Origin: Pseudomonas lalucatii
GTDB lineage: Bacteria; Pseudomonadota; Gammaproteobacteria; Pseudomonadales; Pseudomonadaceae
NCBI RefSeq assembly: GCF_018398425.1
Contig: NZ_JADPMV010000002.1
Span: 434,001-498,000 of the forward strand
DNA: 64,000 bases
Direction: 5' to 3'
The translations under genes were made by a program, and so were the position numbers. The notes below the pieces were generated by a model. The model saw nothing but the letters and a program-made list of their open reading frames with translations. It did not search any database and was not told the DNA's origin. The stretch's first letter is position 1, and each line of letters starts with the position of its first letter. Shown here one piece after another: positions 1 through 64,000 of this stretch.

Positions 1-278
1 GCGCCGTTGCCTTTCAGGTCCTTGGCGTGAACGTCCAGAGCGCGCATGGCTTCCGGCTTCAGGTCGGAGCTGTCGTACTCGAAGTAGAAGGTGGTGATAG
101 CGCGCAGAGCGGCTTCTTCGCTCAGGCTGCCATCTACGGCACCGGTGTTAGCACCGTAGCCCGCGTTCGGGTCTACCGCACCTTCGCCAGCAGCGTCGCC
201 GCCCTTGGAGGAACAACCAACGGCCACGGCGAGAGCCAGGCTCAGAGCAGCAAACTTGCCGAATTTCAGCATTTCCAT
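1..278 (-). CDS. pal: Peptidoglycan-associated lipoprotein Pal/OprL, 3' part cut by window edge
   Basis: Outer-membrane lipoprotein that ties the outer membrane to peptidoglycan and ends the Tol-Pal chain. The visible N-terminus begins [27 protein letters not shown], split here as signal peptide [20 protein letters not shown], then lipobox G-C-S-S. It is followed by a Gly/Asp-rich linker and the start of the OmpA-like domain ([15 protein letters not shown]). An in-frame ATG lies one codon upstream at 281; I chose 278 because the OprL homologue I remember starts MEMLKFG. A GGGG stretch lies just upstream. The remainder of the peptidoglycan-binding domain is outside the window. Last gene of the ybgC-tolQRAB-pal cluster. 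Confidence 0.95.
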
Positions 279-329
279 CATGTAACCCCAATGTGTTAAG
301 CAAAAGTTTAAAGGTACAACAACGCCGCA

Positions 330-1631
330 TCAGTTCAGGTAGGGGGACCAGGAAGGCTCTCGAACTTCGCCTTGAGCGGTAGGAAGAGGGAGCCTCACGC
401 GTCCGTTGATGGACGCTAACATCAAGACTCCCCGACCCTGCTGGCGGGTGGCGTAGATTAGCATGGTGCCATTAGGCGCAACAGTGGGGGACTCATCCAA
501 ACTGGTGTCAGAAAGGATGCGTGGAGCCCCACCGCGAACCAGATCCATGGCCGCTACTTTGAACACGGTAAAACCATCCTGGCGATGGATCATCACCAGG
601 GTCTTTTCATCGGCGGAGAGCTTCGGATTGGCGTTGTAGTTGCCGACGAAGGTCACCCGATCCACCGCCCCGCTGGCGATGTTGGTTTTATAAATCTGTG
701 GTTTGCCGGCACGGTCGGAGGTGAAGTAGACGGTCTGCCCATCCTTGCCCCAGAACGGTTCGGTATCGATCGCATAGTGATTGGTCACCCGGCGCAGCTG
801 GCGCGAGCCCATGTCCATGACATAGATCTCCGGGTTGCCGTCGCGCGACAGCACGAAGGCCAGGCGGCTGCCATCCGGCGACCAGGCCGGTGCGCCGTTG
901 AGCCCCTCGAAGTTGGTGATCTGCTCGCGCCGACCGGTATCGATATGCTGGACGAAGATGCGCGGGCGCTTCTGCTCGAAGGAGACATAGGCGATGCGGC
1001 GCCCGTCCGGCGCGAACGACGGCGACAGGATCGGCTCGCGCGATTGCAGCAGGGTCACCGCGCGCGCGCCGTCGTAGTCGGAGCGCTGTAGGGTGTAGCG
1101 GGTGTTGTTCACCCCGAAACGCTCGGCGGTGACATAGAGCATGCGCGTGGAAAACGCGCCCTTGACCCCGGTCAGCTTTTCGAACGCCAGGTCGGCGATA
1201 TGGTGCGCCATGTCGCGCAGCTGATCGGTGCCGCCGCCGACGCTGCCGGTCAGCACCTGCTGCTCGGTGGCCACGTTGAACAGGGCGAACTGCACCTGCA
1301 GGCGACCGCCGGCGGGGACCATGCTGCCGACCAGCACGTATTGTGCCCCCAGGGCCTTCCAGTCACGGTAGATGACCTCGCTGGCCTGGCTCGGCAGGCT
1401 GATCATGTTCTGCCGCGGTATCGGCTCGAACACCCCGGAGTTGCGCAGGTCGTTGCCGACGATCTCGGCGATGTCCTCGGGCAGCACGCTGCCGCCCTGC
1501 CAGCCGAAGGGCACCACGGCGATCGGCGTCGCCCGATCGGTTCCGCTGGTGATCACCAACGGGTCAGCCGCCTGTACGCCGCCGGCCAACATGGCCAGGC
1601 CCAACAGGACGATACGCATCAGGGTGTTCAC
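330..1631 (-). CDS. tolB: Tol-Pal system protein TolB
   Basis: Periplasmic beta-propeller that binds Pal and TolA during outer-membrane constriction. 433 residues. A signal peptide of about 21 residues ends at VQA-ADP. Then comes the N-terminal alpha/beta domain (about 25-150), followed by repeated propeller blades with the TolB signature P-x-W-S-P-D-G (for example [28 protein letters not shown]). Its start overlaps the tolA stop by 4 bp, implying translational coupling; pal begins 51 bp after its stop. Length and domain order are normal for the family. Confidence 0.97.
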
Positions 1632-2620
1632 AGACCTAAATCCTCCGGTTTGAAGATCACACGCCGCTGCCGGTAGAGCCGGTCGAAAGTGGCGCGATCG
1701 AGTTGTTGCATCTCCGGGATGCGCCCAACACTGCGCACCGCCGCCACTGCTGAAGAGTCGAAGGGAGCATCGCCGCTACCACGGGTAACGCTGGCGTTAG
1801 TGACCGTGCCGTCCGGCAACATCTCGATCGACAACTCCACACTCATGCCGGGGCGCGCGGACATGGGCTTGCGCCAATTTTCGCTGATCAGTTTGATGAT
1901 CAGGTCGTCGAGACTACCAGCGACCTGGTCGCCATGGGTATCGGCCATCGCCTGCTGGTGCTGCACGTCATCGGAGAGCAGCTCGGCCAACGCCGCCGCC
2001 TTCTTGTCCTCGACCGCCTTGCGCGCCTGCTCCGCGGCCTTCGTCTTGGCGTCCTCGGCGGCTTTCTTCTTCGCCGCCTCGGCCGCCGCTTTCTTCTTCG
2101 CCTCGTCGGCAGCCCTCTTCCTGGCCTCTTCCGCCGCTTTCTTCTTGGCGTCCTCGGCCGCCTTCTTCTTGGCGGCCTCTTCGGTGGCCTTCTTCTTGGC
2201 GATGTCGGCCAGTTTCTTCTGCTCGGCCGCCTTGGCCGCCTCGGCCTTCTTCGCCGCTTCCGCCTTTCGAGCGTCCTCGGCCTTCTTTTGTTCCGCAGCC
2301 TTGGCCGCCGCCTGCTTCTGCTGCTCGGCCTGCGCCAGCTTCTGTTGTTCGGCCTTCTTCTGCTCCAGCTGCTCGGTTTCGTACTGCGGCGCAGCGGTCT
2401 TCTTCGCCTCGCCGGCGATCTTCTGGTTGGTCTGGGTGGTCGCCTGGCTCTGCGACTGCAACTGGTACAGGGTCGCCTGGACGATAGGCCGCGCCGGCGG
2501 CAAGTCCGGGGCGAAGGCGAAACTGACGAACAGCATGGCGAACATCAGCGCATGCAGCGCCACGGCCCACACCACCGGCCAGAACAGGCTTTCCGAAGGA
2601 GAGCGCTCACGCTGCTGCAT
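1628..2620 (-). CDS. tolA: Tol-Pal energy transducer TolA
   Basis: Inner-membrane protein linking the TolQR proton motor to TolB/Pal. 330 residues. One transmembrane helix lies near the N-terminus (about 15-36, [20 protein letters not shown]). A very long Ala/Lys/Glu helical domain runs from about 70 to 215, built of short KKAAEEA-like repeats. The folded C-terminal domain (about 230-330) holds the TonB-like segment with W-R-K-P and V-x-R-S-G-x. The low-complexity middle gives rise to long open frames on other strands, which are not genes. The ATG shares its A with the tolR stop. Confidence 0.96.
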
Positions 2621-3072
2621 CAGGGCGCCTCGGTGATCAGCCCGACGTTGCCCACGTCGGCCTGCTGCAAACCGCTCATCGCCGCCATCACGGAGCCATA
2701 GTCGACCGCCTTGTCGCCACGCACGAACACCTGCACCTGCTTGCCCTGACTGCGGCCTTGATTGAGGATCGCGGTCACCGCCCTGACCATCTCGTCCAGG
2801 CTCAGCGCCTGATCCTGCACGGTGTCGACGTCCACCTCGCTGCCCATGTTCCAGTAGTAGGACTTGTCGGCCTTGATCGAGATGGTCAGCACCTGGGCGT
2901 TGTTGTCCTGCGGCAGCACCTCGCTGCTGACCTTGGGCAGGTCGACCTTGACCCCCTGGTTGAGCATCGGCGCGGTCACCATGAAGATCACCAGCAGCAC
3001 CAACATCACGTCGATGTAGGGCACCACGTTCATCTCGGCGACCGGCTTGCGTCTATTGCGAATTCTGGCCAT
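2620..3072 (-). CDS. tolR: Tol-Pal proton-channel subunit TolR
   Basis: ExbD/TolR-family subunit. With TolQ it uses the proton motive force to energise TolA. 150 residues: a short cytoplasmic N-terminus (MARIRNRRKPVAEMNVVPYID), a single transmembrane helix (about 21-42) carrying the proton-path Asp in YIDVMLVLLVIFM, then a periplasmic domain. Sits between tolQ (30-bp gap) and tolA (1-bp overlap). Confidence 0.96.
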   Translation of the reverse strand: MARIRNRRKPVAEMNVVPYIDVMLVLLVIFMVTAPMLNQGVKVDLPKVSSEVLPQDNNAQVLTISIKADKSYYWNMGSEVDVDTVQDQALSLDEMVRAVTAILNQGRSQGKQVQVFVRGDKAVDYGSVMAAMSGLQQADVGNVGLITEAP

Positions 3073-3102
3073 GGCCTGAAACCTATCCTGAACGCCTGAG
3101 GC

Positions 3103-3798
3103 TTAGTCGTCGGTGGTATGCACTTTGCGGTGCAGGATCGCCTGGAACTCGTCGGCGAAGGTGTAGTAGCGACCGATCAGCATCTCGCCGCGGGCGGAGA
3201 ATCGGTTGTAGGCGATGACCGCCGGAATCGCCGCGAACAGGCCGATGGCCGTGGCGATCAGCGCCTCGGCGATGCCCGGGGCCACGGTGGCCAGGGTGGC
3301 CTGCTGCACCTGGGCCAGGCCGCGGAAGGAGTTCATGATGCCCCACACGGTACCGAACAGGCCGATGTAGGGACTGGTGGAGCCGACGGTGGCGAGGAAC
3401 GGCAGGCTCTGCTCGAGCTTTTCTTCTTCCCGCGAGATGGCCACGCGCATGGCCCGCGACACGCCGTCCATCACCGCATCCGGGTCGACGCCCTGCTGCT
3501 GGCGCAGGCGGGAGAACTCCTTGAAGCCGGCGCGGAAGATCTGCTCCAGGCCCGAGTCCGGGTCCGGGTTGCTGCCAGCCTGGCGATACAGCTTGGACAG
3601 GTCGATACCGGACCAGAAGCGCTCCTCGAACATGTCCAGGGCGTTCTTGGCCGCGCGCAACAGGGTGCTGCGCTGGAAAATCATGACCCATGAAGTGACC
3701 GAGGCGCCCACCAGGGTGAGCATCACCAGTTGCACCACCAGGCTGGCGTTGCTGATCAGACTCCACATCGACATGTGGTCAACGGCGTTGGCTTCCAC
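3103..3798 (-). CDS. tolQ: Tol-Pal proton-channel subunit TolQ
   Basis: MotA/TolQ/ExbB-family inner-membrane protein of 231 residues that forms the motor with TolR. Three hydrophobic segments are visible, at about 18-40, 135-158 and 170-195. The conserved TolQ/ExbB blocks are present (GTVWGIMNSFRGL and the Ala-rich PGIAEALIATAIGLFAAIPAVIAYN). It starts 2 bp after the ybgC stop on the minus strand, so the two genes are co-transcribed. Confidence 0.97.
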   Translation of the reverse strand: MEANAVDHMSMWSLISNASLVVQLVMLTLVGASVTSWVMIFQRSTLLRAAKNALDMFEERFWSGIDLSKLYRQAGSNPDPDSGLEQIFRAGFKEFSRLRQQQGVDPDAVMDGVSRAMRVAISREEEKLEQSLPFLATVGSTSPYIGLFGTVWGIMNSFRGLAQVQQATLATVAPGIAEALIATAIGLFAAIPAVIAYNRFSARGEMLIGRYYTFADEFQAILHRKVHTTDD

Positions 3799-3800
3799 GC

Positions 3801-4253
3801 TTACTCTCCTGCTCTAGAGGGACCCGTACCGCCCGGCTCGGCGAAGGCCGCTCGCAGCGTCTCGGGAATGGCCCGGGGTTTCAAATTGTCGGCACGCACA
3901 CAGGCCACCAAAAACTGCCCTTCGCAGAGCAGCACATCATCCGCCGCCCGCCTGACCTGCTGACGAAAACGCAGGCTGGCACGGTTCAACTCGATCACGT
4001 CGGCGCTCACCAGCAGTTCGTCGTCCAGGCGTGCCGGCGCGTGATAGCGCGCCTCGCTGGAATGCACGACGAACAACAGGCCCTCACCGGCCAGCGTCGA
4101 CTGGGCAAAGCCCAGGTCGCGCAGCCGCTCGGTGCGGGCCCGTTCCATAAACTTGAGGTAATTGACGTAGTAGACGATGCCGCCGGCATCGGTGTCCTCG
4201 TAGTAGACACGACAACGATGGGCGAACGGCTGAACTCCGTTTTGCGCGCGCAT
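3801..4253 (-). CDS. ybgC: Tol-Pal-associated acyl-CoA thioesterase YbgC
   Basis: Hotdog-fold thioesterase, cytoplasmic, first gene of the Tol-Pal operon. 150 residues. The 4HBT active-site block [17 protein letters not shown] is near residue 18; the Asp of T-D-A-G is the catalytic acid in this family. Substrate (short acyl-CoA or acyl-ACP) is known from the family, not from this sequence. ruvB lies 50 bp upstream on the same strand, so the operon may be read through from ruvCAB. Confidence 0.95.
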
Positions 4254-4303
4254 ACTCTAGTCCCAGCTCCTGTTCTTGCCAATCGGGGGCAGCAAGTATT
4301 TTT

Positions 4304-5356
4304 TCACGCGCCACCGTCTTCGAATAAGTCCGCCACCGGCGCCTCGCCCATGCGCTTCGGGGTATTCAGGCCGAAGTGCAGATAGGCGTGACGGGTCACC
4401 ACCCGCCCCCGCGGGGTGCGCATCATGTAACCCTGCTGGATCAGGTAGGGCTCCAGCACGTCCTCGATGGTGTGACGCTCTTCGCTGATCGCCGCCGCCA
4501 GACTGTCGACGCCGACCGGCCCGCCGTCGAACTTCTCGATCATGGTCAGCAGCAAGCGGCGATCCTGGTGATCGAAACCGCGCTCGTCGACATCCAGCAG
4601 ATTGAGCGCCAGGTCGGCGATCTGCCGGGTGATCTCGCCCTTGCCTCGCACCTCGGCGAAATCGCGCACGCGGCGCAACAGGCGGTTGGCGATGCGCGGC
4701 GTACCCCGAGCGCGCCGGGCGATCTCGAAGGCGCCCTGGGCCTCGATCGGCAGGCCGAGAATACCGGCGGAGCGAGCGACGATGGTCGCCAGGTCCTCGA
4801 CGCTGTAGAACTCCAGGCGCTGGACGATGCCGAAGCGGTCGCGCAGCGGATTGGTCAGCATCCCGGCCCGGGTGGTGGCGCCGACCAGGGTGAAGGGCGG
4901 CAGGTCGAGCTTGATCGAGCGCGCCGCCGGCCCCTCGCCGATCATGATGTCGAGCTGGAAGTCCTCCATCGCCGGGTACAGCACTTCCTCGACGATGGGC
5001 GACAGACGATGGATTTCATCGACGAACAGCACGTCATTCGGTTCGAGATTGGTCAGCAGCGCCGCCAGATCACCGGGACGCTCCAGCACCGGGCCGGAGG
5101 TGCTCTTGATGGACACGCCCATCTCCTGGGCGATGATATTGGCCAGGGTGGTCTTGCCCAGGCCCGGCGGGCCGAAGATCAGGGTGTGATCGAGCGCTTC
5201 CGCACGGCCCTTGGCCGCCTGAATGAACAGCTCCATCTGCTCGCGCACGCTCGGCTGGCCGATGTACTCGGCCAGCTTTAGCGGGCGGATGGCGCGATCC
5301 ACCTGCTCGTCGCGATCGCGCGGGCTGGCGGTAATCAGGCGGTCGGCTTCTATCAT
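4304..5356 (-). CDS. ruvB: Holliday junction branch-migration ATPase RuvB
   Basis: AAA+ hexameric helicase motor that moves Holliday junctions with RuvA. 350 residues from the ATG at 5356 ([10 protein letters not shown]), the start matching RuvB homologues; the frame stays open further upstream but without family similarity. Walker [10 protein letters not shown] is near residue 60 and Walker B as V-D-E-I-H-R-L. Sensor 1 is the G-A-T-T-R-A-G motif, the Arg finger region is R-D-R-F-G, and a C-terminal winged helix follows. Part of ruvC-ruvA-ruvB, 166 bp after ruvA. Confidence 0.97.
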
Positions 5357-5522
5357 CTGCGGTTCTGTCTCGGAATTGGCTCGGAAATAGAGTGGGGATT
5401 CACAGCGGCCGCCGTGCCAGGCGCTGGACTGGCCACACTGGACGCAGGGCGGCGGCAAATCAAGTTGCGCCAGTGAGATGCCGACGAACCTCCGGGCCGC
5501 CCGGCACCCACTGGCACGCCGG

Positions 5523-6131
5523 CTAGATCATGCCCTTGAGCGCACGACGGATCATATCTTCACTGCTCAGCCCTTCTTCCTTGATGGCTGAAACCGCGCG
5601 ACTGGCCTCCTGCGGCTTGTAGCCGAGGGAGATCAGCGCGCTGACCGCGTCATGCTCCGCGCTTGAGACTGCGCCGATGCCCTGAGGTTCAACCACCAGC
5701 GTGGCCATGCCCGGCACCGCCTCCCAGGCCTTGAAGCGCCCCTTGAGCTCCAGCAGCAGGCGCTCGGCGGTCTTCTTGCCGACGCCCGGGACCCTCACCA
5801 GGGCGGAAGTGTCCTGGGCCTGCACGCAACGCACCAGCTCGTCGACCTCCAGAGCGGACATCAGCGCCAACGCCAGCTTGGGCCCGACGCCGCTGAGACG
5901 AATCAGCTCGCGAAACAGCTCGCGCTCGCGCTTCTCGAAGAAGCCGTAGAGCAGATGGGCGTCCTCGCGCACCACCAGATGGCTATGCAGGGTCAGCGGC
6001 TCGCCCACCGAGGGCAGGCGGTACAGCGTGGTCATGGGCACCTCCAGCTCGTAGCCCAGGCCGTTCACGTCCACAATCACATGGGGCGGCTGCTTCTCCG
6101 CCAGGGTGCCGCGCACTCGTCCGATCACCAC
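5523..6131 (-). CDS. ruvA: Holliday junction DNA-binding protein RuvA
   Basis: Tetrameric junction-binding protein that recruits RuvB. 202 residues, normal for the family. N-terminal OB fold ([10 protein letters not shown]). Two helix-hairpin-helix motifs fall at about 72-130 ([14 protein letters not shown] and [17 protein letters not shown]). The C-terminal domain III (about 155-202) contacts RuvB. Lies 18 bp after ruvC. Confidence 0.97.
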
Positions 6132-6149
6132 AATTTTCCTTGAGTCAGG

Positions 6150-6674
6150 TTACAAGCGAAGGCGGCCGCTGCGCCGCTTGGCGCCGGACAGGCCATGGGG
6201 AATCAGGCTCTGCCGGTGATGGGCATGGCAGAGGGCGATGGCCAGGGCATCCGAGGCGTCTATCTGCGGTTTCTGCACCAACTTGAGCAGGTGCATGACC
6301 ATCATCTGCACCTGTTCCTTGTCCGCCCCACCGGTTCCGGCGATCGCCTGCTTGACCTGGGTGGCGGTGTATTCGGCCACCTCCAGCCCCGCCTCGACCC
6401 CGGCGAGGATCGCCGCACCCCGCGCCTGGCCGAGCTTCAGCGCAGAGTCGGCGTTGCGCGCCATGAACACCTGCTCGATGCCCATGGTGACCGGGCCATA
6501 GCGCTCGATCACCTCGCGCACGCCGCGAAACACCGCCTGCAGGCGCTCGGGCAAGGCGCCGTCGCCAGTACGGATGCAACCGGAGGCGACATATTCGCAG
6601 TTGCGCCCCGTGTCGCGCACCACGCCATAACCGGTGATGCGCGAGCCGGGGTCTATGCCGAGTATCAGTGTCAT
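6150..6674 (-). CDS. ruvC: Crossover junction endodeoxyribonuclease RuvC
   Basis: Holliday junction resolvase of the RNase H-like fold, 174 residues. The acidic catalytic residues are visible: Asp7 in I-L-G-I-D-P-G-S, Glu in M-G-I-E-Q-V-F, and two Asp near the end in [10 protein letters not shown]. First gene of ruvCAB. yebC lies 170 bp upstream and ends in its own terminator. Confidence 0.97.
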
Positions 6675-6778
6675 GCCCTGCCTTCCACGCCGCCTATCAG
6701 AGCCGGCCGCAATACTGTCTATTTATCCAGCCCGCGAGTATAGGGGCAGCACCGCGCACAGTCACCCGGCACCCCCCC

Positions 6779-6827
6779 ATAAAAAAGCCGGAAGCGCCTG
6801 GGCAACCCTCACCCGACAACTTCCGGC
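6779..6827 (-). terminator. Rho-independent terminator after yebC
   Basis: On the minus strand, stem G-C-C-G-G-A-A-G pairs with C-T-T-C-C-G-G-C around a loop of about 25 nt, followed by a run of six T (6781-6786 read as A on plus). The stem is strong but the loop is long. Confidence 0.7.
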
Positions 6828-6844
6828 CGCCCGATCCGGTGCGC

Positions 6845-7591
6845 TCAGCCAAGCTGCTCCATGATCTCGTCGGAAATCTCGGCGTTGTGATAGACGTTCT
6901 GCACGTCGTCGAGGTCTTCCAGCATGTCGATCAGCTTGATCACCTTCTGTGCGGTCTCCAGATCCTCGATAGGCGCGGCGATCGAGGGGATCATGGCGAT
7001 CTCGGACTCGTCGCCCTTGAATCCGGCCTCGGCCAGGGCCTCGTTGACCGCATGGAAATCGCTGAAGGGGGTGTAGACCTCGACCGAACCGTCCTCGCCA
7101 CTGACCACGTCGTCGGCACCCGCCTCCAGGGCGGCCTCCATCAGAGCCTCTTCGTCCACGCCCGGGGCGTAGCTGATATGCCCCTTGCGCTCGAACATAT
7201 AGGCCACCGAGCCGTCGGTGCCGAGGTTGCCGCCGCACTTGCTGAAGGCATGTCGCACTTCGGCGGCGGTGCGGTTGCGGTTGTCGGTCATGGCCTCGAC
7301 GATGATGGCCACGCCGCTCGGCGCATAGCCCTCGTAGCTCAGCTCGATCATGTTGTCGGCTTCGTTGGTGCCGGCACCGCGGGCGATGGCCCGGTCGATG
7401 ACGTCGCGGGTCATGTTCGCGGTCAGTGCCTTGTCCACCGCCAGGCGCAGACGCGGATTGTCCGCCGGCACCCCACCGCTCTTGGCCGCCACGGTCAGCT
7501 CACGAATGATCTTGGTGAAGATCTTGCCGCGCTTGGCGTCCTGACGCCCCTTGCGGTGCTTGATGTTGGCCCATTTGGAATGACCAGCCAT
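6845..7591 (-). CDS. yebC: YebC/PmpR-family transcriptional regulator or translation factor
   Basis: 248-residue YebC/TACO1 protein. It begins with the family hallmark [14 protein letters not shown] and shows the usual three-domain composition. In P. aeruginosa the homologue at this position (PmpR) is reported to regulate quinolone signalling; other YebC proteins help translation of proline-rich stretches. Located between aspS (83 bp upstream, with a terminator between them) and ruvCAB. Confidence 0.95.
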
Positions 7592-7631
7592 AACTCACTC
7601 CATCTTGCTTCGATTCAGAATGGTAACGCCC

Positions 7632-7663
7632 AAAACCAAGGAGCCTGGCATCACCAGGCTCCT
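7632..7663 (-). terminator. Rho-independent terminator after aspS
   Basis: Perfect 10-bp stem A-G-G-A-G-C-C-T-G-G / C-C-A-G-G-C-T-C-C-T (7639-7648 with 7654-7663) with a 5-nt loop. Reading on the minus strand it is followed by TGGTTTTG, a short T-rich tail. Confidence 0.75.
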
Positions 7664-7674
7664 GTCGGCAGGGC

Positions 7675-9450
<1,776 letters not shown>

Positions 9451-9739
9451 GGTGGTAGTCGCTTCTCTTGAGTCTTGAATTCGTCGGACCGCAACGCTTG
9501 CGGCATGCTTAACCGGCTTCGCGGCAGGCCGCGCCGGCGGAAAAACGCAGCATGCTCTGCGTATCCACCACCCGGCGGGCCAGCAATCGACCATCGGCGC
9601 CCCTGCCCGGGGGCCATCAGCCGGAATACCGCGGCAAAGCGCGAGATTATATATGGTTAGGCCGCCACGTGCAGCCGCCTCCCCGCGCGACCGCACCAAG
9701 CCTTTCTATACTCAGTGCCAGTCCCGCCGGAGATCGCAT

Positions 9740-10858
9740 ATGGCCACCCCCCGCACCGCCGAACTGAGCCCCGACCAGCTGGAGGATTTCCGCCAGGAAG
9801 CCACCGAGCAGTTCCAGCGCAGCGAACAACTGCTGATCGAACTGGAACATGCGCCGGACGATGACGAGCGCCTGCGCAACCTGTTCCGTCAGGTGCATAC
9901 CCTCAAGGGCAACCTCGGCATCGTCGGCCTCGGCGCGCTGATACCGCTACCCCAGGCACTCGAGGATGTGCTCGACCGCCTGCGCCAGAAACAACTGGAC
10001 TTCGACAGCCTGCTCGGCGACATCCTGCTGCTCAGCCTGGACCACCTGAAGGAGCTGCTCGAGCAGGCCCATGGCGGCCCCGCCGCACGCCTGAGCCACG
10101 AACAGGTCGACGCCCTCGGCCAGGCGTTGAGCGCCCTGGCCGCCGCGCCACGGGAGCGCCAGACAAGCGTGCGCCGCGCCCTGCTCGAACAACTCGACCC
10201 CAGCACCAGCCTGCCCGCCCCCGCCACGACCGACGACCTGCCGGCCGCCGAGCTGGCGAAGCGCCACGGCCTGGCACTCGATGCCGACCTGCTGTTCTTT
10301 CTGGAACTGATGCAGGCCAGCGAACGCCGCTCCCATTACTGGCAGGGGCGCGGCATGCGCCTGCTGGACCTGGCCTTGACCATCAACCGCCTCGGCGGCA
10401 ACCCCGAAACACCGACCCAGCTGGCGGCCGCCGTATGCCTGCACGATCTGGGCATGGCCTTTCTGCCCCTAGCCATCCTGCACAAGAAGTCACGCCTCAC
10501 GGACGAAGAGCGCCGACAAATGCAATCGCACACGAGCGTCGCCCACGAGATGCTCAAGCCCATGCCCGACTGGATGAGCGCGGCGCAAATCACCCTGCAA
10601 CACCACGAACACGCGGATGGCAGCGGCTACCCCAAGGGCCTCAAGGAAGGTGAAATCCGTCCAGGGGCGCTTATCCTCAACATCGTCGACACCTTCGATG
10701 CGCGCACCCATGAGCGCGCCCATCAGACCCTGAGCAAACGCCCGCTGCTACGCGCCATCCTGGAAATCAACGGACTGGCCGGCAGCCAGTTCAGCGCCCA
10801 CTGGGTCGACATCTTCAACCGCACCCTGCAGCAAGAACCCGAACTGGGCCACCGCTAA
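9740..10858 (+). CDS. Hpt domain protein with divergent HD-GYP output domain
   Basis: 372 residues from the ATG at 9740, supported by GGAG 7 nt upstream. Residues about 10-125 form a histidine phosphotransfer (Hpt) domain with the phospho-His block V-H-T-L-K-G-N-L-G. The second half is HD-GYP-like: C-L-H-D-L-G-M-A-F near residue 235, I-L-H-K-K-S-R-L-T-D-E-E, then L-Q-H-H-E-H-A-D-G-S-G-Y-P-K-G-L. The usual H-D-x-G-K reads H-D-L-G-M, so a metal-site Lys is replaced by Met. Likely an HD-GYP phosphodiesterase-like protein controlled by phosphotransfer; catalytic activity is uncertain. It carries no receiver or kinase domain of its own. Confidence 0.8.
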   Translation: MATPRTAELSPDQLEDFRQEATEQFQRSEQLLIELEHAPDDDERLRNLFRQVHTLKGNLGIVGLGALIPLPQALEDVLDRLRQKQLDFDSLLGDILLLSLDHLKELLEQAHGGPAARLSHEQVDALGQALSALAAAPRERQTSVRRALLEQLDPSTSLPAPATTDDLPAAELAKRHGLALDADLLFFLELMQASERRSHYWQGRGMRLLDLALTINRLGGNPETPTQLAAAVCLHDLGMAFLPLAILHKKSRLTDEERRQMQSHTSVAHEMLKPMPDWMSAAQITLQHHEHADGSGYPKGLKEGEIRPGALILNIVDTFDARTHERAHQTLSKRPLLRAILEINGLAGSQFSAHWVDIFNRTLQQEPELGHR

Positions 10859-10987
10859 CCCGCCGCCCAATGCTGTCGCTCTATCACGGCCATTGATACA
10901 CCCCCGATCGTGCAGCGCGCCCCCCGTGCTAGGCTGTGGCTCTTTTCTGGGCGAGCCCGCCCGACGCCAATCGAGAGGAGCAATGGC

Positions 10988-11458
10988 ATGGAAATCAACA
11001 TCGGAATAGCCGAGCAAGACCGCGCCGCGATTGCCGAAGGCTTGTCGCGCCTGCTCGCCGATACCTACACCCTGTACCTGAAAACCCACAATTTCCACTG
11101 GAACGTCACCGGCCCGATGTTCAACACCCTGCACCTGATGTTCGAAGGGCAATACACCGAACTGGCACTGGCCGTCGACCAGATCGCCGAACGCATCCGC
11201 GCCCTGGGCTTCCCGGCACCCGGCACCTACGCCGCCTACGCGCGCCTGTCCTCGATCAAGGAAGAACAGGGCGTGCCGAGCGCACCGGACATGATCAAGC
11301 AACTGGTGCAAGGTCAGGAGGCGGTCGTACGCACCGCCCGCGGCATCTTCCCGCTACTCGACAAGGTCAGCGACGAACCCACCGCCGACCTGCTGACCCA
11401 GCGCATGCAGGTGCACGAGAAGACCGCCTGGATGCTGCGCAGCCTGCTCGACGCCTAG
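10988..11458 (+). CDS. dps: Dps-family DNA-protection ferritin
   Basis: Mini-ferritin, 156 residues, forming dodecamers that oxidise and store iron and shield DNA under stress. The dinuclear iron site residues are present in [10 protein letters not shown] and in [11 protein letters not shown]. The start at 10988 is set by GAGAGGAG 6 nt upstream; longer in-frame starts lack a site. It has no Lys-rich N-terminal tail, so direct DNA binding through such a tail is not expected. A strong terminator follows. Confidence 0.95.
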
Positions 11459-11481
11459 AATCATCCCCGACCACAAGCAAC

Positions 11482-11506
11482 CGCCCGCTCTAAGCGGGCG
11501 CCTTTT
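11482..11506 (+). terminator. Rho-independent terminator after dps
   Basis: Perfect 8-bp stem C-G-C-C-C-G-C-T / A-G-C-G-G-G-C-G with a 3-nt loop, then CCTTTT. Confidence 0.8.
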
Positions 11507-11570
11507 GCTAGGCGCACGGCAGGCGCTTGTTCTATGCTTTGGCGATTCGCAACTGGCCACAGTGACGTGC

Positions 11571-12638
11571 ATGAACCAGCCAACCAGAGCCCCCAGCATT
11601 ATCGAGATGTTTCCGGAGGATACGCGCGAATCTGCCGCCCTGCTGAAACAGGCCGTGCCGTTGATGATGCGCCACGACATCCCGCCCAACCCCATGCACT
11701 ACGCACTCTGGTACACCTACAGCAAGGGCACGGAACCCGAGCTCACTCGCCGACTGGACAAGATCACCAAGGACTTCGACAGCTTCCCAACTGAGACCGC
11801 CGCCAAGCTCTTTCGCGACTACATCATCCGCGGCGAGCTCGAAGAGGCCCGCGCCGGCCAGCAGCAGATCATCGAACTGGTCGACGACATCGAAAGCGAT
11901 GTCTCGCTCAGCGTCCAGGGCGGCCGCAATTACCAGATCAGCCTGGAGCAGGGCCTCGCGGCGCTCCAGGAACCCTTTGTCGACGACCTGCCCAACGTGC
12001 TCAACGACCTGCAACAGAGCACCCAGCAGATGCACGATCAACAGGAAAAATTCCTCTACCGCCTGCGCGCCGCCCAGGACGAGATTCAGCACCTGCGCAG
12101 CCAGCTCGAGCGCGCCCACCTGGCCGCCACCCTGGACAGCCTGACCCAGGTATTCAACCGGCATGCCTTTACCCGCCTGTTGGAACAGGCCCTGAACAAG
12201 GGCCATCCGGGCCTGGCGCTGGTCATGCTCGACATCGACCACTTCAAGCAGTTCAACGACCAGTACGGCCACCCGCTGGGCGACCGGGTCCTGCAGCACG
12301 TCGGCCAACTCCTGCGCGACCTGTTACCGCCACGCGCCATGGCGGCACGCTATGGCGGCGAAGAGTTCTGCATCATCCTGCGCGAGTGCCACGACCTCGC
12401 CAGCGCGCACGCCTTCGCCGAACAGCTGCGCATCAAGATCCAATCGTTGCGCATCAAGGCCAGACGCACCGACCAGATCCTCGACAGCATCACCGCCTCC
12501 TTCGGCTTCGCTCTCGCCGAGGCTGGAGACACCGTGGAGAGCCTGCTCACCCGGGCTGATGACGCGCTCTACCAGGCCAAGCGCAATGGCCGCAACCAGG
12601 CTCGCCCCAGCCCCACGAAGGCCGAGCTCAGCGCCTGA
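11571..12638 (+). CDS. GGDEF-domain diguanylate cyclase
   Basis: Probable c-di-GMP synthase, 355 residues from the ATG at 11571; no clear ribosome site is visible, and a start 45 nt further downstream (MFPEDTRES) is possible. The N-terminal half is soluble and helical (Y-A-L-W-Y-T-Y-S-K-G, coiled-coil-like 120-185) and I do not recognise it as a sensor. The C-terminal GGDEF domain (about 185-345) has L-D-S-L-T-Q-V-F-N-R, the metal Asp in M-L-D-I-D-H-F-K and an intact signature R-Y-G-G-E-E-F. An RxxD inhibitory site is not visible before GGEEF. No membrane segment. Confidence 0.88.
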   Translation: MNQPTRAPSIIEMFPEDTRESAALLKQAVPLMMRHDIPPNPMHYALWYTYSKGTEPELTRRLDKITKDFDSFPTETAAKLFRDYIIRGELEEARAGQQQIIELVDDIESDVSLSVQGGRNYQISLEQGLAALQEPFVDDLPNVLNDLQQSTQQMHDQQEKFLYRLRAAQDEIQHLRSQLERAHLAATLDSLTQVFNRHAFTRLLEQALNKGHPGLALVMLDIDHFKQFNDQYGHPLGDRVLQHVGQLLRDLLPPRAMAARYGGEEFCIILRECHDLASAHAFAEQLRIKIQSLRIKARRTDQILDSITASFGFALAEAGDTVESLLTRADDALYQAKRNGRNQARPSPTKAELSA

Positions 12639-12806
12639 TTTGAGTGCCTCCCCCCCTTTGCGGTTAAATACGCCCTGTGCGCCGACCCGAAGCCTCGGAG
12701 CGACGCATAGGCCGACCCTGCACGCATCTTCAACGCCCCTCCTACCACGGCCAAGCGTGCAGCGCCGGCTCTTCCTCGCGCATCCTTTATAGTGAGTTCA
12801 TCGAGC

Positions 12807-13409
12807 ATGTTGAAAATCGTCCACCTCCTGACGGGCGTCGCCGCCCTGCTGCTGTCCCTGACCCCCACCCTAGACAGCGCTTCGCTGCCGTTCCTGCAAC
12901 ACCCAGACGCGCTCTGCCTCGCCCTGTATGGCCTGCTCAATCTGCTCCTGGCGCCACAGCTACCCATCTGGCACGCAGGCCTGCGTCACCAGCTGCAGAA
13001 TCTGGTCTCCGCCATACTGATCCTCGCCACCCTGCTGCAGGCGCTGATCCTGCTTGCCCCCCTGGCACTGATCGCCAACCAGCCAGCCACCCTGTTCAGC
13101 CTGCTCGGCGCACTGCTCGCAGTAGGCTTGCACCTGGGCACCAACCTGCGCCTGCAGCATCGCGACACCAGTTCGCCAGAAAGTTCGGGCGACCGGGAAA
13201 CCGGCACGGTCAAGTGGTTCAACACCTCCAAGGGCTTCGGCTTCATCTCCCGCGATTCGGGCGACGATATCTTCGTGCACTTTCGCGCCATCCGCGGCGA
13301 AGGCCATCGGGTACTGGTCGAAGGCCAGCGCGTCGAGTTCTCCGTCATGCAACGCGACAAAGGCCTGCAGGCAGAGGACGTGATAGCCGCCCCACCCACC
13401 CGCCGCTGA
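12807..13409 (+). CDS. Membrane-anchored cold-shock domain protein
   Basis: 200 residues from ATG 12807; a GTG 15 nt upstream is an alternative and neither has a good ribosome site. The first ~110 residues are hydrophobic with about three or four helices ([18 protein letters not shown], the [20 protein letters not shown] region, [16 protein letters not shown]). A linker of about 20 residues then leads to a full cold-shock domain (about 131-197) with both RNA-binding motifs K-G-F-G-F-I and D-I-F-V-H-F. The same neighbourhood in P. aeruginosa carries a cold-shock protein gene. Function unknown; the layout suggests nucleic-acid binding at the inner membrane. Confidence 0.88.
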
Positions 13410-13422
13410 TTCGACAAGCAAT

Positions 13423-13449
13423 AAAAAGCCCGCAGAAAGCGGGCTTTTT
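13423..13449. terminator. Bidirectional Rho-independent terminator
   Basis: Eleven-bp stem A-A-A-A-A-G-C-C-C-G-C / G-C-G-G-G-C-T-T-T-T-T with a 5-nt loop. T tracts on both strands allow it to serve the cold-shock gene (plus) and slyX (minus). Confidence 0.9.
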
Positions 13450-13461
13450 ATTCATCAGCCA

Positions 13462-13668
13462 TCAGTAATGGGGGGGCGCCCCGCCATCTTCGGCAATGTC
13501 GAACTGCCCATTGATCTCCTCCTGACGCCTGGCCAAGGCCTCGAGCTGCAACTGCACGCGCTCGAGCAAGCGCTGCTGTGCAACCACCTCATCATTGAGT
13601 GCCTGAATAGTGTCATCCTGGAATGCCAGCCGGCTTTCCAGCTCGGTAACGCGCTCCTCTAGACTCAT
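13462..13668 (-). CDS. slyX: SlyX family protein
   Basis: Small 68-residue protein. The first 55 residues form an uninterrupted coiled coil ([25 protein letters not shown]), followed by the family C-terminal P-P-H-Y. Function unknown in any organism. It starts 3 bp after the stop of the HIT-family gene and is co-transcribed with it. Confidence 0.93.
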
Positions 13669-13671
13669 CGC

Positions 13672-14094
13672 TCATTCCTCGAAACGGAAGTCGTCGGTCA
13701 ACACCAAGCGTAACTTAGCCTTGATCGCCGCCACCTCGTCCCCGCTATACGGCTGCGCCGCGTGCCTGCCCCATACAGGCGCGGGCCAGGCCGCATCGCT
13801 GCGGCGGCGCACGATAACGTGCATGTGCAGCTGACTGACCAAGTTACCCAGGGTCGCGACATTCATCTTGTCGGCGGCAAAAGTATCCTTGAGGGTCTCG
13901 GCCAGCAGCGTGGTTTCTTGCCAGAGCATCCGCTGATCCTCGGCATCCAGCTGAAACAGCTCGCTCACCTCCTCGCGACGCGGCACCAGAATGAACCACG
14001 GGTAATGCGCATCGTTCATCAACAACAGGCGGCACAGGGGGAAATCCCCCAGAGGCAACGCATCCTGCTGCAACCGCGAATCCAAGACGAACAT
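13672..14094 (-). CDS. HIT-family nucleotide hydrolase-like protein
   Basis: 140 residues, cytoplasmic. The HIT motif reads S-Q-L-H-M-H-V-I-V-R near residue 95: the first His of H-x-H-x-H is Gln, as in one common HIT branch, while the nucleophilic middle His and the last His remain. W-F-I-L-V-P-R-R marks the first strand pair. The substrate is probably a nucleotide phosphoramidate or dinucleoside polyphosphate, by family only. Forms a two-gene unit with slyX. Confidence 0.88.
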   Translation of the reverse strand: MFVLDSRLQQDALPLGDFPLCRLLLMNDAHYPWFILVPRREEVSELFQLDAEDQRMLWQETTLLAETLKDTFAADKMNVATLGNLVSQLHMHVIVRRRSDAAWPAPVWGRHAAQPYSGDEVAAIKAKLRLVLTDDFRFEE

Positions 14095-14782
14095 ACCACC
14101 TCTCCCATTTGACCTATCAATAACAACAGCTTAGCGCTACCGCCGGCGGCCAGGCACGGCCGGAGAAAGCCCGCCAGGATACGCTGGAAACGCAGCGGAC
14201 TCATCCCGCCCTCGAGGACACCACACCCCAGCCACAGGGCACACCCGCTGTTTCTTCCCGTAATGAAAGTTGCGCCCACGTTACCGCCCCATGCCACCCG
14301 GGCCTGACATAACAGCACTCCCTCCACACCCGCGGATGACCGCAAAACACTACCCACACAGACGAAATAGCCCCAAAACCTCAGTTACAGGGCGACAATG
14401 GCGCCAATTCACAACATATCGACAACTGCAGCAAGACAAAATCATCAGAGCCCCAGGCACGACATGCACTTTGAGCACGACTCTTGCTATACGCTACGCC
14501 ATTGCCCGGAATGCCCCACGGCAGACCTGCAAGACCCCGGTTTTCACAACCGGACACCGAAGAATACGTCGACGCTAAGGAGCGCAAGCGAAAATCTACA
14601 GAATTGCGACATGCATCATGGGCATTTGCGACACCCCCGTGATGAAAGCGCAACGAATAGATTGCAACTATCGCCAACTTTGACCGCGTGCTATAAGTTA
14701 GCGCCGACACAAAAAGAAAGAGCCGCCCATACAACAACTTACATGGGCAGCGCAACTCTTCTAAACCAAAGGAGCAGTCACG
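14095..14782 (+). other. Long non-coding leader/promoter region upstream of the porin gene
   Basis: About 690 bp with no supported gene; composition falls from GC-rich at the left to AT-richer near 14580-14770. It must carry the porin promoter and the promoter of the divergent HIT-slyX unit. A TATAAG at 14692-14697 could be a -10 but has no convincing -35. An A-rich AAAAAGAA at 14711-14718 in the presumed leader fits the AAnAAnAA pattern bound by Hfq/Crc in pseudomonads; this is weak because it lies about 65 nt before the start codon. Confidence 0.4.
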
Positions 14783-16060
14783 ATGCAAGTGATGAAGTGG
14801 AGCGTAATCGCCCTGGCAGTCGCCGCGGGCACCACCCAAATGGCTTTCGCCTCTAGCCAGTCCGAATCCAAGGGTTTCGTTGAAGACAGCAGCTTCAACA
14901 TCTTCAACCGTATTCTTTACCAGAACCGCGACTTCCGTAACGGCGCCGCCAACACCGCCGGCACTGGCGACAACGGCTACCGCGAAGAGACCGGCCTGGG
15001 CATCCGCCTGCTGTTCGAATCCGGCTTCACCCAAGGCACCGTCGGCGTAGGCTTCGACGCCCACAGCCTGAGCAGCATCAAGCTGGACAGCGGCAAGGGC
15101 CGCTTCGGCACCGGTCAGTTCGACAAGACTGGCGACGGCAGCGCCGATGACACCCAGAGCGAAGTAGGCGGCGCCATCAAGTTCCGCATTTCCGACACCG
15201 TTCTGAAGCACGGCAACCAGTTCGTTGGCAGCCCGGTATTCTCCACCGACGACAGCCGCATCCTGCCGGAAGTCGCCACCGGCACCCTGCTGACCAGCAA
15301 CGAAATCGAAGGCCTGGAGCTGACCGCCGGCCGCTTCACCGCCCTGAGCAGCCAGACCAGCACCGACCGCGACACCTTTGGCCTCAACGAAGCCAACATC
15401 GTGGGTGCCAGCTACAGCTTCACCGACAACTTCAGCGGTGCCATCCACGCGTCCGACGTGGAAGACCACTTCAAGAAGAAGTACATCAACCTGAACTACA
15501 ACCTGCCTCTGGCAGCCGAGCAGGCCCTGAACTTCGACTTCAACGCCTACAAGACCAACGACCAAGGTCGTAAGCTGTCCGGCGACATCGACAACAAGAT
15601 CTGGAGCTTGGCTGCTGCCTACTCCATGGGCGCGCACAAGTTCACCCTGGCCCACCAGCGCTCCTCCGGCGACAGCGCCTATGCCTACGGCATCGACGGC
15701 AACGGCACCATCTGGCTGTCCAACTCGGTTCAGTTCTCCGACTTCGACCGTCAGGACGAGCGTTCCTGGCAGGCTCGCTACGACCTGAACATGGCCTCCT
15801 ACGGCGTACCGGGCCTGAGCTTCATGACCCGCTACATCACCGGTGACAACATCGAAACCGGCATCGCCGGTGCCGGCGAAGGCAAAGAGCACGAGTGGGA
15901 CATCGAAGCCAAGTACGTGATCCAGGAAGGCGCCGCCAAGGACCTTTCCTTCCGCGTGCGTAACGCCGTCTGGCGCGCCAACGGTGCCCAGAATGCACAC
16001 TACAGCTCCGACGTGAACGACTTCCGTCTGATCGTCGAGTACCCGCTGAGCGTGCTGTAA
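14783..16060 (+). CDS. OprD-family outer-membrane porin
   Basis: 425 residues. Signal peptide MQVMKWSVIALAVAAGTTQM-AFA, then S-E-S-K-G-F-V-E-D-S-S, the OprD-family mature start. Alternating amphipathic strands form an 18-stranded barrel; the C-terminal strand is F-R-L-I-V-E-Y-P-L-S-V-L. It sits where oprD is found in P. aeruginosa (between slyX and proS). The mature start with S-Q-S-E-S-K looks closer to my memory of OprE/OprQ-type paralogues, so the substrate (basic amino acids or small carboxylates) is left open. AAGGAG lies 8 nt before the ATG. Confidence 0.93.
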   Translation: MQVMKWSVIALAVAAGTTQMAFASSQSESKGFVEDSSFNIFNRILYQNRDFRNGAANTAGTGDNGYREETGLGIRLLFESGFTQGTVGVGFDAHSLSSIKLDSGKGRFGTGQFDKTGDGSADDTQSEVGGAIKFRISDTVLKHGNQFVGSPVFSTDDSRILPEVATGTLLTSNEIEGLELTAGRFTALSSQTSTDRDTFGLNEANIVGASYSFTDNFSGAIHASDVEDHFKKKYINLNYNLPLAAEQALNFDFNAYKTNDQGRKLSGDIDNKIWSLAAAYSMGAHKFTLAHQRSSGDSAYAYGIDGNGTIWLSNSVQFSDFDRQDERSWQARYDLNMASYGVPGLSFMTRYITGDNIETGIAGAGEGKEHEWDIEAKYVIQEGAAKDLSFRVRNAVWRANGAQNAHYSSDVNDFRLIVEYPLSVL

Positions 16061-16091
16061 GACCGAGCTAGTTCGCTAGCAAGGCATTAAG

Positions 16092-16123
16092 AAAAGCCCG
16101 GCTTCTGCCGGGCTTTTTCTTTT
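16092..16123 (+). terminator. Rho-independent terminator after porin gene
   Basis: Stem A-G-C-C-C-G-G-C / G-C-C-G-G-G-C-T with TTCT loop, followed by TTTTCTTTTC. A-rich on the left, so it may also stop the convergent thioesterase gene. Confidence 0.9.
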
Positions 16124-16141
16124 CTGCCTCCCCCGAGCAAC

Positions 16142-16558
16142 CTAGGCTAGCGGCAGCGCATAGGTCCCGGTGACATGAGCCACCAACTCATCCTCACTGC
16201 CGGCCGAGTAGAGCGACACCTCGCACACCGCCTGACGCCGGCTCAAGCGCAGAATGCGCGCCTCGGCCAGCAGGTCCACCGGCCTGGGCTTGACCAGGAA
16301 GTTGATGTTCAGGTTCGCGGTCACCGCCATCTCCACCCGCCCCAGGCGCCCCAGCACCACCGCGTACATGGCCGCGTCGCCCAGGGCCATGATGGTCGGG
16401 CCGGAAATCGTGCCGCCCGGGCGCACCAGCCGGCCGTGAAACGGTACCCGCGCCAGCACCCCCGAGTCGTCCAGCCGGTCGATGCACAACCCCATATCCT
16501 CGGCCATCGGCAACCCCGCCCGGATCAGCGCCTGAACCTCTTGCGCCGTCATCGCCAT
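16142..16558 (-). CDS. PaaI-type hotdog thioesterase
   Basis: 138 residues from ATG 16558, chosen because GGGGAGGTG lies 5-6 nt upstream. The frame extends far upstream, antisense to proS, and that extension is spurious. Hotdog fold of the PaaI/YdiI branch: H-G-R-L-V-R-P-G-G-T-I-S-G-P-T-I-M-A-L-G-D-A-A-M-Y, with the Asp of G-D-A-A in the catalytic position, and N-I-N-F-L-V-K-P-R. Likely hydrolyses an acyl- or aryl-CoA; substrate not deducible. Convergent with the porin, divergent from proS. Confidence 0.9.
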   Translation of the reverse strand: MAMTAQEVQALIRAGLPMAEDMGLCIDRLDDSGVLARVPFHGRLVRPGGTISGPTIMALGDAAMYAVVLGRLGRVEMAVTANLNINFLVKPRPVDLLAEARILRLSRRQAVCEVSLYSAGSEDELVAHVTGTYALPLA

Positions 16559-16666
16559 AATCACCTCCCCAGTTCCCCGCTCATGCCGGCATCCTGTACG
16601 CCACAGTACAGGCACCGTACAATGCCGACCTATCAAACGCCCTTGCAACCGACATAACGGCCAATC

Positions 16667-18382
16667 ATGCGTACCAGTCAGTTCCTGCTCTCGACCCTCA
16701 AAGAAACCCCTTCCGACGCCGTGGTGATCAGCCACCAGCTGATGCTGCGCGCCGGGATGATCCGCAAACTCGCTTCGGGTCTCTACACCTGGCTGCCGAT
16801 GGGCCTGCGTGTGCTGCGCAAGGTGGAGAAGGTGGTGCGCGAGGAAATGAACGCCGCCGGCGCGCTCGAAGTGCTGATGCCGGGCATTCAGCCAGCCGAA
16901 CTGTGGCAGGAGTCCGGCCGCTGGGAACAGTACGGCCCCGAACTGCTGCGCATGCAGGACCGTCACGGCCGCGACTTCTGCGCCGGCCCGACCCATGAGG
17001 AAGTGATCACCGACCTGGCGCGCAACGAGCTGAACAGCTACAAGCAGCTGCCGATCAACCTGTACCAGATCCAGACCAAGTTCCGCGACGAGATCCGTCC
17101 GCGCTTCGGCCTGATGCGCGGACGCGAGTTCATCATGAAGGACGCCTACTCCTTCCATGCGGACCAGGCCTCGCTGCAGGAAACCTACGACCGCATGCAC
17201 CAGGCGTACTGCAACGTGTTCAGCCGCCTGGGTCTGAACTTCCGCCCCGTGCAGGCCGACACCGGCTCGATCGGCGGCACCGGCTCCCACGAGTTTCACG
17301 TCCTGGCCGAGTCCGGCGAGGACGACATCGCCTTCAGCGACAGCTCCGACTACGCCGCCAACATCGAGAAGGCGGAAGCCGTACCGCGGGAAACCGAACG
17401 CGGGGCCGCGACCGAAGAATTGCGCCTGGTCGACACCCCCAACACCAAGACCATCAATGACCTGGTGGAAGGCTACGACCTGCCCATCGAGAAGACCATC
17501 AAGACCCTGGTGGTGCAGGGTGCCGAGCCCGGCACCCTGATCGCCCTGATCATCCGCGGCGATCACGAGCTGAACGAGATCAAGGCCGCCAATCTCGAGC
17601 AGGTCGCCAGCCCCCTGACCATGGCCTCCGAAGCCGAGCTGCGCGCCGCCATCGGTGCCGGCGCCGGCTCGCTGGGGCCGCTGAACCTGCCGCTGCCCTG
17701 CATAGTCGATCGCTCGGTCGCCCTGATGAGCGACTTCGCCATCGGCGCCAATATCGACGACAAGCACTACTTCGGCGTCAACTGGGAGCGCGACCTGCCA
17801 CTGCCGGCGGTGGCCGACCTGCGCAACGTGGTGGCCGGCGACCCCAGCCCCGACGGCAGGGGCACCCTGGTGATCAAGCGCGGCATCGAGGTCGGACACA
17901 TCTTCCAGCTCGGCACCAAGTACAGCGAAGCGCTGAACTGCCAGGTACTGGGCGAGAGCGGCAAGCCGGTCACCCTGACCATGGGTTGCTACGGCATCGG
18001 CGTGTCGCGGGTGGTGGCGGCCGCCATCGAGCAGAACAACGACGAGCGCGGCATCCTCTGGAACGACGCCCTGGCGCCCTTCCACATCGCCCTGGTACCG
18101 CTGCGCTACGAAACCGAGGCGGTACGCGAGGCCACCGACAAGCTGTATGCCGAACTCAGCGCCGCCGGCTACGAGGTGCTGCTCGATGACCGGGACAAGA
18201 AGACCAGCCCGGGCATCAAGTTCGCCGACATGGAGCTGATCGGCATCCCGCACCGCATCGTGGTCAGCGATCGCGGCCTGGCCGACGGCAATCTGGAATA
18301 CAAGAGCCGCCAGGAAACCGAGGCGCAGGCCGTGCCCGTCGGCGACATCCTGTCCTTTATCCAGGCACGCATCAGCCGCTGA
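16667..18382 (+). CDS. proS: Proline--tRNA ligase (ProRS, bacterial type)
   Basis: Class II synthetase, 571 residues, the bacterial length. Motif 1 region lies in the first 100 residues and motif 2 as [13 protein letters not shown]. The editing domain (YbaK-like insertion) occupies about 225-390, with K-T-I-K-T-L-V-V. Motif 3 is G-C-Y-G-I-G-V-S-R, then the anticodon-binding domain to the end. The editing domain implies hydrolysis of mischarged Ala-tRNA(Pro), as known for the family. Confidence 0.97.
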
Positions 18383-18406
18383 TTTCAGCCCTTACCAAGA
18401 GCCATC

Positions 18407-19360
18407 ATGTTCAAGCGAAGCTCCCTCCGCCTCGTCGGCGCCGCACTCTGCGGCGCTGTCTTTATCAGTGGCTGCGCCAACCAGTTGCCGCAGCGCAGCG
18501 AACATGAAGAGCGCATCGAGCGCAAACTGCTGGCCCACAGCCTGCAGATCGATGTCGGCGAGCCTGGCGTGCTCGAACTGCCGCAACGTCGCGTGCGGAT
18601 ACAGGAACAGAAGACCTTCGAGGTCACCGCCTTCGAGGTCACCCGCCGCTACGACCGCTACACGCCCTACCAGCCGTGGCGCGAGCTCTATGAAGTGCCG
18701 CTCGGTGCGATGGCCCTGGTCGCCGGTATCGGCGCCAATGTGCTCAACGTCGTGATGCTCGGCCGCCTGCCCGACAGCGCCACCAAGGACTGGATCAGCT
18801 ACGGCTTCGCCGGCCTCAACCCGGCGATGAACGTCGAGTCCAACGGCCGCTCACAGCAGAACCTCGCCAGCCTCGAGGAACAGCGCCAGGACGCGCGCCT
18901 GGAATACTCGAGCCTGCCCTGGGCCGAGCGCCCGGTATTGGTCAGGGCCGCGGAGCAGAGCCATGAGCTGCTGACCGACCGCAACGGCGTCCTGCGCCTC
19001 AATCTGCTCGACAGCCCGTTCGCCGAGCAGGACGCCAGCCGGATCGGCACCCTGCAGCTGCAAGTCGAAGACCCACAGGATGCCGCCCGGGCGGACGCGA
19101 CCCTGCTGGTCAGCCGCACCCTGCGCGGCAAGCTGCAGGAAGCGCATGGTTTGATCTACGACGACCTGGAAGACGACGACGTGTCGCAATGGGTGCACCG
19201 GGTCAAGCGCCTGTCGGAGCTGGGCCTGGAAGAAGAAGCCAGCGAACTGGAGCAGAGTCTGATCGAACTGAGCCGCAACGACCCGGAGTTGCAGGAGAGC
19301 TTCCTGCAAGCCCTGACGCGAGATGCCGGACGCCTGGTCGCCGACCCCGGCGCCGACTGA
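18407..19360 (+). CDS. Predicted lipoprotein of unknown function
   Basis: 317 residues. The N-terminal signal ends in a lipobox (F-I-S-G-C-A-N, Cys near residue 24), predicting a lipid-anchored periplasmic protein. The next section is charged; at about 100-118 there is a hydrophobic patch (ALVAGIGANVLNVVMLGRL). The C-terminal part is acidic and helical with E-E-E-A-S-E-L-E-Q-S. I do not recognise a catalytic domain. It lies 25 bp after proS and 7 bp before a lytic transglycosylase gene, so these are probably one operon and an envelope role is plausible. Confidence 0.8.
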   Translation: MFKRSSLRLVGAALCGAVFISGCANQLPQRSEHEERIERKLLAHSLQIDVGEPGVLELPQRRVRIQEQKTFEVTAFEVTRRYDRYTPYQPWRELYEVPLGAMALVAGIGANVLNVVMLGRLPDSATKDWISYGFAGLNPAMNVESNGRSQQNLASLEEQRQDARLEYSSLPWAERPVLVRAAEQSHELLTDRNGVLRLNLLDSPFAEQDASRIGTLQLQVEDPQDAARADATLLVSRTLRGKLQEAHGLIYDDLEDDDVSQWVHRVKRLSELGLEEEASELEQSLIELSRNDPELQESFLQALTRDAGRLVADPGAD

Positions 19361-19367
19361 AGCGGAC

Positions 19368-19940
19368 ATGGCCCTGCGCCTGAGCCTGCTGCTGTTGCTG
19401 GCATGGCTGTGCTCGTCCAGCCATGCCGCCCTGCGCCAGGCCCCGGAACCCGAGCTGCGCGAACTGCTGCAGCGCACCGTCGCCGAAGCCGACAGCTTTC
19501 AGGATCGCTTCGACGCCGAAGTCTGGCTGATGGACATGTCCACCCGCCTGCGGCGCTACATCCCCGCGGCCAGCGAACGCCTCGCCCTGCTCCGTCTGGT
19601 CCACCGCGAGGCCAGCAGGGCCGGACTGCGCCCCGACCTGGTGCTGGCCCTGATCCACGCGGAAAGCCACTTCGACCGCTTCGCCCTCTCCGCCGCCGGC
19701 GCCCAGGGCATGATGCAGGTCATGCCGTTCTGGAAAGGCGAACTCGGCCGGCCGCAGGACAACCTCACCGACAACGCCACCAACCTGAGGTATGGCTGCA
19801 CCATCCTCAGCTTCTATCTGCGCAAGGAAAACGGCAATCTCAGTCGCGCCCTGGCACGCTACAACGGCAGCCTCGGCCAGCAGCGCTATCCCGCCAAGGT
19901 GATCGGATTCTGGCACGACTTCTGGTACGTCAAACCCTGA
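19368..19940 (+). CDS. Periplasmic lytic transglycosylase (SLT family)
   Basis: 190 residues from ATG 19368. Signal peptide MALRLSLLLLLAWLCSSSHA. The Slt domain (about 85-185) shows the catalytic Glu in H-A-E-S-H-F-D-R, then G-A-Q-G-M-M-Q-V-M-P, N-L-R-Y-G-C and A-R-Y-N-G-S. These are the conserved SLT motifs for cleaving the MurNAc-GlcNAc bond in peptidoglycan. It starts 7 bp after the lipoprotein gene; spacing suggests co-expression. Single domain, soluble. Confidence 0.92.
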   Translation: MALRLSLLLLLAWLCSSSHAALRQAPEPELRELLQRTVAEADSFQDRFDAEVWLMDMSTRLRRYIPAASERLALLRLVHREASRAGLRPDLVLALIHAESHFDRFALSAAGAQGMMQVMPFWKGELGRPQDNLTDNATNLRYGCTILSFYLRKENGNLSRALARYNGSLGQQRYPAKVIGFWHDFWYVKP

Positions 19941-19977
19941 GCATCATCGACGCCTCGGCAGGCGCGAAACCCGGCGC

Positions 19978-20253
19978 TCAACGTCGCAAGACAAACCCGG
20001 CGATGCCCTGCAGGGGCTGTTCCTGCAAGTCGACGGCAGTCACCTGGGCACCGCTCGGCCCATGCTCCAGCCAGGCGGTCAGGGCCCGCACCGCAGGCTC
20101 ATCGCCCTCGGCCAGCACTTCGACCCGACCATCCTCTAGATTACGCACCCAGCCCTGCAGGCCCAGGCGTTCGGCCTGCTCGACGGTACTCTGGCGGAAC
20201 CACACGCCCTGCACCCGGCCGCTGACGTAGCCGTGCACACATATCTGCGCCAT
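19978..20253 (-). CDS. Acylphosphatase
   Basis: 91 residues from ATG 20253 (GGAGGAGAG upstream); upstream extension overlaps the thioredoxin-like gene and is unlikely. The signature G-R-V-Q-G-V-W-F-R contains the catalytic Arg, and the catalytic Asn is in G-W-V-R-N-L-E-D-G. Hydrolyses carboxyl-phosphate bonds in the cytoplasm. It begins 5 bp after the stop of the upstream thioredoxin-like gene, the same pair as in P. aeruginosa. Confidence 0.95.
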   Translation of the reverse strand: MAQICVHGYVSGRVQGVWFRQSTVEQAERLGLQGWVRNLEDGRVEVLAEGDEPAVRALTAWLEHGPSGAQVTAVDLQEQPLQGIAGFVLRR

Positions 20254-20257
20254 AGCC

Positions 20258-20737
20258 CTACTCTCCTCCACGCAACCTATCCAGGTGAGCCGCCAGCCCG
20301 GCGGCGGTCTGCTCCCCCAGCAAGCGCTCGCGCAGCCGGCCACGGTCATCGACGAGGTAGGTGACTGGCAAGACCTCGCTGCGGGGCAACTGGTAGCGTG
20401 CGGCCGGATCCTGCTGCAACACCGTGAACTCGATACTTAGCGCCTGCGCAGCCGAACTGAGTTCCGCGCCCTGCAGGCCATCGAAGTTCACCCCCACCAC
20501 CCTCACCGACCGATCGTGCAACTGTCTGGCCAGGGCGTTCAGCTCGGGAATCTCGCTGCGGCACGGCGCACACCATTCCGCCCAGTAATTAATCACCAAC
20601 CACTGGCCTTCCAGCTGCTCAGCCGCTACCTTTCGTCCATGCTGGTCGACACCGATGTCTTCAGCGCAGCTTGCCAGGATCAGGCAAGCACAGAGCCCCA
20701 CAACAGTTCGCATGACAGCCTGGAGTCGCATTCCCAT
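20258..20737 (-). CDS. TlpA-like thioredoxin-fold lipoprotein
   Basis: 159 residues. Start at 20737 is supported by GAGG about 9 nt upstream. The signal sequence ends in L-I-L-A-S-C-A-E, a lipobox, so the protein is predicted membrane-anchored in the periplasm. The redox motif is W-A-E-W-C-A-P-C-R and the cis-Pro loop is V-L-P-V-T-Y. The family reduces or shuffles disulfides, for example in cytochrome c maturation; partner unknown. Divergent from the gene at 20768, with only 30 bp between the starts. Confidence 0.92.
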   Translation of the reverse strand: MGMRLQAVMRTVVGLCACLILASCAEDIGVDQHGRKVAAEQLEGQWLVINYWAEWCAPCRSEIPELNALARQLHDRSVRVVGVNFDGLQGAELSSAAQALSIEFTVLQQDPAARYQLPRSEVLPVTYLVDDRGRLRERLLGEQTAAGLAAHLDRLRGGE

Positions 20738-20767
20738 GCCTTCGATCCTCGTCCGCTCAGGGTTGAT

Positions 20768-22171
20768 ATGACGCTCGATGCCTTGCGCCTGGAGGTGCCG
20801 GACATCCTCGACAACGCCACCGCCTCGTTAGCCGACCTCAACGAGCAGCTGGCGCAGGCCCGCCTGCAACCCCACGAGACGGGGCTGCAACTGGTACTCG
20901 GCCTGCTGTTCAGGCTCAACCGCAGTGCCATGACCTTACTCGAAAGGCAACGCGCGCTGCAAAGCTTCAGCGACCAGTTCCGCCACTTTGCCGGTATCTA
21001 CGGTGCCGACACCCAGCCGCCAGCACTCTTCGCGCACCTGTGCAGCGAGCTGGCCGGCGGCTTCAAGCGCCTGCTGCTCCAGATACTGCAAGGCCACCAG
21101 CCTTCCCGCCCGCACCTGGCCTGGTGCCTGTACATGGCCCAGCACTTCCATGCCCAGAGCCTGTTGCGCCACTACCAGCGCTACCATGAGCCGCCCCCCC
21201 ATCTGTGGCGCGATAGCCACCTGCTGTACTGGATAGGCGAACACCAGGAGTGCCTGGACGAACCGGTCGCGGTGACCTTCACCCCACAGCCGGCCAACAC
21301 CCTGCGCGGCCTCTATCAGCAGATGCTGTTACTGGCCCTGAGCAATCCCTTCCATCTTGCCGAAGGCGAGTGTTTCCGGCTCTTCGGCGCCCTGGCCCGC
21401 CTGGCTGGCTTGCCGCGCCTGCTGCCCTGGGACGAAGAGGATGCCGCCGGCCCGACAGTCGACCTCACCGAGTCACAGGCTTGCCTCGGCTACGACCAGG
21501 CGCCCGATGGTGACATCGCCTATCGGCGCCACTTCGAACTGGGCGCCCTGCTGGTCGCCCTGCATGAACCGGCCCCCCTGCAGAGCGCCGAGGAAAGACG
21601 GCTGCTGGAACAGGTTCAGCACCACTGGCTCGGCCGCCAGCAACGCCGTCATCCCCGCGCCGAACAGATCGTCCCGTGCAACCTGGTCGTCGGCCTGACG
21701 GCCATCCACGCCCAGCTCCTGGAACATCGTCCAGCACTCGCCCCGGTCCAGATGCTCGATGCCAGCCCCGGTGGCGCACGCCTGCTGTGCAACCCGGACC
21801 TCGCCGTGCAGCTGTCCGTCGGCCAACTGGCGCTGCTGCTGACCGGCAGCACTCCGACCCTGGGACTGGTGCGCTGGCGCCACATCAACGAGGAGGGCCT
21901 GCACCTGGGCTTGCGCTACCTCAAGGGCCTGCCGCGCCCGGCCTGGCTACGCCGTGCGCCAAGCGCACAAACCCACCCGGGCGTACTGCAGAGCACCCCG
22001 GCGCCAGGCAATGGCTGGCACCACGGCCTGTGGCTGCCCAGCGATCAGTTCGACGAAGGGGAGAACCTCTGGCTGCAGCTGCCCGGCGCGAACAACCAAA
22101 GGGGCCTGCTGCTGCCGGCCGCCAACCTCAGCACCCTGGCCGTCACGCGCCACCCGCTGCAGGTGGTGTGA
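20768..22171 (+). CDS. Uncharacterised protein with a PilZ-like C-terminal segment
   Basis: 467 residues from ATG 20768; the open frame extends antisense over the thioredoxin-like gene, so the later start is preferred. No signal or membrane segment. Most of the protein is helical and unrecognised. Residues about 320-400 (V-Q-M-L-D-A-S-P-G-G-A-R-L through G-L-V-R-W-R-H and L-H-L-G-L-R-Y-L) follow the pattern of a PilZ domain, with D-x-S-x-x-G conserved but no clear R-x-x-x-R before it. Binding of c-di-GMP is therefore uncertain. The position matches a conserved hypothetical gene of P. aeruginosa. Confidence 0.8.
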   Translation: MTLDALRLEVPDILDNATASLADLNEQLAQARLQPHETGLQLVLGLLFRLNRSAMTLLERQRALQSFSDQFRHFAGIYGADTQPPALFAHLCSELAGGFKRLLLQILQGHQPSRPHLAWCLYMAQHFHAQSLLRHYQRYHEPPPHLWRDSHLLYWIGEHQECLDEPVAVTFTPQPANTLRGLYQQMLLLALSNPFHLAEGECFRLFGALARLAGLPRLLPWDEEDAAGPTVDLTESQACLGYDQAPDGDIAYRRHFELGALLVALHEPAPLQSAEERRLLEQVQHHWLGRQQRRHPRAEQIVPCNLVVGLTAIHAQLLEHRPALAPVQMLDASPGGARLLCNPDLAVQLSVGQLALLLTGSTPTLGLVRWRHINEEGLHLGLRYLKGLPRPAWLRRAPSAQTHPGVLQSTPAPGNGWHHGLWLPSDQFDEGENLWLQLPGANNQRGLLLPAANLSTLAVTRHPLQVV

Positions 22172-22297
22172 GGCGCGAGAAACTGCGAGAGCGATCACGC
22201 CCTGCGGCGGCCAAGCGCACAGAATCGCCGCGCCACCCTGCCTATACTTCCGGGCCTCAGCTTGATTCACCCGCCATCAGCCTGGAAGACAGCGACC

Positions 22298-22702
22298 ATG
22301 ACCCAAGCCCACGACAAGTTGATCGGCCAGGTGCCGGCACGCATCGTCGAAGTTGCCCGCTTACAGGTCACCCCCTACGAAGGGCGTGTCGCCGAGTACA
22401 ATGTCGCCACCTGGCTGCAACTGCCAGGACTGGCCAACCTGCCCGTCTCCCTGCTGATCGGTTACCGCGATGGCGACAAACGCCGCGAAGTCGCTGTGGA
22501 CCACGGCAAGGTCAATGCACACGGCAAGATCCTGCTCTCCGGCATCGCCCGCCTGGCGGTCAGGCACAGGATAGACGACATGCAGGTGCGGCTGCGCTCG
22601 GCAGTGCCGGCACAAAGCCTGGTGGTCGAGGAACTGTTCGTCCAGGCGGTCGAGCTCGCGCGCAACGACCACGGCCAGGCGCTGGCGAGCAGCCAGGCCT
22701 AA
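22298..22702 (+). CDS. Conserved hypothetical protein
   Basis: 134 residues from ATG 22298 (GGAAGACAG upstream). Soluble, no signal peptide, mainly predicted beta strands (V-E-V-A-R-L-Q-V-T, Y-N-V-A-T-W-L-Q-L, M-Q-V-R-L-R-S-A). I recognise no domain. It ends 4 bp inside the 3' end of a small convergent gene on the minus strand. High-GC codon use like the backbone. Confidence 0.72.
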   Translation: MTQAHDKLIGQVPARIVEVARLQVTPYEGRVAEYNVATWLQLPGLANLPVSLLIGYRDGDKRREVAVDHGKVNAHGKILLSGIARLAVRHRIDDMQVRLRSAVPAQSLVVEELFVQAVELARNDHGQALASSQA

Positions 22703-22893
22703 GCGGACTCCAGCCCGCGCCCTCCGGCGCCCTCGAGCGCCTGCAGCGGTTCGGCCGGCGCGGCGCGCTCCTGCGATTGTCGCAGCGACTCCGGCCAGCG
22801 TGCGAAGCGCAACCCGGTAATCCGATTCAGGCGCTCCAGCGCCTCCTCAGGCGCGCGCCGGGAGAGATGGATCACCTTGCCTTTGGTCGTCAT
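22699..22893 (-). CDS. Small conserved hypothetical protein (64 aa)
   Basis: MTTKGKVIHLSRR then E-A-L-E-R-L-N-R-I-T-G-L-R-F-A-R-W-P-E-S-L, a basic N-terminus followed by an amphipathic helix. A GAGAGGAAAG site lies upstream. Its location just after the YihY gene matches a small annotated gene in P. aeruginosa as I recall it, which is the main reason to accept it. Function unknown; convergent 4-bp overlap with the previous gene. Confidence 0.6.
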   Translation of the reverse strand: MTTKGKVIHLSRRAPEEALERLNRITGLRFARWPESLRQSQERAAPAEPLQALEGAGGRGLESA

Positions 22894-23050
22894 TGCTCGT
22901 CTTTCCTCTCAGACAATCCCCGACCGCCTGGCAGCACGATCGCAGCATGGCGGTAACAATGCCAGAAGCATGCCACCCCACGACCCTATGGATTCGGGCG
23001 CTCTCGAGCGCGAATCACACCATCGCCACGCCGCAAACTGACGTTTTGCG

Positions 23051-24271
23051 TCACTCCCGTGGCGTATGCAGCCAATCCGCCAGGCTTTCGCCGAATAGCG
23101 TGGCCTGCTCCTCATGCAGCCGCTCCAGCGCACTGCGCAACGCCGGATACCAGGGCTCATCCAGTTGCGCCGGCAGTTGGCCGAGTCGCGGCAATGGCCA
23201 GGGGCTGTGACTCAGCAAGTGCTGCAGACTGTAGTGCGCCAGGTCACGACTCAACACCCAGCCCCCTGCGCCGGTCGGTGCGACCAGCTGCTGGCTCTCG
23301 AGAAACGCTAGCACCTCCTCCCACTCGTGTTCAGGCAGGGGCCAGCCCTGGCGCTGCAGATCGCGGTGGTAGACCTTCGCCCCGGACTGCTGGCACTCGT
23401 GGAATACCCGCAGAATCGCCAGCACCACCAGCAAGCGCGGCACGGCTCGCCGTCGCCATTGCTGGGTATTGCCCAGGTTGCACACCAACTCGGCGCCCAG
23501 CAGCACGAGTAACCAGGACAGGTAGATCCACAGGAGGAACAGCGGCACCGTGGCGAAGGCGCCATAGATCAGCTGATAGCCGGGAAACAGCCGCACATAC
23601 AGGCCGAACAGGGCCTTGGCCAGCTCGAACAGCACCGCGGTGAACAGCCCTCCCATCAGGGCATGGCGCAGCGGCACCCGGGCATTGGGCACCGAGGCAT
23701 AGAGCAGGGTGAAGGCCGCCACGCTGAAGACCAGGGGCATCAGGCTTAGCAGGGTCTGCGCGCCGAGCAGCGCATCGGGCCCGGAGATCAACGACAACGA
23801 GGCGATATAGGTGCTGATGGCAAAGCCGGCCCCTAGGAGGATGGGTCCCAGACTGAGGATCGCCCAATACAGCAGGAAGCTCGATACCCCGCGACGCGCC
23901 TGGCGCACCCGCCAGATGGTGTTGAAGGCCTTCTCTATGGTCACCAGCATCCAGAACGCGGTGACCGCCAGCACCACGACACCGACCCAGGTCAACTGCC
24001 GCGCCTGGGCAGTGAAGTCGCGCAGGTAGCCCTGCACGGTCTCGCCGGCCGAAGGTACGAAATTGCGGAAGATGAAGCTCTGGATCTGCTCGCCCGTCCC
24101 CTGGAAGGCCGGTATGGCGGAGAGCATGGAGAAGGTGACGGTCATCATCGGCACCACGGCGAACAGCGTGGTGTAGGTCAGGGCCGCGGCGTTGTTGGCG
24201 CCGCGATCGGCGAAAAAACGCTGCAGGAGGAAGCGCCAGAACTCCAGCCAATCGGTGAAACGCTGCCCCAT
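23051..24271 (-). CDS. YihY/virulence factor BrkB-family inner-membrane protein
   Basis: 406 residues, of which about 40-285 carry six hydrophobic helices with the family blocks [14 protein letters not shown] and Y-x-x-x-P-N. The C-terminal ~120 residues are soluble and include L-E-S-Q-Q-L-V and W-V-L-S-R-D-L, resembling a winged-helix. Older annotation calls this family ribonuclease BN; that assignment was withdrawn for E. coli YihY, so no RNase activity is claimed. Divergent from the arsC-like gene. Confidence 0.92.
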
Positions 24272-24378
24272 GCCCTCTCCTTAGCTAAGCTGACCCGCCC
24301 AGCCCAGTGTCGTACTGTTCTGACTCGCGCCCCTACGCGGTTAGAATAGCCGCCACTCGACTCGAGATGCGAACTCCT

Positions 24379-25737
<1,359 letters not shown>

Positions 25738-25805
25738 CCAGTGCGATCGCCCGCCACCCCGACCGGGCCTGCAACACCGCCGGCGCCTCGGCGCCCGCGC
25801 GGCCA

Positions 25806-26510
25806 TCACCAGCCCAGGGTTTCCTTCAGGAAGGGAATAGTCAGCTTGCGCTGGGCCTGCAGCGAGGCCTGATCGAGGCGCTCGAGCAGCTCGAACAGCG
25901 CACTCATGCTGCGCTCGCCACGGGTGAGGATGAAGCGGCCGACCTCGTCGCTCAGGTTCAGACCGCGACGCGAGGCACGCAGCTGCAGGGCGCGCAGCTT
26001 GTCCTCGTCGGACAGTTCATGCAGCTGGAAGACCAGGGCCAGGGTCAACCGCGACTGCAGGTCGGGGAGCGCGACCGGCAGCTCCCGCGGCGACCGGGCG
26101 GCGGCCAGCAGCAGGCGCCGGCCGCTGTCGCGCAGGCGGTTGAACAGGTGGAACAGGGCCTCCTCCCAGTCGCTGCGGCCGGCCACGGCATCCAGCTGGT
26201 CGAGGCACACCAGCTCGCACTGTTCGAGGTTGTCCAGCAGATCCGGGCCGTAGGCCACGACTTCCGCCAGCGGCAGGTAGACCGCCGGCTCACCGCGCTG
26301 CTCGAAACGCAGGCAGGCCGCCTGCAACAAGTGACTGCAGCCCACGCCGGCACCGCCCCACAGGTAGATCAGGCTCTCCGTCCAGCCTGCCTCGGCCTCG
26401 CACAGGCGCTCGACATAGCCCAGCGCGGCGGCGTTGGCCCCCGGATAGTAGTTGGCGAAGGTGGCGTCATCGCGAAGACGAACGCCTAATGGCAATTGAA
26501 TGGGCGTCAT
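25806..26510 (-). CDS. hda: DnaA regulatory inactivator Hda
   Basis: AAA+ DnaA paralogue of 234 residues. With the sliding clamp it stimulates ATP hydrolysis by DnaA and prevents re-initiation. The N-terminal clamp-binding peptide is M-T-P-I-Q-L-P-L-G-V. The Walker A region reads G-G-A-G-V-G-C-S-H-L-L-Q-A, with the Lys missing as in other pseudomonad/enterobacterial Hda. Sensor/Arg-finger region L-Q-S-R-L-T is present. The gene ancestrally followed perM with an ATGA overlap; a mobile element now separates them, beginning 56 bp before its start codon. Confidence 0.93.
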   Translation of the reverse strand: MTPIQLPLGVRLRDDATFANYYPGANAAALGYVERLCEAEAGWTESLIYLWGGAGVGCSHLLQAACLRFEQRGEPAVYLPLAEVVAYGPDLLDNLEQCELVCLDQLDAVAGRSDWEEALFHLFNRLRDSGRRLLLAAARSPRELPVALPDLQSRLTLALVFQLHELSDEDKLRALQLRASRRGLNLSDEVGRFILTRGERSMSALFELLERLDQASLQAQRKLTIPFLKETLGW

Positions 26511-26549
26511 GCAGGACTCGGCGGTTCGTCGGAGCCGCTGGCGGACTCT

Positions 26550-26573
26550 CCGTAAAGAGCGGAAAGTTTATAG
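26550..26573. repeat. attL: left attachment site of the element
   Basis: CCGTA, 11 bp, then GTTTATAG. The same arrangement with identical spacing occurs at 33358-33381. On the minus strand the host side of this site still codes the lost PerM tail: from TAT-AAA-CTT it runs 20 codons (K-L-S-A-L-Y-G-E-S ...) to a TGA that overlaps the ATG of hda at 26510. Confidence 0.85.
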
Positions 26574-26677
26574 CCTTCTGCGCCCTAAGTCATTGATGGA
26601 TAACGCATGTCTTTGCTGGGCCTTCCTAGCCCTTGCCTGCCCGCCCTTGGGCTTTGAGGGCCATTGCCGGCCTGTGT

Positions 26678-26697
26678 TTTCGACACTTTTTCGACAC
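26678..26697 (+). repeat. Left integrase arm-type repeat pair
   Basis: Two copies of TTCGACAC spaced 11 bp apart (TTTCGACACTT + TTTCGACAC). The same 20-bp unit with one mismatch lies at 33282-33301, near the right end in the same orientation. One helical turn between copies suits two bound integrase N-terminal domains. Confidence 0.65.
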
Positions 26698-26706
26698 GCG
26701 TGCTAG

Positions 26707-26937
26707 ACAGCCGTAGCCCCTATCAGTAGCGTCTAGCCATCACGGTGTCGTATCCGTTTCACACCCGATCTTGTCTCAAGCCGTTTTCTGTCCTGCCTGT
26801 GTCCTGTTTACCGTTTGGACAGGTATGCACTTCAATAGCTTAGTGCATGGCAGGGAACGCTATCGGACACCTGGAAGGTTGTTATACGACAGCAGTATCA
26901 CCTAATTAATAGCTAGGCAAGTTCACAAAGGTTCGCA
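26707..26937 (+). other. Non-coding left end of element
   Basis: Together with 26574-26677 this region has no gene. It holds an inverted repeat A-T-G-C-A-C-T / A-G-T-G-C-A-T (26825-26831 and 26842-26848, 10-nt loop). From about 26870 the composition turns AT-rich ahead of the nuclease gene, which has AAAGG 7 nt before its ATG. The region also separates hda from perM, so any new hda promoter should lie in 26511-26700; I see no convincing one. Confidence 0.45.
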
Positions 26938-27636
26938 ATGAAAGCCTGGAAGAAATACCAAGAGGACGCAGCGGAATACTTCCGCACTTTAGGTCTAAAT
27001 GCATCCACAGACGTACCGGTAAAAGGTGTGAGAACCAGTCATGACGTGGACGTACTAGTAACATCACATTATGTAGGGTTCGACGTCACTTGGGTTGTAG
27101 AGTGTAAGTACTGGAAAACACCGGTAAACAAGCTGCACGTGCTCGCACTAAGAGAAATAGTTTCTGATGTAGGTGCTGACAGGGGAATCCTACTATCAGA
27201 GTCAGGCTTTCAAAGTGGCGCAATTGAAGCTGCAAATCTAACGAACATTCAAGTAACCTCACTTTCTGAAATCAACCAAAGTGCAGCTCCTAGCATTTAC
27301 GCAATGCGCCTTAGAGACCTATTCGACCGAACCGGCATCTGCAAGGAACGATATTGGGATATACCCAAAAGGGAGCGCATTGAATATGGCCTCAGGGCCG
27401 ATGTGGGTGAAATAGATTACTCCGGAGCGAGAGCAATTGATATGTGCATCGATCTGCTAACAAAAGCATTCAGAGGAATTTATCCATTTCAAAGTAATGA
27501 CATAGAAGTATTTCTGAAATTTGGAAAAGACAAATACTTTGAATCACCAGCTGAAGTCGTAGATCTAGTTCATCAAAAAATTTCAGAACTGGAAGCTAAG
27601 CTAGACACCTACGAATCCACAAGAAAGCATGCCTAA
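26938..27636 (+). CDS. Mrr-like restriction endonuclease-domain protein
   Basis: 232 residues. Residues about 8-105 form a PD-(D/E)xK nuclease fold of the Mrr_cat type: H-D-V-D-V-L-V gives the Asp, then V-V-E-C-K-Y-W gives the E-x-K, followed by the conserved G-A-D-R-G-I-L-L-S-E-S-G-F-Q-S-G-A-I-E-A-A. The remaining 120 residues are unrecognised and end in a helix. There is no methyltransferase nearby, which fits a modification-dependent (type IV) enzyme or an abortive nuclease; this is inference. Base composition and codon use are AT-rich, unlike the backbone, indicating recent transfer. Confidence 0.82.
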   Translation: MKAWKKYQEDAAEYFRTLGLNASTDVPVKGVRTSHDVDVLVTSHYVGFDVTWVVECKYWKTPVNKLHVLALREIVSDVGADRGILLSESGFQSGAIEAANLTNIQVTSLSEINQSAAPSIYAMRLRDLFDRTGICKERYWDIPKRERIEYGLRADVGEIDYSGARAIDMCIDLLTKAFRGIYPFQSNDIEVFLKFGKDKYFESPAEVVDLVHQKISELEAKLDTYESTRKHA

Positions 27637-27715
27637 CTCTCGTGAATAGAGATGGTGAGCCTTATCAGTTATTGGCAAGAACAAAAGCGTGACCAACTTA
27701 AATAATGGAGTGAAC

Positions 27716-27892
27716 ATGTCAAAATATCTGGTTGAACTTATTGGTAGCAGGCAGTCTGGCACAATGAGCAAAAGCTATACCGTTGACGCCGAAAGTGAAT
27801 CCAATGCTGAAAAATCCGCAATGGCAAAGCTGCGTTCGGATATTTTCTTTACGCAATACTCTTGGTCTGTAAAGCGAATCCAAAAGCGATAA
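27716..27892 (+). CDS. Small hypothetical protein in element cargo (58 aa)
   Basis: Begins MSKYLVELIGSRQSG, with GGAG 7 nt before the ATG at 27716; an in-frame GTG 27 nt upstream lacks such a site. Predicted beta-alpha-beta with S-Y-T-V-D-A-E-S-E-S-N-A-E-K-S-A-M-A-K-L, a pattern seen in small proteins that modify or sense phage components, but I recognise no family. It is followed 41 bp later by an attC-like repeat, so it looks like a gene-cassette ORF. AT-rich. Confidence 0.65.
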   Translation: MSKYLVELIGSRQSGTMSKSYTVDAESESNAEKSAMAKLRSDIFFTQYSWSVKRIQKR

Positions 27893-27933
27893 CAGCACTC
27901 TAAAAGAGCGCAATAGTTCAACTTGATTAGAGT

Positions 27934-28009
27934 ACCTAACAAACTGGTAAATCGTTCGCTTTGCTCACTGGGACGGGCCAAAGCCCGCCCCCTTAATCAA
28001 ACGTTGCCT
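27934..28009 (+). repeat. attC-like recombination site 1
   Basis: 76 bp beginning A-C-C-T-A-A-C and ending C-A-A-A-C-G-T-T-G-C-C-T, with an internal hairpin GGGACGGGC / GCCCGCCCC and loop CAAA (27970-27991, 8 of 9 pairs). Shares GCTCACTGG, AAAGCCCGC and CAAAC with the repeat at 28653-28737. The layout (outer TAAC/GTT core boxes, imperfect inner arms, short loop) is that of integron attC sites. The right core is G-T-T-G-C-C-T rather than GTTRRRY. Confidence 0.6.
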
Positions 28010-28030
28010 AGTTCGACCTAAGGTATCTAT

Positions 28031-28654
28031 ATGCCCACTATCCGACTTGAAGAGCGAAGCGATGATGGCACGATTCTGGATACCTTAAGCGGCGAGGTCT
28101 CCGACTCCGACTGGAAAATACTTACCAAATTCTTATCTCACCTTGACCGCGCTACGGAATGCAGCCTTATTCGCCGAGGAATCCCTAAAATATCCGGCAT
28201 AAAATGGGAAGCAGGTGAAATGAAATTTAACGCCGAAAGCTATTCCAACGCCGAACTGTACGAACTATTACATGTGCTACGACCATTGATCCTCCATAAC
28301 GAGCCCGCTTCTTTCGGAGCCGTTCGCGCCACCCTGGGTAGATGCTTTAAAAATAAACGCTTCTCAAACCACCTGAAAGAACTGCAACATATATTCGACC
28401 ATGGACAATTAGCAGCCTTCATGCAGGTATCCATCGGAGAACAGCCACTATTTGATAGTTCTTTACTTCGTATATGGCTGAACGGCACTCAGTACCATAC
28501 TGAAGAAGAAAAAGCCGCTGCATGGAGCGAAATAGAAGCTGACCTTACGACCGAAAACGCACGAGCAATTGTCATCAACCAGTTAAAAGACAAAGTATTT
28601 GCACTACTGCTTTTAGGACACATAGCAAGAACCATCACAAACGAAAGTGTGTGA
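28031..28654 (+). CDS. Hypothetical protein encoded between two attC-like repeats
   Basis: 207 residues, soluble, no recognised domain. The N-terminal stretch (M-P-T-I-R-L-E-E-R-S-D-D-G-T-I-L) looks like a beta hairpin; the rest is helical, with R-C-F-K-N-K-R-F-S-N-H-L-K-E-L in the middle. Starts 22 bp after the right core of repeat 1, and its stop lies at the left edge of repeat 2. This is the tight one-ORF packing of an integron gene cassette. AT-rich relative to the backbone. Confidence 0.7.
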   Translation: MPTIRLEERSDDGTILDTLSGEVSDSDWKILTKFLSHLDRATECSLIRRGIPKISGIKWEAGEMKFNAESYSNAELYELLHVLRPLILHNEPASFGAVRATLGRCFKNKRFSNHLKELQHIFDHGQLAAFMQVSIGEQPLFDSSLLRIWLNGTQYHTEEEKAAAWSEIEADLTTENARAIVINQLKDKVFALLLLGHIARTITNESV

Positions 28655-28737
28655 GCAACCGTAGCAGCTGGCACTCAAATCGCTCGTCACGCTCACTGGA
28701 ACGCGCTAAAGCCCGCTCCTTTACCAAACCGTTAGAA
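28653..28737 (+). repeat. attC-like recombination site 2
   Basis: Ends C-C-A-A-A-C-C-G-T-T-A-G-A-A. The internal hairpin is GGAACGCGC / GCCCGCTCC with loop TAAA (28698-28719, 7 of 9 pairs). Compared with repeat 1, the third stem pair is A-T instead of G-C, a compensatory change that suggests the fold is selected. The left outer core is degenerate (G-A-G-C-A-A-C). Confidence 0.58.
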
Positions 28738-28747
28738 TAGCTACCAC

Positions 28748-29308
28748 CTAGTCTCTATAATTCAAGCCAATACTTGCTCTACAGTTTCTGCGCTCGATGC
28801 TGCCTTCTTTGTGCGGCCAGCAGGCACGGTCCTTCATGCTCGGCGTTTGCTTGATGACGGTGACCTTCATTTTTGCAGCTGGCTTTGGCTGTTCAACTGG
28901 GCTAGGTGGCTCGGTGAAGCTAACTACGTTGTTAGCGCCGCGCGGGATGTAGTTGTTATCGTTGAATACGGTTTGCTTGGGTGGGGCGTTCGCCACTTCG
29001 GCTTGGCCGGGAGCTGGGCTGGCTTGAGCTTGCTGGTCGCGCCTTGCCTGTTCTTCGACAATTCTGTCCCAGTCCTTGCTTGCTACTGGTTCTGGCCGAG
29101 TAATCTCGGCGACCGGGGCTGGCCTGGAATGGGTGTTCTTGTTGGCCAGGTTCTGCACTGTGCCTTTCAGGAAAGCCGAGCCTGCTGCGTGGAGCATGGC
29201 CAGCGTGACGCATGTGCCGATGATTCCTGGGATGAACCATGCCACGGCATTACGTCTGCGGGGATTTGTTCGTATGTAGTCGGGGGCGTCGTTCCAATCA
29301 GCCTTCAC
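28748..29308 (-). CDS. Single-pass membrane protein of unknown function, element-encoded
   Basis: 186 residues from a GTG at 29308, justified by GGGAGAGGGAA immediately upstream. One transmembrane helix at about 24-46 (W-F-I-P-G-I-I-G-T-C-V-T-L-A-M-L). Next is a Pro/Ala/Gln-rich extended region (50-145), then a compact C-terminal end with three Cys/Trp-type residues (D-R-A-C-W-P-H-K-E-G-S-I-E-R-R-N-C-R). It follows the repressor gene on the same strand, 57 bp apart, and so is probably expressed in the prophage state. A superinfection-exclusion or defence role is conceivable but unsupported. Confidence 0.75.
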   Translation of the reverse strand: MKADWNDAPDYIRTNPRRRNAVAWFIPGIIGTCVTLAMLHAAGSAFLKGTVQNLANKNTHSRPAPVAEITRPEPVASKDWDRIVEEQARRDQQAQASPAPGQAEVANAPPKQTVFNDNNYIPRGANNVVSFTEPPSPVEQPKPAAKMKVTVIKQTPSMKDRACWPHKEGSIERRNCRASIGLNYRD

Positions 29309-29365
29309 TTTCCCTCTCCCTTGTCCCTCGGGCGTACCAGCGCCTAGTCACTTCCGTTGTGATTG

Positions 29366-29638
29366 CTATCCCGCGTGTTGACTGGTCAAGTTTCGGTTGG
29401 CTTCGTCGTATTCGGGGCTGGTCTGGCCTTTATCCGGCATAACCTCACCAGTCATCAGCCACCAGCGATAGCCCGGGTACAGCGTCCCGAGCTGCTCAAT
29501 TTCTTCCGCACTAATCCTCGCCTTGCCTCGCTTAATACTTTGCCACCTCACGTATTCCTTGCTGTTTACCTCAGCAAGGTCTTTGAGGCTCGTCGTCTCA
29601 AGCAATTCAAGGGCTCTATCAAGCATTCGGGTGCTCAT
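29366..29638 (-). CDS. Phage-type helix-turn-helix repressor
   Basis: 90 residues from ATG 29638; an in-frame TTG 12 nt upstream is an alternative. Pattern L-K-D-L-A-E-V-N-S-K-E-Y-V-R-W-Q-S-I-K-R-G-K-A-R-I-S-A-E-E-I-E-Q-L (split here: L-K-D-L-A-E then R-W-Q-S-I-K-R-G) is a lambda-repressor-like HTH, and Y-P-G-Y-R-W-W-L-M-T-G-E is a phrase I associate with phage XRE regulators. Divergent from the excisionase-like gene, with three identical-type palindromes in between. Probably holds the element in the integrated state. Confidence 0.8.
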   Translation of the reverse strand: MSTRMLDRALELLETTSLKDLAEVNSKEYVRWQSIKRGKARISAEEIEQLGTLYPGYRWWLMTGEVMPDKGQTSPEYDEANRNLTSQHAG

Positions 29639-29653
29639 TGTCAAAGACAATCG

Positions 29654-29713
29654 TATGGACTATTGCCATATCTGCAGAGTTTATGGATGATTTCCATATG
29701 GACATATTCCATA
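29654..29713. promoter_or_regulatory. Three-site operator between repressor and early genes
   Basis: Three 17-bp palindromes of the form TATGG-N7-CCATA at 29654-29670, 29682-29698 and 29697-29713. The spacers differ (ACTATTG, ATGATTT, ACATATT) while both arms are identical in all three. Sites 2 and 3 overlap by 2 bp, so their centres are 15 bp apart; site 1 is 28 bp from site 2. This is the expected switch region for the divergent repressor at 29366-29638 and the early operon beginning at 29754. Confidence 0.85.
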
Positions 29714-29753
29714 TTACTAGCCCAACAAAGACCAACATAGTGCAGGAAAGCCC

Positions 29754-29978
29754 ATGGACTTGGAAGAAAGCAACCTCACTCCGAAAGGCCTGCTCCCGAC
29801 CCCGCCGGTTCTGCCCTGGCGCGAGTTCGCGGATTGGATTCGCATGGCCGACGACCACAACACCGTATGGGGCTGGATTCGTAACGGCTACATCCCCTCA
29901 CACAAGGTAGGTAAGCACGTCATGGTCAACGTGGCACTGCTGACCCAGCAACTTTTGGAAAAGGAGTGGTTGGCATGA
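29754..29978 (+). CDS. Small excisionase-like DNA-binding protein
   Basis: 74 residues. W-R-E-F-A-D-W-I-R-M-A-D-D-H-N-T-V-W-G-W-I-R-N-G-Y-I-P-S-H-K-V-G (key residues W, W-G-W-I, G-Y-I-P, K-V-G) is a winged HTH of the excisionase/MerR-like type. AGGAA is 6 nt before the ATG. First gene of the rightward early operon and controlled by the three palindromes. In Pf phages the excisionase lies in the same place next to the repressor, which is the main support for the role. Confidence 0.75.
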   Translation: MDLEESNLTPKGLLPTPPVLPWREFADWIRMADDHNTVWGWIRNGYIPSHKVGKHVMVNVALLTQQLLEKEWLA

Positions 29979-30190
29979 GCAAAGCCGATGAGAGCCTGGA
30001 CCTCTGTAGCGTCATCACCTTCGCCGAAATGAGCGGCATATCGGTCGAGGAGGCGATTGGCTGGGTGGACAACGGAACGATCCCCAGCCTGAAGCTGGCT
30101 GACTTCCGCATGGTCAACCTGGCTCGCCTGCGTGAAGACCTGCTCAAGGGCAAGACCGCCTTCAAAGAGGGGGACTACAGCCATGTCTAG
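29975..30190 (+). CDS. Second small HTH DNA-binding protein of early operon
   Basis: 71 residues from ATG 29975, overlapping the previous stop by 4 bp (ATGA), with GGAG 9 nt upstream. D-L-C-S-V-I-T-F-A-E-M-S-G-I-S-V-E-E-A-I-G-W-V-D-N-G-T-I-P-S-L-K (key residues: G-I-S-V-E, G-W-V, G-T-I-P) again fits the excisionase-like HTH fold, so the operon holds two related small regulators. Possibly a Pf-type early protein; I cannot tell which of the two acts as Xis. Confidence 0.72.
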   Translation: MSKADESLDLCSVITFAEMSGISVEEAIGWVDNGTIPSLKLADFRMVNLARLREDLLKGKTAFKEGDYSHV

Positions 30191-30572
30191 CCAATGTGTT
30201 GCCCTGGATGCAGCCACCGCTCTTGGCTACATCGGTCAAGCCGTCCTTGTGGAGTTGGTGTGGGACGATGACCCGGAAGCCATCTGGCGTTTCAAGCACA
30301 TCGTTGGCGTGGTGTTGCCCGTCGAAGGTGTTTACGAGGATGGCTATTTCCTGACTGTTCCCTTCAACGACAGCACCGATTTTCCGACCGAAATTTTCTT
30401 CAACACCATCCGAACCATTCGGGCGATGCGGTACCGCGACCGGCACGGTTCCGGCAACGTACTGGGCCGTATCGCCCGTCCTAACCAGGCTGGGTCAAGG
30501 GCCGCGCTCCCGGCTCGTCGGAACAGCTCCATCGTTCCGGCGAACGGAAGCACGGGCGCAGCGCACCCTTGA
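30183..30572 (+). CDS. Hypothetical early protein of the element
   Basis: 129 residues from ATG 30183, overlapping the previous gene by 8 bp. The first ~95 residues look like a compact soluble domain ([42 protein letters not shown]). The tail after G-N-V-L-G-R is low-complexity and overlaps a large inverted repeat, so the ancestral gene probably ended earlier and reads on into non-coding DNA. No recognised function; reminiscent of a conserved small Pf-phage gene after the excisionase. Confidence 0.65.
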
Positions 30573-30700
30573 CGCACCACGGCCATGAACAGCCTATCCG
30601 TGGGAGCAAGGGGCAGCTTTTCCGCCCCGCGCTCCCGAGCCCTCGGCGGCAAGAGCGGGATGACAAGGGCAGAGCCCTTGGTGTGCTTCGCCTCTGCCCA
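30494..30700. other. Hairpin cluster in element non-coding region
   Basis: At least four inverted repeats. GTCAAGGG 30494-30501 pairs with CCCTTGAC 30566-30573, enclosing CGGAAC/GTTCCG (30519-30524, 30534-30539). GGGAGC-AA-GGGGC pairs with GCCCC-GC-GCTCCC (30602-30636, two symmetric stem blocks around a 9-nt loop). GGGCAGAG 30667-30674 pairs with CTCTGCCC 30692-30699. Filamentous phages carry their origins and packaging signal as such hairpins; assignment of any single one is inference. Confidence 0.6.
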
Positions 30701-31027
30701 GCACCCGCGCCAAGCCCCTGTCTCCCTCGCTGATCGCCCCCGCCTGCTGCACCTTCCGGCCCTGCCGGATGCTCGCCCAGTCCTGCTCGGACTTCTTTTG
30801 CTGCTGATTCTCGCCGCGCCCTGGAGTAGCGGGGTAGTCGCCGTGCCGCCGGGCAATCAGCAGTCAGCCATCGGGATAGATGAAAGCGTCAGCTGCGGGC
30901 GCGGCGGCACAGGTGTGCGCGAGGCACGAGCGCGCAGGTGCGCCGCCCGCCAGCTGACGTCCCTGTAACACGTCAGATAAATACCAAATGAACAGGCCAG
31001 TACTGGTCAATGTTGGAGAACTGAAAA
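30574..31027 (+). other. Gene-less region upstream of the replication initiator
   Basis: About 450 bp of GC-rich DNA. A 127-codon open frame at 30585-30968 has no ribosome site and runs through the hairpins, so I do not call it. Just before the rep gene a 10-bp palindrome CCAGTACTGG (30997-31006) lies 9 nt ahead of the GGAGA ribosome site and could be an operator for rep. Confidence 0.5.
30887..30959. other. Large imperfect palindrome, candidate replication origin or nick site
   Basis: Outer arms CGTCAGCTG (30887-30895) and CAGCTGACG (30951-30959) are perfect. The complementary GC arms continue inward with single-base bulges (GGGCGCGGCGGCAC against GTGCGCCGCCC), and an inner stem G-C-G-C-G region closes a 9-nt loop at 30922-30930. 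Placed 69 bp before the replication initiator, as expected for a double-strand origin of a rolling-circle replicon. Confidence 0.6.
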
Positions 31028-32305
31028 ATGAAAGCAAAGGATCAGATTCGGTTAAACGTCGATGGCTTCGAAAGCCCAACCGGCCGCCTGTTCGTTGAGC
31101 GGGGCAACGCCAAGATCACCGACCTGTCGAAAGTCCGCCTGCTGCGTTGCGGCGTCGACACGGTGCGTCAGCTGTACCGGGGCATGATCCGCCCGGAAGT
31201 CATGGCGCTGTTCGAAACGCCAGGAGTCATGGTCGACTTTGCCGACCAGCGCTGGCACTCCGGTCGTGTCGGCCGTGACTCGGGCTACCAGTACAAACTG
31301 CAGAACGCCGACCTGGGCATCATCCTCTTGGTGAAGAACTTCAACGCCAAGCTCGACAACATCGGCCCGCACCTGAAAATCGAGGTGTCGCCCCACGCCA
31401 TCGACGCCCTGTCGCCGGAGCGTCTGCAAGAGCACCTGGACCACTACGCCGACGCCGTGTTGAGCCACCTGGAAATCAACCAGTGCGCGGTTCATCTGGC
31501 GTTGGACCTGCAAGGCTGGACGCCGCCCGCCGATCTGGTCGCCCGCATGCATTGCAAGGCCCGCACGCACCGCGATATTTCGGGCATCAGTGAGGTCAGC
31601 TGGGCCACCAAGTCGAGCGTCTACGGCCGCGGGGAAACGTCCATGTTCGGTTCGGCCGGTGGCGTGCAGCTGGCCATCTACAACAAGACCGAACAGGCCC
31701 GCGCCACCGACAAGCTCGACTACTGGGAAAGCGTCTGGAAGCGGCGCGACAGCTTCGACGCAGACGACCCCAACAACTACGACCCGGAGCAAGACGTGTG
31801 GCGGGTGGAGCTGCGCTATCACCACTCGATCATCCAGCAGTTCGCCAGCGGCTCCATTGATGTGCGGACGGGTGAGGCCATCGACACTCGCTCGTTTGCC
31901 GCCTTCTCGGGCCACTTGGACGGTTTGTGGCGCTATGGCCTGGGGCAGTTCAAGTTGCTGGCTCGCCCTGGTCATTTCGAGGCGATCTGGACCCTGATTC
32001 GCGATGACGTGCGGGTCGATCTGCCGGTGGACTCCCTGCTCGATCAGACCGAGTACAAGCGCTACTACAAGACGTCGCGGGGCTTCTCGGGCAAGAACGT
32101 GGAGCTGTTCCTGGGAAACTTCGTAAGCCTACTGGCAAGGGAGCGGGTGGGCGCAAAAAAGGCGTTCTCCACCCTAAAACAATGGGACTGTTGGCCCGTT
32201 ATACGGGATCACTACGCGGCCAAGGAAAAGACTGAACGGGACATTTACCGGCACATCAAAGACCTGCTCGAGGAACGACAGGTGAGGTGGGGGCGTGCGG
32301 TCTGA
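31028..32305 (+). CDS. Replication initiation protein of Pf/RstA type
   Basis: 425 residues, GGAGA 8 nt before the ATG. Central block V-W-R-V-E-L-R-Y-H-H-S-I-I-Q-Q-F and the upstream Y-N-K-T-E-Q are the pattern I know from phage replication initiators (Rep_trans/RstA-like) that nick and start rolling-circle replication; C-terminal half includes Y-K-R-Y-Y-K-T-S-R-G. Size and position directly before the integrase match the Pf-phage initiator gene. The integrase ATG shares its A with this stop codon, so rep and int are translated together. Confidence 0.8.
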   Translation: MKAKDQIRLNVDGFESPTGRLFVERGNAKITDLSKVRLLRCGVDTVRQLYRGMIRPEVMALFETPGVMVDFADQRWHSGRVGRDSGYQYKLQNADLGIILLVKNFNAKLDNIGPHLKIEVSPHAIDALSPERLQEHLDHYADAVLSHLEINQCAVHLALDLQGWTPPADLVARMHCKARTHRDISGISEVSWATKSSVYGRGETSMFGSAGGVQLAIYNKTEQARATDKLDYWESVWKRRDSFDADDPNNYDPEQDVWRVELRYHHSIIQQFASGSIDVRTGEAIDTRSFAAFSGHLDGLWRYGLGQFKLLARPGHFEAIWTLIRDDVRVDLPVDSLLDQTEYKRYYKTSRGFSGKNVELFLGNFVSLLARERVGAKKAFSTLKQWDCWPVIRDHYAAKEKTERDIYRHIKDLLEERQVRWGRAV

Positions 32306-33363
32306 TGGCGATTGAGCAGCTACCAGACGGCCGCTGGCGGGTCGATGTAGAGCCCATCAAGGGCAAGCGCTTCCGCAAGACCGTGAAGACCAAGGCCGAG
32401 GCCCAACGCTTCGAAGCCACCAAGCGCGCCGCGATGATCCAGCCGACCAACTGGAACCCCAAGCCAAAGGATCGCCGCAAGCTCTCCGAACTGGTCCAGC
32501 GCTGGTACGATCTGCATGGGCATTCGATCACCAGTGGCAGGCGTCGCACGAACACCCTTCTGCTTATGTGTCAGCGCCTGGGCGATCCGCTCGGGACCAA
32601 GCTGACTGGGGCCCACCTCGTCGAGCTGCGCCGGCGGGAGCTAGAGGCCGGGGCCGTCCCCAAGTCGATCAACAACCGTTTCACCTATCTCAAAGCCGTG
32701 TTCAACGAGCTGCACCGCCTGGGTGACATCGACTACCCGAACCCACTCGCCAAGGTAAAGCCACTCAAGTTCCAGGAACGGCAGCTGTCGTACCTGACGG
32801 CAAAGCAGATTCCCCAGCTGCTCGACGCCCTGGATAGCAGCCGCTCCAGCTGTGTGCGCCTGGTTGCTGAGGTGTGTTTGGCGACGGGGGCCAGGTGGTC
32901 GGAGGCTCAGGGGCTGACCCGCGATCTGATCCGCCATCAGACCGTGACCTTCACCAACACCAAATCGAAGCGCCTGCGGGTCATTCCGATTAGCCAGGCA
33001 TTGGAGCAGCGACTTACGGCCTATCTGGACGATCACGGACGCTTCACCGATTGCAGCCGGGCCTTTCGTATTGCCGTCGCACACTCGGGCATCGCCCTGC
33101 CGCGAGGCCAGTGTTCGCATGTGCTGCGCCACACCTTCGCGTCTCACTTCATGATGAGTGGCGGGAATATCCTCACGCTAAAGGAGATTCTCGGCCACGC
33201 CTCGCTGACCATGACGATGCGCTATGCGCACCTGTCGCCTTCCCATCTGCGCGATGCGCTGAAGCTCAACCCGCTGGACGGTTTCGACACTTCTTCGACA
33301 CCTGCGACCAAGCCGAAAAAGAAAAACCTTAAAAATCAATCAGGTGGTGCCACGAAACCGTAG
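32305..33363 (+). CDS. int: Tyrosine recombinase, Pf-type phage integrase
   Basis: 352 residues from ATG 32305 (M-A-I-E-Q-L-P-D-G-R-W-R-V-D), which matches the N-terminal arm-binding domain of Pf integrases as I remember it; an in-frame start 18 nt upstream is less likely. Core-binding domain is about 60-160. Catalytic residues are visible: Arg in T-G-A-R-W-S-E-A, H-x-L-R in H-V-L-R-H-T-F-A-S-H, His in L-G-H-A-S-L-T, Tyr in M-R-Y-A-H-L. The 3' end runs into attR and its stop lies between attR's CCGTA and core, 28 bp beyond the convergent perM stop. Confidence 0.93.
   Translation: MAIEQLPDGRWRVDVEPIKGKRFRKTVKTKAEAQRFEATKRAAMIQPTNWNPKPKDRRKLSELVQRWYDLHGHSITSGRRRTNTLLLMCQRLGDPLGTKLTGAHLVELRRRELEAGAVPKSINNRFTYLKAVFNELHRLGDIDYPNPLAKVKPLKFQERQLSYLTAKQIPQLLDALDSSRSSCVRLVAEVCLATGARWSEAQGLTRDLIRHQTVTFTNTKSKRLRVIPISQALEQRLTAYLDDHGRFTDCSRAFRIAVAHSGIALPRGQCSHVLRHTFASHFMMSGGNILTLKEILGHASLTMTMRYAHLSPSHLRDALKLNPLDGFDTSSTPATKPKKKNLKNQSGGATKP
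33282..33301 (+). repeat. Right integrase arm-type repeat pair
   Basis: TTTCGACACTT + CTTCGACAC, 19 of 20 identical to 26678-26697 and in the same orientation. Lies within the integrase 3' end (codes F-D-T-S-S-T), 73-92 bp inside the right core, while the left copy is 105-124 bp inside the left core. Confidence 0.65.
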
Positions 33364-34406
33364 GTGTCTGATTGTTTATAGAAATCATGGGCATGACGCA
33401 GCAAAACCATTATCACCGCGGCCACCGGCAGGGCCAGCAGCACGCCGCTGAAGCCGAACAGCTGGCCGCCGGCCATGATCGCGAAGATCACCGCCACCGG
33501 GTGCAGGCCGATGCGGTCGCCCACCAGCCAGGGTGTCAGCAGCATGCCTTCGAGCAACTGGCCGACGGTGAATACCGCGGCGATGGCCAGCAGCGGGTAA
33601 GGTTCGACGCCGAACTGGAACAGGCCCGCCGCCAGCGCCGCAGCGATCCCGACCACTACCCCCAGGTAGGGCACGATGCTGGCCAGCCCCGCCAGCAGGC
33701 CGATCAGCAGACCCAGCTCCAGGCCCACCAGCATCAAGCCGGCGGCATAGAGCAGGCCCAGCGCCAGCATCACCAGCAGTTGGCCGCGCAGGAAGGCGCC
33801 GAGCACCTCATGACACTCGCCGAACAGCTTCACCACCAGCCCCTCGCGACTGCGCGGCAGCAGTCCGCGCAGCCTGGCGAGCATCAGGTCCCAATCGCGC
33901 AACAGGTAGAAGGTGACCACGGGGATCAGCAGCAGGTTGGCCAGCCAGGCCACCAGCGCCAGGCCCGAGGCAGTGGCCTGCGACAACACCAGGCCGAGGA
34001 TGTCGGTGGTCTTGCCCAGATGCCCGGACAACGCAGCCTTGAGCTGGTCGAAGCGCCAGAAGCCGTCGCCCAGGCCCAGCTGCGCCTGGACCCAGGGCAG
34101 GGCCTGGTGCTGCGCCCAGTCGAGCATCTGCGGGGTCAGCTCATAGAGGCGCAGCAACTGTTTGCCGAGCATCGGCACCAGCACCAGCAGCATCAGCGCG
34201 AAGATCAGGCCGAACAGCACGAACACCAGGATCACCCCCCAGGTGCGCGACAGCTTCCAGCGCTCCAGGCGGTCGACCATGGGATCGCCCAGGTAGGCCA
34301 ACAGCACCCCGATCAGGAAGGGCGTGAGAATCGGGTGCAACAGATAGAGCAACCAGCCGAGCAGCAACAGCCCAGCCATCCATAGCCAGCGACGTGAATC
34401 GATCAT
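33336..34406 (-). CDS. perM: AI-2E/PerM-family transporter with element-supplied C-terminus
   Basis: 356-residue inner-membrane permease, seven to eight helices: two close to the N-terminus (L-W-M-A-G-L-L-L-L-G-W-L-L-Y and I-L-T-P-F-L-I-G-V-L-L-A-Y-L), a long soluble loop, then helices from about 150 to 340. The family exports small molecules or ions; the specific substrate is unknown. The last 12 residues (after Y-K) come from the integrated element. The native tail, 20 codons from the Lys and ending in an ATGA overlap with hda, is still readable at 26507-26573. Confidence 0.92.
   Translation of the reverse strand: MIDSRRWLWMAGLLLLGWLLYLLHPILTPFLIGVLLAYLGDPMVDRLERWKLSRTWGVILVFVLFGLIFALMLLVLVPMLGKQLLRLYELTPQMLDWAQHQALPWVQAQLGLGDGFWRFDQLKAALSGHLGKTTDILGLVLSQATASGLALVAWLANLLLIPVVTFYLLRDWDLMLARLRGLLPRSREGLVVKLFGECHEVLGAFLRGQLLVMLALGLLYAAGLMLVGLELGLLIGLLAGLASIVPYLGVVVGIAAALAAGLFQFGVEPYPLLAIAAVFTVGQLLEGMLLTPWLVGDRIGLHPVAVIFAIMAGGQLFGFSGVLLALPVAAVIMVLLRHAHDFYKQSDTYGFVAPPD
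33358..33381. repeat. attR: right attachment site of the element
   Basis: CCGTA, 11 bp, GTTTATAG, identical in form and spacing to 26550-26573. The element side of the core supplies the present PerM tail (Y-K then Q-S-D-T-Y-G-F-V-A-P-P-D), which mimics the native start of the tail L-S-A-L-Y-G. Confidence 0.85.
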
Positions 34407-34549
34407 CCTCTGCCCTCATTTGGCGAAACGGGTTGCCGGGAACTCGGCCACGGCCGCCAGAGTGCCCGCTGCGCCAGCCTGTCGCGCCCACCAACCGACA
34501 TACACAGACGCGGCGGGCGGTTCGGGCCGACACTCGGCGGGGCGAGAGT

Positions 34550-35572
34550 CTACCAGCGAAAGCGCAGGGTTTCGGTGCGCGGAATCACCTGGGGCGCCGG
34601 CGGCTGGCCGGCATCGACCGGCACGCTATCGGCCGCTACCTCCTGCAGGCGCAGCAGGCCCAGTTGCGCACGCAGTTGTTCGGCGCTGGCGTTGATCCGG
34701 TAGACGACGCGATCGCCCTGCACCCGGCTCAGCTGCGCGCCGAGCGGCTCGAGGGTGCGCTGCAGCTCGGCATAGCGCGCCAGATCGACGCCCTGGACTT
34801 CCAGGGTCAGGCTGGAGGCCGCGCCGGGGGCCACCACGAAGCGCGGTGCCAGGCGCTCGCTCACCGCCAGGAACACGGCATCGGCCAGGGCATTCGGGTC
34901 GGCCCCCAGGGCCTTGCCCTGCTCGCGGCCATCGCCCAGCCACAGGCGCCACTGCGCCTGCCACTGGCCATCGACCTCACGGGCCTGCACCGCCAGCAGG
35001 GCATCGGCGGCATAGCGCTCGGAGGCTGCACGCAGCGCCTCGGGGTCCTTGGCGCCGAGACTGTCGGGCGTCGCCAGCAGCTGCTCGCCGAGGTCGGCCA
35101 GCGGCAGGCGCAGTGGCAGGCCGCGGTGCTGTGCGGCCCGGCGCAGCGCCGCGGCGCTGTCCTGGCCATCGCCGACCAGGCTGGCGCCACCGATGCCCTC
35201 GTTCAGCCACCAGGCGACAATCGCCGGCCGGTTGGCGCCCCACAGGGCCAGTCCGGCCTGACGCAGGTGGCGATCGGTACTGAGCGGGTCGAAATCCACC
35301 AGCAGGCTGTCGCCCTCGTAGCCGTACTGGCTGACGATCTGTTGCGGGTCCTTGCGCAACTCGGCCAGTGCCGGACTCTGCGCCGCATCGCGACTGCCGG
35401 TCAGGCGCAGCACCAGGGTCTCCAGGGCGCGCGCCAGGGCCGCATCGCGCTCCTCCGGCTGCTGGCTGGCCACCGGTTCGCGCACCTGATAGAGGTCGCC
35501 CAGGGTCGCGGCGAGGCCGGGTAGGCTCAGCAGCGGCAGGCACAGGACTAACAGGCGGGCGATCAGGCGCAT
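34550..35572 (-). CDS. DUF2066 periplasmic protein
   Basis: 340 residues from ATG 35572. Signal peptide MRLIARLLVLCLPLLSLPGLAA. Conserved blocks L-V-L-R-L-T-G-S-R, Y-G-Y-E-G-D-S-L-L-V-D-F-D, and A-I-V-A-W-W. Function unknown, although it accompanies purM and perM in many pseudomonads (as in PAO1). Divergent from purM, 211 bp apart. Predicted to be exported and soluble. Confidence 0.85.
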   Translation of the reverse strand: MRLIARLLVLCLPLLSLPGLAATLGDLYQVREPVASQQPEERDAALARALETLVLRLTGSRDAAQSPALAELRKDPQQIVSQYGYEGDSLLVDFDPLSTDRHLRQAGLALWGANRPAIVAWWLNEGIGGASLVGDGQDSAAALRRAAQHRGLPLRLPLADLGEQLLATPDSLGAKDPEALRAASERYAADALLAVQAREVDGQWQAQWRLWLGDGREQGKALGADPNALADAVFLAVSERLAPRFVVAPGAASSLTLEVQGVDLARYAELQRTLEPLGAQLSRVQGDRVVYRINASAEQLRAQLGLLRLQEVAADSVPVDAGQPPAPQVIPRTETLRFRW

Positions 35573-35783
35573 GGGACGGGCTCTCGACGGACGGAAGGCG
35601 GCGCGCAACGGCCTGGCAGGCGGCACACGGTGCCCTATACCTTAAACAGCCGCCCGCGCCCCGGCAACCGCGGCGCCGCTCGGCTGGCCGCTGCCCGGCA
35701 AGCCTGATAAAATCGCGCGCCTTCGCAGGCCGGCCGCTGCAGCGCCGGTGCCCATCCGAATTCCCCTTCAAAGGCCTGGATCT

Positions 35784-36841
<1,058 letters not shown>

Positions 36842-36842
<1 letters not shown>

Positions 36843-37489
36843 TGGCCCACTGCAATGTCGTGGTGCTGATCTCCGGCTCCGGCAGCAACCTGCAGGCGCT
36901 GATCGACAGCACCCGGGCCGGCGATCAGCCGGCGCGCATCTGCGCGGTGATCGCCAACCGCGCCGACGCCTACGGCCTGGAGCGGGCCAGGGCCGCCGGC
37001 ATCGCCACCCGACTCCTCGACCACAAGGCCTTCGACGGCCGCGAAGCCTTCGACCAGGCGCTGATCGAGGCCATCGACGCCTTCGCGCCGCAACTGGTGG
37101 TGCTGGCCGGCTTCATGCGCATCCTCAGCCCGGGCTTCGTCCGCCACTACGCCGGGCGCCTGCTGAATATCCATCCCTCGCTGCTGCCCAAGTACAAGGG
37201 CCTGCACACCCATCAGCGGGCGCTGGAGGCCGGCGATGCCGAGCACGGCTGCAGCGTGCACTTCGTCACCGAGGAACTCGATGGCGGGCCTCTGGTCGTA
37301 CAGGCAGTGATCCCGGTGCGGCCGGGCGACGTGCCGGACAGCCTGGCGCAACGGGTCCACGAGCAGGAACACCTGATCTATCCGCTGGCCGTGCGCTGGT
37401 TCGCCGAGGGCCGCTTGCACCTTGGCGAACAAGGGGCAATGCTCGACGGGCAGCCGCTTCCGAGCACTGGCCACCTCTTCCGAACCTAG
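36842..37489 (+). CDS. purN: Phosphoribosylglycinamide formyltransferase
   Basis: Transfers formyl from 10-formyl-THF to GAR. 215 residues. N-terminal G-S-G-S-N-L-Q-A-L binds the phosphate. Catalytic Asn/His/Asp appear in I-L-N-I-H-P-S-L-L-P-K-Y-K-G (N-I-H) and in the later H-F-V-T-E-E-L-D-G-G segment with Asp. Starts on the A of the purM stop. Co-transcribed with the DUF3108 gene 8 bp downstream. Confidence 0.97.
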
Positions 37490-37497
37490 GAGACACC

Positions 37498-38214
37498 ATG
37501 CGTCGCGCCTTAACGTTCGCCCTCGCCCTACTCTGCCTGCCGGCCTTCGCCGTCGAGCTGCAGCCGTTCTCCGCCAGCTATACCGCCGACTGGAAGCAGG
37601 TGCCGGTCAGCGGCTCGGCCGAACGCGGCCTGCAGGCGCTGGACGACGGCCGCTGGCAGCTCAACTTCGAGGCCTCCATGCTGGTCGCCAGCCTCAGCGA
37701 GACCAGCACCTTCCGCGTCGACAACGGCGCCTTCCTGCCACAGACCTATCGCTTCGAACGCAGCGGGCTGGGCAAGGGCAAGGTGGTCGAACAGGACTTC
37801 GACTGGAGCGCCAAGCAAGTGATCGGCAGCGACCGCGGCACGCCGGTGCGCTTCCCGCTCAACCGCGGCCTGCAGGACAAGTCGACCTACCAACTGGTGC
37901 TGCAGCACGACGTCGCCGCCGGCAAGCAGAGCATGAGCTACCAGGTGGTCGACGGCGACGAGATCGAGACCTACGACTTCCGCGTGCTGGGCGAGGAAAC
38001 CGTGCGCACCCGCGCCGGACTGATCGATGCGATCAAGGTCGAGCGGGTGCGCGACCCGACCCAGAGCAAGCGCAAGACCATCCTCTGGTTCGCCAAGGAC
38101 TGGAGCTACCTGCTGGTGCGCCTGCACCAGGTGGAGAAGGACGGCAAGGAGTACCAGATCATGCTCGACGAGGGCACGGTCGACGGCAAGCCGGTACAGG
38201 GCCGCCGCGACTGA
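37498..38214 (+). CDS. DUF3108 exported protein
   Basis: 238 residues. Signal peptide M-R-R-A-L-T-F-A-L-A-L-L-C-L-P-A-F-A, then a beta-rich mature domain (F-S-A-S-Y-T-A-D-W-K, Y-R-F-E-R-S-G, D-W-S-A-K-Q). Predicted periplasmic; function unknown. It follows purN by 8 bp with AGGAGA in the purN stop region and is closed by a terminator, so it is the last gene of purM-purN-DUF3108. Confidence 0.88.
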   Translation: MRRALTFALALLCLPAFAVELQPFSASYTADWKQVPVSGSAERGLQALDDGRWQLNFEASMLVASLSETSTFRVDNGAFLPQTYRFERSGLGKGKVVEQDFDWSAKQVIGSDRGTPVRFPLNRGLQDKSTYQLVLQHDVAAGKQSMSYQVVDGDEIETYDFRVLGEETVRTRAGLIDAIKVERVRDPTQSKRKTILWFAKDWSYLLVRLHQVEKDGKEYQIMLDEGTVDGKPVQGRRD

Positions 38215-38232
38215 GCGGCTTGCCACACCGAG

Positions 38233-38257
38233 AAGCCGGGCACTGCCCGGCTTTTTT
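38233..38257 (+). terminator. Rho-independent terminator of the purMN operon
   Basis: Stem A-G-C-C-G-G-G-C / G-C-C-C-G-G-C-T with a 2-nt apex (A-C-T region) followed by six T. Confidence 0.9.
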
Positions 38258-38263
38258 ATGCCC

Positions 38264-38536
38264 TCAGCAACGACTGGCGTTCAGCAGCACCCGGGCGAAG
38301 CTGGCCCCCGGGGTCAGCGGGGTGATCGCCAGCAGACGATCCAGACGCAGGCGCCGCTCACCCGCCACGGCGCGCACCAGCAGGAACTCCTCCTTGTCCA
38401 CCGTGGTTTGCGTGGTCAGCGCCTCGGCCTCCAGGCACTCGCCATCGACCAGCTCGATGCGCAACCGGTAACGATGCAGACAGGCGATCTCCAGATAGCC
38501 GTAGAGATCGCAGTTCAGCGGCAGATACTCGTCCAT
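38264..38536 (-). CDS. rof: Rho-binding antiterminator Rof-like protein
   Basis: 90 residues from ATG 38536, set by GAAGGAG 8 nt upstream; the ATG 15 nt earlier lacks such a site. Pattern Y-L-P-L-N-C-D-L-Y-G-Y-L-E-I-A-C-L-H-R-Y (key residues N-C-D, L-E, A-C, H) and L-V-D-G-E matches Rof/YaeO, an Sm-like barrel that binds Rho and relieves termination. Predicted cytoplasmic. Convergent with the DUF3108 gene. The assignment is by motif only. Confidence 0.8.
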   Translation of the reverse strand: MDEYLPLNCDLYGYLEIACLHRYRLRIELVDGECLEAEALTTQTTVDKEEFLLVRAVAGERRLRLDRLLAITPLTPGASFARVLLNASRC

Positions 38537-38602
38537 TTCCGGCTCCTTCATCCCAGGCGCGCGACACTCCCCCGACAGCTTAGGCGCAGAGTCCGCGCCC
38601 AG

Positions 38603-38626
38603 AAAAAAGCCGGGGCTCGCCCGGCT
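38603..38626 (-). terminator. Rho-independent terminator after the DUF2058 gene
   Basis: Reading minus: A-G-C-C-G-G-G, 5-nt loop, C-C-C-G-G-C-T, then six T (38603-38608). Confidence 0.85.
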
Positions 38627-38642
38627 CAGGTCCAGGCGTCCG

Positions 38643-39182
38643 TCACCACATCAGGTCGTCCGGCACCTGGTAGGCCGCGTAGGGGTCGTCGGCATCCGGC
38701 GCCTCGGTCGGCGTATTGAGCAGGACCACGCGCTGGGCATCGCGGGCCTGGATCTTCAACGCCGCCTCGCGCGGAATCACCTCGTAGCCGCCGCCATGGC
38801 GGACGATGGCCAGCGAGCCGCAGCTGAGCTTGTCGCGCATCAGCTTGTTCACCGACAGGCGCTTGACCTTCTTGTCGTCGACGAAGTTGTAATAGTCCTC
38901 GGTGTTCAGCTTGGGCAGGCGCGAGACCTCGATCAGCTGCTTGATCTGCGCGGCGCGGGCCTTCTGCTCAGCCTTCTCCTGCTGCTGGCGATTGAGCGCC
39001 TGGTCGCGGGCGGCCTTCTCGGCCATGGCCTGCTGGGCGGCGAGCTTCTGCGTCTCATCCTTCTCGGCCTGGCCCTTGTGCTCCAGGCGCTTCTGCTTCT
39101 GCTTCTCTTTGCTGACCTGCTTGGCCTGCTTCTCGTTGACCAGCCCGGCTTTGAGCAACTGGTCGCGTAGTGAAAGAGCCAT
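38643..39182 (-). CDS. DUF2058 protein (YaiL-type nucleoprotein)
   Basis: 179 residues. First 90 residues are Lys/Gln/Ala-rich coiled coil (key words K-Q-A-K-Q-V-S-K, A-E-K-D-E-T-Q-K); the C-terminal half is a folded domain with Y-Y-N-F-V-D-D-K-K-V-K-R-L-S-V. Very basic, which suits binding to nucleic acid; the E. coli homologue was called a nucleoprotein. Function not known. Monocistronic with its own terminator. Confidence 0.88.
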   Translation of the reverse strand: MALSLRDQLLKAGLVNEKQAKQVSKEKQKQKRLEHKGQAEKDETQKLAAQQAMAEKAARDQALNRQQQEKAEQKARAAQIKQLIEVSRLPKLNTEDYYNFVDDKKVKRLSVNKLMRDKLSCGSLAIVRHGGGYEVIPREAALKIQARDAQRVVLLNTPTEAPDADDPYAAYQVPDDLMW

Positions 39183-39255
39183 AACCTACCTTTAACCGAC
39201 GAACATTGAACAGGGAGCGGGCCGATGCCCGCCGATGAGCGGAGCGCAGGTCCGC

Positions 39256-40092
39256 CTAACAGGCCGACGGCCTGTCGCGCTTTTCCATTTTCTTGGCTTC
39301 CCCCCAGAGCGCATCCAGGTCTTCCAGGGCGCAATCTTCGATGGCCCGGCCCGCTGTGCGCAAGGCCTGCTCGATAAAACGAAAGCGCTGCTCGAACTTG
39401 CCGTTGGCCGCGCGCAGGGCCGCCTCCGGATCGACCTTGAGGTGACGGGCCAGGTTGGTAACCACGAACAGCAGGTCGCCGAGCTCCTCGGTGATCGCCT
39501 CGGGATCGTTCTCGCTCATGGCCTCGAGCACCTCGTCCAGTTCCTCGCGCACCTTGTCCACCACCGGCAGCGCCTCGGGCCAGTCGAAACCGACCTGGGC
39601 CGCACGCTTCTGCAGCTTGGCCGCCCTACTCAGGGCCGGCAGGGCCTGGGGCACGTCATCGAGCAGGGACAACTGCTCCGGCGCGGCGGCCTTCTCGGCG
39701 CGCTCCTCGACCTTGAGTTCCTCCCAGCGCTGCTTGACCGCGGCCTCCTCCAGCCTGGCGGCGTCCGGCGCGCCATAGAGGTCGCCATCGGGGAACACGT
39801 GGGGATGCCGGCGCAGCAGCTTGCGGGTGATGCCGTCGACCACCTCGGCGAAGGCGAAGCGTCCCTCCTCGCGGGCCAGCTGGCTGTAGTACACCACCTG
39901 GAACAGCAGGTCGCCCAGCTCGCCGGGCAGGTGCGCGAAGTCGCCGCGCTCGATCGCGTCGGCCACCTCGTAGGCCTCCTCGATGGTGTGCGGCACGATG
40001 CTGGCGTAGGACTGCTTCAGATCCCAGGGACAGCCGTACTGCGGGTCGCGCAGGCGGGCCATCAGGTGCAGCAGGTCGTCGAGTTGGTACAT
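39256..40092 (-). CDS. mazG: Nucleoside triphosphate pyrophosphohydrolase MazG
   Basis: All-alpha NTP pyrophosphohydrolase that converts (d)NTPs to NMPs and may lower ppGpp. 278 residues from ATG 40092 (C-P-W-D-L-K-Q); the open frame runs far further upstream, antisense-like within relA, and is spurious there. Two MazG repeats carry the E-E-x-x-E metal motif: H-T-I-E-E-A-Y-E-V-A-D-A and V-R-E-E-L-D-E-V-L-E-A. Located 50 bp after relA, the same pairing as in E. coli and P. aeruginosa. Confidence 0.96.
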   Translation of the reverse strand: MYQLDDLLHLMARLRDPQYGCPWDLKQSYASIVPHTIEEAYEVADAIERGDFAHLPGELGDLLFQVVYYSQLAREEGRFAFAEVVDGITRKLLRRHPHVFPDGDLYGAPDAARLEEAAVKQRWEELKVEERAEKAAAPEQLSLLDDVPQALPALSRAAKLQKRAAQVGFDWPEALPVVDKVREELDEVLEAMSENDPEAITEELGDLLFVVTNLARHLKVDPEAALRAANGKFEQRFRFIEQALRTAGRAIEDCALEDLDALWGEAKKMEKRDRPSAC

Positions 40093-40142
40093 GGCGGTTT
40101 CCGGTACGGTGGGCGCCGGCCTGCGGGGCAGGCCGGCGCGGC

Positions 40143-42386
40143 TCAGGAGGCGCGGAGGCGGCGTGCCTCGATGATGTTGGGCAGCTGCGAGATGCGTCCG
40201 AGCAGGCGTCCCAGGGCGTCCAGGCCGGGAATCTCTACCGTGATCGACATCGAGGCGGTGTTGTCCTCCTTGTTCGACTGGGTATTGACCGCGAGCACGT
40301 TGAGCTTCTCGTTGAGCAACAGCTGGGTCACGTCGCGCAGCAGGCCGGAGCGGTCGTAGGCGCGGATGATGATGTCCACCGGGTAGGTCTGCACCGGCAC
40401 CGGCCCCCAGCTGACCTGGATGATCCGCTCCGGCTCGCGGCCGGCCAGCTGCAGCACCGAGGCGCAGTCCTGGCGGTGGATGCTGACGCCGCGACCGAGG
40501 GTGATGTAGCCGACGATGGGATCGCCCGGCAGCGGCTGGCAGCAGCCGGCCATCTGCGTCAGCAGGTTGCCGACCCCCTGGATCTGGATGTCGCCGCGCT
40601 TGCCCGGCCGAAAGCCCAGGGCCTTGCGCGGGATCAGTTCGAGCTGCTCGCTGCCGCGCTCCGGCTCGACCAGCTGCTGGGCCAGATTGACCAGGTGGGC
40701 CAGGCGCACGTCGCCGGCACCGAGGGAGGCGAACAGGTCCTCGGCGGTCTTCAGGTTGGCCCTCTCGGCCAGGGCGTCGAAGTCCACGTGCGGCAGCGCC
40801 AGGCGACCCAGTTCGCGCTCGAGCATGGCCTTGCCGGCGGCGACGTTCTGGTCGCGGTCCTGCAGCTTGAACCAGTGGACGATCTTCGCCCGCGCCCGCG
40901 AGGTGGTGACGTAGCCCAGATTGCTGTTCAGCCAGTCGCGGCTCGGCGTGCCGTGCTTGCTGGTGATGATCTCCACCTGCTCGCCGGTCTGCAGGCTGTA
41001 GTTGAGCGGCACGATGCGCCCGTTGATCTTGGCGCCGCGGCAGTTGTGGCCGATCTCGGTGTGCACCCGGTAGGCGAAGTCCAGCGGCGTGGCGCCCTTG
41101 GGCAGGTCGATGGCGTGGCCGTCCGGGGTGAATACGTAGACCCGGTCCGGCTCGATGTCCACGCGCAGCTGCTCGGCCAGGCCGCCGATGTCGCCCAGCT
41201 CCTCGTGCCATTCGAGCACCTGGCGCAGCCAGGAGATCTTCTCTTCGTAGTGGTTGGAACCGGACTTGACGTCGGTACCCTTGTAGCGCCAGTGCGCGCA
41301 CACGCCCAGCTCGGCTTCCTCGTGCATGGCGTGGGTGCGGATCTGCACCTCCAGCACCTTGCCCTCCGGGCCGAGCACCGCGGTGTGCAGCGAGCGGTAG
41401 CCGTTCTCCTTGGGGTTGGCGATGTAGTCGTCGAACTCCTTGGGGATGTGCCGCCACAGGGTGTGGACGATGCCCAGCGCGGTGTAGCAGTCGCGCATCT
41501 GCGGCACCAGCACGCGCACCGCGCGCACGTCGTAGATCTGGCTGAACTGCAGGCCCTTGCGCTGCATCTTGCGCCAGATCGAATAGATGTGTTTGGCCCG
41601 GCCGCTGATGTCCGCCTCGATGCCGGTGGCGTCCAGCTCCTGGCGCAGGTGACTCATCACGTCGTTGATGTACTGCTCGCGGTCCAGGCGGCGCTCGTGC
41701 AGCAGCTTGGCGATCTGCTTGTACTGCTCGGGCTCCAGGTAGCGGAAGGACAGGTCCTCCAGCTCCCACTTGATATGGCCGATACCCAGGCGATGGGCCA
41801 GCGGCGCATAGATGTCGAACACCTCGCGGGCCACCCGCTGGCGCTTCTCGTCGTCGGCGTGCTTGACCGCACGAATGGCGCAGGTGCGCTCGGCCAGCTT
41901 GATCAGCGCCACGCGCACGTCGTCGACCATGGCCACCAGCATCTTGCGCAGGTTCTCCACCTGGGCCTGGGAACCGAGCACCAGGGAGTCGCGCGGGTTC
42001 AGGCTGGCGCTGATCGCCGCCATGCGCAGCACGCCGTCGATCAGCTTGGCCACCACCGGGCCGAAGCGCTGGTGCACGGCGGCCAGGGTCACCTTGCCCT
42101 CGCGCACGCCGCGGTAGATCACCGCGGCGACCAGGGAGTCCTGGTCGAGCTTGAGGTCGGCGAGGATCTCGGCGATCTCCAGGCCGGCGCGAAAGCTGGA
42201 GGCGCCCTCGGCCCACAGATTCTGTGCGGCATTGGCCTGCTGCTCGGCCTCGCGGGCGAACTCGCAGGCCTCGCGCAGGGCCTCGCGCTCCAGCGCCGGG
42301 TCGACGCTGAGCACGTGATCCAGCCAGGCCTCGAGGTTGATGCTGCCGTCATCGTTGATCGGCTGGTGCGCCCTTACCTGAACCAT
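40143..42386 (-). CDS. relA: (p)ppGpp synthetase RelA
   Basis: Ribosome-associated stringent-response enzyme, 747 residues. The N-terminal pseudo-hydrolase domain has lost the HD pair (A-A-V-I-Y-R-G-V-R-E-G-K where RelA/SpoT hydrolases have H-D). The synthetase domain lies at about 235-350 (G-R-A-K-H-I-Y-S-I-W-R-K-M). TGS is at about 400-465 (V-F-T-P-D-G-H-A-I-D-L-P-K-G), then zinc-finger/helical part (G-C-C-Q-P-L-P-G-D) and C-terminal ACT (about 670-747). Synthesises ppGpp when uncharged tRNA occupies the A site. Confidence 0.96.
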   Translation of the reverse strand: MVQVRAHQPINDDGSINLEAWLDHVLSVDPALEREALREACEFAREAEQQANAAQNLWAEGASSFRAGLEIAEILADLKLDQDSLVAAVIYRGVREGKVTLAAVHQRFGPVVAKLIDGVLRMAAISASLNPRDSLVLGSQAQVENLRKMLVAMVDDVRVALIKLAERTCAIRAVKHADDEKRQRVAREVFDIYAPLAHRLGIGHIKWELEDLSFRYLEPEQYKQIAKLLHERRLDREQYINDVMSHLRQELDATGIEADISGRAKHIYSIWRKMQRKGLQFSQIYDVRAVRVLVPQMRDCYTALGIVHTLWRHIPKEFDDYIANPKENGYRSLHTAVLGPEGKVLEVQIRTHAMHEEAELGVCAHWRYKGTDVKSGSNHYEEKISWLRQVLEWHEELGDIGGLAEQLRVDIEPDRVYVFTPDGHAIDLPKGATPLDFAYRVHTEIGHNCRGAKINGRIVPLNYSLQTGEQVEIITSKHGTPSRDWLNSNLGYVTTSRARAKIVHWFKLQDRDQNVAAGKAMLERELGRLALPHVDFDALAERANLKTAEDLFASLGAGDVRLAHLVNLAQQLVEPERGSEQLELIPRKALGFRPGKRGDIQIQGVGNLLTQMAGCCQPLPGDPIVGYITLGRGVSIHRQDCASVLQLAGREPERIIQVSWGPVPVQTYPVDIIIRAYDRSGLLRDVTQLLLNEKLNVLAVNTQSNKEDNTASMSITVEIPGLDALGRLLGRISQLPNIIEARRLRAS

Positions 42387-42585
42387 ATTGCTTACCTTCC
42401 CTCACGGCCCGCGCCAGGCGTGCCGAACAGTCGCCGCCTTCTCCGAGCCGGTCGGTTTAACCACTGAAGATGCAGTCCCTGCACCTCCGCTGCACACCCT
42501 AGATAAGGACAAAAGGCGGCAAAGCCAAGGGGCTTCGTCCGCCACCCATCCCTGCCCAGGGCCTGTTGATCCGTTGCCTCGCCGA

Positions 42586-43938
42586 CTACGGCCGCTCGAA
42601 CAAGGCCATCGCCTCGACATGGGCGGTCTGCGGAAACATGTCGAGGATGCCGGCACGCCGCAGCCGGTAACCTTGCCGCACCAACTCGACGCTGTCACGC
42701 GCCAGGGTCGCCGGATTGCACGACACGTAGACCAGCCGCTGCGCGCCCAGGGCGCCGATCTGCCGAACCACCTGCAGCGCGCCGTCGCGCGGCGGGTCGA
42801 GCAGCACCGCGGCGAAGCCGCCCCGCGCCCAGTCGGCCGCGGTCCAGGGCTCGGCCAGGTCGGCGCGCACCACCCGGACATTGTCCAGGCCATTGCTCGC
42901 GGCGTTCTCCGCGGCCCGCTCGACCATCGCCGCCACACCTTCCACCGCGACCACCTCGCGCACCCGGCGGGCCAGCGGCAGGGCGAAGTTGCCCAGTCCA
43001 CAGAACAGGTCCAGCACCCGCTCGTCCGCCCGGGGCGCCAGCCAGTCCAGGGCCTGGGCGACCATGGCCTCGTTGACCGGCGCATTGACCTGGACGAAGT
43101 CACCCGGCCGGTAGCCCAGGTGCAGGTCCCAGGCCTCCAGGCGGTAGCCCAGGCTGACGCCCTCCGCGAAGGGGTGCGGCGCACCGCCGCCCTGCAGCCA
43201 CAGCTGCGCCTTGTGGGCCACGCAGAAGGCCTGCAGGCGGCCCAGGTCGGCCTCGTCCAGCGGCGCGGTGTGGCGCACCAGGATGGCGCTGGCACTGCCC
43301 CGGAACAGCTCCACATGGCCGATGGCCTGGGGTTTGTCGAGGCTGCCCAGCACGGCCGGCAAGGCGCGCAGGATCGGCTGCAAGGGCTGTACCAACACCG
43401 GACAGTCGGCGATGGCGACGATGTCCTGGCTGGCCGCGGCGCGAAAGCCGACGTCCAGGCGCGCGGCCCTGGCGTCCCAGCGCACGGCGATGCGCGCGCG
43501 GCGGCGGTAGGCGAACTCGGGACCGACCAGCGGCGGCGCCCACTGTTCCGGCTCGAGCCCGGCCAGACGACCGAGCTGCTCGGCGAGCATGCGCTGTTTC
43601 AGGGCAAGCTGCTCGCCATGGGGCATATGCTGCACGCTGCAGCCGCCGCAGGTGCGTGCGTGGGCACAGGGCTCCGCACGGCGCTGCGCGCTGGCGTCGA
43701 GAATGCGCTCGCCGCGGGCCTCGACCACCTGGCTGCGGGCGCCCAGCACCCGGGCCTCGACCTCCTCGCCGGGCAAGGCGCCGCTGACGAACCAGGTACG
43801 CCCGTCGACGAAGCCGATGCCGCGGCCATCGTTGGCCAGGCGTTCGATCCTCAGGCGCTGCTTCTTGCCCACCGGCACCTGCGGCGCACGGGCGCCGCCG
43901 CTGGGCTGGAAGCGCAGCCCGCCGCTTTTCCTGGCCAT
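42586..43938 (-). CDS. rlmD: 23S rRNA (uracil-1939-C5)-methyltransferase RlmD
   Basis: 450 residues. The N-terminal TRAM domain ([14 protein letters not shown]) is followed by a [4Fe-4S] cluster motif [10 protein letters not shown] with a later Cys. SAM-binding [11 protein letters not shown] and catalytic Cys in [11 protein letters not shown] (Y-V-S-C-N-P) complete the RumA-type enzyme. Its start overlaps the cysM stop by one base, so rlmD-cysM are co-transcribed on minus. Confidence 0.95.
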
Positions 43939-44843
43939 CAGTCGTGGGGCGTGTCGTACACGCCGGTGGACAGGTAACGGTCGCCACGATCGCAGATGAT
44001 GGCCACCATCACCGCGTTCTCCACTTCCCGGGACAGGCGCAGCATGGCCGCCACCGCGCCGCCGGAAGACACCCCGCAGAAGATGCCTTCCTCGCGGGCC
44101 AGACGGCGCATGCAGTCCTCGGCCTCGCGCTGAGGCATGTCGACGATGCGGTCGACCCGCTCGGCCTGGTAGATCTTCGGCAGGTATTCCTGGGGCCAGC
44201 GGCGGATGCCGGGAATCGACGCGCCTTCCATCGGCTGCAGGCCGACGATCTGCACCTGCGGGTTCTGCTCCTTGAGGTAGCGCGACACGCCCATGATGGT
44301 GCCGGTGGTGCCCATGGAGCTGATGAAATGGCTGATCTGCCCCTGGGTCTGGCGCCAGATCTCCGGGCCGGTACCGCTGTAATGGGCCTCGGGATTGTCG
44401 CCGTTGGCGAACTGGTCGAGCACCTTGCCGCGCCCGCCGCGCTGCAGGCTCTCGGCCAGGTCGCGGGCGCCTTCCATGCCGTCCTCGCGCGACACCAGCA
44501 CCAGCTCGGCGCCGTAGGCGGTCATCGCCGCCTTGCGCTCGGCGCTCATGTTGTCCGGCATGATCAGGATCAGCTCGTAGCCCTTGATCGCCGCCGCCAT
44601 CGCCAGGGCGATGCCGGTGTTGCCGCTGGTGGCCTCGATCAGGGTATCGCCGGGACGGATATCGCCGCGCAACTCAGCCCTGGTGATCATCGACAGCGCC
44701 GGGCGGTCCTTCACCGAGCCGGCCGGGTTGTTGCCCTCCAGCTTGACCAGCAGGGTGTTGGAGGTGCTACCCGGCAGGCGCTGCAAACGCACCAGCGGGG
44801 TGTTGCCGACGCAATCGGCAATGGTGGGAAATTGCAGGGTCAT
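43938..44843 (-). CDS. cysM: Cysteine synthase B (O-acetylserine sulfhydrylase)
   Basis: PLP-dependent beta-family enzyme, 301 residues from ATG 44843 ([20 protein letters not shown]; key N-T-P-L). PLP Lys in [10 protein letters not shown]. Phosphate-binding T-G-T-G-x-x-x-G near the end as G-T-T-G-T-I-M-G. CysM can also use thiosulfate. The frame is open upstream into the gacS leader without family similarity. Confidence 0.95.
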
Positions 44844-45013
44844 GGCGTCGATCGAATCCAGACGGCAGAAGGGGTCCCCATGATAACGGCAAACCGGCGG
44901 CAGCCCTAACCCGGCGATGATCCGTGCGGGCCCGTGCGGCACTGTCATTCGCCCGAGACCAGCCGCTACACTGGCGACTTGCGGACGGCGATCAGCCAGA
45001 GGGGAGGAAGCGA

Positions 45014-47770
<2,757 letters not shown>

Positions 47771-47814
47771 CTGCACTCGAACGCCGCAGGCGAGCCCGGC
47801 AGCGAGGAGCCACC

Positions 47815-48810
47815 ATGCGCATCATCCTGTTCAGCAGCAAGCCCTACGACCGCGACAGCTTTCGCGCCGCCAACCTGCGGCCGGGCTGGCAGCTGCAGTT
47901 CCAGGAGGCCCGGCTGGGCCTGGCGTCCGCCGCCCTGGCACAGCACTGCGAGGTGGTCTGCGCCTTCATCAACGACGACCTCTCGGCGCCGGTACTGCAG
48001 CGCCTGGCCGCCGCTGGCACGCGCCTGATCGCCCTGCGTTCGGCCGGCTACAACCACGTCGACCTGAACGCCGCGCAGCAACTCGGCCTCGAGGCCGTAC
48101 GGGTGCCGGCCTATTCCCCCCACGCGGTGGCCGAACACGCGGTGGCGCTGATCCTGGCGCTGAACCGGCGCATCCACCGTGCCTTCAACCGCACCCGCGA
48201 GGGCGACTTTTCCCTGCACGGGCTGACCGGCTTCGACCTGCACGGCAAGCGGGTCGGCGTCGTCGGCTGCGGCACTATCGGCCGGGTCTTCGCCCGCATC
48301 ATGGCCGGCTTTGGCTGCCGCGTGCAGGTCTACGACCCCTTCCCGGTGGCGGATCTGACGCAACTGGGCGGCCAGCAGGTGGAACTCGATCAACTGATCG
48401 CCGAGAGCGATATCATCAGCCTGCACTGCCCGCTGAACGAGGGCAGCCACCACCTGATCGACGCCACCCGCCTGGCGCAGATGAAGCCCGGGGCGATGCT
48501 GATCAACACCGGGCGCGGCGCGCTGATCGACACCCCGGCACTGATCGCCGCACTGAAGAGCGGCCAGCTCGGCTACCTCGGCCTGGACGTCTACGAGGAA
48601 GAGGCCGAGCTGTTCTTCGAGGACTGCTCCGACCGGCCGTTGCAGGACGATGTGCTGGCGCGCCTGATGACCTTCCCCAATGTCATCGTCACCGCCCACC
48701 AGGCCTTCCTCACCCAGGAAGCGCTGACGGCCATCGCCGGCACCACCCTGGACAACATCGCCGCCTGGGCCGACGGCTCGCCGGTCAATCGGCTCCACCC
48801 CGGCCCGTGA
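47815..48810 (+). CDS. ldhA: D-lactate dehydrogenase (fermentative, LdhA)
   Basis: NAD-dependent 2-hydroxyacid dehydrogenase, 331 residues from ATG 47815 (CGAGGAG upstream). Rossmann motif G-V-V-G-C-G-T-I-G-R. Catalytic Arg in N-T-G-R-G-A-L, Glu in Y-E-E-E-A, and His in T-A-H-Q-A-F-L-T. Reduces pyruvate to D-lactate. It is 44 bp after gacS and in the order gacS-ldhA known from P. aeruginosa. Confidence 0.95.
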   Translation: MRIILFSSKPYDRDSFRAANLRPGWQLQFQEARLGLASAALAQHCEVVCAFINDDLSAPVLQRLAAAGTRLIALRSAGYNHVDLNAAQQLGLEAVRVPAYSPHAVAEHAVALILALNRRIHRAFNRTREGDFSLHGLTGFDLHGKRVGVVGCGTIGRVFARIMAGFGCRVQVYDPFPVADLTQLGGQQVELDQLIAESDIISLHCPLNEGSHHLIDATRLAQMKPGAMLINTGRGALIDTPALIAALKSGQLGYLGLDVYEEEAELFFEDCSDRPLQDDVLARLMTFPNVIVTAHQAFLTQEALTAIAGTTLDNIAAWADGSPVNRLHPGP

Positions 48811-48838
48811 TAGCATTCGCGCCTATTTTGGAGGAGCC

Positions 48839-49264
48839 ATGGCCGAACACGATTTTCGCTACAACCTGCTCAACCCCGAGCACACCCTGATCGAGTGCCG
48901 CGCCCTGGCGCCGGGCCGCTACCAGGTCACCGGCAACGGCGGCTCGATCCACGGCGGTGACGGCCTGCTGGTCACCCTCAAGGGCAGCCGCGACCTGAGC
49001 ATGCGCCTGCAGGTGGACAAGGTGCGCCACCTAATCAACCCGCGCGGTCAGTGGGTCGCGGTCGCCCATGGCCCGGCCTTCGGCGAGCTGGCGATCTTCA
49101 ACTGGCAGGTCAAGTGCGACGGCTGTGCCCGCCAGCTCGACTTCGAGTTCGCCGTGGACGCCGCCCTCGGCAAGAAGGCCCAGGCCCCGGCCGCCGAAGC
49201 GCGCATCCGCGAACTGGGCTGGCGCAGCCAGGACGGCCGTCACCTGTGCCCGCAGTGTCCGTAG
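48839..49264 (+). CDS. Conserved hypothetical protein with paired CxxC motifs
   Basis: 141 residues. Two zinc-ligand-like motifs, K-C-D-G-C near residue 100 and L-C-P-Q-C at the C-terminus, suggest a small zinc ribbon following a beta-rich front half. No signal peptide. Runs 28 bp after ldhA and 8 bp before the META lipoprotein gene, so it is part of that operon. Function unknown. Confidence 0.8.
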   Translation: MAEHDFRYNLLNPEHTLIECRALAPGRYQVTGNGGSIHGGDGLLVTLKGSRDLSMRLQVDKVRHLINPRGQWVAVAHGPAFGELAIFNWQVKCDGCARQLDFEFAVDAALGKKAQAPAAEARIRELGWRSQDGRHLCPQCP

Positions 49265-49272
49265 GCCGGCGC

Positions 49273-49677
49273 ATGGCCCGCACCCTGGTGACCGGGCTGC
49301 TCGGCGCCAGCCTGCTGGGCTGCGCCAGCGCCCCACTGCAGCTGGAAACCGAGCGCGCCTACCGGATCGAATGGCTCGGCGAGCGCCCCGCGCTCGACGA
49401 CAGCCAGCCGACCCTGACCCTCGGCGAGGACGGCCGCGCCTATGGCACCGCCGGTTGCAACCACTGGTTCGCCCGCTATCGCCTGCAAGGCCAGCGGCTC
49501 AGCTTCGCCGATGCCGGCAGCACCCGCAGACAGTGCGCGGCGCCGCTGATGGAGCAGGAAGCACGCTTTCTCGACAGCCTGGGCAAGGTGCAGCGCTGGG
49601 ACGTCTCGCCCCTCGAGCAGCTGCGTCTGTGGCCCGAGAGCGGCAAGCCGCTGCGCCTGTCGCCGGCCGAGGGCTAG
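49273..49677 (+). CDS. META/HslJ-domain lipoprotein
   Basis: 134 residues from ATG 49273. Lipobox A-S-L-L-G-C-A-S at about 15. The mature part contains the META/HslJ pattern (G-R-A-Y-G-T-A-G-C-N-H-W-F, L-S-F-A-D-A-G-S-T-R-R-Q-C), with two Cys that could form a disulfide. Members of this domain are heat- or envelope-stress linked; activity unknown. Last gene of the ldhA unit. Confidence 0.82.
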   Translation: MARTLVTGLLGASLLGCASAPLQLETERAYRIEWLGERPALDDSQPTLTLGEDGRAYGTAGCNHWFARYRLQGQRLSFADAGSTRRQCAAPLMEQEARFLDSLGKVQRWDVSPLEQLRLWPESGKPLRLSPAEG

Positions 49678-49808
49678 CTAGCGCAGCCTGCCCGCCTCCC
49701 CCAAGGGTGGATGGGCAAAGCGTCGCGCGAACAGGCCGTAGGGTGGAAAACTGCGAAATATTTTCCACCAGCGAACCGTGATCGTGGATGTGAAGAGCGC
49801 CATCCAGC

Positions 49809-50870
49809 CTAGGGCGCGAACAACTCCAGTTGCTCATGGCGGCCACGCAGATCGTGCAGCCGCACCCCAACGCCGAGCAGCCGTACCGGCCTGTTGCCGC
49901 GGGCGAAGGCCGCACTCAGCAACAGCCGGTAGCTGTCCAGGTCGCGGCCCGCGCCGGCCTGCTCCAGGGTGGTCTGGGTGAAGTCGTGGAACTTGACCTT
50001 GACGAAGGGTTTGTCCGGCCGGTAACTCGCGTCCAGCCGCACCATGCGCCTGGCCAGCTCATCCAGCAGCGTCGGCAGTTGCTCCAGGCAGGCCGACAGG
50101 TCCGGCAGGTCCTGGTCGTAGGTGGTCTCCACGCTCACCGTCTGCCGCCGACTGTCGGTCTGCACCGGGCGCTCGTCGATGCCCCGGGCCAGCCCCCAGA
50201 GACGCTCGCCAAAGTGACCGAACTCCTTGACCAGCCGCAGCTTGGGCCACTCGCGCAGGTCCGCACAGCGGTGGATGCCCAGGCGCGCGAGCTTGTCCGC
50301 GGTCACCTTGCCGACCCCGTGCAGCTTGCTTACCGGCAACTCGGCGACGAACCCCTCGACCTGTTCCGGGGTGATCACGAACAGGCCGTCGGGCTTCTTC
50401 CAGTCGCTGGCGATCTTGGCCAGGAACTTGTTCGGCGCCACCCCGGCCGACACGGTGATATGCAATTCCCGGGAGACCCGCCGACGAATATCCTGGGCGA
50501 TGCGCGTGGCGCTGCCGGCGAAATGCGGGCTGGCGGAGACATCCAGATAGGCCTCGTCCAGCGACAACGGCTCGATGACCTCGGTGTAGTCGCGGAAGAT
50601 GGCGTGGATCTGCCGGGAGACCGCCTTGTACACCTCCATCCGCGGCTTGACAATCAGCAGGTCCGGACACAGCTTCAGCGCATGCCCGGAAGCCATGGCC
50701 GAGCGCACGCCGTAGGCGCGTGCCTCGTAGTTGCAGGTGGCGATCACCCCCCGACGGTCCGCCGCCCCGCCCACCGCCAGCGGCTTGCGCGCCAGGCTCG
50801 GGTCGTCGCGCATCTCGATGGCGGCATAAAAGCAGTCGCAGTCGACGTGGATGATCTTGCGGGTGGTCAT
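49809..50870 (-). CDS. dinB: DNA polymerase IV (DinB, Y-family)
   Basis: 353 residues from ATG 50870. Palm catalytic residues in H-V-D-C-D-C-F-Y-A-A near 9 and S-L-D-E-A-Y-L-D-V near 105; A-R-A-Y-G-V-R-S-A-M follows. Little-finger domain about 245-340. Adds nucleotides past lesions with no proofreading. A LexA box is not visible in the 358 bp before it, so SOS control cannot be confirmed from this window. Confidence 0.94.
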   Translation of the reverse strand: MTTRKIIHVDCDCFYAAIEMRDDPSLARKPLAVGGAADRRGVIATCNYEARAYGVRSAMASGHALKLCPDLLIVKPRMEVYKAVSRQIHAIFRDYTEVIEPLSLDEAYLDVSASPHFAGSATRIAQDIRRRVSRELHITVSAGVAPNKFLAKIASDWKKPDGLFVITPEQVEGFVAELPVSKLHGVGKVTADKLARLGIHRCADLREWPKLRLVKEFGHFGERLWGLARGIDERPVQTDSRRQTVSVETTYDQDLPDLSACLEQLPTLLDELARRMVRLDASYRPDKPFVKVKFHDFTQTTLEQAGAGRDLDSYRLLLSAAFARGNRPVRLLGVGVRLHDLRGRHEQLELFAP

Positions 50871-51194
50871 GTGCGGGCCTGGAACAGTGTGACGTATGGC
50901 CGCGCCGGGCCGCCCCGTGCGGCGATCGAGCGACCGAATGCGCAAGCGGGCGCCGGTGTGCCGCCGGCCTAGCTAGCCTACGGGTGCCAAGTAGATTCTC
51001 CCGCGTAATGGCCACGGACTCTAGCCCAGGGGCAACCCCATCGGCTACGCCGGCCGACAGCGAAACCGATAAATGCCGGGCTCCGCCAGCCGAATCCCCT
51101 CGCAAACGCCCGCCTGGCGCGGCCAGCATCCGTAATCCCACTGTCACAAAGCGCTAAGCGTCTGAACAGAAAACGATTTTTACCGAACTAAAGG
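50871..51194. other. Gene-less region between dinB and initiator tRNA
   Basis: About 320 bp, no supported ORF. Carries the dinB promoter on minus and ends at the tRNA promoter. Near 50970-50990 are CTAGCTAG-type short repeats; no LexA-like CTGT-N8-ACAG is seen. Right half (51140-51190) becomes AT-richer. Confidence 0.4.
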
Positions 51195-51222
51195 TTGACA
51201 GCCTGTCTCTAAACTATAGAAT
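51195..51222 (+). promoter_or_regulatory. Sigma-70 promoter of the initiator tRNA
   Basis: TTGACA at 51195-51200, 16-bp spacer, TAGAAT at 51217-51222; predicted start about 51229, the first base of the tRNA itself, so little or no 5' leader would be removed. Confidence 0.75.
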
Positions 51223-51228
51223 GGCCGC

Positions 51229-51305
<77 letters not shown>

Positions 51306-51314
51306 AATACCCGA

Positions 51315-51343
51315 AAAGGCCACTCGAACGAGTGGCCTTTTTC
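51315..51343 (+). terminator. Rho-independent terminator after the tRNA
   Basis: Twelve-bp stem A-A-A-G-G-C-C-A-C-T-C-G / C-G-A-G-T-G-G-C-C-T-T-T with an AA loop; the T tract continues for five bases. Confidence 0.9.
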
Positions 51344-51552
51344 GTTTCAGCGCGACCAGTCCGACGCTCACCGCGGCAGGCGCCCATGCTACCGGGCCAA
51401 CTGCCCATGCCCGCCCAAACCGACCTCCATGGCCAGCCACCACGCACAATCGCTCGCGACGCTGGTCAAGCCGGCGATCCGCCGCTAGAATTGCGCACTT
51501 TTTGATCAATGGCGCCTTACGCGCCCATCCTCCAAAGCCCGAGGTCAGCCGC

Positions 51553-52875
51553 ATGTCCACCCCTGCCACGCCAAAAGTCGGATTCGTTTCACTGGGTTGC
51601 CCCAAGGCCCTGGTGGACTCCGAACGCATCCTGACCCAGCTGCGCATGGAAGGTTACGAGGTCGTGCCGACCTATCAGGACGCCGACGTGGTGGTGGTCA
51701 ACACCTGCGGCTTCATCGACAGCGCCAAGGCCGAGTCCCTGGACGTGATCGGCGAGGCCATCGCGGAGAACGGCAAGGTCATCGTCACCGGCTGCATGGG
51801 CGTGGAAGAAGGCGCGATCCGCGACGTCCACCCGTCCGTGCTGTCGGTAACCGGCCCGCAGCAGTACGAGCAGGTGCTCAACGCCGTGCACGAGGTGGTG
51901 CCGCCGAGCAAGGAGCACAACCCGCTGATCGACCTGGTACCGCCCCAGGGCGTCAAGCTGACCCCGCGCCACTACGCCTATCTGAAGATTTCCGAAGGCT
52001 GCAACCACAGCTGCAGCTTCTGCATCATCCCCTCGATGCGCGGCAAGCTGGTCAGTCGCCCGGTCGGCGAAGTGCTCAGCGAGGCCGAGCGCCTGGTCAA
52101 GGCCGGGGTCAAGGAACTGCTGGTGATCAGCCAGGACACCAGCGCCTACGGCGTCGACATGAAGTACAAGACCGACTTCTGGAACGGCCGGCCGGTGAAG
52201 ACGCGCATGACCGAACTGTGCGAGGCGCTGTCCTCCATGGGCGTGTGGGTGCGCCTGCACTACGTCTACCCCTACCCCCACGTCGACGAGCTGATCCCGC
52301 TGATGGCCGCCGGCAAGCTGCTGCCCTACCTGGACATCCCCTTCCAGCACGCCAGCCCCAAGGTGCTCAAGGCCATGAAGCGCCCGGCCTTCGAGGACAA
52401 GACCCTGGCCCGCATCAAGGCCTGGCGCGAGATCTGCCCGGAGCTGACCATCCGCTCCACCTTCATCGTCGGCTTCCCCGGCGAGACCGAAGAGGACTTC
52501 CAGTACCTGCTCGACTGGCTGACCGAGGCCCAGCTCGACCGCGTCGGCTGCTTCCAGTACTCGCCGGTGGACGGCGCCCCGGCCAACCTGCTGGACAACC
52601 CGGTACCGGACGCCATCAAGCAGGAGCGCTGGGAGCGCTTCATGGCCCACCAGCAGGCCATCAGCGCCGCGCGCCTGCAGCTCAAGGTCGGCAAGGAAAT
52701 GGAGGTGCTGATCGATGAGGTCGACGACCAGGGCGCCGTGGCGCGCTGCTACGCCGATGCCCCGGAAATCGACGGCAGCGTGTTCATCGCCAGCACCGAG
52801 GTCAGCCCCGGCGACAAGGTGCGGGTGCGCATCGTCGACGCCGACGAATACGACATGTGGGCCGAACTGATCTAG
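51553..52875 (+). CDS. rimO: Ribosomal protein S12 methylthiotransferase RimO
   Basis: Radical-SAM enzyme that adds a methylthio group to an Asp of S12. 440 residues from ATG 51553 (GAGG 8 nt upstream). N-terminal MTTase domain with cluster Cys at [14 protein letters not shown], and T-G-C-M-G; radical-SAM C-x3-C-x2-C as C-N-H-S-C-S-F-C near 150; TRAM domain at the end. The preceding 250 bp hold only the tRNA terminator. Confidence 0.96.
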
Positions 52876-52884
52876 ATCGCCCCA

Positions 52885-52910
52885 GCCCCTTCCCCGTCGC
52901 AGGAAGGGGC
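52885..52910 (+). terminator. Hairpin after rimO, terminator-like
   Basis: Perfect 9-bp stem G-C-C-C-C-T-T-C-C / G-G-A-A-G-G-G-G-C with an 8-nt loop, but followed by CCTCTCC without a T tract, so termination strength is unclear. Confidence 0.5.
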
Positions 52911-52971
52911 CCTCTCCCCGCCCCGCCTTCCCCGCTAGACTGACATCAAGCCCCTGCGACAGGCCAAGGCC

Positions 52972-53328
52972 ATGGCCAGACTCAAGATCTACTACGACGG
53001 CGCCTGCCCGCGCTGCGTGGCCGACCGCCGCCGCTACGAGAAACTCAACCGGAACGACGCCGGCGTGGAATGGCTGGATATCACCGGTCGGGAAGAGCTG
53101 CTGCGCGCCCTCGGCATCGACCCCTACCGGGCCCTCACCGAGCTGCATGTGCAGGACGAGCGAGGCCACATCCATCGCGAACTGGACGCCTACATCCTGC
53201 TGATGCGGCGCACCGCGGTCCTGCGCCCGCTGGCCTGGCTGCTCGGCCTGCCCGGCCTCAGGCCGCTCCTCTCCTGGTGCTACCGCCATTGGGTGCTGCG
53301 CCGCCTGCGCCGCGAGGGGCGGCTATAG
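52972..53328 (+). CDS. DUF393 (DCC family) thiol-disulfide-like protein
   Basis: 118 residues. Opens with I-Y-Y-D-G-A-C-P-R-C, the D-x-x-C-x-x-C hallmark of the DCC family (thioredoxin-like fold), and ends with a hydrophobic helix (W-L-L-G-L-P-G-L-R-P-L-L) plus basic tail. Proposed role is a redox or isomerase activity; no experimental function. Monocistronic. Confidence 0.88.
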   Translation: MARLKIYYDGACPRCVADRRRYEKLNRNDAGVEWLDITGREELLRALGIDPYRALTELHVQDERGHIHRELDAYILLMRRTAVLRPLAWLLGLPGLRPLLSWCYRHWVLRRLRREGRL

Positions 53329-53409
53329 ACGACCGGCTCGGCGCTCCTGCGGGCGCCCTCCCCCGGCACCGCATTTTCCGCCGCCTCCCCCGCACGCGAG
53401 CCCTGCGGG

Positions 53410-54054
53410 CTAGCCGGTCACGCCCTCGGCAATCGACCGCCATGCGGCATCGGCGAAGATATCCACATGCACAGTGGGAGCCCCCTTGACCCGCCCCGAC
53501 AGCCAGGCGCGGCAGTAGTTTTCCGCCTGGCCGATCAGCAGCGAGGCATAGACCTCCCGGGGCAGCTTGCGGATCACCCCGGCCTCGACCCCCTTGCCCA
53601 ACCACTCGAGCAAGGCGCCGTAACGGCGCTGGTTGCGCTCGAGCAGGTCGTCCTTGCGCGGCCCCGACGCCACCGCATGGCGTGCGTGAAAGATGAAGCG
53701 GGCCAATTCCGGCTGCTGCTCCACCCAGGCCAGGTATGTCCGGATCAACGCCTCGACCGCCTCACGCGGCGTGGAGGCCAGCTGTATGCGGGGCTGCACC
53801 AGGGCCAGCTGATCGTCCAGCGCGGCGAAGTAGAGGGCCGCGACAAGGCCCTCCTTATTGCCGAAATGATGATAGATCGAGCCGATGCTGCTTGCGGCGC
53901 GCTGCCGAATGTCCTCAATCTTGGTGGACTCGAGGCCCATTTCGTCGAAACACGCCAGCGCACACGCCATGATGTGCCGCTTGTTCGACCTGCGATCGCC
54001 GGGCTCGACGCGCTCCAGGGCCGCCAACGCGGCCGAGTAATCCTGACTTGACAT
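53410..54054 (-). CDS. TetR-family transcriptional regulator
   Basis: 214 residues from ATG 54054; no ribosome site is visible before it and it could be leaderless, since an AT-rich promoter-like stretch lies directly upstream. TetR HTH at about 25-70 (I-M-A-C-A-L-A-C-F-D-E-M-G-L-E-S-T-K-I, S-S-I-G-S-I-Y-H-H-F-G-N-K-E, split into key parts G-L-E-S-T, Y-H-H-F-G-N-K-E). C-terminal ligand domain unrecognised. Divergent from the DUF4442 thioesterase gene, which it probably represses through the palindrome between them. Confidence 0.9.
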   Translation of the reverse strand: MSSQDYSAALAALERVEPGDRRSNKRHIMACALACFDEMGLESTKIEDIRQRAASSIGSIYHHFGNKEGLVAALYFAALDDQLALVQPRIQLASTPREAVEALIRTYLAWVEQQPELARFIFHARHAVASGPRKDDLLERNQRRYGALLEWLGKGVEAGVIRKLPREVYASLLIGQAENYCRAWLSGRVKGAPTVHVDIFADAAWRSIAEGVTG

Positions 54055-54073
54055 AGTAATAGAAAATAACTCT

Positions 54074-54086
54074 AGAATAATATTCT
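54074..54086. promoter_or_regulatory. Palindromic operator candidate for the TetR regulator
   Basis: AGAATAATATTCT, a perfect 13-bp palindrome in the 56-bp gap between divergent TetR (ends at 54054) and DUF4442 (starts at 54111) genes, in an AT-rich stretch that should also hold both -10 regions. Confidence 0.6.
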
Positions 54087-54110
54087 TAATCTTGCATGGG
54101 GCACGGGTCG

Positions 54111-54578
54111 ATGAGTACAGGCACATTGGCAATTTGGCAACAGTTCTCCGGCAAGCCGGGGGGGAAATGGGCCTTCTCCAGGCTCCTGTGCTTCAAGGCT
54201 CCGTACTTTGGGAGCATACGCCCTAGGTTCGTGGCGCTGAGGCCCGAGTACTGTGAAGTATCGATCCGCAAGCGCCGTGCCGTGCTGAACCACCTGGGTA
54301 CCGTGCATGCCATCGCCATGTGCAACATGGCCGAGCTGGCCGGTGGAACCATGACCGAGGTGACGGTCCCCCGCACGCACCGCTGGATACCCAAGGGCAT
54401 GACGGTCGAATACCTGAAGAAGGCCACATCCGACCTGACCGCGGTCGCCACACCCGAATCCCGACCGGACTGGTCGGCACCCGGCGACTACAGGGTGGGG
54501 GTCGAGGTCAAGGACCAGGGGGGTGAGGTTGTCTTTCGCGCAACGATCACGATGTGGGTGACCGCCAAATCGGCATAG
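54111..54578 (+). CDS. DUF4442 hotdog-fold thioesterase-like protein
   Basis: 155 residues from ATG 54111; an in-frame ATG at 54096 is possible. Hotdog fold with F-S-R-L-L-C-F-K-A-P-Y-F-G-S-I-R-P, H-A-I-A-M-C-N-M-A-E-L-A-G-G and A-T-S-D-L-T-A-V, characteristic of DUF4442 (YiiD-C-like). Likely acts on acyl-CoA. Divergent from the TetR regulator, suggesting induction by a fatty or aromatic acyl compound; inference only. Confidence 0.86.
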   Translation: MSTGTLAIWQQFSGKPGGKWAFSRLLCFKAPYFGSIRPRFVALRPEYCEVSIRKRRAVLNHLGTVHAIAMCNMAELAGGTMTEVTVPRTHRWIPKGMTVEYLKKATSDLTAVATPESRPDWSAPGDYRVGVEVKDQGGEVVFRATITMWVTAKSA

Positions 54579-54856
54579 CCATGCGGACCGCGCCTCGATG
54601 CCGCGCAGAGGCTGATCCGCAGGGTACGGTTCTGCCCCCGCCGCCAGGCGGGCCCTGTACGCTGCCGGTCGCCGCCGAAGCGCCGTCGATCACCCTCCAC
54701 CGCCCAGCCGATGCCTCGCCGCGTGCCGGCCAGGGCCAGCGCCTGGTCGACCCGTGGTCGTCGCCTGTCGATTCGACCCGCGGCCATTCGACCAGGGCAT
54801 GTACGCAGCGTCCGCAGCCGGCGTCGGCGCCTGTGCAGGTCAGGAGGAGAATCGAG
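54579..54856 (+). other. Gene-less GC-rich spacer
   Basis: 278 bp between the DUF4442 and YciI-like genes. I see no ORF, RNA or repeat that I can support. A GGAGGAG ribosome site for the next gene closes it. Confidence 0.4.
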
Positions 54857-55171
54857 ATGGCCAAGTATCTGTTCGTCTATCACGGTGGCAGCAAACCCCA
54901 GGCCCCGGATGAGGTGGTTCGGGTCATGCGGGCCTGGGAAGACTGGTTCGGCGCCATGGGCAGCGCGGCGGTCGATCCCGGCAACCCGGTCGGTCTGTCG
55001 AGCACCGTCAACAGCGATGGCTCGGTGACCAGCAACGGCGGGAGCAACCCGGCCAGTGGCTATAGCCTTATCGAGGCGACATCCCTCGAAGCGGCTATCG
55101 GGCATGCGCGAAAATGCCCGATCCTGGCGGCCGGCGGCAGCATAGAGCTGGCGGAAATCATCGAAATGTGA
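54857..55171 (+). CDS. YCII-related (YciI-like) domain protein
   Basis: 104 residues, ATG set by GGAGGAG. M-A-K-Y-L-F-V-Y-H-G-G opens the dimeric ferredoxin-like YciI fold; G-S-I-E-L-A-E-I-I at the end is the last strand. Enzymatic role in this family is unsettled (a His/Asp pair in some members). Often linked to stress or antibiotic-resistance loci. Convergent with zapA. Confidence 0.82.
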   Translation: MAKYLFVYHGGSKPQAPDEVVRVMRAWEDWFGAMGSAAVDPGNPVGLSSTVNSDGSVTSNGGSNPASGYSLIEATSLEAAIGHARKCPILAAGGSIELAEIIEM

Positions 55172-55264
55172 GCCCCGCGAAGCGGCCCCCGAGCGTGCGC
55201 CTGGCAGTATCCGAGCGCTGCGCCGGGGCGAGCGGACCCGCGGCCGATGCCTGGGTCCGAAGGC

Positions 55265-55567
55265 TCAGGGGCGGCGGATCAACCCGGCGATCCCCGCGAC
55301 CCTGGTGCTCACCCGCTCCTCGAGATGCTCGATGTCCTGGCGATGGCGCTGCTCCAGCTCGAGCTGCTGGGCACAGAGCTTCAGGGCCGTCAGCACCAGC
55401 AGCCTGTCGCCCATCAGCGATGGCGAAGCGGCCTTGGTCTCGGCCAGGAGGCTCTTGAGCAGCTGCGCCGAGTCCTTCAGGGCCTGCTGTTTGCCGACCG
55501 GCGCCTTGATACTGTAGTCATTGCCGAGAACGGAAATGACGCTGACCGCCTCCCCCTCCGGACTCAT
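55265..55567 (-). CDS. zapA: Cell division protein ZapA
   Basis: 100 residues. Binds and bundles FtsZ filaments. N-terminal beta-strand domain (V-S-V-I-S-V-L-G-N-D-Y-S-I-K) and a C-terminal coiled coil (A-L-K-L-C-A-Q-Q-L-E-L-E-Q-R-H-R). It overlaps the upstream TIGR02449-like gene by 4 bp. In P. aeruginosa the zapA pair sits next to 6S RNA and a folate cyclo-ligase; here neither follows, so this may be a second copy or a relocated one. Confidence 0.88.
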   Translation of the reverse strand: MSPEGEAVSVISVLGNDYSIKAPVGKQQALKDSAQLLKSLLAETKAASPSLMGDRLLVLTALKLCAQQLELEQRHRQDIEHLEERVSTRVAGIAGLIRRP

Positions 55568-55806
55568 GCCTGGGCGGGGCTCGGACTGGCGTTGCCGGTG
55601 GCCAGCGCGACCAGGGCCTGAATGCGCGCCGCCGTGGCGCTGTGCAGCTCCTCTTGCTCCAGTGCGCTGAGCTGCAGGCCGTCATTCTCTTCCTGCAACT
55701 GGCTCAGCTCGCTGCGCAACTGTGCATTGGCCTCCTGCAGCGCCTTGTTCTCTTGAACGAGGTCGCCGACGAGCTGTTCCAACTGACTCAGGTTATTTTC
55801 CAACAT
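55564..55806 (-). CDS. Short coiled-coil protein (TIGR02449/ZapB-like)
   Basis: 80 residues from ATG 55806 (M-L-E-N-N-L-S-Q-L-E-Q-L), almost entirely coiled coil to about residue 55 with heptad Leu. The open frame upstream is GC-rich noise. Upstream partner of zapA in pseudomonads as I recall, with a likely role in division. Ribosome site is weak. Confidence 0.78.
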   Translation of the reverse strand: MLENNLSQLEQLVGDLVQENKALQEANAQLRSELSQLQEENDGLQLSALEQEELHSATAARIQALVALATGNASPSPAQA

Positions 55807-56304
55807 ATTGATTACTCGGGCTTTTTGGCGGGGCGCCACAATAATGAAATGCGCCGGGAGAAGCCAGAGCAGCCGCCCTCTGGCGCCCACCCGCCGCGCG
55901 TCGGCATGCCGCAACCGGTCCAGCGCACGCGGCATCTGGCGCGGACGGTCGCGGCGCGCCGGACCTCCGACTGCCCTGTCCAGGGCGAGTTCCCTCGATG
56001 TACGCCGAGCGAGGGCGAATCCCGAACCGCCGGCCCGGCGCGCGCCTTGAGGCCAGGGCGCACCAAAATGGCGTTCCCGCACCATGGTGCAGCATGCCTG
56101 CGCCCGGCGCGGCGCCCGCAAACCGCGCCGGCAGCCGGCTCAGCGCCTCTCGGCCAGCGCGGCCTGGAACTTGCTTTGGCCCGGTGCCCAGGCGCATCGC
56201 CCTCCCCGGCGCCAGCGACGGCCGCGTGAAGGACCGCCCCGGGCCCCACACCCTTGCCCTGACGGCGCCTGCCCAGAGCACCCGCCGCAAACTGGAGTAG
56301 CCCT
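55807..56304. other. Gene-less GC-rich region between the zapA pair and a CBS gene
   Basis: About 500 bp. Several short open frames exist but none has a ribosome site or recognisable protein. No tRNA, 6S-like or terminator structure is apparent. It should contain the promoter for the coiled-coil/zapA pair. Confidence 0.4.
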
Positions 56305-56721
56305 GTGATTTCTGCCTCTATCGCCCGCTGCATGAGCAAAGACTTCGCCGTGATCCATCCGGACATGCCGGTGGTGGCCGCGTCCGCCCGACTGATGAGG
56401 AACGCCATGCTCGGCGGCCCGGTGGTCGACGGCGAAGGCCTGCTGCTGGGCTGGATCTCCGAACAGGAATGCCTGCAGGTCAGCCTCCAGGTGGTCTACC
56501 ACAACCAGCGCGTGGCCACCGTGCGCGACATCATGCGCACCGATGTGCTGTGCGTGCGGCTCGATGACGATCCGCTGGAACTGGCCCAGCAGATGCTGGG
56601 GGAGAAACCCAAGAGCTACCCGGTGATCGACGACAGGCGCAAGGTGCTCGGCGTCGTCACCCGTCGCCATGTCCTCAACCTGCTGATCGATCAGCTGGCC
56701 AGTTTCGGCAAGAGCCGCTGA
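56305..56721 (+). CDS. CBS-domain pair protein
   Basis: 138 residues from GTG 56305 with GGAG 8 nt upstream. Two CBS repeats: about 7-60 (S-I-A-R-C-M-S-K-D-F-A-V-I-H-P-D-M-P-V, key M-S and H-P) and 70-130 (V-R-D-I-M-R-T-D-V-L-C-V). Freestanding CBS pairs bind adenosyl nucleotides and regulate partners; the partner is unknown. Convergent with the pfkB gene (30 bp between stops). Confidence 0.9.
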   Translation: MISASIARCMSKDFAVIHPDMPVVAASARLMRNAMLGGPVVDGEGLLLGWISEQECLQVSLQVVYHNQRVATVRDIMRTDVLCVRLDDDPLELAQQMLGEKPKSYPVIDDRRKVLGVVTRRHVLNLLIDQLASFGKSR

Positions 56722-56751
56722 ACGGCGCGGCGACCAGCGCCGACCGCGAGC

Positions 56752-57729
56752 TCAGCCAAGGGCCTGCAACCGGGCGAACAGCCGCTCGGTATCGGCGCGT
56801 CGGCACAGCGCGCCGCCCTCGCCGCTGATCGCCGCACTGCCGGCCGCCACGCCGTAGCGCAGCGCCTCGCGCCAGTGCGCACCGGCCGCCAGCTTCAGGG
56901 TTACCCCGGCCACCAGGCTGTCGCCGGCGCCCAGCGTGCTGCGGCGCCGGACGCTGGGGGCGGCCAGGCGCTCGTTCAGCTCCCGGCCGACCAACAGCGC
57001 GCCCTGGGCGCCGAGCGACACCAGCACATAGTCGCAACCCCCGCCGTCCACCAGTTCATGGGCGAAGCCGGCGAGCCGCTCCGGACCGAGGAGCGCCTCG
57101 CCGGCCAGGCTGCTCAGCTCGTTGAGGTTGGGCTTGATCATGAACAGCCCGCCTGCCGCCAGGGCCAGGCGCAACGCCTCGCCGGAGCTGTCGAGGATGC
57201 AGCGCACCCCGCGCCCGGCGGCGCCCCGCAGCAGGCGCGGCAGGAAGTCGGCCGCCAGCCCCGCCGGCTGGCTGCCGCTGATCACCAGGTACTCCGGCCC
57301 GGGCAAGGCCGCCACGGCCTCGAGCAACTGCGTCTGCTCGGCCGCGCTGAGGCGCGCGCCGGGCAGCACGAAGCGGTACTGCTGGGCCCCGGCCTGCTCC
57401 AGCACGTTGAGGCATTCGCGGGTCCGTTCGGCGATGGCCAGGGGCCGGTTGGCCACCCCCTCGGCGTCGAGCAGCTCCACCAGTTGCTGGCCGCTGGCGC
57501 CGCCGGCGGGAAACAGCGCCAGGGCGCGACCGCCGAGCGCGTGGATGGCCCGGGCGACGTTGATACCGCCGCCGCCCGGCGTGTAGATCGGCGGCGTGCA
57601 GCGCAACTTGGCGTCCGCGCAGAGGCGCGGCACCTGGGTGGCGATGTCCAGCGCGGGGCTCAGGGTCAGGGTCACGATCGAGGCCCGGTCGCCGGCCTGG
57701 CGCGTGGTCCGAGGAAGAGGAGTGGCCAT
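56752..57729 (-). CDS. pfkB: 6-phosphofructokinase, PfkB type
   Basis: Ribokinase-fold sugar kinase, 325 residues. The substrate block Y-T-P-G-G-G-G-I-N-V-A-R-A-I-H and A-I-F-P-A-G-G-like A-L-F-P-A-G-G-A-S-G follow E. coli Pfk-2 rather than FruK (which reads G-G-K-G-I-N-V). Catalytic Asp in S-T-L-G-A-G-D-S-L-V-A-G. ATP-binding region I-L-D-S-S-G-E-A-L matches Pfk-2's V-D-S-S-G-E-A-L. Would convert fructose-6-P to fructose-1,6-bisP. The classical pseudomonad lacks PFK, so this is notable; a ribokinase-like role cannot be ruled out. No good ribosome site. Confidence 0.8.
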   Translation of the reverse strand: MATPLPRTTRQAGDRASIVTLTLSPALDIATQVPRLCADAKLRCTPPIYTPGGGGINVARAIHALGGRALALFPAGGASGQQLVELLDAEGVANRPLAIAERTRECLNVLEQAGAQQYRFVLPGARLSAAEQTQLLEAVAALPGPEYLVISGSQPAGLAADFLPRLLRGAAGRGVRCILDSSGEALRLALAAGGLFMIKPNLNELSSLAGEALLGPERLAGFAHELVDGGGCDYVLVSLGAQGALLVGRELNERLAAPSVRRRSTLGAGDSLVAGVTLKLAAGAHWREALRYGVAAGSAAISGEGGALCRRADTERLFARLQALG

Positions 57730-57792
57730 AACCCAAGTTTAGGTGACCATCCCCGGCGGGTGCCGAGCACCCGCCACGACGCGGCGCGCCGG

Positions 57793-58218
57793 TCAGGGCG
57801 CGAGGGCGCGGATATCGAAGCCGCTCTTGGCCTCGCTGACGATGCGGAAGTGCTGGCGCTGCCCCGGCGTCACCGGCACCGCCAGCTCCCGGCGCAGGCG
57901 ACCCATGCCGCACAGCGTGTCGTCCTGCTCGTCGATGCCGATGCCCAGCACCCGGGTGCCCGCCGGCACCTGGAAGCGCGCCTGCTCGCCGATGCCGATG
58001 CGTGCCGCCACCTTGCGGTCGACCAGCACCGCCACGTAGCAGCCGCCGCCGAGCATGCCCAGGTCGCGCTCGACCACCAGCTCACCACTGCCGGCGACGG
58101 CCTGCTGATAGGCCAGCAGACGCTCGCCGGGAACCTGACGGACATTCTCCGGGTCGACCGGGACGGATGAGCAACCGGCCAAGGCCAGCAACGGCAGTAC
58201 TGCGTAGATCAATCGCAT
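57793..58218 (-). CDS. Predicted lipoprotein
   Basis: 141 residues from ATG 58218, chosen since GGAGGG lies 6 nt upstream; longer starts lack it. Lipobox L-L-A-L-A-G-C-S-S. The mature part is beta-rich, with G-G-G-C-Y-V-A-V-L-V-D-R-K-V-A-A-R-I-G-I-G-E (key G-C-Y-V, D-R-K-V) and a second Cys that may pair with it. Function unknown. Between pfkB and the GlxA-like regulator on minus, spaced as a separate gene. Confidence 0.82.
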   Translation of the reverse strand: MRLIYAVLPLLALAGCSSVPVDPENVRQVPGERLLAYQQAVAGSGELVVERDLGMLGGGCYVAVLVDRKVAARIGIGEQARFQVPAGTRVLGIGIDEQDDTLCGMGRLRRELAVPVTPGQRQHFRIVSEAKSGFDIRALAP

Positions 58219-58293
58219 GGAGCCCTCCATGGGCACGAGTAGTACCGCCTGAGTATTGGCAGGGTGGCGCCAACGCACAAGCCGGGATGCAGG

Positions 58294-59244
58294 CTAGCGC
58301 CCGCGAAAACTCTGCCGGTAGCCGCTCGGCGACACGCCGAACGCCCGACCGAAGTGCTGGCGCAGCGACACGGGCGAGCCGAAACCCGCCAGGCCGGCGA
58401 TGGCCTCGATCGACTGCTCGCTGCCCTCCAGCAGGCGCTGACTCAGGGCCAGGCGCTCGGCCAACAGCCAGTCGCCCAGGGTACAGCCGGTGAGCTGGCG
58501 AAAATGCCGGGTGAAGCTGCGCCGACTCGACCATGTCCGCTGCGCCAGGCTGTCCAGGCTATGCGGCTGGTGCAGATGGGCGCGCAGCCAGTCGAGCAGC
58601 CCCACCAGGCGATCGTCTCGCTGGCTGGCCGGCAGCGGTTGCTCGATGAACTGGGCCTGGCCGCCCTGGCGATGCGGCGGCACCACCAGGCGCCGCGCCA
58701 CCCCGCTGGCCACCTCGGCGCCGTGCTGGCGACGCAACAAATGCAGGCAACAGTCGATGGCCGCGGCGGTGCCGGCCGAGGTCAACAGTTGACCGTCCTC
58801 CAGGTACAGCACCTCGGCGTTCAGGCGCACCCGCGGGAAGCGCGCGGCGAAATCCTCGGCCCAGGCCCAGTGGGTCGTGGCGGCGCGCCCGTCGAGCAGG
58901 CCGGCCTCGGCCAGCACATAGGCTCCCAGGCACAGGCCGACCAGATGCGCGCCGCGCTCATGGGCCCGCACCAGTGCATCCAGCAACTGCTGCGGCGGCC
59001 GCTCGGCCGGGTCGTGCCAGCTCGGCACTATCACCGTCTGCGCCCACTCCAGCGCTTCCAGGCCATGGGCCACCTGCAGGTCGAAACCGGCCGTGGTGCT
59101 CAGCATGCCCGCCTGCGCCGCGCACACCCGCAACTCATATGGATTCTTGCCCGGGCCTAAATCGCCGAACACCAGGCAGGGCACGGAGAGGTGAAAAGGC
59201 GTTATGCGGTCGAAGGCGACCACGGCAATACGATGGGCAGGCAT
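58294..59244 (-). CDS. GlxA-family AraC-type regulator with DJ-1/PfpI domain
   Basis: 316 residues from ATG 59244 (CGGAGC upstream). N-terminal class-I glutamine-amidotransferase-like domain (about 1-185) with G-L-C-L-G-A-Y-V-L-A (the usual nucleophile Cys present) and H-W in T-T-H-W-A-W. C-terminal AraC HTH pair (about 215-316: S-L-D-S-L-A-Q-R-T, F-T-R-H-F-R-Q-L-T-G, F-G-S-P-V-S-L-R-Q-H-F). Such regulators usually control the divergent gene, here a cysteine hydrolase. Confidence 0.92.
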   Translation of the reverse strand: MPAHRIAVVAFDRITPFHLSVPCLVFGDLGPGKNPYELRVCAAQAGMLSTTAGFDLQVAHGLEALEWAQTVIVPSWHDPAERPPQQLLDALVRAHERGAHLVGLCLGAYVLAEAGLLDGRAATTHWAWAEDFAARFPRVRLNAEVLYLEDGQLLTSAGTAAAIDCCLHLLRRQHGAEVASGVARRLVVPPHRQGGQAQFIEQPLPASQRDDRLVGLLDWLRAHLHQPHSLDSLAQRTWSSRRSFTRHFRQLTGCTLGDWLLAERLALSQRLLEGSEQSIEAIAGLAGFGSPVSLRQHFGRAFGVSPSGYRQSFRGR

Positions 59245-59363
59245 GGCGTTGCTCCGGAGCAGGCGACTTGGCCCGATCTTAACGCAAGCTGGCATTCGGG
59301 CCACTCACGGATAACCACGGGGCAGGCGAACAATCAGCCCCCCACTCCTTAGAGGAACCCGCC

Positions 59364-59990
59364 ATGCACCAGCAACCGCAACGCGCCCTGATCGTCATCG
59401 ACGTGCAGAACGAATACGTCAGCGGCAACCTGCCTATCGAATATCCGCCCATCGAGCACTCCATGGCCAATATCGCCACCGCCATGGACGCCGCCACCGC
59501 CGCCGGCATCCCGGTGATCGTCATTCAGCACCTGTTGCCCGAAGGCGCGCCGATCTTCGCCAGCGGCAGCCACAACGCCGAGCTGCATCCACTGGTGGCG
59601 AACCGTCCGCGCGACCACTTCATCCAGAAGCGGATGGCCAGCGCCTTCGCCGGCACCGACCTGGCCGCCTACCTGCGCCAGCACCAGATCGACACCCTCA
59701 GCGTGGTCGGCTACATGACCCACAACTGCGCCGACTCCACCGTGCGCCAGGCCCACCAGGAGGGCTGGAAGGTCGAGCTGCTGCACGACGCCGCAGGCTC
59801 GCCCGCCTACAGCAACGCCATGGGCAGCGCCACGGCCGAGGAGATCCACCGGGTGTTCTGCGTGGTCATGCACACCGGCTTCGCCGCGGTACTGAGCACC
59901 GGCGACTGGCTGACGGCCCTGGAAACCGGCGAAATACCGCAGGCCGACAACATCTACCTGTCCAACCAGCGGGCCCTGCGCGCCCGCTGA
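59364..59990 (+). CDS. Isochorismatase-family cysteine hydrolase
   Basis: 208 residues, GAGGAA before the ATG. Catalytic triad pattern: Asp in L-I-V-I-D-V-Q-N-E-Y, Lys in H-F-I-Q-K-R-M-A-S-A-F, and Cys in V-G-Y-M-T-H-N-C-A-D-S-T. Family members hydrolyse amides such as nicotinamide, oxamate or streptothricin; substrate here unknown. Divergent from the GlxA-like activator, which probably induces it. Confidence 0.9.
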   Translation: MHQQPQRALIVIDVQNEYVSGNLPIEYPPIEHSMANIATAMDAATAAGIPVIVIQHLLPEGAPIFASGSHNAELHPLVANRPRDHFIQKRMASAFAGTDLAAYLRQHQIDTLSVVGYMTHNCADSTVRQAHQEGWKVELLHDAAGSPAYSNAMGSATAEEIHRVFCVVMHTGFAAVLSTGDWLTALETGEIPQADNIYLSNQRALRAR

Positions 59991-60000
59991 GCAGCGCCGC

Positions 60001-60438
60001 TCAGGCGCCGATGCGCTTGACCAACCGCGCCTGCAGCGCCTCCAGCTCGGCCGGATCGGCCTTGTTCGCCGCATGGATGCCCAGGCCCTGGCCGGCATAC
60101 CGCGGGATGATGTGCATGTGCAGGTGGAACACCGTCTGCCCCGCCGGCGCGCCGTTGAACTGCGCCACCTGCACCCCGGCCGGCTGAAGCTCGTCGACCA
60201 GCGCCCGGGCCAGGCGCTGGGTCGCGGCCATCAGCGTGCCCAGGCTGTCCGCGTCGATCTCCAGCAGGTTGCGCGCCGCCACCCGCTTGGGGATCACCAG
60301 GGTATGGCCCAGGGACTGCGGGAACAGGTCGAGGAAGGCGAGCACCTCGTCGTCCTCGTACAGCTTGAAACAGGGGGCCTCGCCGCGAATAATCTGGGCG
60401 AAGATGTTCTGCGGGTCGTAGTCGCCATGCAGGCTCAT
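60001..60438 (-). CDS. HIT-family nucleotide hydrolase (HinT-like)
   Basis: 145 residues from ATG 60438 (AAAGGAA upstream). HIT motif T-V-F-H-L-H-M-H-I-I-P-R with all three His near residue 100; F-L-D-L-F-P-Q-S-L-G-H-T-L-V-I-P-K (L-V-I-P-K) is the first conserved block. Hydrolyses AMP-type phosphoramidates or dinucleotides by family. Convergent with the isochorismatase-like gene; 10 bp between stops. Confidence 0.92.
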   Translation of the reverse strand: MSLHGDYDPQNIFAQIIRGEAPCFKLYEDDEVLAFLDLFPQSLGHTLVIPKRVAARNLLEIDADSLGTLMAATQRLARALVDELQPAGVQVAQFNGAPAGQTVFHLHMHIIPRYAGQGLGIHAANKADPAELEALQARLVKRIGA

Positions 60439-60599
60439 CGGGTGTTCCTTTACCGAGGGGTCGAAACGCGCACCATAGCCGCTGCCCCCGCCGCGGAAAA
60501 GCCCCCTGTACTCGAGCATGGCTCGGGGCCGGCGGATGCACCGACCGGCGCCTGCGAGTATCTTCTGCGCTCCGCCTTCATCCAGGACCAGAGCACGCC

Positions 60600-61172
60600 A
60601 TGCGCACCCCGCTTATCCAGGCCGCACTCCTTTGCCTCACGGTGCTGTGCTCGTCCGCCCTTCAGGCCAGGGTCGAGGTCGAAGCCGCCTACGACAAGCG
60701 CCTCGGCACGGTGCTGGCCGCGCGGATTTCCGAGGACATCGCCCCCGGCGACTACGAAGCCCTGCTCAAGGGCCTGCGGGCCAACCCCGGGCGCTACGAG
60801 CGCCGGATAGTATTGCTGGACAGCATCGGCGGCAGCGCCCCGGAAGCCATGCGCATGGGCCGCCTGCTGCGCGAGACCCGCTTCGACGTGCTGGTGCCCC
60901 GCCGCGGCGTCTGCCAGGGCAGCTGCATCTACCTGCTGGCCGCCGGCCACAAGAAGACCGTGCGCGGCCATGTCGGCCTGCACCGCCCGCCCTTTGCCGG
61001 CGGCGACTCGGCCCAGGCCCAGGCCGTCCACCGGGGCGAGCATTACAGTCCGAGCGCCTACTTCCGCGAGATGAACATCCCCGGCCGCCTGGCCGAGGAG
61101 ATGCAGCGCATCGCACCGCACAACATGCGCCTGCTCGACCCGGAGCAGCTGGCCCGCTATCGGCTGAACTGA
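60600..61172 (+). CDS. Exported ClpP-fold protein of COG3904 type
   Basis: 190 residues. Signal peptide M-R-T-P-L-I-Q-A-A-L-L-C-L-T-V-L-C-S-S-A-L-Q-A. Mature part has V-L-L-D-S-I-G-G-S-A-P-E-A-M-R-M-G and V-C-Q-G-S-C-I-Y-L-L-A-A-G (the S-C pair at the position of the ClpP nucleophile). These proteins look like periplasmic relatives of ClpP/SppA; proteolysis is unproved. Two Cys of C-Q-G-S-C may form a disulfide. Confidence 0.82.
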   Translation: MRTPLIQAALLCLTVLCSSALQARVEVEAAYDKRLGTVLAARISEDIAPGDYEALLKGLRANPGRYERRIVLLDSIGGSAPEAMRMGRLLRETRFDVLVPRRGVCQGSCIYLLAAGHKKTVRGHVGLHRPPFAGGDSAQAQAVHRGEHYSPSAYFREMNIPGRLAEEMQRIAPHNMRLLDPEQLARYRLN

Positions 61173-61276
61173 AGCATTGCCCGCAGCGCGCGCCGCGCTC
61201 GACATGGATAGAGTCGCGCCCGGCGCTGTCGTATCCCAGGCAGGCTGGTGGTGTCTTCTGAGGTGGAGGTGTTGGG

Positions 61277-61591
61277 ATGGACTTGAAAGAACGGCTGGGG
61301 CTCTGGCTGCTGTGCGCAGCGCTCGGCGGCGCGATGAGCCCGGCGCAGGCCGATCATCGGCACGCGGAGGAGGAGTGGCAGGAGGAGTTCTGGGATGGTC
61401 CCTGCCGGGTCAAGCGCGAGTTCGACGACGGCGACTTCAAGGAAGAGATCAAGTGCCCCCACGGCCACGGCGCCTTCTGGCGCCCCGGCAAGTGGAAGGA
61501 CGAATACTGGGAGCGCGGTTGCCGGGTCAAGGTCGAAGCCAAGCACGACGAGTTCAAGAAAGAGGTCGAGTGCGACTATGACGACGATTGA
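61277..61591 (+). CDS. Secreted acidic protein with two tandem Trp/Cys motifs
   Basis: 104 residues, GGAGGTG before the ATG. Signal peptide ends near A-Q-A-D-H. The mature protein is two copies of a unit of about 33 residues: W-Q-E-E-F-W-D-G-P-C-R-V-K-R then E-E-I-K-C, and W-K-D-E-Y-W-E-R-G-C-R-V-K-V then K-E-V-E-C. Each holds two Cys and two Trp, so an intra-repeat disulfide is likely. Ends in an Asp-rich tail (Y-D-D-D). Family unknown to me. Confidence 0.78.
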   Translation: MDLKERLGLWLLCAALGGAMSPAQADHRHAEEEWQEEFWDGPCRVKREFDDGDFKEEIKCPHGHGAFWRPGKWKDEYWERGCRVKVEAKHDEFKKEVECDYDDD

Positions 61592-61689
61592 GCCCGGCCG
61601 GAGTCGGCGACGGCCGCCTCATGCCAGCCGCGCCGCCTACCTGCCAAGCGGCGCCGACCCGATCCCGGCCCCGCGCCCCTGCCCCCAGG

Positions 61690-62595
61690 TCACGCGCTGA
61701 CCCGTTCGCCCGCCACCGGCACTCGCACCCTGCGCAGCGACCAGCCCAGGGTCATGCCGGCCGCGGCCAGCAGGATGGCGCCGGTGCCCAGCAGCTGCAG
61801 CGGCTGCAGCTGATGACCGAAGGCCAGGAAGTCCACCAGTATCGCCACCACCGGGTAGATGAACGACAGCGCTCCGGTCAGGTGGGTCGGCAGTTTCTGG
61901 ATCGCGCCGTACAGCAGGATGTACATCAGCCCGGTGTGCACCACACCGAGGGTCACCAGCGCGCCCCAGCTGGACGCGCTGGTCGGCAGTTGCGCCAGGT
62001 TGGCGAAGGGCACCAGCATCAGGGTGCCGACGCAGACCTGGATCAGCGCGATCAGGTGCGGCGGCGTGCCCTTGAGTTTCTTCGCCACCAGGGCGGCCAG
62101 GGCGTAGAAGAAGGCCGCGCCCAGGGCCAGGAGGATACCGCCCAGGTAGTCGCTGCCGATATAGCCGGCGTTCGGCTTGGCCTGCACGATCAGCAGCATG
62201 CCGGCGAAGGCCAGGCCCAGCCACATCAGCTTGGTCGCGGTCAGGCGCTCGCCGAGGAACAGCGCGCCGAGCCCCACCAGGATGAACGGCTGGGTGTTGT
62301 ACACCGCCGTGGCGATGGAGATGGAGGCCCGCGGGTAGGCGGCGAACAGCAGCAGCCAGTTGAGCACGATGGCCACCCCGCCCAGCGCGGCGAAGGCCAG
62401 CAGGCGCGGCGTCAGGTGGCCCCGCAGCAGCCCCAGGGCGGCGCACACCGCCAGCAGCACCGGCGCGCCGATGGCGCAGCGCCAGAACACCACATCCATC
62501 GCCGGCTGCCCGGAATAGAGGACGAACCAGCCTATGGTTCCGGAAATCATCATCGCCGCGGTCATTTCGACCGAGCCACGCGCCTTGCTGTTCAT
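61690..62595 (-). CDS. EamA-family (DMT) permease
   Basis: 301 residues, GGAGGTG immediately before the ATG. Ten hydrophobic helices in two EamA repeats (first about 10-140, second 150-285). Drug/metabolite transporter superfamily; exports amino acids or similar small molecules in many cases. Divergent from an Lrp-family regulator whose operator candidate lies between, so export of an amino acid is plausible. Confidence 0.92.
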   Translation of the reverse strand: MNSKARGSVEMTAAMMISGTIGWFVLYSGQPAMDVVFWRCAIGAPVLLAVCAALGLLRGHLTPRLLAFAALGGVAIVLNWLLLFAAYPRASISIATAVYNTQPFILVGLGALFLGERLTATKLMWLGLAFAGMLLIVQAKPNAGYIGSDYLGGILLALGAAFFYALAALVAKKLKGTPPHLIALIQVCVGTLMLVPFANLAQLPTSASSWGALVTLGVVHTGLMYILLYGAIQKLPTHLTGALSFIYPVVAILVDFLAFGHQLQPLQLLGTGAILLAAAGMTLGWSLRRVRVPVAGERVSA

Positions 62596-62659
62596 GGAGC
62601 ACCTCCGTCAGTTGTCAGAGGCTAAGATATTATGCACAGCATCCATTTCACATGACGTA

Positions 62660-62689
62660 AATTAGGCCATATACAACAAAAACCTAATT
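62660..62689. promoter_or_regulatory. Inverted repeat, candidate Lrp-family operator
   Basis: AATTAGG (62660-62666) and CCTAATT (62683-62689), perfect 7-bp arms 16 bp apart, in the AT-rich gap between eamA and the Lrp-type gene. Confidence 0.55.
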
Positions 62690-62727
62690 ATAAAAGGCAA
62701 ATCCTCAACATAACGGAGAAACGGATA

Positions 62728-63204
62728 ATGCTGGACTCTCTCGACCAGAAAATTCTCGACGCCTTGCTGCAGGACTCGCGCATCTCCCTCAAGGCGCTGG
62801 CCGGCCAGGTCGGCCTGTCGTCCCCCGCCACCTCGGAGCGCGTGCGGCGCCTCGAGGAGCGCGGGGTGATCCGCGGCTTCACCATCGAGATCGACCCGCG
62901 GGCCCTGGGCTACCAGCTGCAGGCGATCGTGCGCATCAAGCCGCTGCCGGGCATGCTCCACCCGGTGCAGAAGCTGATCGAAGACACCGCCGAGTTCTGC
63001 GAGTGCGACAAGGTCACCGGCGATGACTGCTTCATCGCGCGCCTCTACCTGCGCTCCATCGACCAGCTCGACCATATTCTCGACCGCATCGCCGACAAGG
63101 CGCAGACCAGCACGTCGATCGTCAAATCGCAGCCGATCAAGCGCCGCCCGCCGGGCATTGGCCGGCGCGGGGTAGGCGGCAAGGCGGCCGAGGGGGCGAA
63201 CTAG
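62728..63204 (+). CDS. Lrp/AsnC-family transcriptional regulator
   Basis: 158 residues, ACGGAG before the ATG. HTH_AsnC at 1-60 (L-D-Q-K-I-L-D-A-L-L-Q-D-S-R-I-S, key S-R-I-S-L-K-A-L-A and E-R-V-R-R-L-E-E-R-G) and RAM ligand-binding domain at about 65-140 (C-D-K-V-T-G-D-D-C-F). Likely senses an amino acid. Divergent from the EamA exporter, the standard arrangement for an amino-acid-responsive efflux pair. Confidence 0.92.
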   Translation: MLDSLDQKILDALLQDSRISLKALAGQVGLSSPATSERVRRLEERGVIRGFTIEIDPRALGYQLQAIVRIKPLPGMLHPVQKLIEDTAEFCECDKVTGDDCFIARLYLRSIDQLDHILDRIADKAQTSTSIVKSQPIKRRPPGIGRRGVGGKAAEGAN

Positions 63205-63301
63205 GCGAAGCACTCAAGGGCCAATGACCGGCTCGACTTCCTTGCCCAGTGTCGGCCGAGGCGGAAGAATCCCGAAGCCCCCGAAAGGGCTCCTCACCAC
63301 G

Positions 63302-64000
63302 CTATGACAGGTCGGCGACCTCCCGCTCGATCATGCGCTTGATGTGCTCCTCGCTGTCGACCATGGTTTCACTGTCCTCGCGCAGCGACTTGACCAGCCC
63401 CGCTATCATGGCCAGCAGCACAAAGGTGAAGGGCAGAGCGCCGGCGATCGACGCCGCCTGCAGCGACTTCATGGCCTGGTCTCCGCCGACGAGCAGCAGG
63501 ATCAGCGTCACTCCACCCAGTACCGAACCCCATATGATGCGCTGCTGCACCGGCGGGCGACGGCCGAACGCCAGCAGTCGGCCCAGCACCAGGGTGCCGG
63601 AATCGGCAGAGGTGACGAAGAAAATAACCACCACGCCCAGTGCCGCGGCCTTGGCGATTGTTGCGGTGATACCCGGCGTCAGCACATCGAAGATGTTGTA
63701 GAAGGCGCCGGCATAGTCCCAGTTGTTGACGGCGGCATCGTAGATGCTCATGTCGGTGCCGTAGATGGCTTCGTTGATGCCCGCGGAACCGAGCACGCCG
63801 AACCAGACCAGGGCCACTACCGACGGGATGAACATCACGCCGAGCATGAACTCGCGGATGGTGCGGCCGCGGGAGATGCGCGCGATGAACATGCCGACGA
63901 AGCCAGCCCAGGCGATCCACCAGCCCCAGTAGAAGATGGTCCAGCCGCCCTGCCAGGTACGCTCTTCGGGGCTGCGTGCGGTCCAGAGCGTCATCGAGAC
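63302..64000 (-). CDS. BCCT-family betaine/choline/carnitine transporter, 5' part cut by window edge
   Basis: C-terminal 232 codons of a BCCT permease, frame open to the window end. The family Trp block is present as Y-W-G-W-W-I-A-W-A-G-F-V-G-M-F-I-A-R-I-S-R-G (key W-G-W-W-I-A-W). About five helices are visible, then a charged C-terminal tail (K-R-M-I-E-R-E-V-A-D-L-S). Imports osmoprotectants such as glycine betaine or choline. The regulatory N-terminus is outside. Confidence 0.9.
   Translation of the reverse strand, partial: VSMTLWTARSPEERTWQGGWTIFYWGWWIAWAGFVGMFIARISRGRTIREFMLGVMFIPSVVALVWFGVLGSAGINEAIYGTDMSIYDAAVNNWDYAGAFYNIFDVLTPGITATIAKAAALGVVVIFFVTSADSGTLVLGRLLAFGRRPPVQQRIIWGSVLGGVTLILLLVGGDQAMKSLQAASIAGALPFTFVLLAMIAGLVKSLREDSETMVDSEEHIKRMIEREVADLS

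Follow-up and report, generated by a model that had tools for sequence, protein, structure and literature searches.

A P129-marked element without coat genes in Pseudomonas lalucatii, a putative satellite of Pf-type filamentous phages

Genes, borders and cargo of the element

The element lies at 26566-33373 (6,808 bp) of the window, by which we mean the whole 64,000-nucleotide stretch of Pseudomonas lalucatii DNA that was analyzed. It is flanked by 8-bp GTTTATAG cores. The borders and the phage-type genes are as follows.

26566..26573, no strand: attL core GTTTATAG; a single GTTTATA at the empty site of two relatives (L226 and L228)
26678..26697, + strand: TTTCGACACTTTTTCGACAC repeat, candidate Int arm site (left), 95% identical to the right copy
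28748..29308, - strand: 186-aa protein (phrog_7381), with relatives in satellites and in full Pf prophages
29366..29650, - strand: Pf repressor (PHROGs phrog_147, 1.3e-25)
29754..29978, + strand: Xis-like small HTH protein 1 (phrog_1864)
29966..30190, + strand: Xis-like small HTH protein 2 (phrog_2951)
30183..30572, + strand: P129, the 129-aa signature protein of the coat-less family
30573-31027: non-coding DNA between the P129 and Rep genes
31028..32305, + strand: Pf-type rolling-circle Rep of the PA0727 family (phrog_1159, 3.3e-204; IYNK at 217-220)
32287..33363, + strand: Int, a tyrosine recombinase (PF00589, 3.5e-23; phrog_1)
33282..33301, + strand: TTTCGACACTTCTTCGACAC repeat, candidate Int arm site (right) and partner of the left repeat, within the 3' end of int
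33374..33381, no strand: attR core GTTTATAG, at the 3' end of an AI-2E/perM-like gene

The borders agree with those in the original prediction. Homology to relatives stops at 26572 on the hda side and begins at 33374 on the perM side, and at the empty site of L226 and L228 the two flanks overlap by 7 bp, with one GTTTATA. Around the left repeat, 26659-26696 matches positions 108-145 of Pf1 at 87%.

The open reading frames and their PHROGs matches also bear out the predicted gene order, which runs from the repressor through two small HTH proteins, P129 and non-coding DNA to Rep and Int. By tblastn, Rep belongs to the Pf1/PA0727 family; the closest Rep is from phage 62-2 (OR621022). Rep keeps its IYNK motif (Y218) and Int keeps all of the residues R...HxxR...H...Y, so neither protein looks inactive, which was one way in which the prediction could have failed. 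Thus the element has its own integration and replication functions as well as att sites.

The predicted absence of a coat and assembly module held up too. When we scanned 10 open reading frames, neither Pfam nor PHROGs gave a match to any coat, Zot/pI or secretin protein, and the coat, Zot, secretin and ssDNA-binding proteins of three phages gave no tblastn match in the element at E 1e-3. We considered whether this could be a full Pf phage (Primolicivirus type): the Rep-Int pair and the regulators are present, but coat and Zot genes were not found.

Between attL and the phage-type genes lies the cargo.

26938..27636, + strand: 232-aa Mrr-like restriction endonuclease (PF04471, 1.3e-10; weak PADLOC match to PDC-S02, 4.4e-6)
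27689..27892, + strand: 67-aa ORF before attC-like site 1 (no family in Pfam, PHROGs or PADLOC)
27933..28006, + strand: integron attC-like site 1 (match at 5e-17 to a profile built partly from this site)
28031..28654, + strand: 207-aa cassette-like ORF between the two attC-like sites (no recognized family)
28669..28735, + strand: integron attC-like site 2, with a degenerate 5' part (match at 2e-13 to the profile, which was built partly from this site as well)

About 2 kb of cargo had been predicted and is present, with the correction that part of it is bounded by integron attC-like sites. The cargo comprises an Mrr-like nuclease and a gene that resembles an integron cassette. Site 1 has 84-85% matches at three further places in the same genome. 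Integron gene cassettes are known to occur in phages as CALINs (PMC9892861), and, going by a subset of that paper's passages on them, there too a phage-type element carries attC sites but no integron integrase. Those passages name no filamentous carrier; the text does not contain "inovir" or "satellite", and "filamentous" occurs three times, once in the reference list. A CALIN has at least two close attC sites and no integron integrase; here there are two matches, the second of them degenerate, to a profile that derives partly from the same sites.

Conserved non-coding DNA

The original prediction had hairpin-rich non-coding DNA standing in place of the coat module. This is not the case: it is conserved Pf DNA, with an origin-like palindrome, a hairpin and a block (block A) that are shared with phages.

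30493..30684, + strand: block A, conserved structured DNA common to Pf1 and phage 62-2, overlapping the 3' end of the P129 gene
30885..30953, + strand: G+C-rich hairpin, candidate packaging signal, directly 5' of the origin-like site
30954..30976, + strand: origin-like inverted repeat CTGACGT-N9-ACGTCAG, with a core that is kept in satellites and full Pf phages

Block A spans about 190 bp, with identities of 89.6% and 84.5% in the comparison with Pf1 and phage 62-2. It has 51 predicted pairs, with compensatory changes in 10, and it was found in all 17 coat-less loci of our genus search. An exact pattern search recovered the origin core in 88 of 91 distinct Rep loci.

Across 39 full phages, the type of hairpin before the origin follows the Zot lineage (partial Mantel 0.44, p 0.0005). 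Part of the Zot signal may be due to linkage, since the hairpin is correlated with Rep as well (0.34). Among 48 satellite hairpins, only 25 reach 0.70 or more against one from a full phage. The element's own hairpin is closest to that of L066, a member of the 62-2 lineage (0.73); over 200 shuffles, the best of 39 comparisons never exceeded 0.67. Its identity to the hairpin of the Pf-like prophage in the same genome is 0.56, which is the level of shuffled sequences. The putative packaging hairpin resembles those of the phage 62-2 lineage rather than the resident prophage's.

The P129 family and its potential helpers

Our species-level genome scan identified 43 loci with P129. Almost all (41/43) have Rep, or at least a part of it, no more than 1.2 kb away, and 40 have Int as well. 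No coat gene matched inside any of the 43 loci. Conversely, the genus search gave 32 full Pf loci, and P129 was in none of them. Its absence from 50,697 phage records, on the other hand, counts against the satellite reading. Residues ~8-84 of P129 are predicted to form a small beta-barrel. The family's cargo includes defence genes.

The median dN/dS of Rep is 0.158 for 50 satellites and 0.147 for 39 full phages; by this measure, purifying selection on Rep is equally strong in both. Some members of the family are nearly identical at different sites or in different species, which indicates recent horizontal movement: L036 and L037, at two sites of one genome, have 2 mismatches over 5,704 bp, and L101 and L102, from two Stutzerimonas species, have 2 mismatches over 7,621 bp. 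L102 also contains tandem copies, which are identical over the 5,175 bp covered. In four viral contigs (L148, L150, L151 and L154), the satellite adjoins a full Pf phage. By its recurrence and its dN/dS, the coat-less P129 family is a stable lineage, distinct from deletion remnants.

A search of the genome for a helper Pf prophage, as the original prediction had proposed, turned up a Pf-like prophage that encodes Zot, a secretin and gVI. Its Rep is 88% identical to the element's, and no other Zot-family match occurs in the genome. The prophage shares the origin core but lacks a full-length block A. More broadly, 26 of 398 genomes have a full Pf-like prophage: 11 of the 14 genomes with satellites (including the element's own) versus 15 of the 384 others (Fisher p 2.9e-12, although host ancestry confounds this comparison). 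The remaining three satellite genomes had neither a Rep-linked full Pf nor a Zot-family match. Because the same Zot-family search succeeded in 5/5 control genomes with a full Pf, satellites can apparently sit without a helper. Host ancestry also confounds the matching of Reps between satellites and full phages.

The lack of coat and Zot genes, the intact motifs of Rep and Int, the resident Pf prophage, the coat-less family and its recent movement all support the predicted reading as a filamentous-phage satellite. So do the selection on Rep, the phage DNA kept around the origin, the link between hairpin type and Zot lineage in full phages, the co-occurrence with full Pf prophages, and the published transfer of an engineered Pf4 deletion mutant (see below). 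Against this reading stand the resident prophage's dissimilar hairpin and incomplete block A, given that no other Zot-family match lies in the genome, the many satellite hairpins without a full-phage match, and the three satellite genomes that gave no candidate helper. We put the probability that the element is an integrated satellite of Pf-type phages at roughly 0.8.

It is unlikely, though worth considering, that the element is instead a Pf-derived rolling-circle replicon, autonomous and integrative, which no longer relies on phage particles and moves between cells through conjugation, natural transformation or other phages. It does have its own Rep and Int, and the three genomes without any Zot-family match would fit. 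But the Pf origin is kept, the hairpin matches full-phage types in 25/48 satellites, and satellites occur with full Pf phages in 11/14 genomes and next to them in four viral contigs. Also, an engineered equivalent moved with help from Pf4: Pf4 without PA0717-PA0726 transmits its marker when functional Pf4 is present, in a pilA-dependent manner, and its deletion form was detected among the products (PMC10837833). Like the element, that construct lacks the structural genes and keeps the genes outside the block. Unlike the element, it is a laboratory construct with no natural lineage, and P129 is not expected there.

Considerably less probable is an intracellular exploiter of Pf, with repressor-based immunity, a decoy origin and defence cargo, that is not packaged to a useful degree. 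The Pf-type repressor, the defence genes and the mismatch between the window copy's hairpin and the resident prophage's would suit such an element, but the near-identical copies across sites and species imply recent horizontal movement. Finally, a Pf prophage in decay, its coat module lost through chance deletion, would explain a Pf gene order minus one block, and Rep is broken in some members of the family (e.g., L083/L119, L127 and L141), but we consider this highly improbable given the P129-marked arrangement at 43 loci, the selection on Rep, and the 0/32 full Pf loci with P129.

Proposed life cycle and relation to known systems

As a Pf satellite, the element would be excised at GTTTATAG by Int and a Xis-like protein; the att sites and the empty site are observed, and this copy presumably excises in the same way. 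By analogy with PA0727, its own Rep would nick the origin-like palindrome before rep and drive rolling-circle replication. Because no gene for ssDNA binding, coat or export is recognized in the satellite, its single strand would have to be coated and exported by a full Pf phage, either co-resident or superinfecting, and this helper probably recognizes the hairpin beside the origin. The satellite would then enter new cells in the helper's particle and integrate at a tRNA or other site. It may pay its way with antiphage cargo, which here would be the Mrr-like nuclease and the integron-cassette-like gene. We guess that P129 has a satellite-specific function, perhaps as a small barrel that binds nucleic acid or protein and so modulates either replication or the helper.

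The element shares its repressor, Xis, Rep, Int, gene order, origin palindrome and block A with the Pf phages of Pseudomonas aeruginosa (Pf1 and Pf4). In contrast to them, it has P129, no detected gV, CoaB, CoaA, gVI or Zot, and cargo without a virion module.

To our knowledge, few satellites of filamentous phages have been described: RS1, TLCphi and pDolos. RS1 carries replication and regulation genes without coat genes, forms arrays with its helper, and integrates through the host's XerC/D; RS1-type satellites have the antirepressor RstC. RS1 of CTXphi (Vibrio cholerae) is likewise a satellite of a filamentous phage, but our element has its own tyrosine integrase, tRNA or short-core sites, P129 and defence cargo, and it belongs with another phage group. 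RS1-type integration via XerC/D does not apply to the element, which encodes a motif-intact Int and has the GTTTATAG core. As described in a work that cites it, pDolos from Shewanella (Schmid et al. 2024) is likewise an inovirus-dependent satellite, but it is an autonomous plasmid, whereas the element is integrated and Pf-derived.

The P129 family, which recurs in Pseudomonas, carries antiphage genes and most likely travels in shells supplied by helper phages. More tentatively, we speculate that P129 satellites are widespread parasites of Pf phages of many lineages, swapping Rep and packaging hairpins to fit the helper, and form a filamentous ssDNA shuttle of integron cassettes and antiphage systems among Pseudomonas species. 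Filamentous satellites would become a general phenomenon if the well-studied Pf phages have a recurrent family of them that carries defence genes. P129 satellites would also offer a ready laboratory model and point to the Pf packaging signal, and they would give defence genes and integron cassettes a route across species without cell lysis.

Anatomy and borders of the element

The element lies between hda and a gene for an AI-2E transporter, which is presumably perM:

25806-26510 (-), hda (Pfam Hda_lid, 5e-29)
26566-33373, the element
30183-30572, P129, the 129-aa protein
30493-30684, block A, a structured DNA block
33336-34406 (-), AI-2E transporter gene (Pfam, 2.6e-56)

To map the borders, we searched with 331 bp of the hda flank, which matched 13 of 19 relatives, and compared 11 relatives further. 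In the 11 relatives, homology on the hda side stops at or before 26577 (at 26572 in L226 and L228) and homology on the perM side begins at 33357-33376. In relatives L226 and L228, the two flank homologies overlap by 7 bp, at a single GTTTATA. The element is therefore 26566-33373 (6,808 bp), which upholds the borders first proposed from the sequence. Just inside both ends is a 20-bp TTTCGACAC-rich repeat, likely an arm site for Int. Integration replaced the end of the AI-2E transporter gene, since its reading frame crosses the attR core and continues within the element. The G+C content is 45% at the cargo end, 56% in the early genes, 61% in Rep-Int, and 67% in the flanks.

PHROGs matched the repressor (phrog_147), two Xis-like proteins (phrog_1864 and phrog_2951), Rep (phrog_1159, 3.3e-204), and Int (phrog_1), while Pfam identified Mrr_cat in the first cargo gene and Phage_integrase in Int. 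Rep belongs to the Pf1/PA0727 family, and its nearest relative by tblastn is from phage 62-2 (77%). Neither protein looks inactive by sequence: Int retains the R, HxxR, H, and Y that we take to be its catalytic residues, and Rep retains IYNK (Y218). The corresponding tyrosine of Pf4 is reported to be essential (PMC4863604), and Pf4's XisF4 is reported to drive excision and to activate PA0727 (PMC7379572).

We found no structural gene by scanning 10 ORFs against Pfam and PHROGs, and tblastn with the coat, Zot, secretin, and ssDNA-binding proteins of three phages gave no match in the element. This bears out the original prediction that the coat and assembly module is missing.

A family of coat-less loci marked by P129

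Rep has a match in 35 of the 398 genomes of the genus. We fetched 53 neighborhoods and, with the resident prophage (L003) and the element itself (L004), classified 55 loci by tblastn. Of these, 32 are full Pf loci (in L077 and L079, Zot is divergent or matches weakly). In six (L054 and L084-L088), Rep is broken, partial, or distant, and there are neither P129 nor coat matches. The other 17, from 14 genomes, share the plan of the window element: repressor, Xis, Xis2, P129 (one or two copies), ~390-540 bp, Rep, and Int. Within this set, tblastn found no repressor in L057 or L060, and Rep is broken in L083. Among the 55 loci, P129 is confined to these 17.

Scanning species-representative genomes with the P129 alignment gave 44 loci. 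One, L144, matches in the block A part only and is an ordinary Pf, and we set it aside. In 41 of the remaining 43, all or part of Rep lies no more than 1.2 kb away (median gap from P129, 464 bp); 40 also have Int, and none of the 43 has a coat-gene match inside the locus. All are labelled Pseudomonas or Stutzerimonas except for two MAG contigs (L117 and L142). Viral contigs gave 144 relatives of P129; among the best 80 of the 144, the match reaches beyond block A in L145-L155 and is confined to residues 105-129, which correspond to block A, in the remaining 69. L155 has a P129-bearing fragment (49-683) without a nearby Rep, to the left of a full Pf1-like phage (3106-10811). This is the only trace of the family beside a P. 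aeruginosa-type Pf among the loci examined.

Selection on Rep, as median pairwise dN/dS, is 0.158 in satellites (50 sequences) versus 0.147 in full phages (39). For P129 the value is 0.34, from the first 86 codons only and 148 usable pairs of 153.

Relatives of the element have moved. Genome G138 carries one satellite at two places, tRNA-Gly(CCC) and a secondary TCGAACCC site, and over 5,704 bp the two copies have 2 mismatches. A 7,621-bp stretch, again with 2 mismatches, is common to Stutzerimonas kunmingensis BUN14 (L101) and S. chloritidismutans AW-1 (L102), and their flanks do not align at E 1e-20; L102 also has a second, tandem copy that is identical over the 5,175 bp compared. Satellites adjoin a full Pf prophage in L148, L150, L151, and L154, and another satellite in L147, L152, and L153. 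A tRNA gene (Gly, Thr, Ser, Met, or SeC) is at the right border in nine loci. Where terminal repeats (19-51 bp) were detected, satellites are ~5.7-8.3 kb. The window copy may excise as well.

The cargo of the window element includes an Mrr-like nuclease. We compared ten cargo proteins from eight other satellites (two from L108) with PADLOC; they were picked from the longer cargo ORFs, so the matches are not a survey.

PADLOC matches of satellite cargo proteins
L107: AriAB/PARIS
L108: PtuA and PtuB/Septu
L124: AbiC
L130: TIR protein of PDC-S66
L038: PDC-S31
L104: ApeA-like (weaker)
L114: PDC-M28C (weaker)
L101, L127: marginal

A 207-aa gene in the window element is flanked on both sides by attC-like sites. 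Site 1 has matches elsewhere in this genome, on contigs C1 and C2 (85% at C1:2377390 and C2:614460, 84% at C2:645287), and the genome encodes an integron integrase (C2:610531-611616; TIGR02249, 467.9 bits with neighbours in frame). An attC profile of 14 sites, built partly from the matched loci, was searched in 109 fetched stretches (E up to 0.01). Besides L152, it matched 11 distinct coat-less loci, some weakly and not all with known borders: the window, L038, L051=L122, L059=L126, L072=L130, L106, L117, L124, L129, L140, and L142 (equal signs join loci that appear to be from the same genome). It also matched stretches with full prophages: L062 (11 sites), L046 (4), and L039 and L050 (1 weak site each). 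The rows in L062 (462-5111) and L046 (2839-4843) each sit to the left of a full Pf-like prophage, the side on which Pf phages have their accessory genes, and may fall within the prophage borders.

Block A, a putative origin, and a candidate packaging signal

Block A shares 89.6% identity with Pf1 and 84.5% with 62-2. Its counterpart in Pf1 (3441-3632) is inside the annotated PA0719, and in 62-2 it is intergenic. The fold predicted from 41 aligned sequences, 26 from coat-less loci and 15 from full phages, is one long hairpin and several shorter ones, with compensatory changes in 10 of 51 predicted pairs. At the sensitivity used, just ~30-40 nt of block A was detectable in ten full phages, and other full phages, including the resident prophage, had no match. 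Rfam had no match in the window, block A included, at gathering thresholds.

A palindrome 5' of Rep, with core GACGtCCCTGTA[AG]CACGTC, is likely the nick site; the exact pattern is present in 88 of 91 distinct Rep loci. The DNA immediately 5' of the palindrome forms a G+C-rich hairpin, which comes in several types. Across 39 full phages, hairpin distance tracks Zot distance when Rep is corrected for (0.44, p 0.0005) and Rep distance when Zot is corrected for (0.34, p 0.0005). In all 38 pairs with a hairpin identity of at least 0.80, both phages belong to the same Zot lineage, as they do in 282 of the full set of 741 pairs (which are not independent of one another). For pairs from different lineages, the median identity is 0.57 and the highest 0.66. 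These patterns fit a packaging signal read by morphogenesis proteins, although a site between zot and rep would yield some correlation regardless. Of the 48 satellite hairpins, 25 have a counterpart of at least 0.70 identity in a full phage, so some types are common to both and others are absent among the phages compared.

A Pf4 deletion lacking PA0717-PA0726 is reported to transfer its marker when functional Pf4 is present, in a manner that required pilA in that donor, and PCR of pooled transfer products gave signals of both the deletion form and recombinants (PMC10837833). This suggests that the Pf4 packaging signal may be outside PA0717-PA0726, which agrees with the position of the hairpin beside the palindrome.

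Potential helpers

The original prediction envisaged a helper filamentous phage, and a search of the genome (4.58 Mb, 2 contigs) turned up a Pf-like prophage. Its Rep is 88% identical to the window Rep, and it has Int, secretin (phrog_1012), Zot (phrog_1675, PF05707), and gVI genes. Its CoaA-like, CoaB-like, and ssDNA-binding-type genes are labelled by position and tblastn likeness to other phages, because they had no named PHROGs or Pfam match. The secretin gene (L003 7560-8921, 6.4e-110) has counterparts in genus prophages L040, L041, L049, L050, L070, L076, and L078; the Pf1 record has no gene named secretin. Adjoining the prophage's int (L003 4579-5175) are a gene for a HigB-like toxin (PF05015, 5.8e-16) and an HTH_3 gene, a toxin-antitoxin pair whose position is reminiscent of PfiT/PfiA in Pf4.

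The window hairpin is most similar to that of L066, from the 62-2 lineage (0.73; the maximum of 200 shuffles was 0.67). Its similarity to the hairpin of the resident prophage is 0.56, the mean of the shuffles, and this prophage has the sole Zot-family match in the genome, so the usual helper of the window copy may be another phage.

Across the genus, 11 of 14 satellite genomes contain a full Pf-like prophage, versus 15 of 384 others (Fisher p 2.9e-12; tblastn classification). The three satellite genomes without one had no PF05707 match, and as a control, all 5 tested genomes with a full Pf did. In genome G323, three equal-score Zot genes (C1:2220974-2234026) are spaced by exactly 6,258 bp, suggesting that a different filamentous phage is present there as a tandem array.

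In a tree, the Reps of satellites interleave with those of full phages. Co-resident Reps of satellites and full phages are more alike than shuffled pairs (p 2.5e-4, 10 genomes), and one co-resident pair ranked 30 of 32. A single P129 backbone that swaps Rep and hairpin modules with phages would explain this pattern, with host ancestry as a confounder.

Satellites of other filamentous phages are described: RS1 is a satellite of CTXphi that reportedly promotes both its own expression and that of its helper (PMC11389934), and pDolos is cited as a plasmid satellite of an inovirus (PMC13230959, PMC11389934). In a survey of Pf prophages in P. aeruginosa, 182 were retained and two were excluded as severely incomplete; the word "satellite" is not used there (PMC7549136). 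We found no natural Pf satellite in the literature searched. The P129 loci are a natural, recurrent family of satellites of Pf phages, probably packaged by helpers and with P129 perhaps serving this lifestyle, and the member of the family in the window looks intact.
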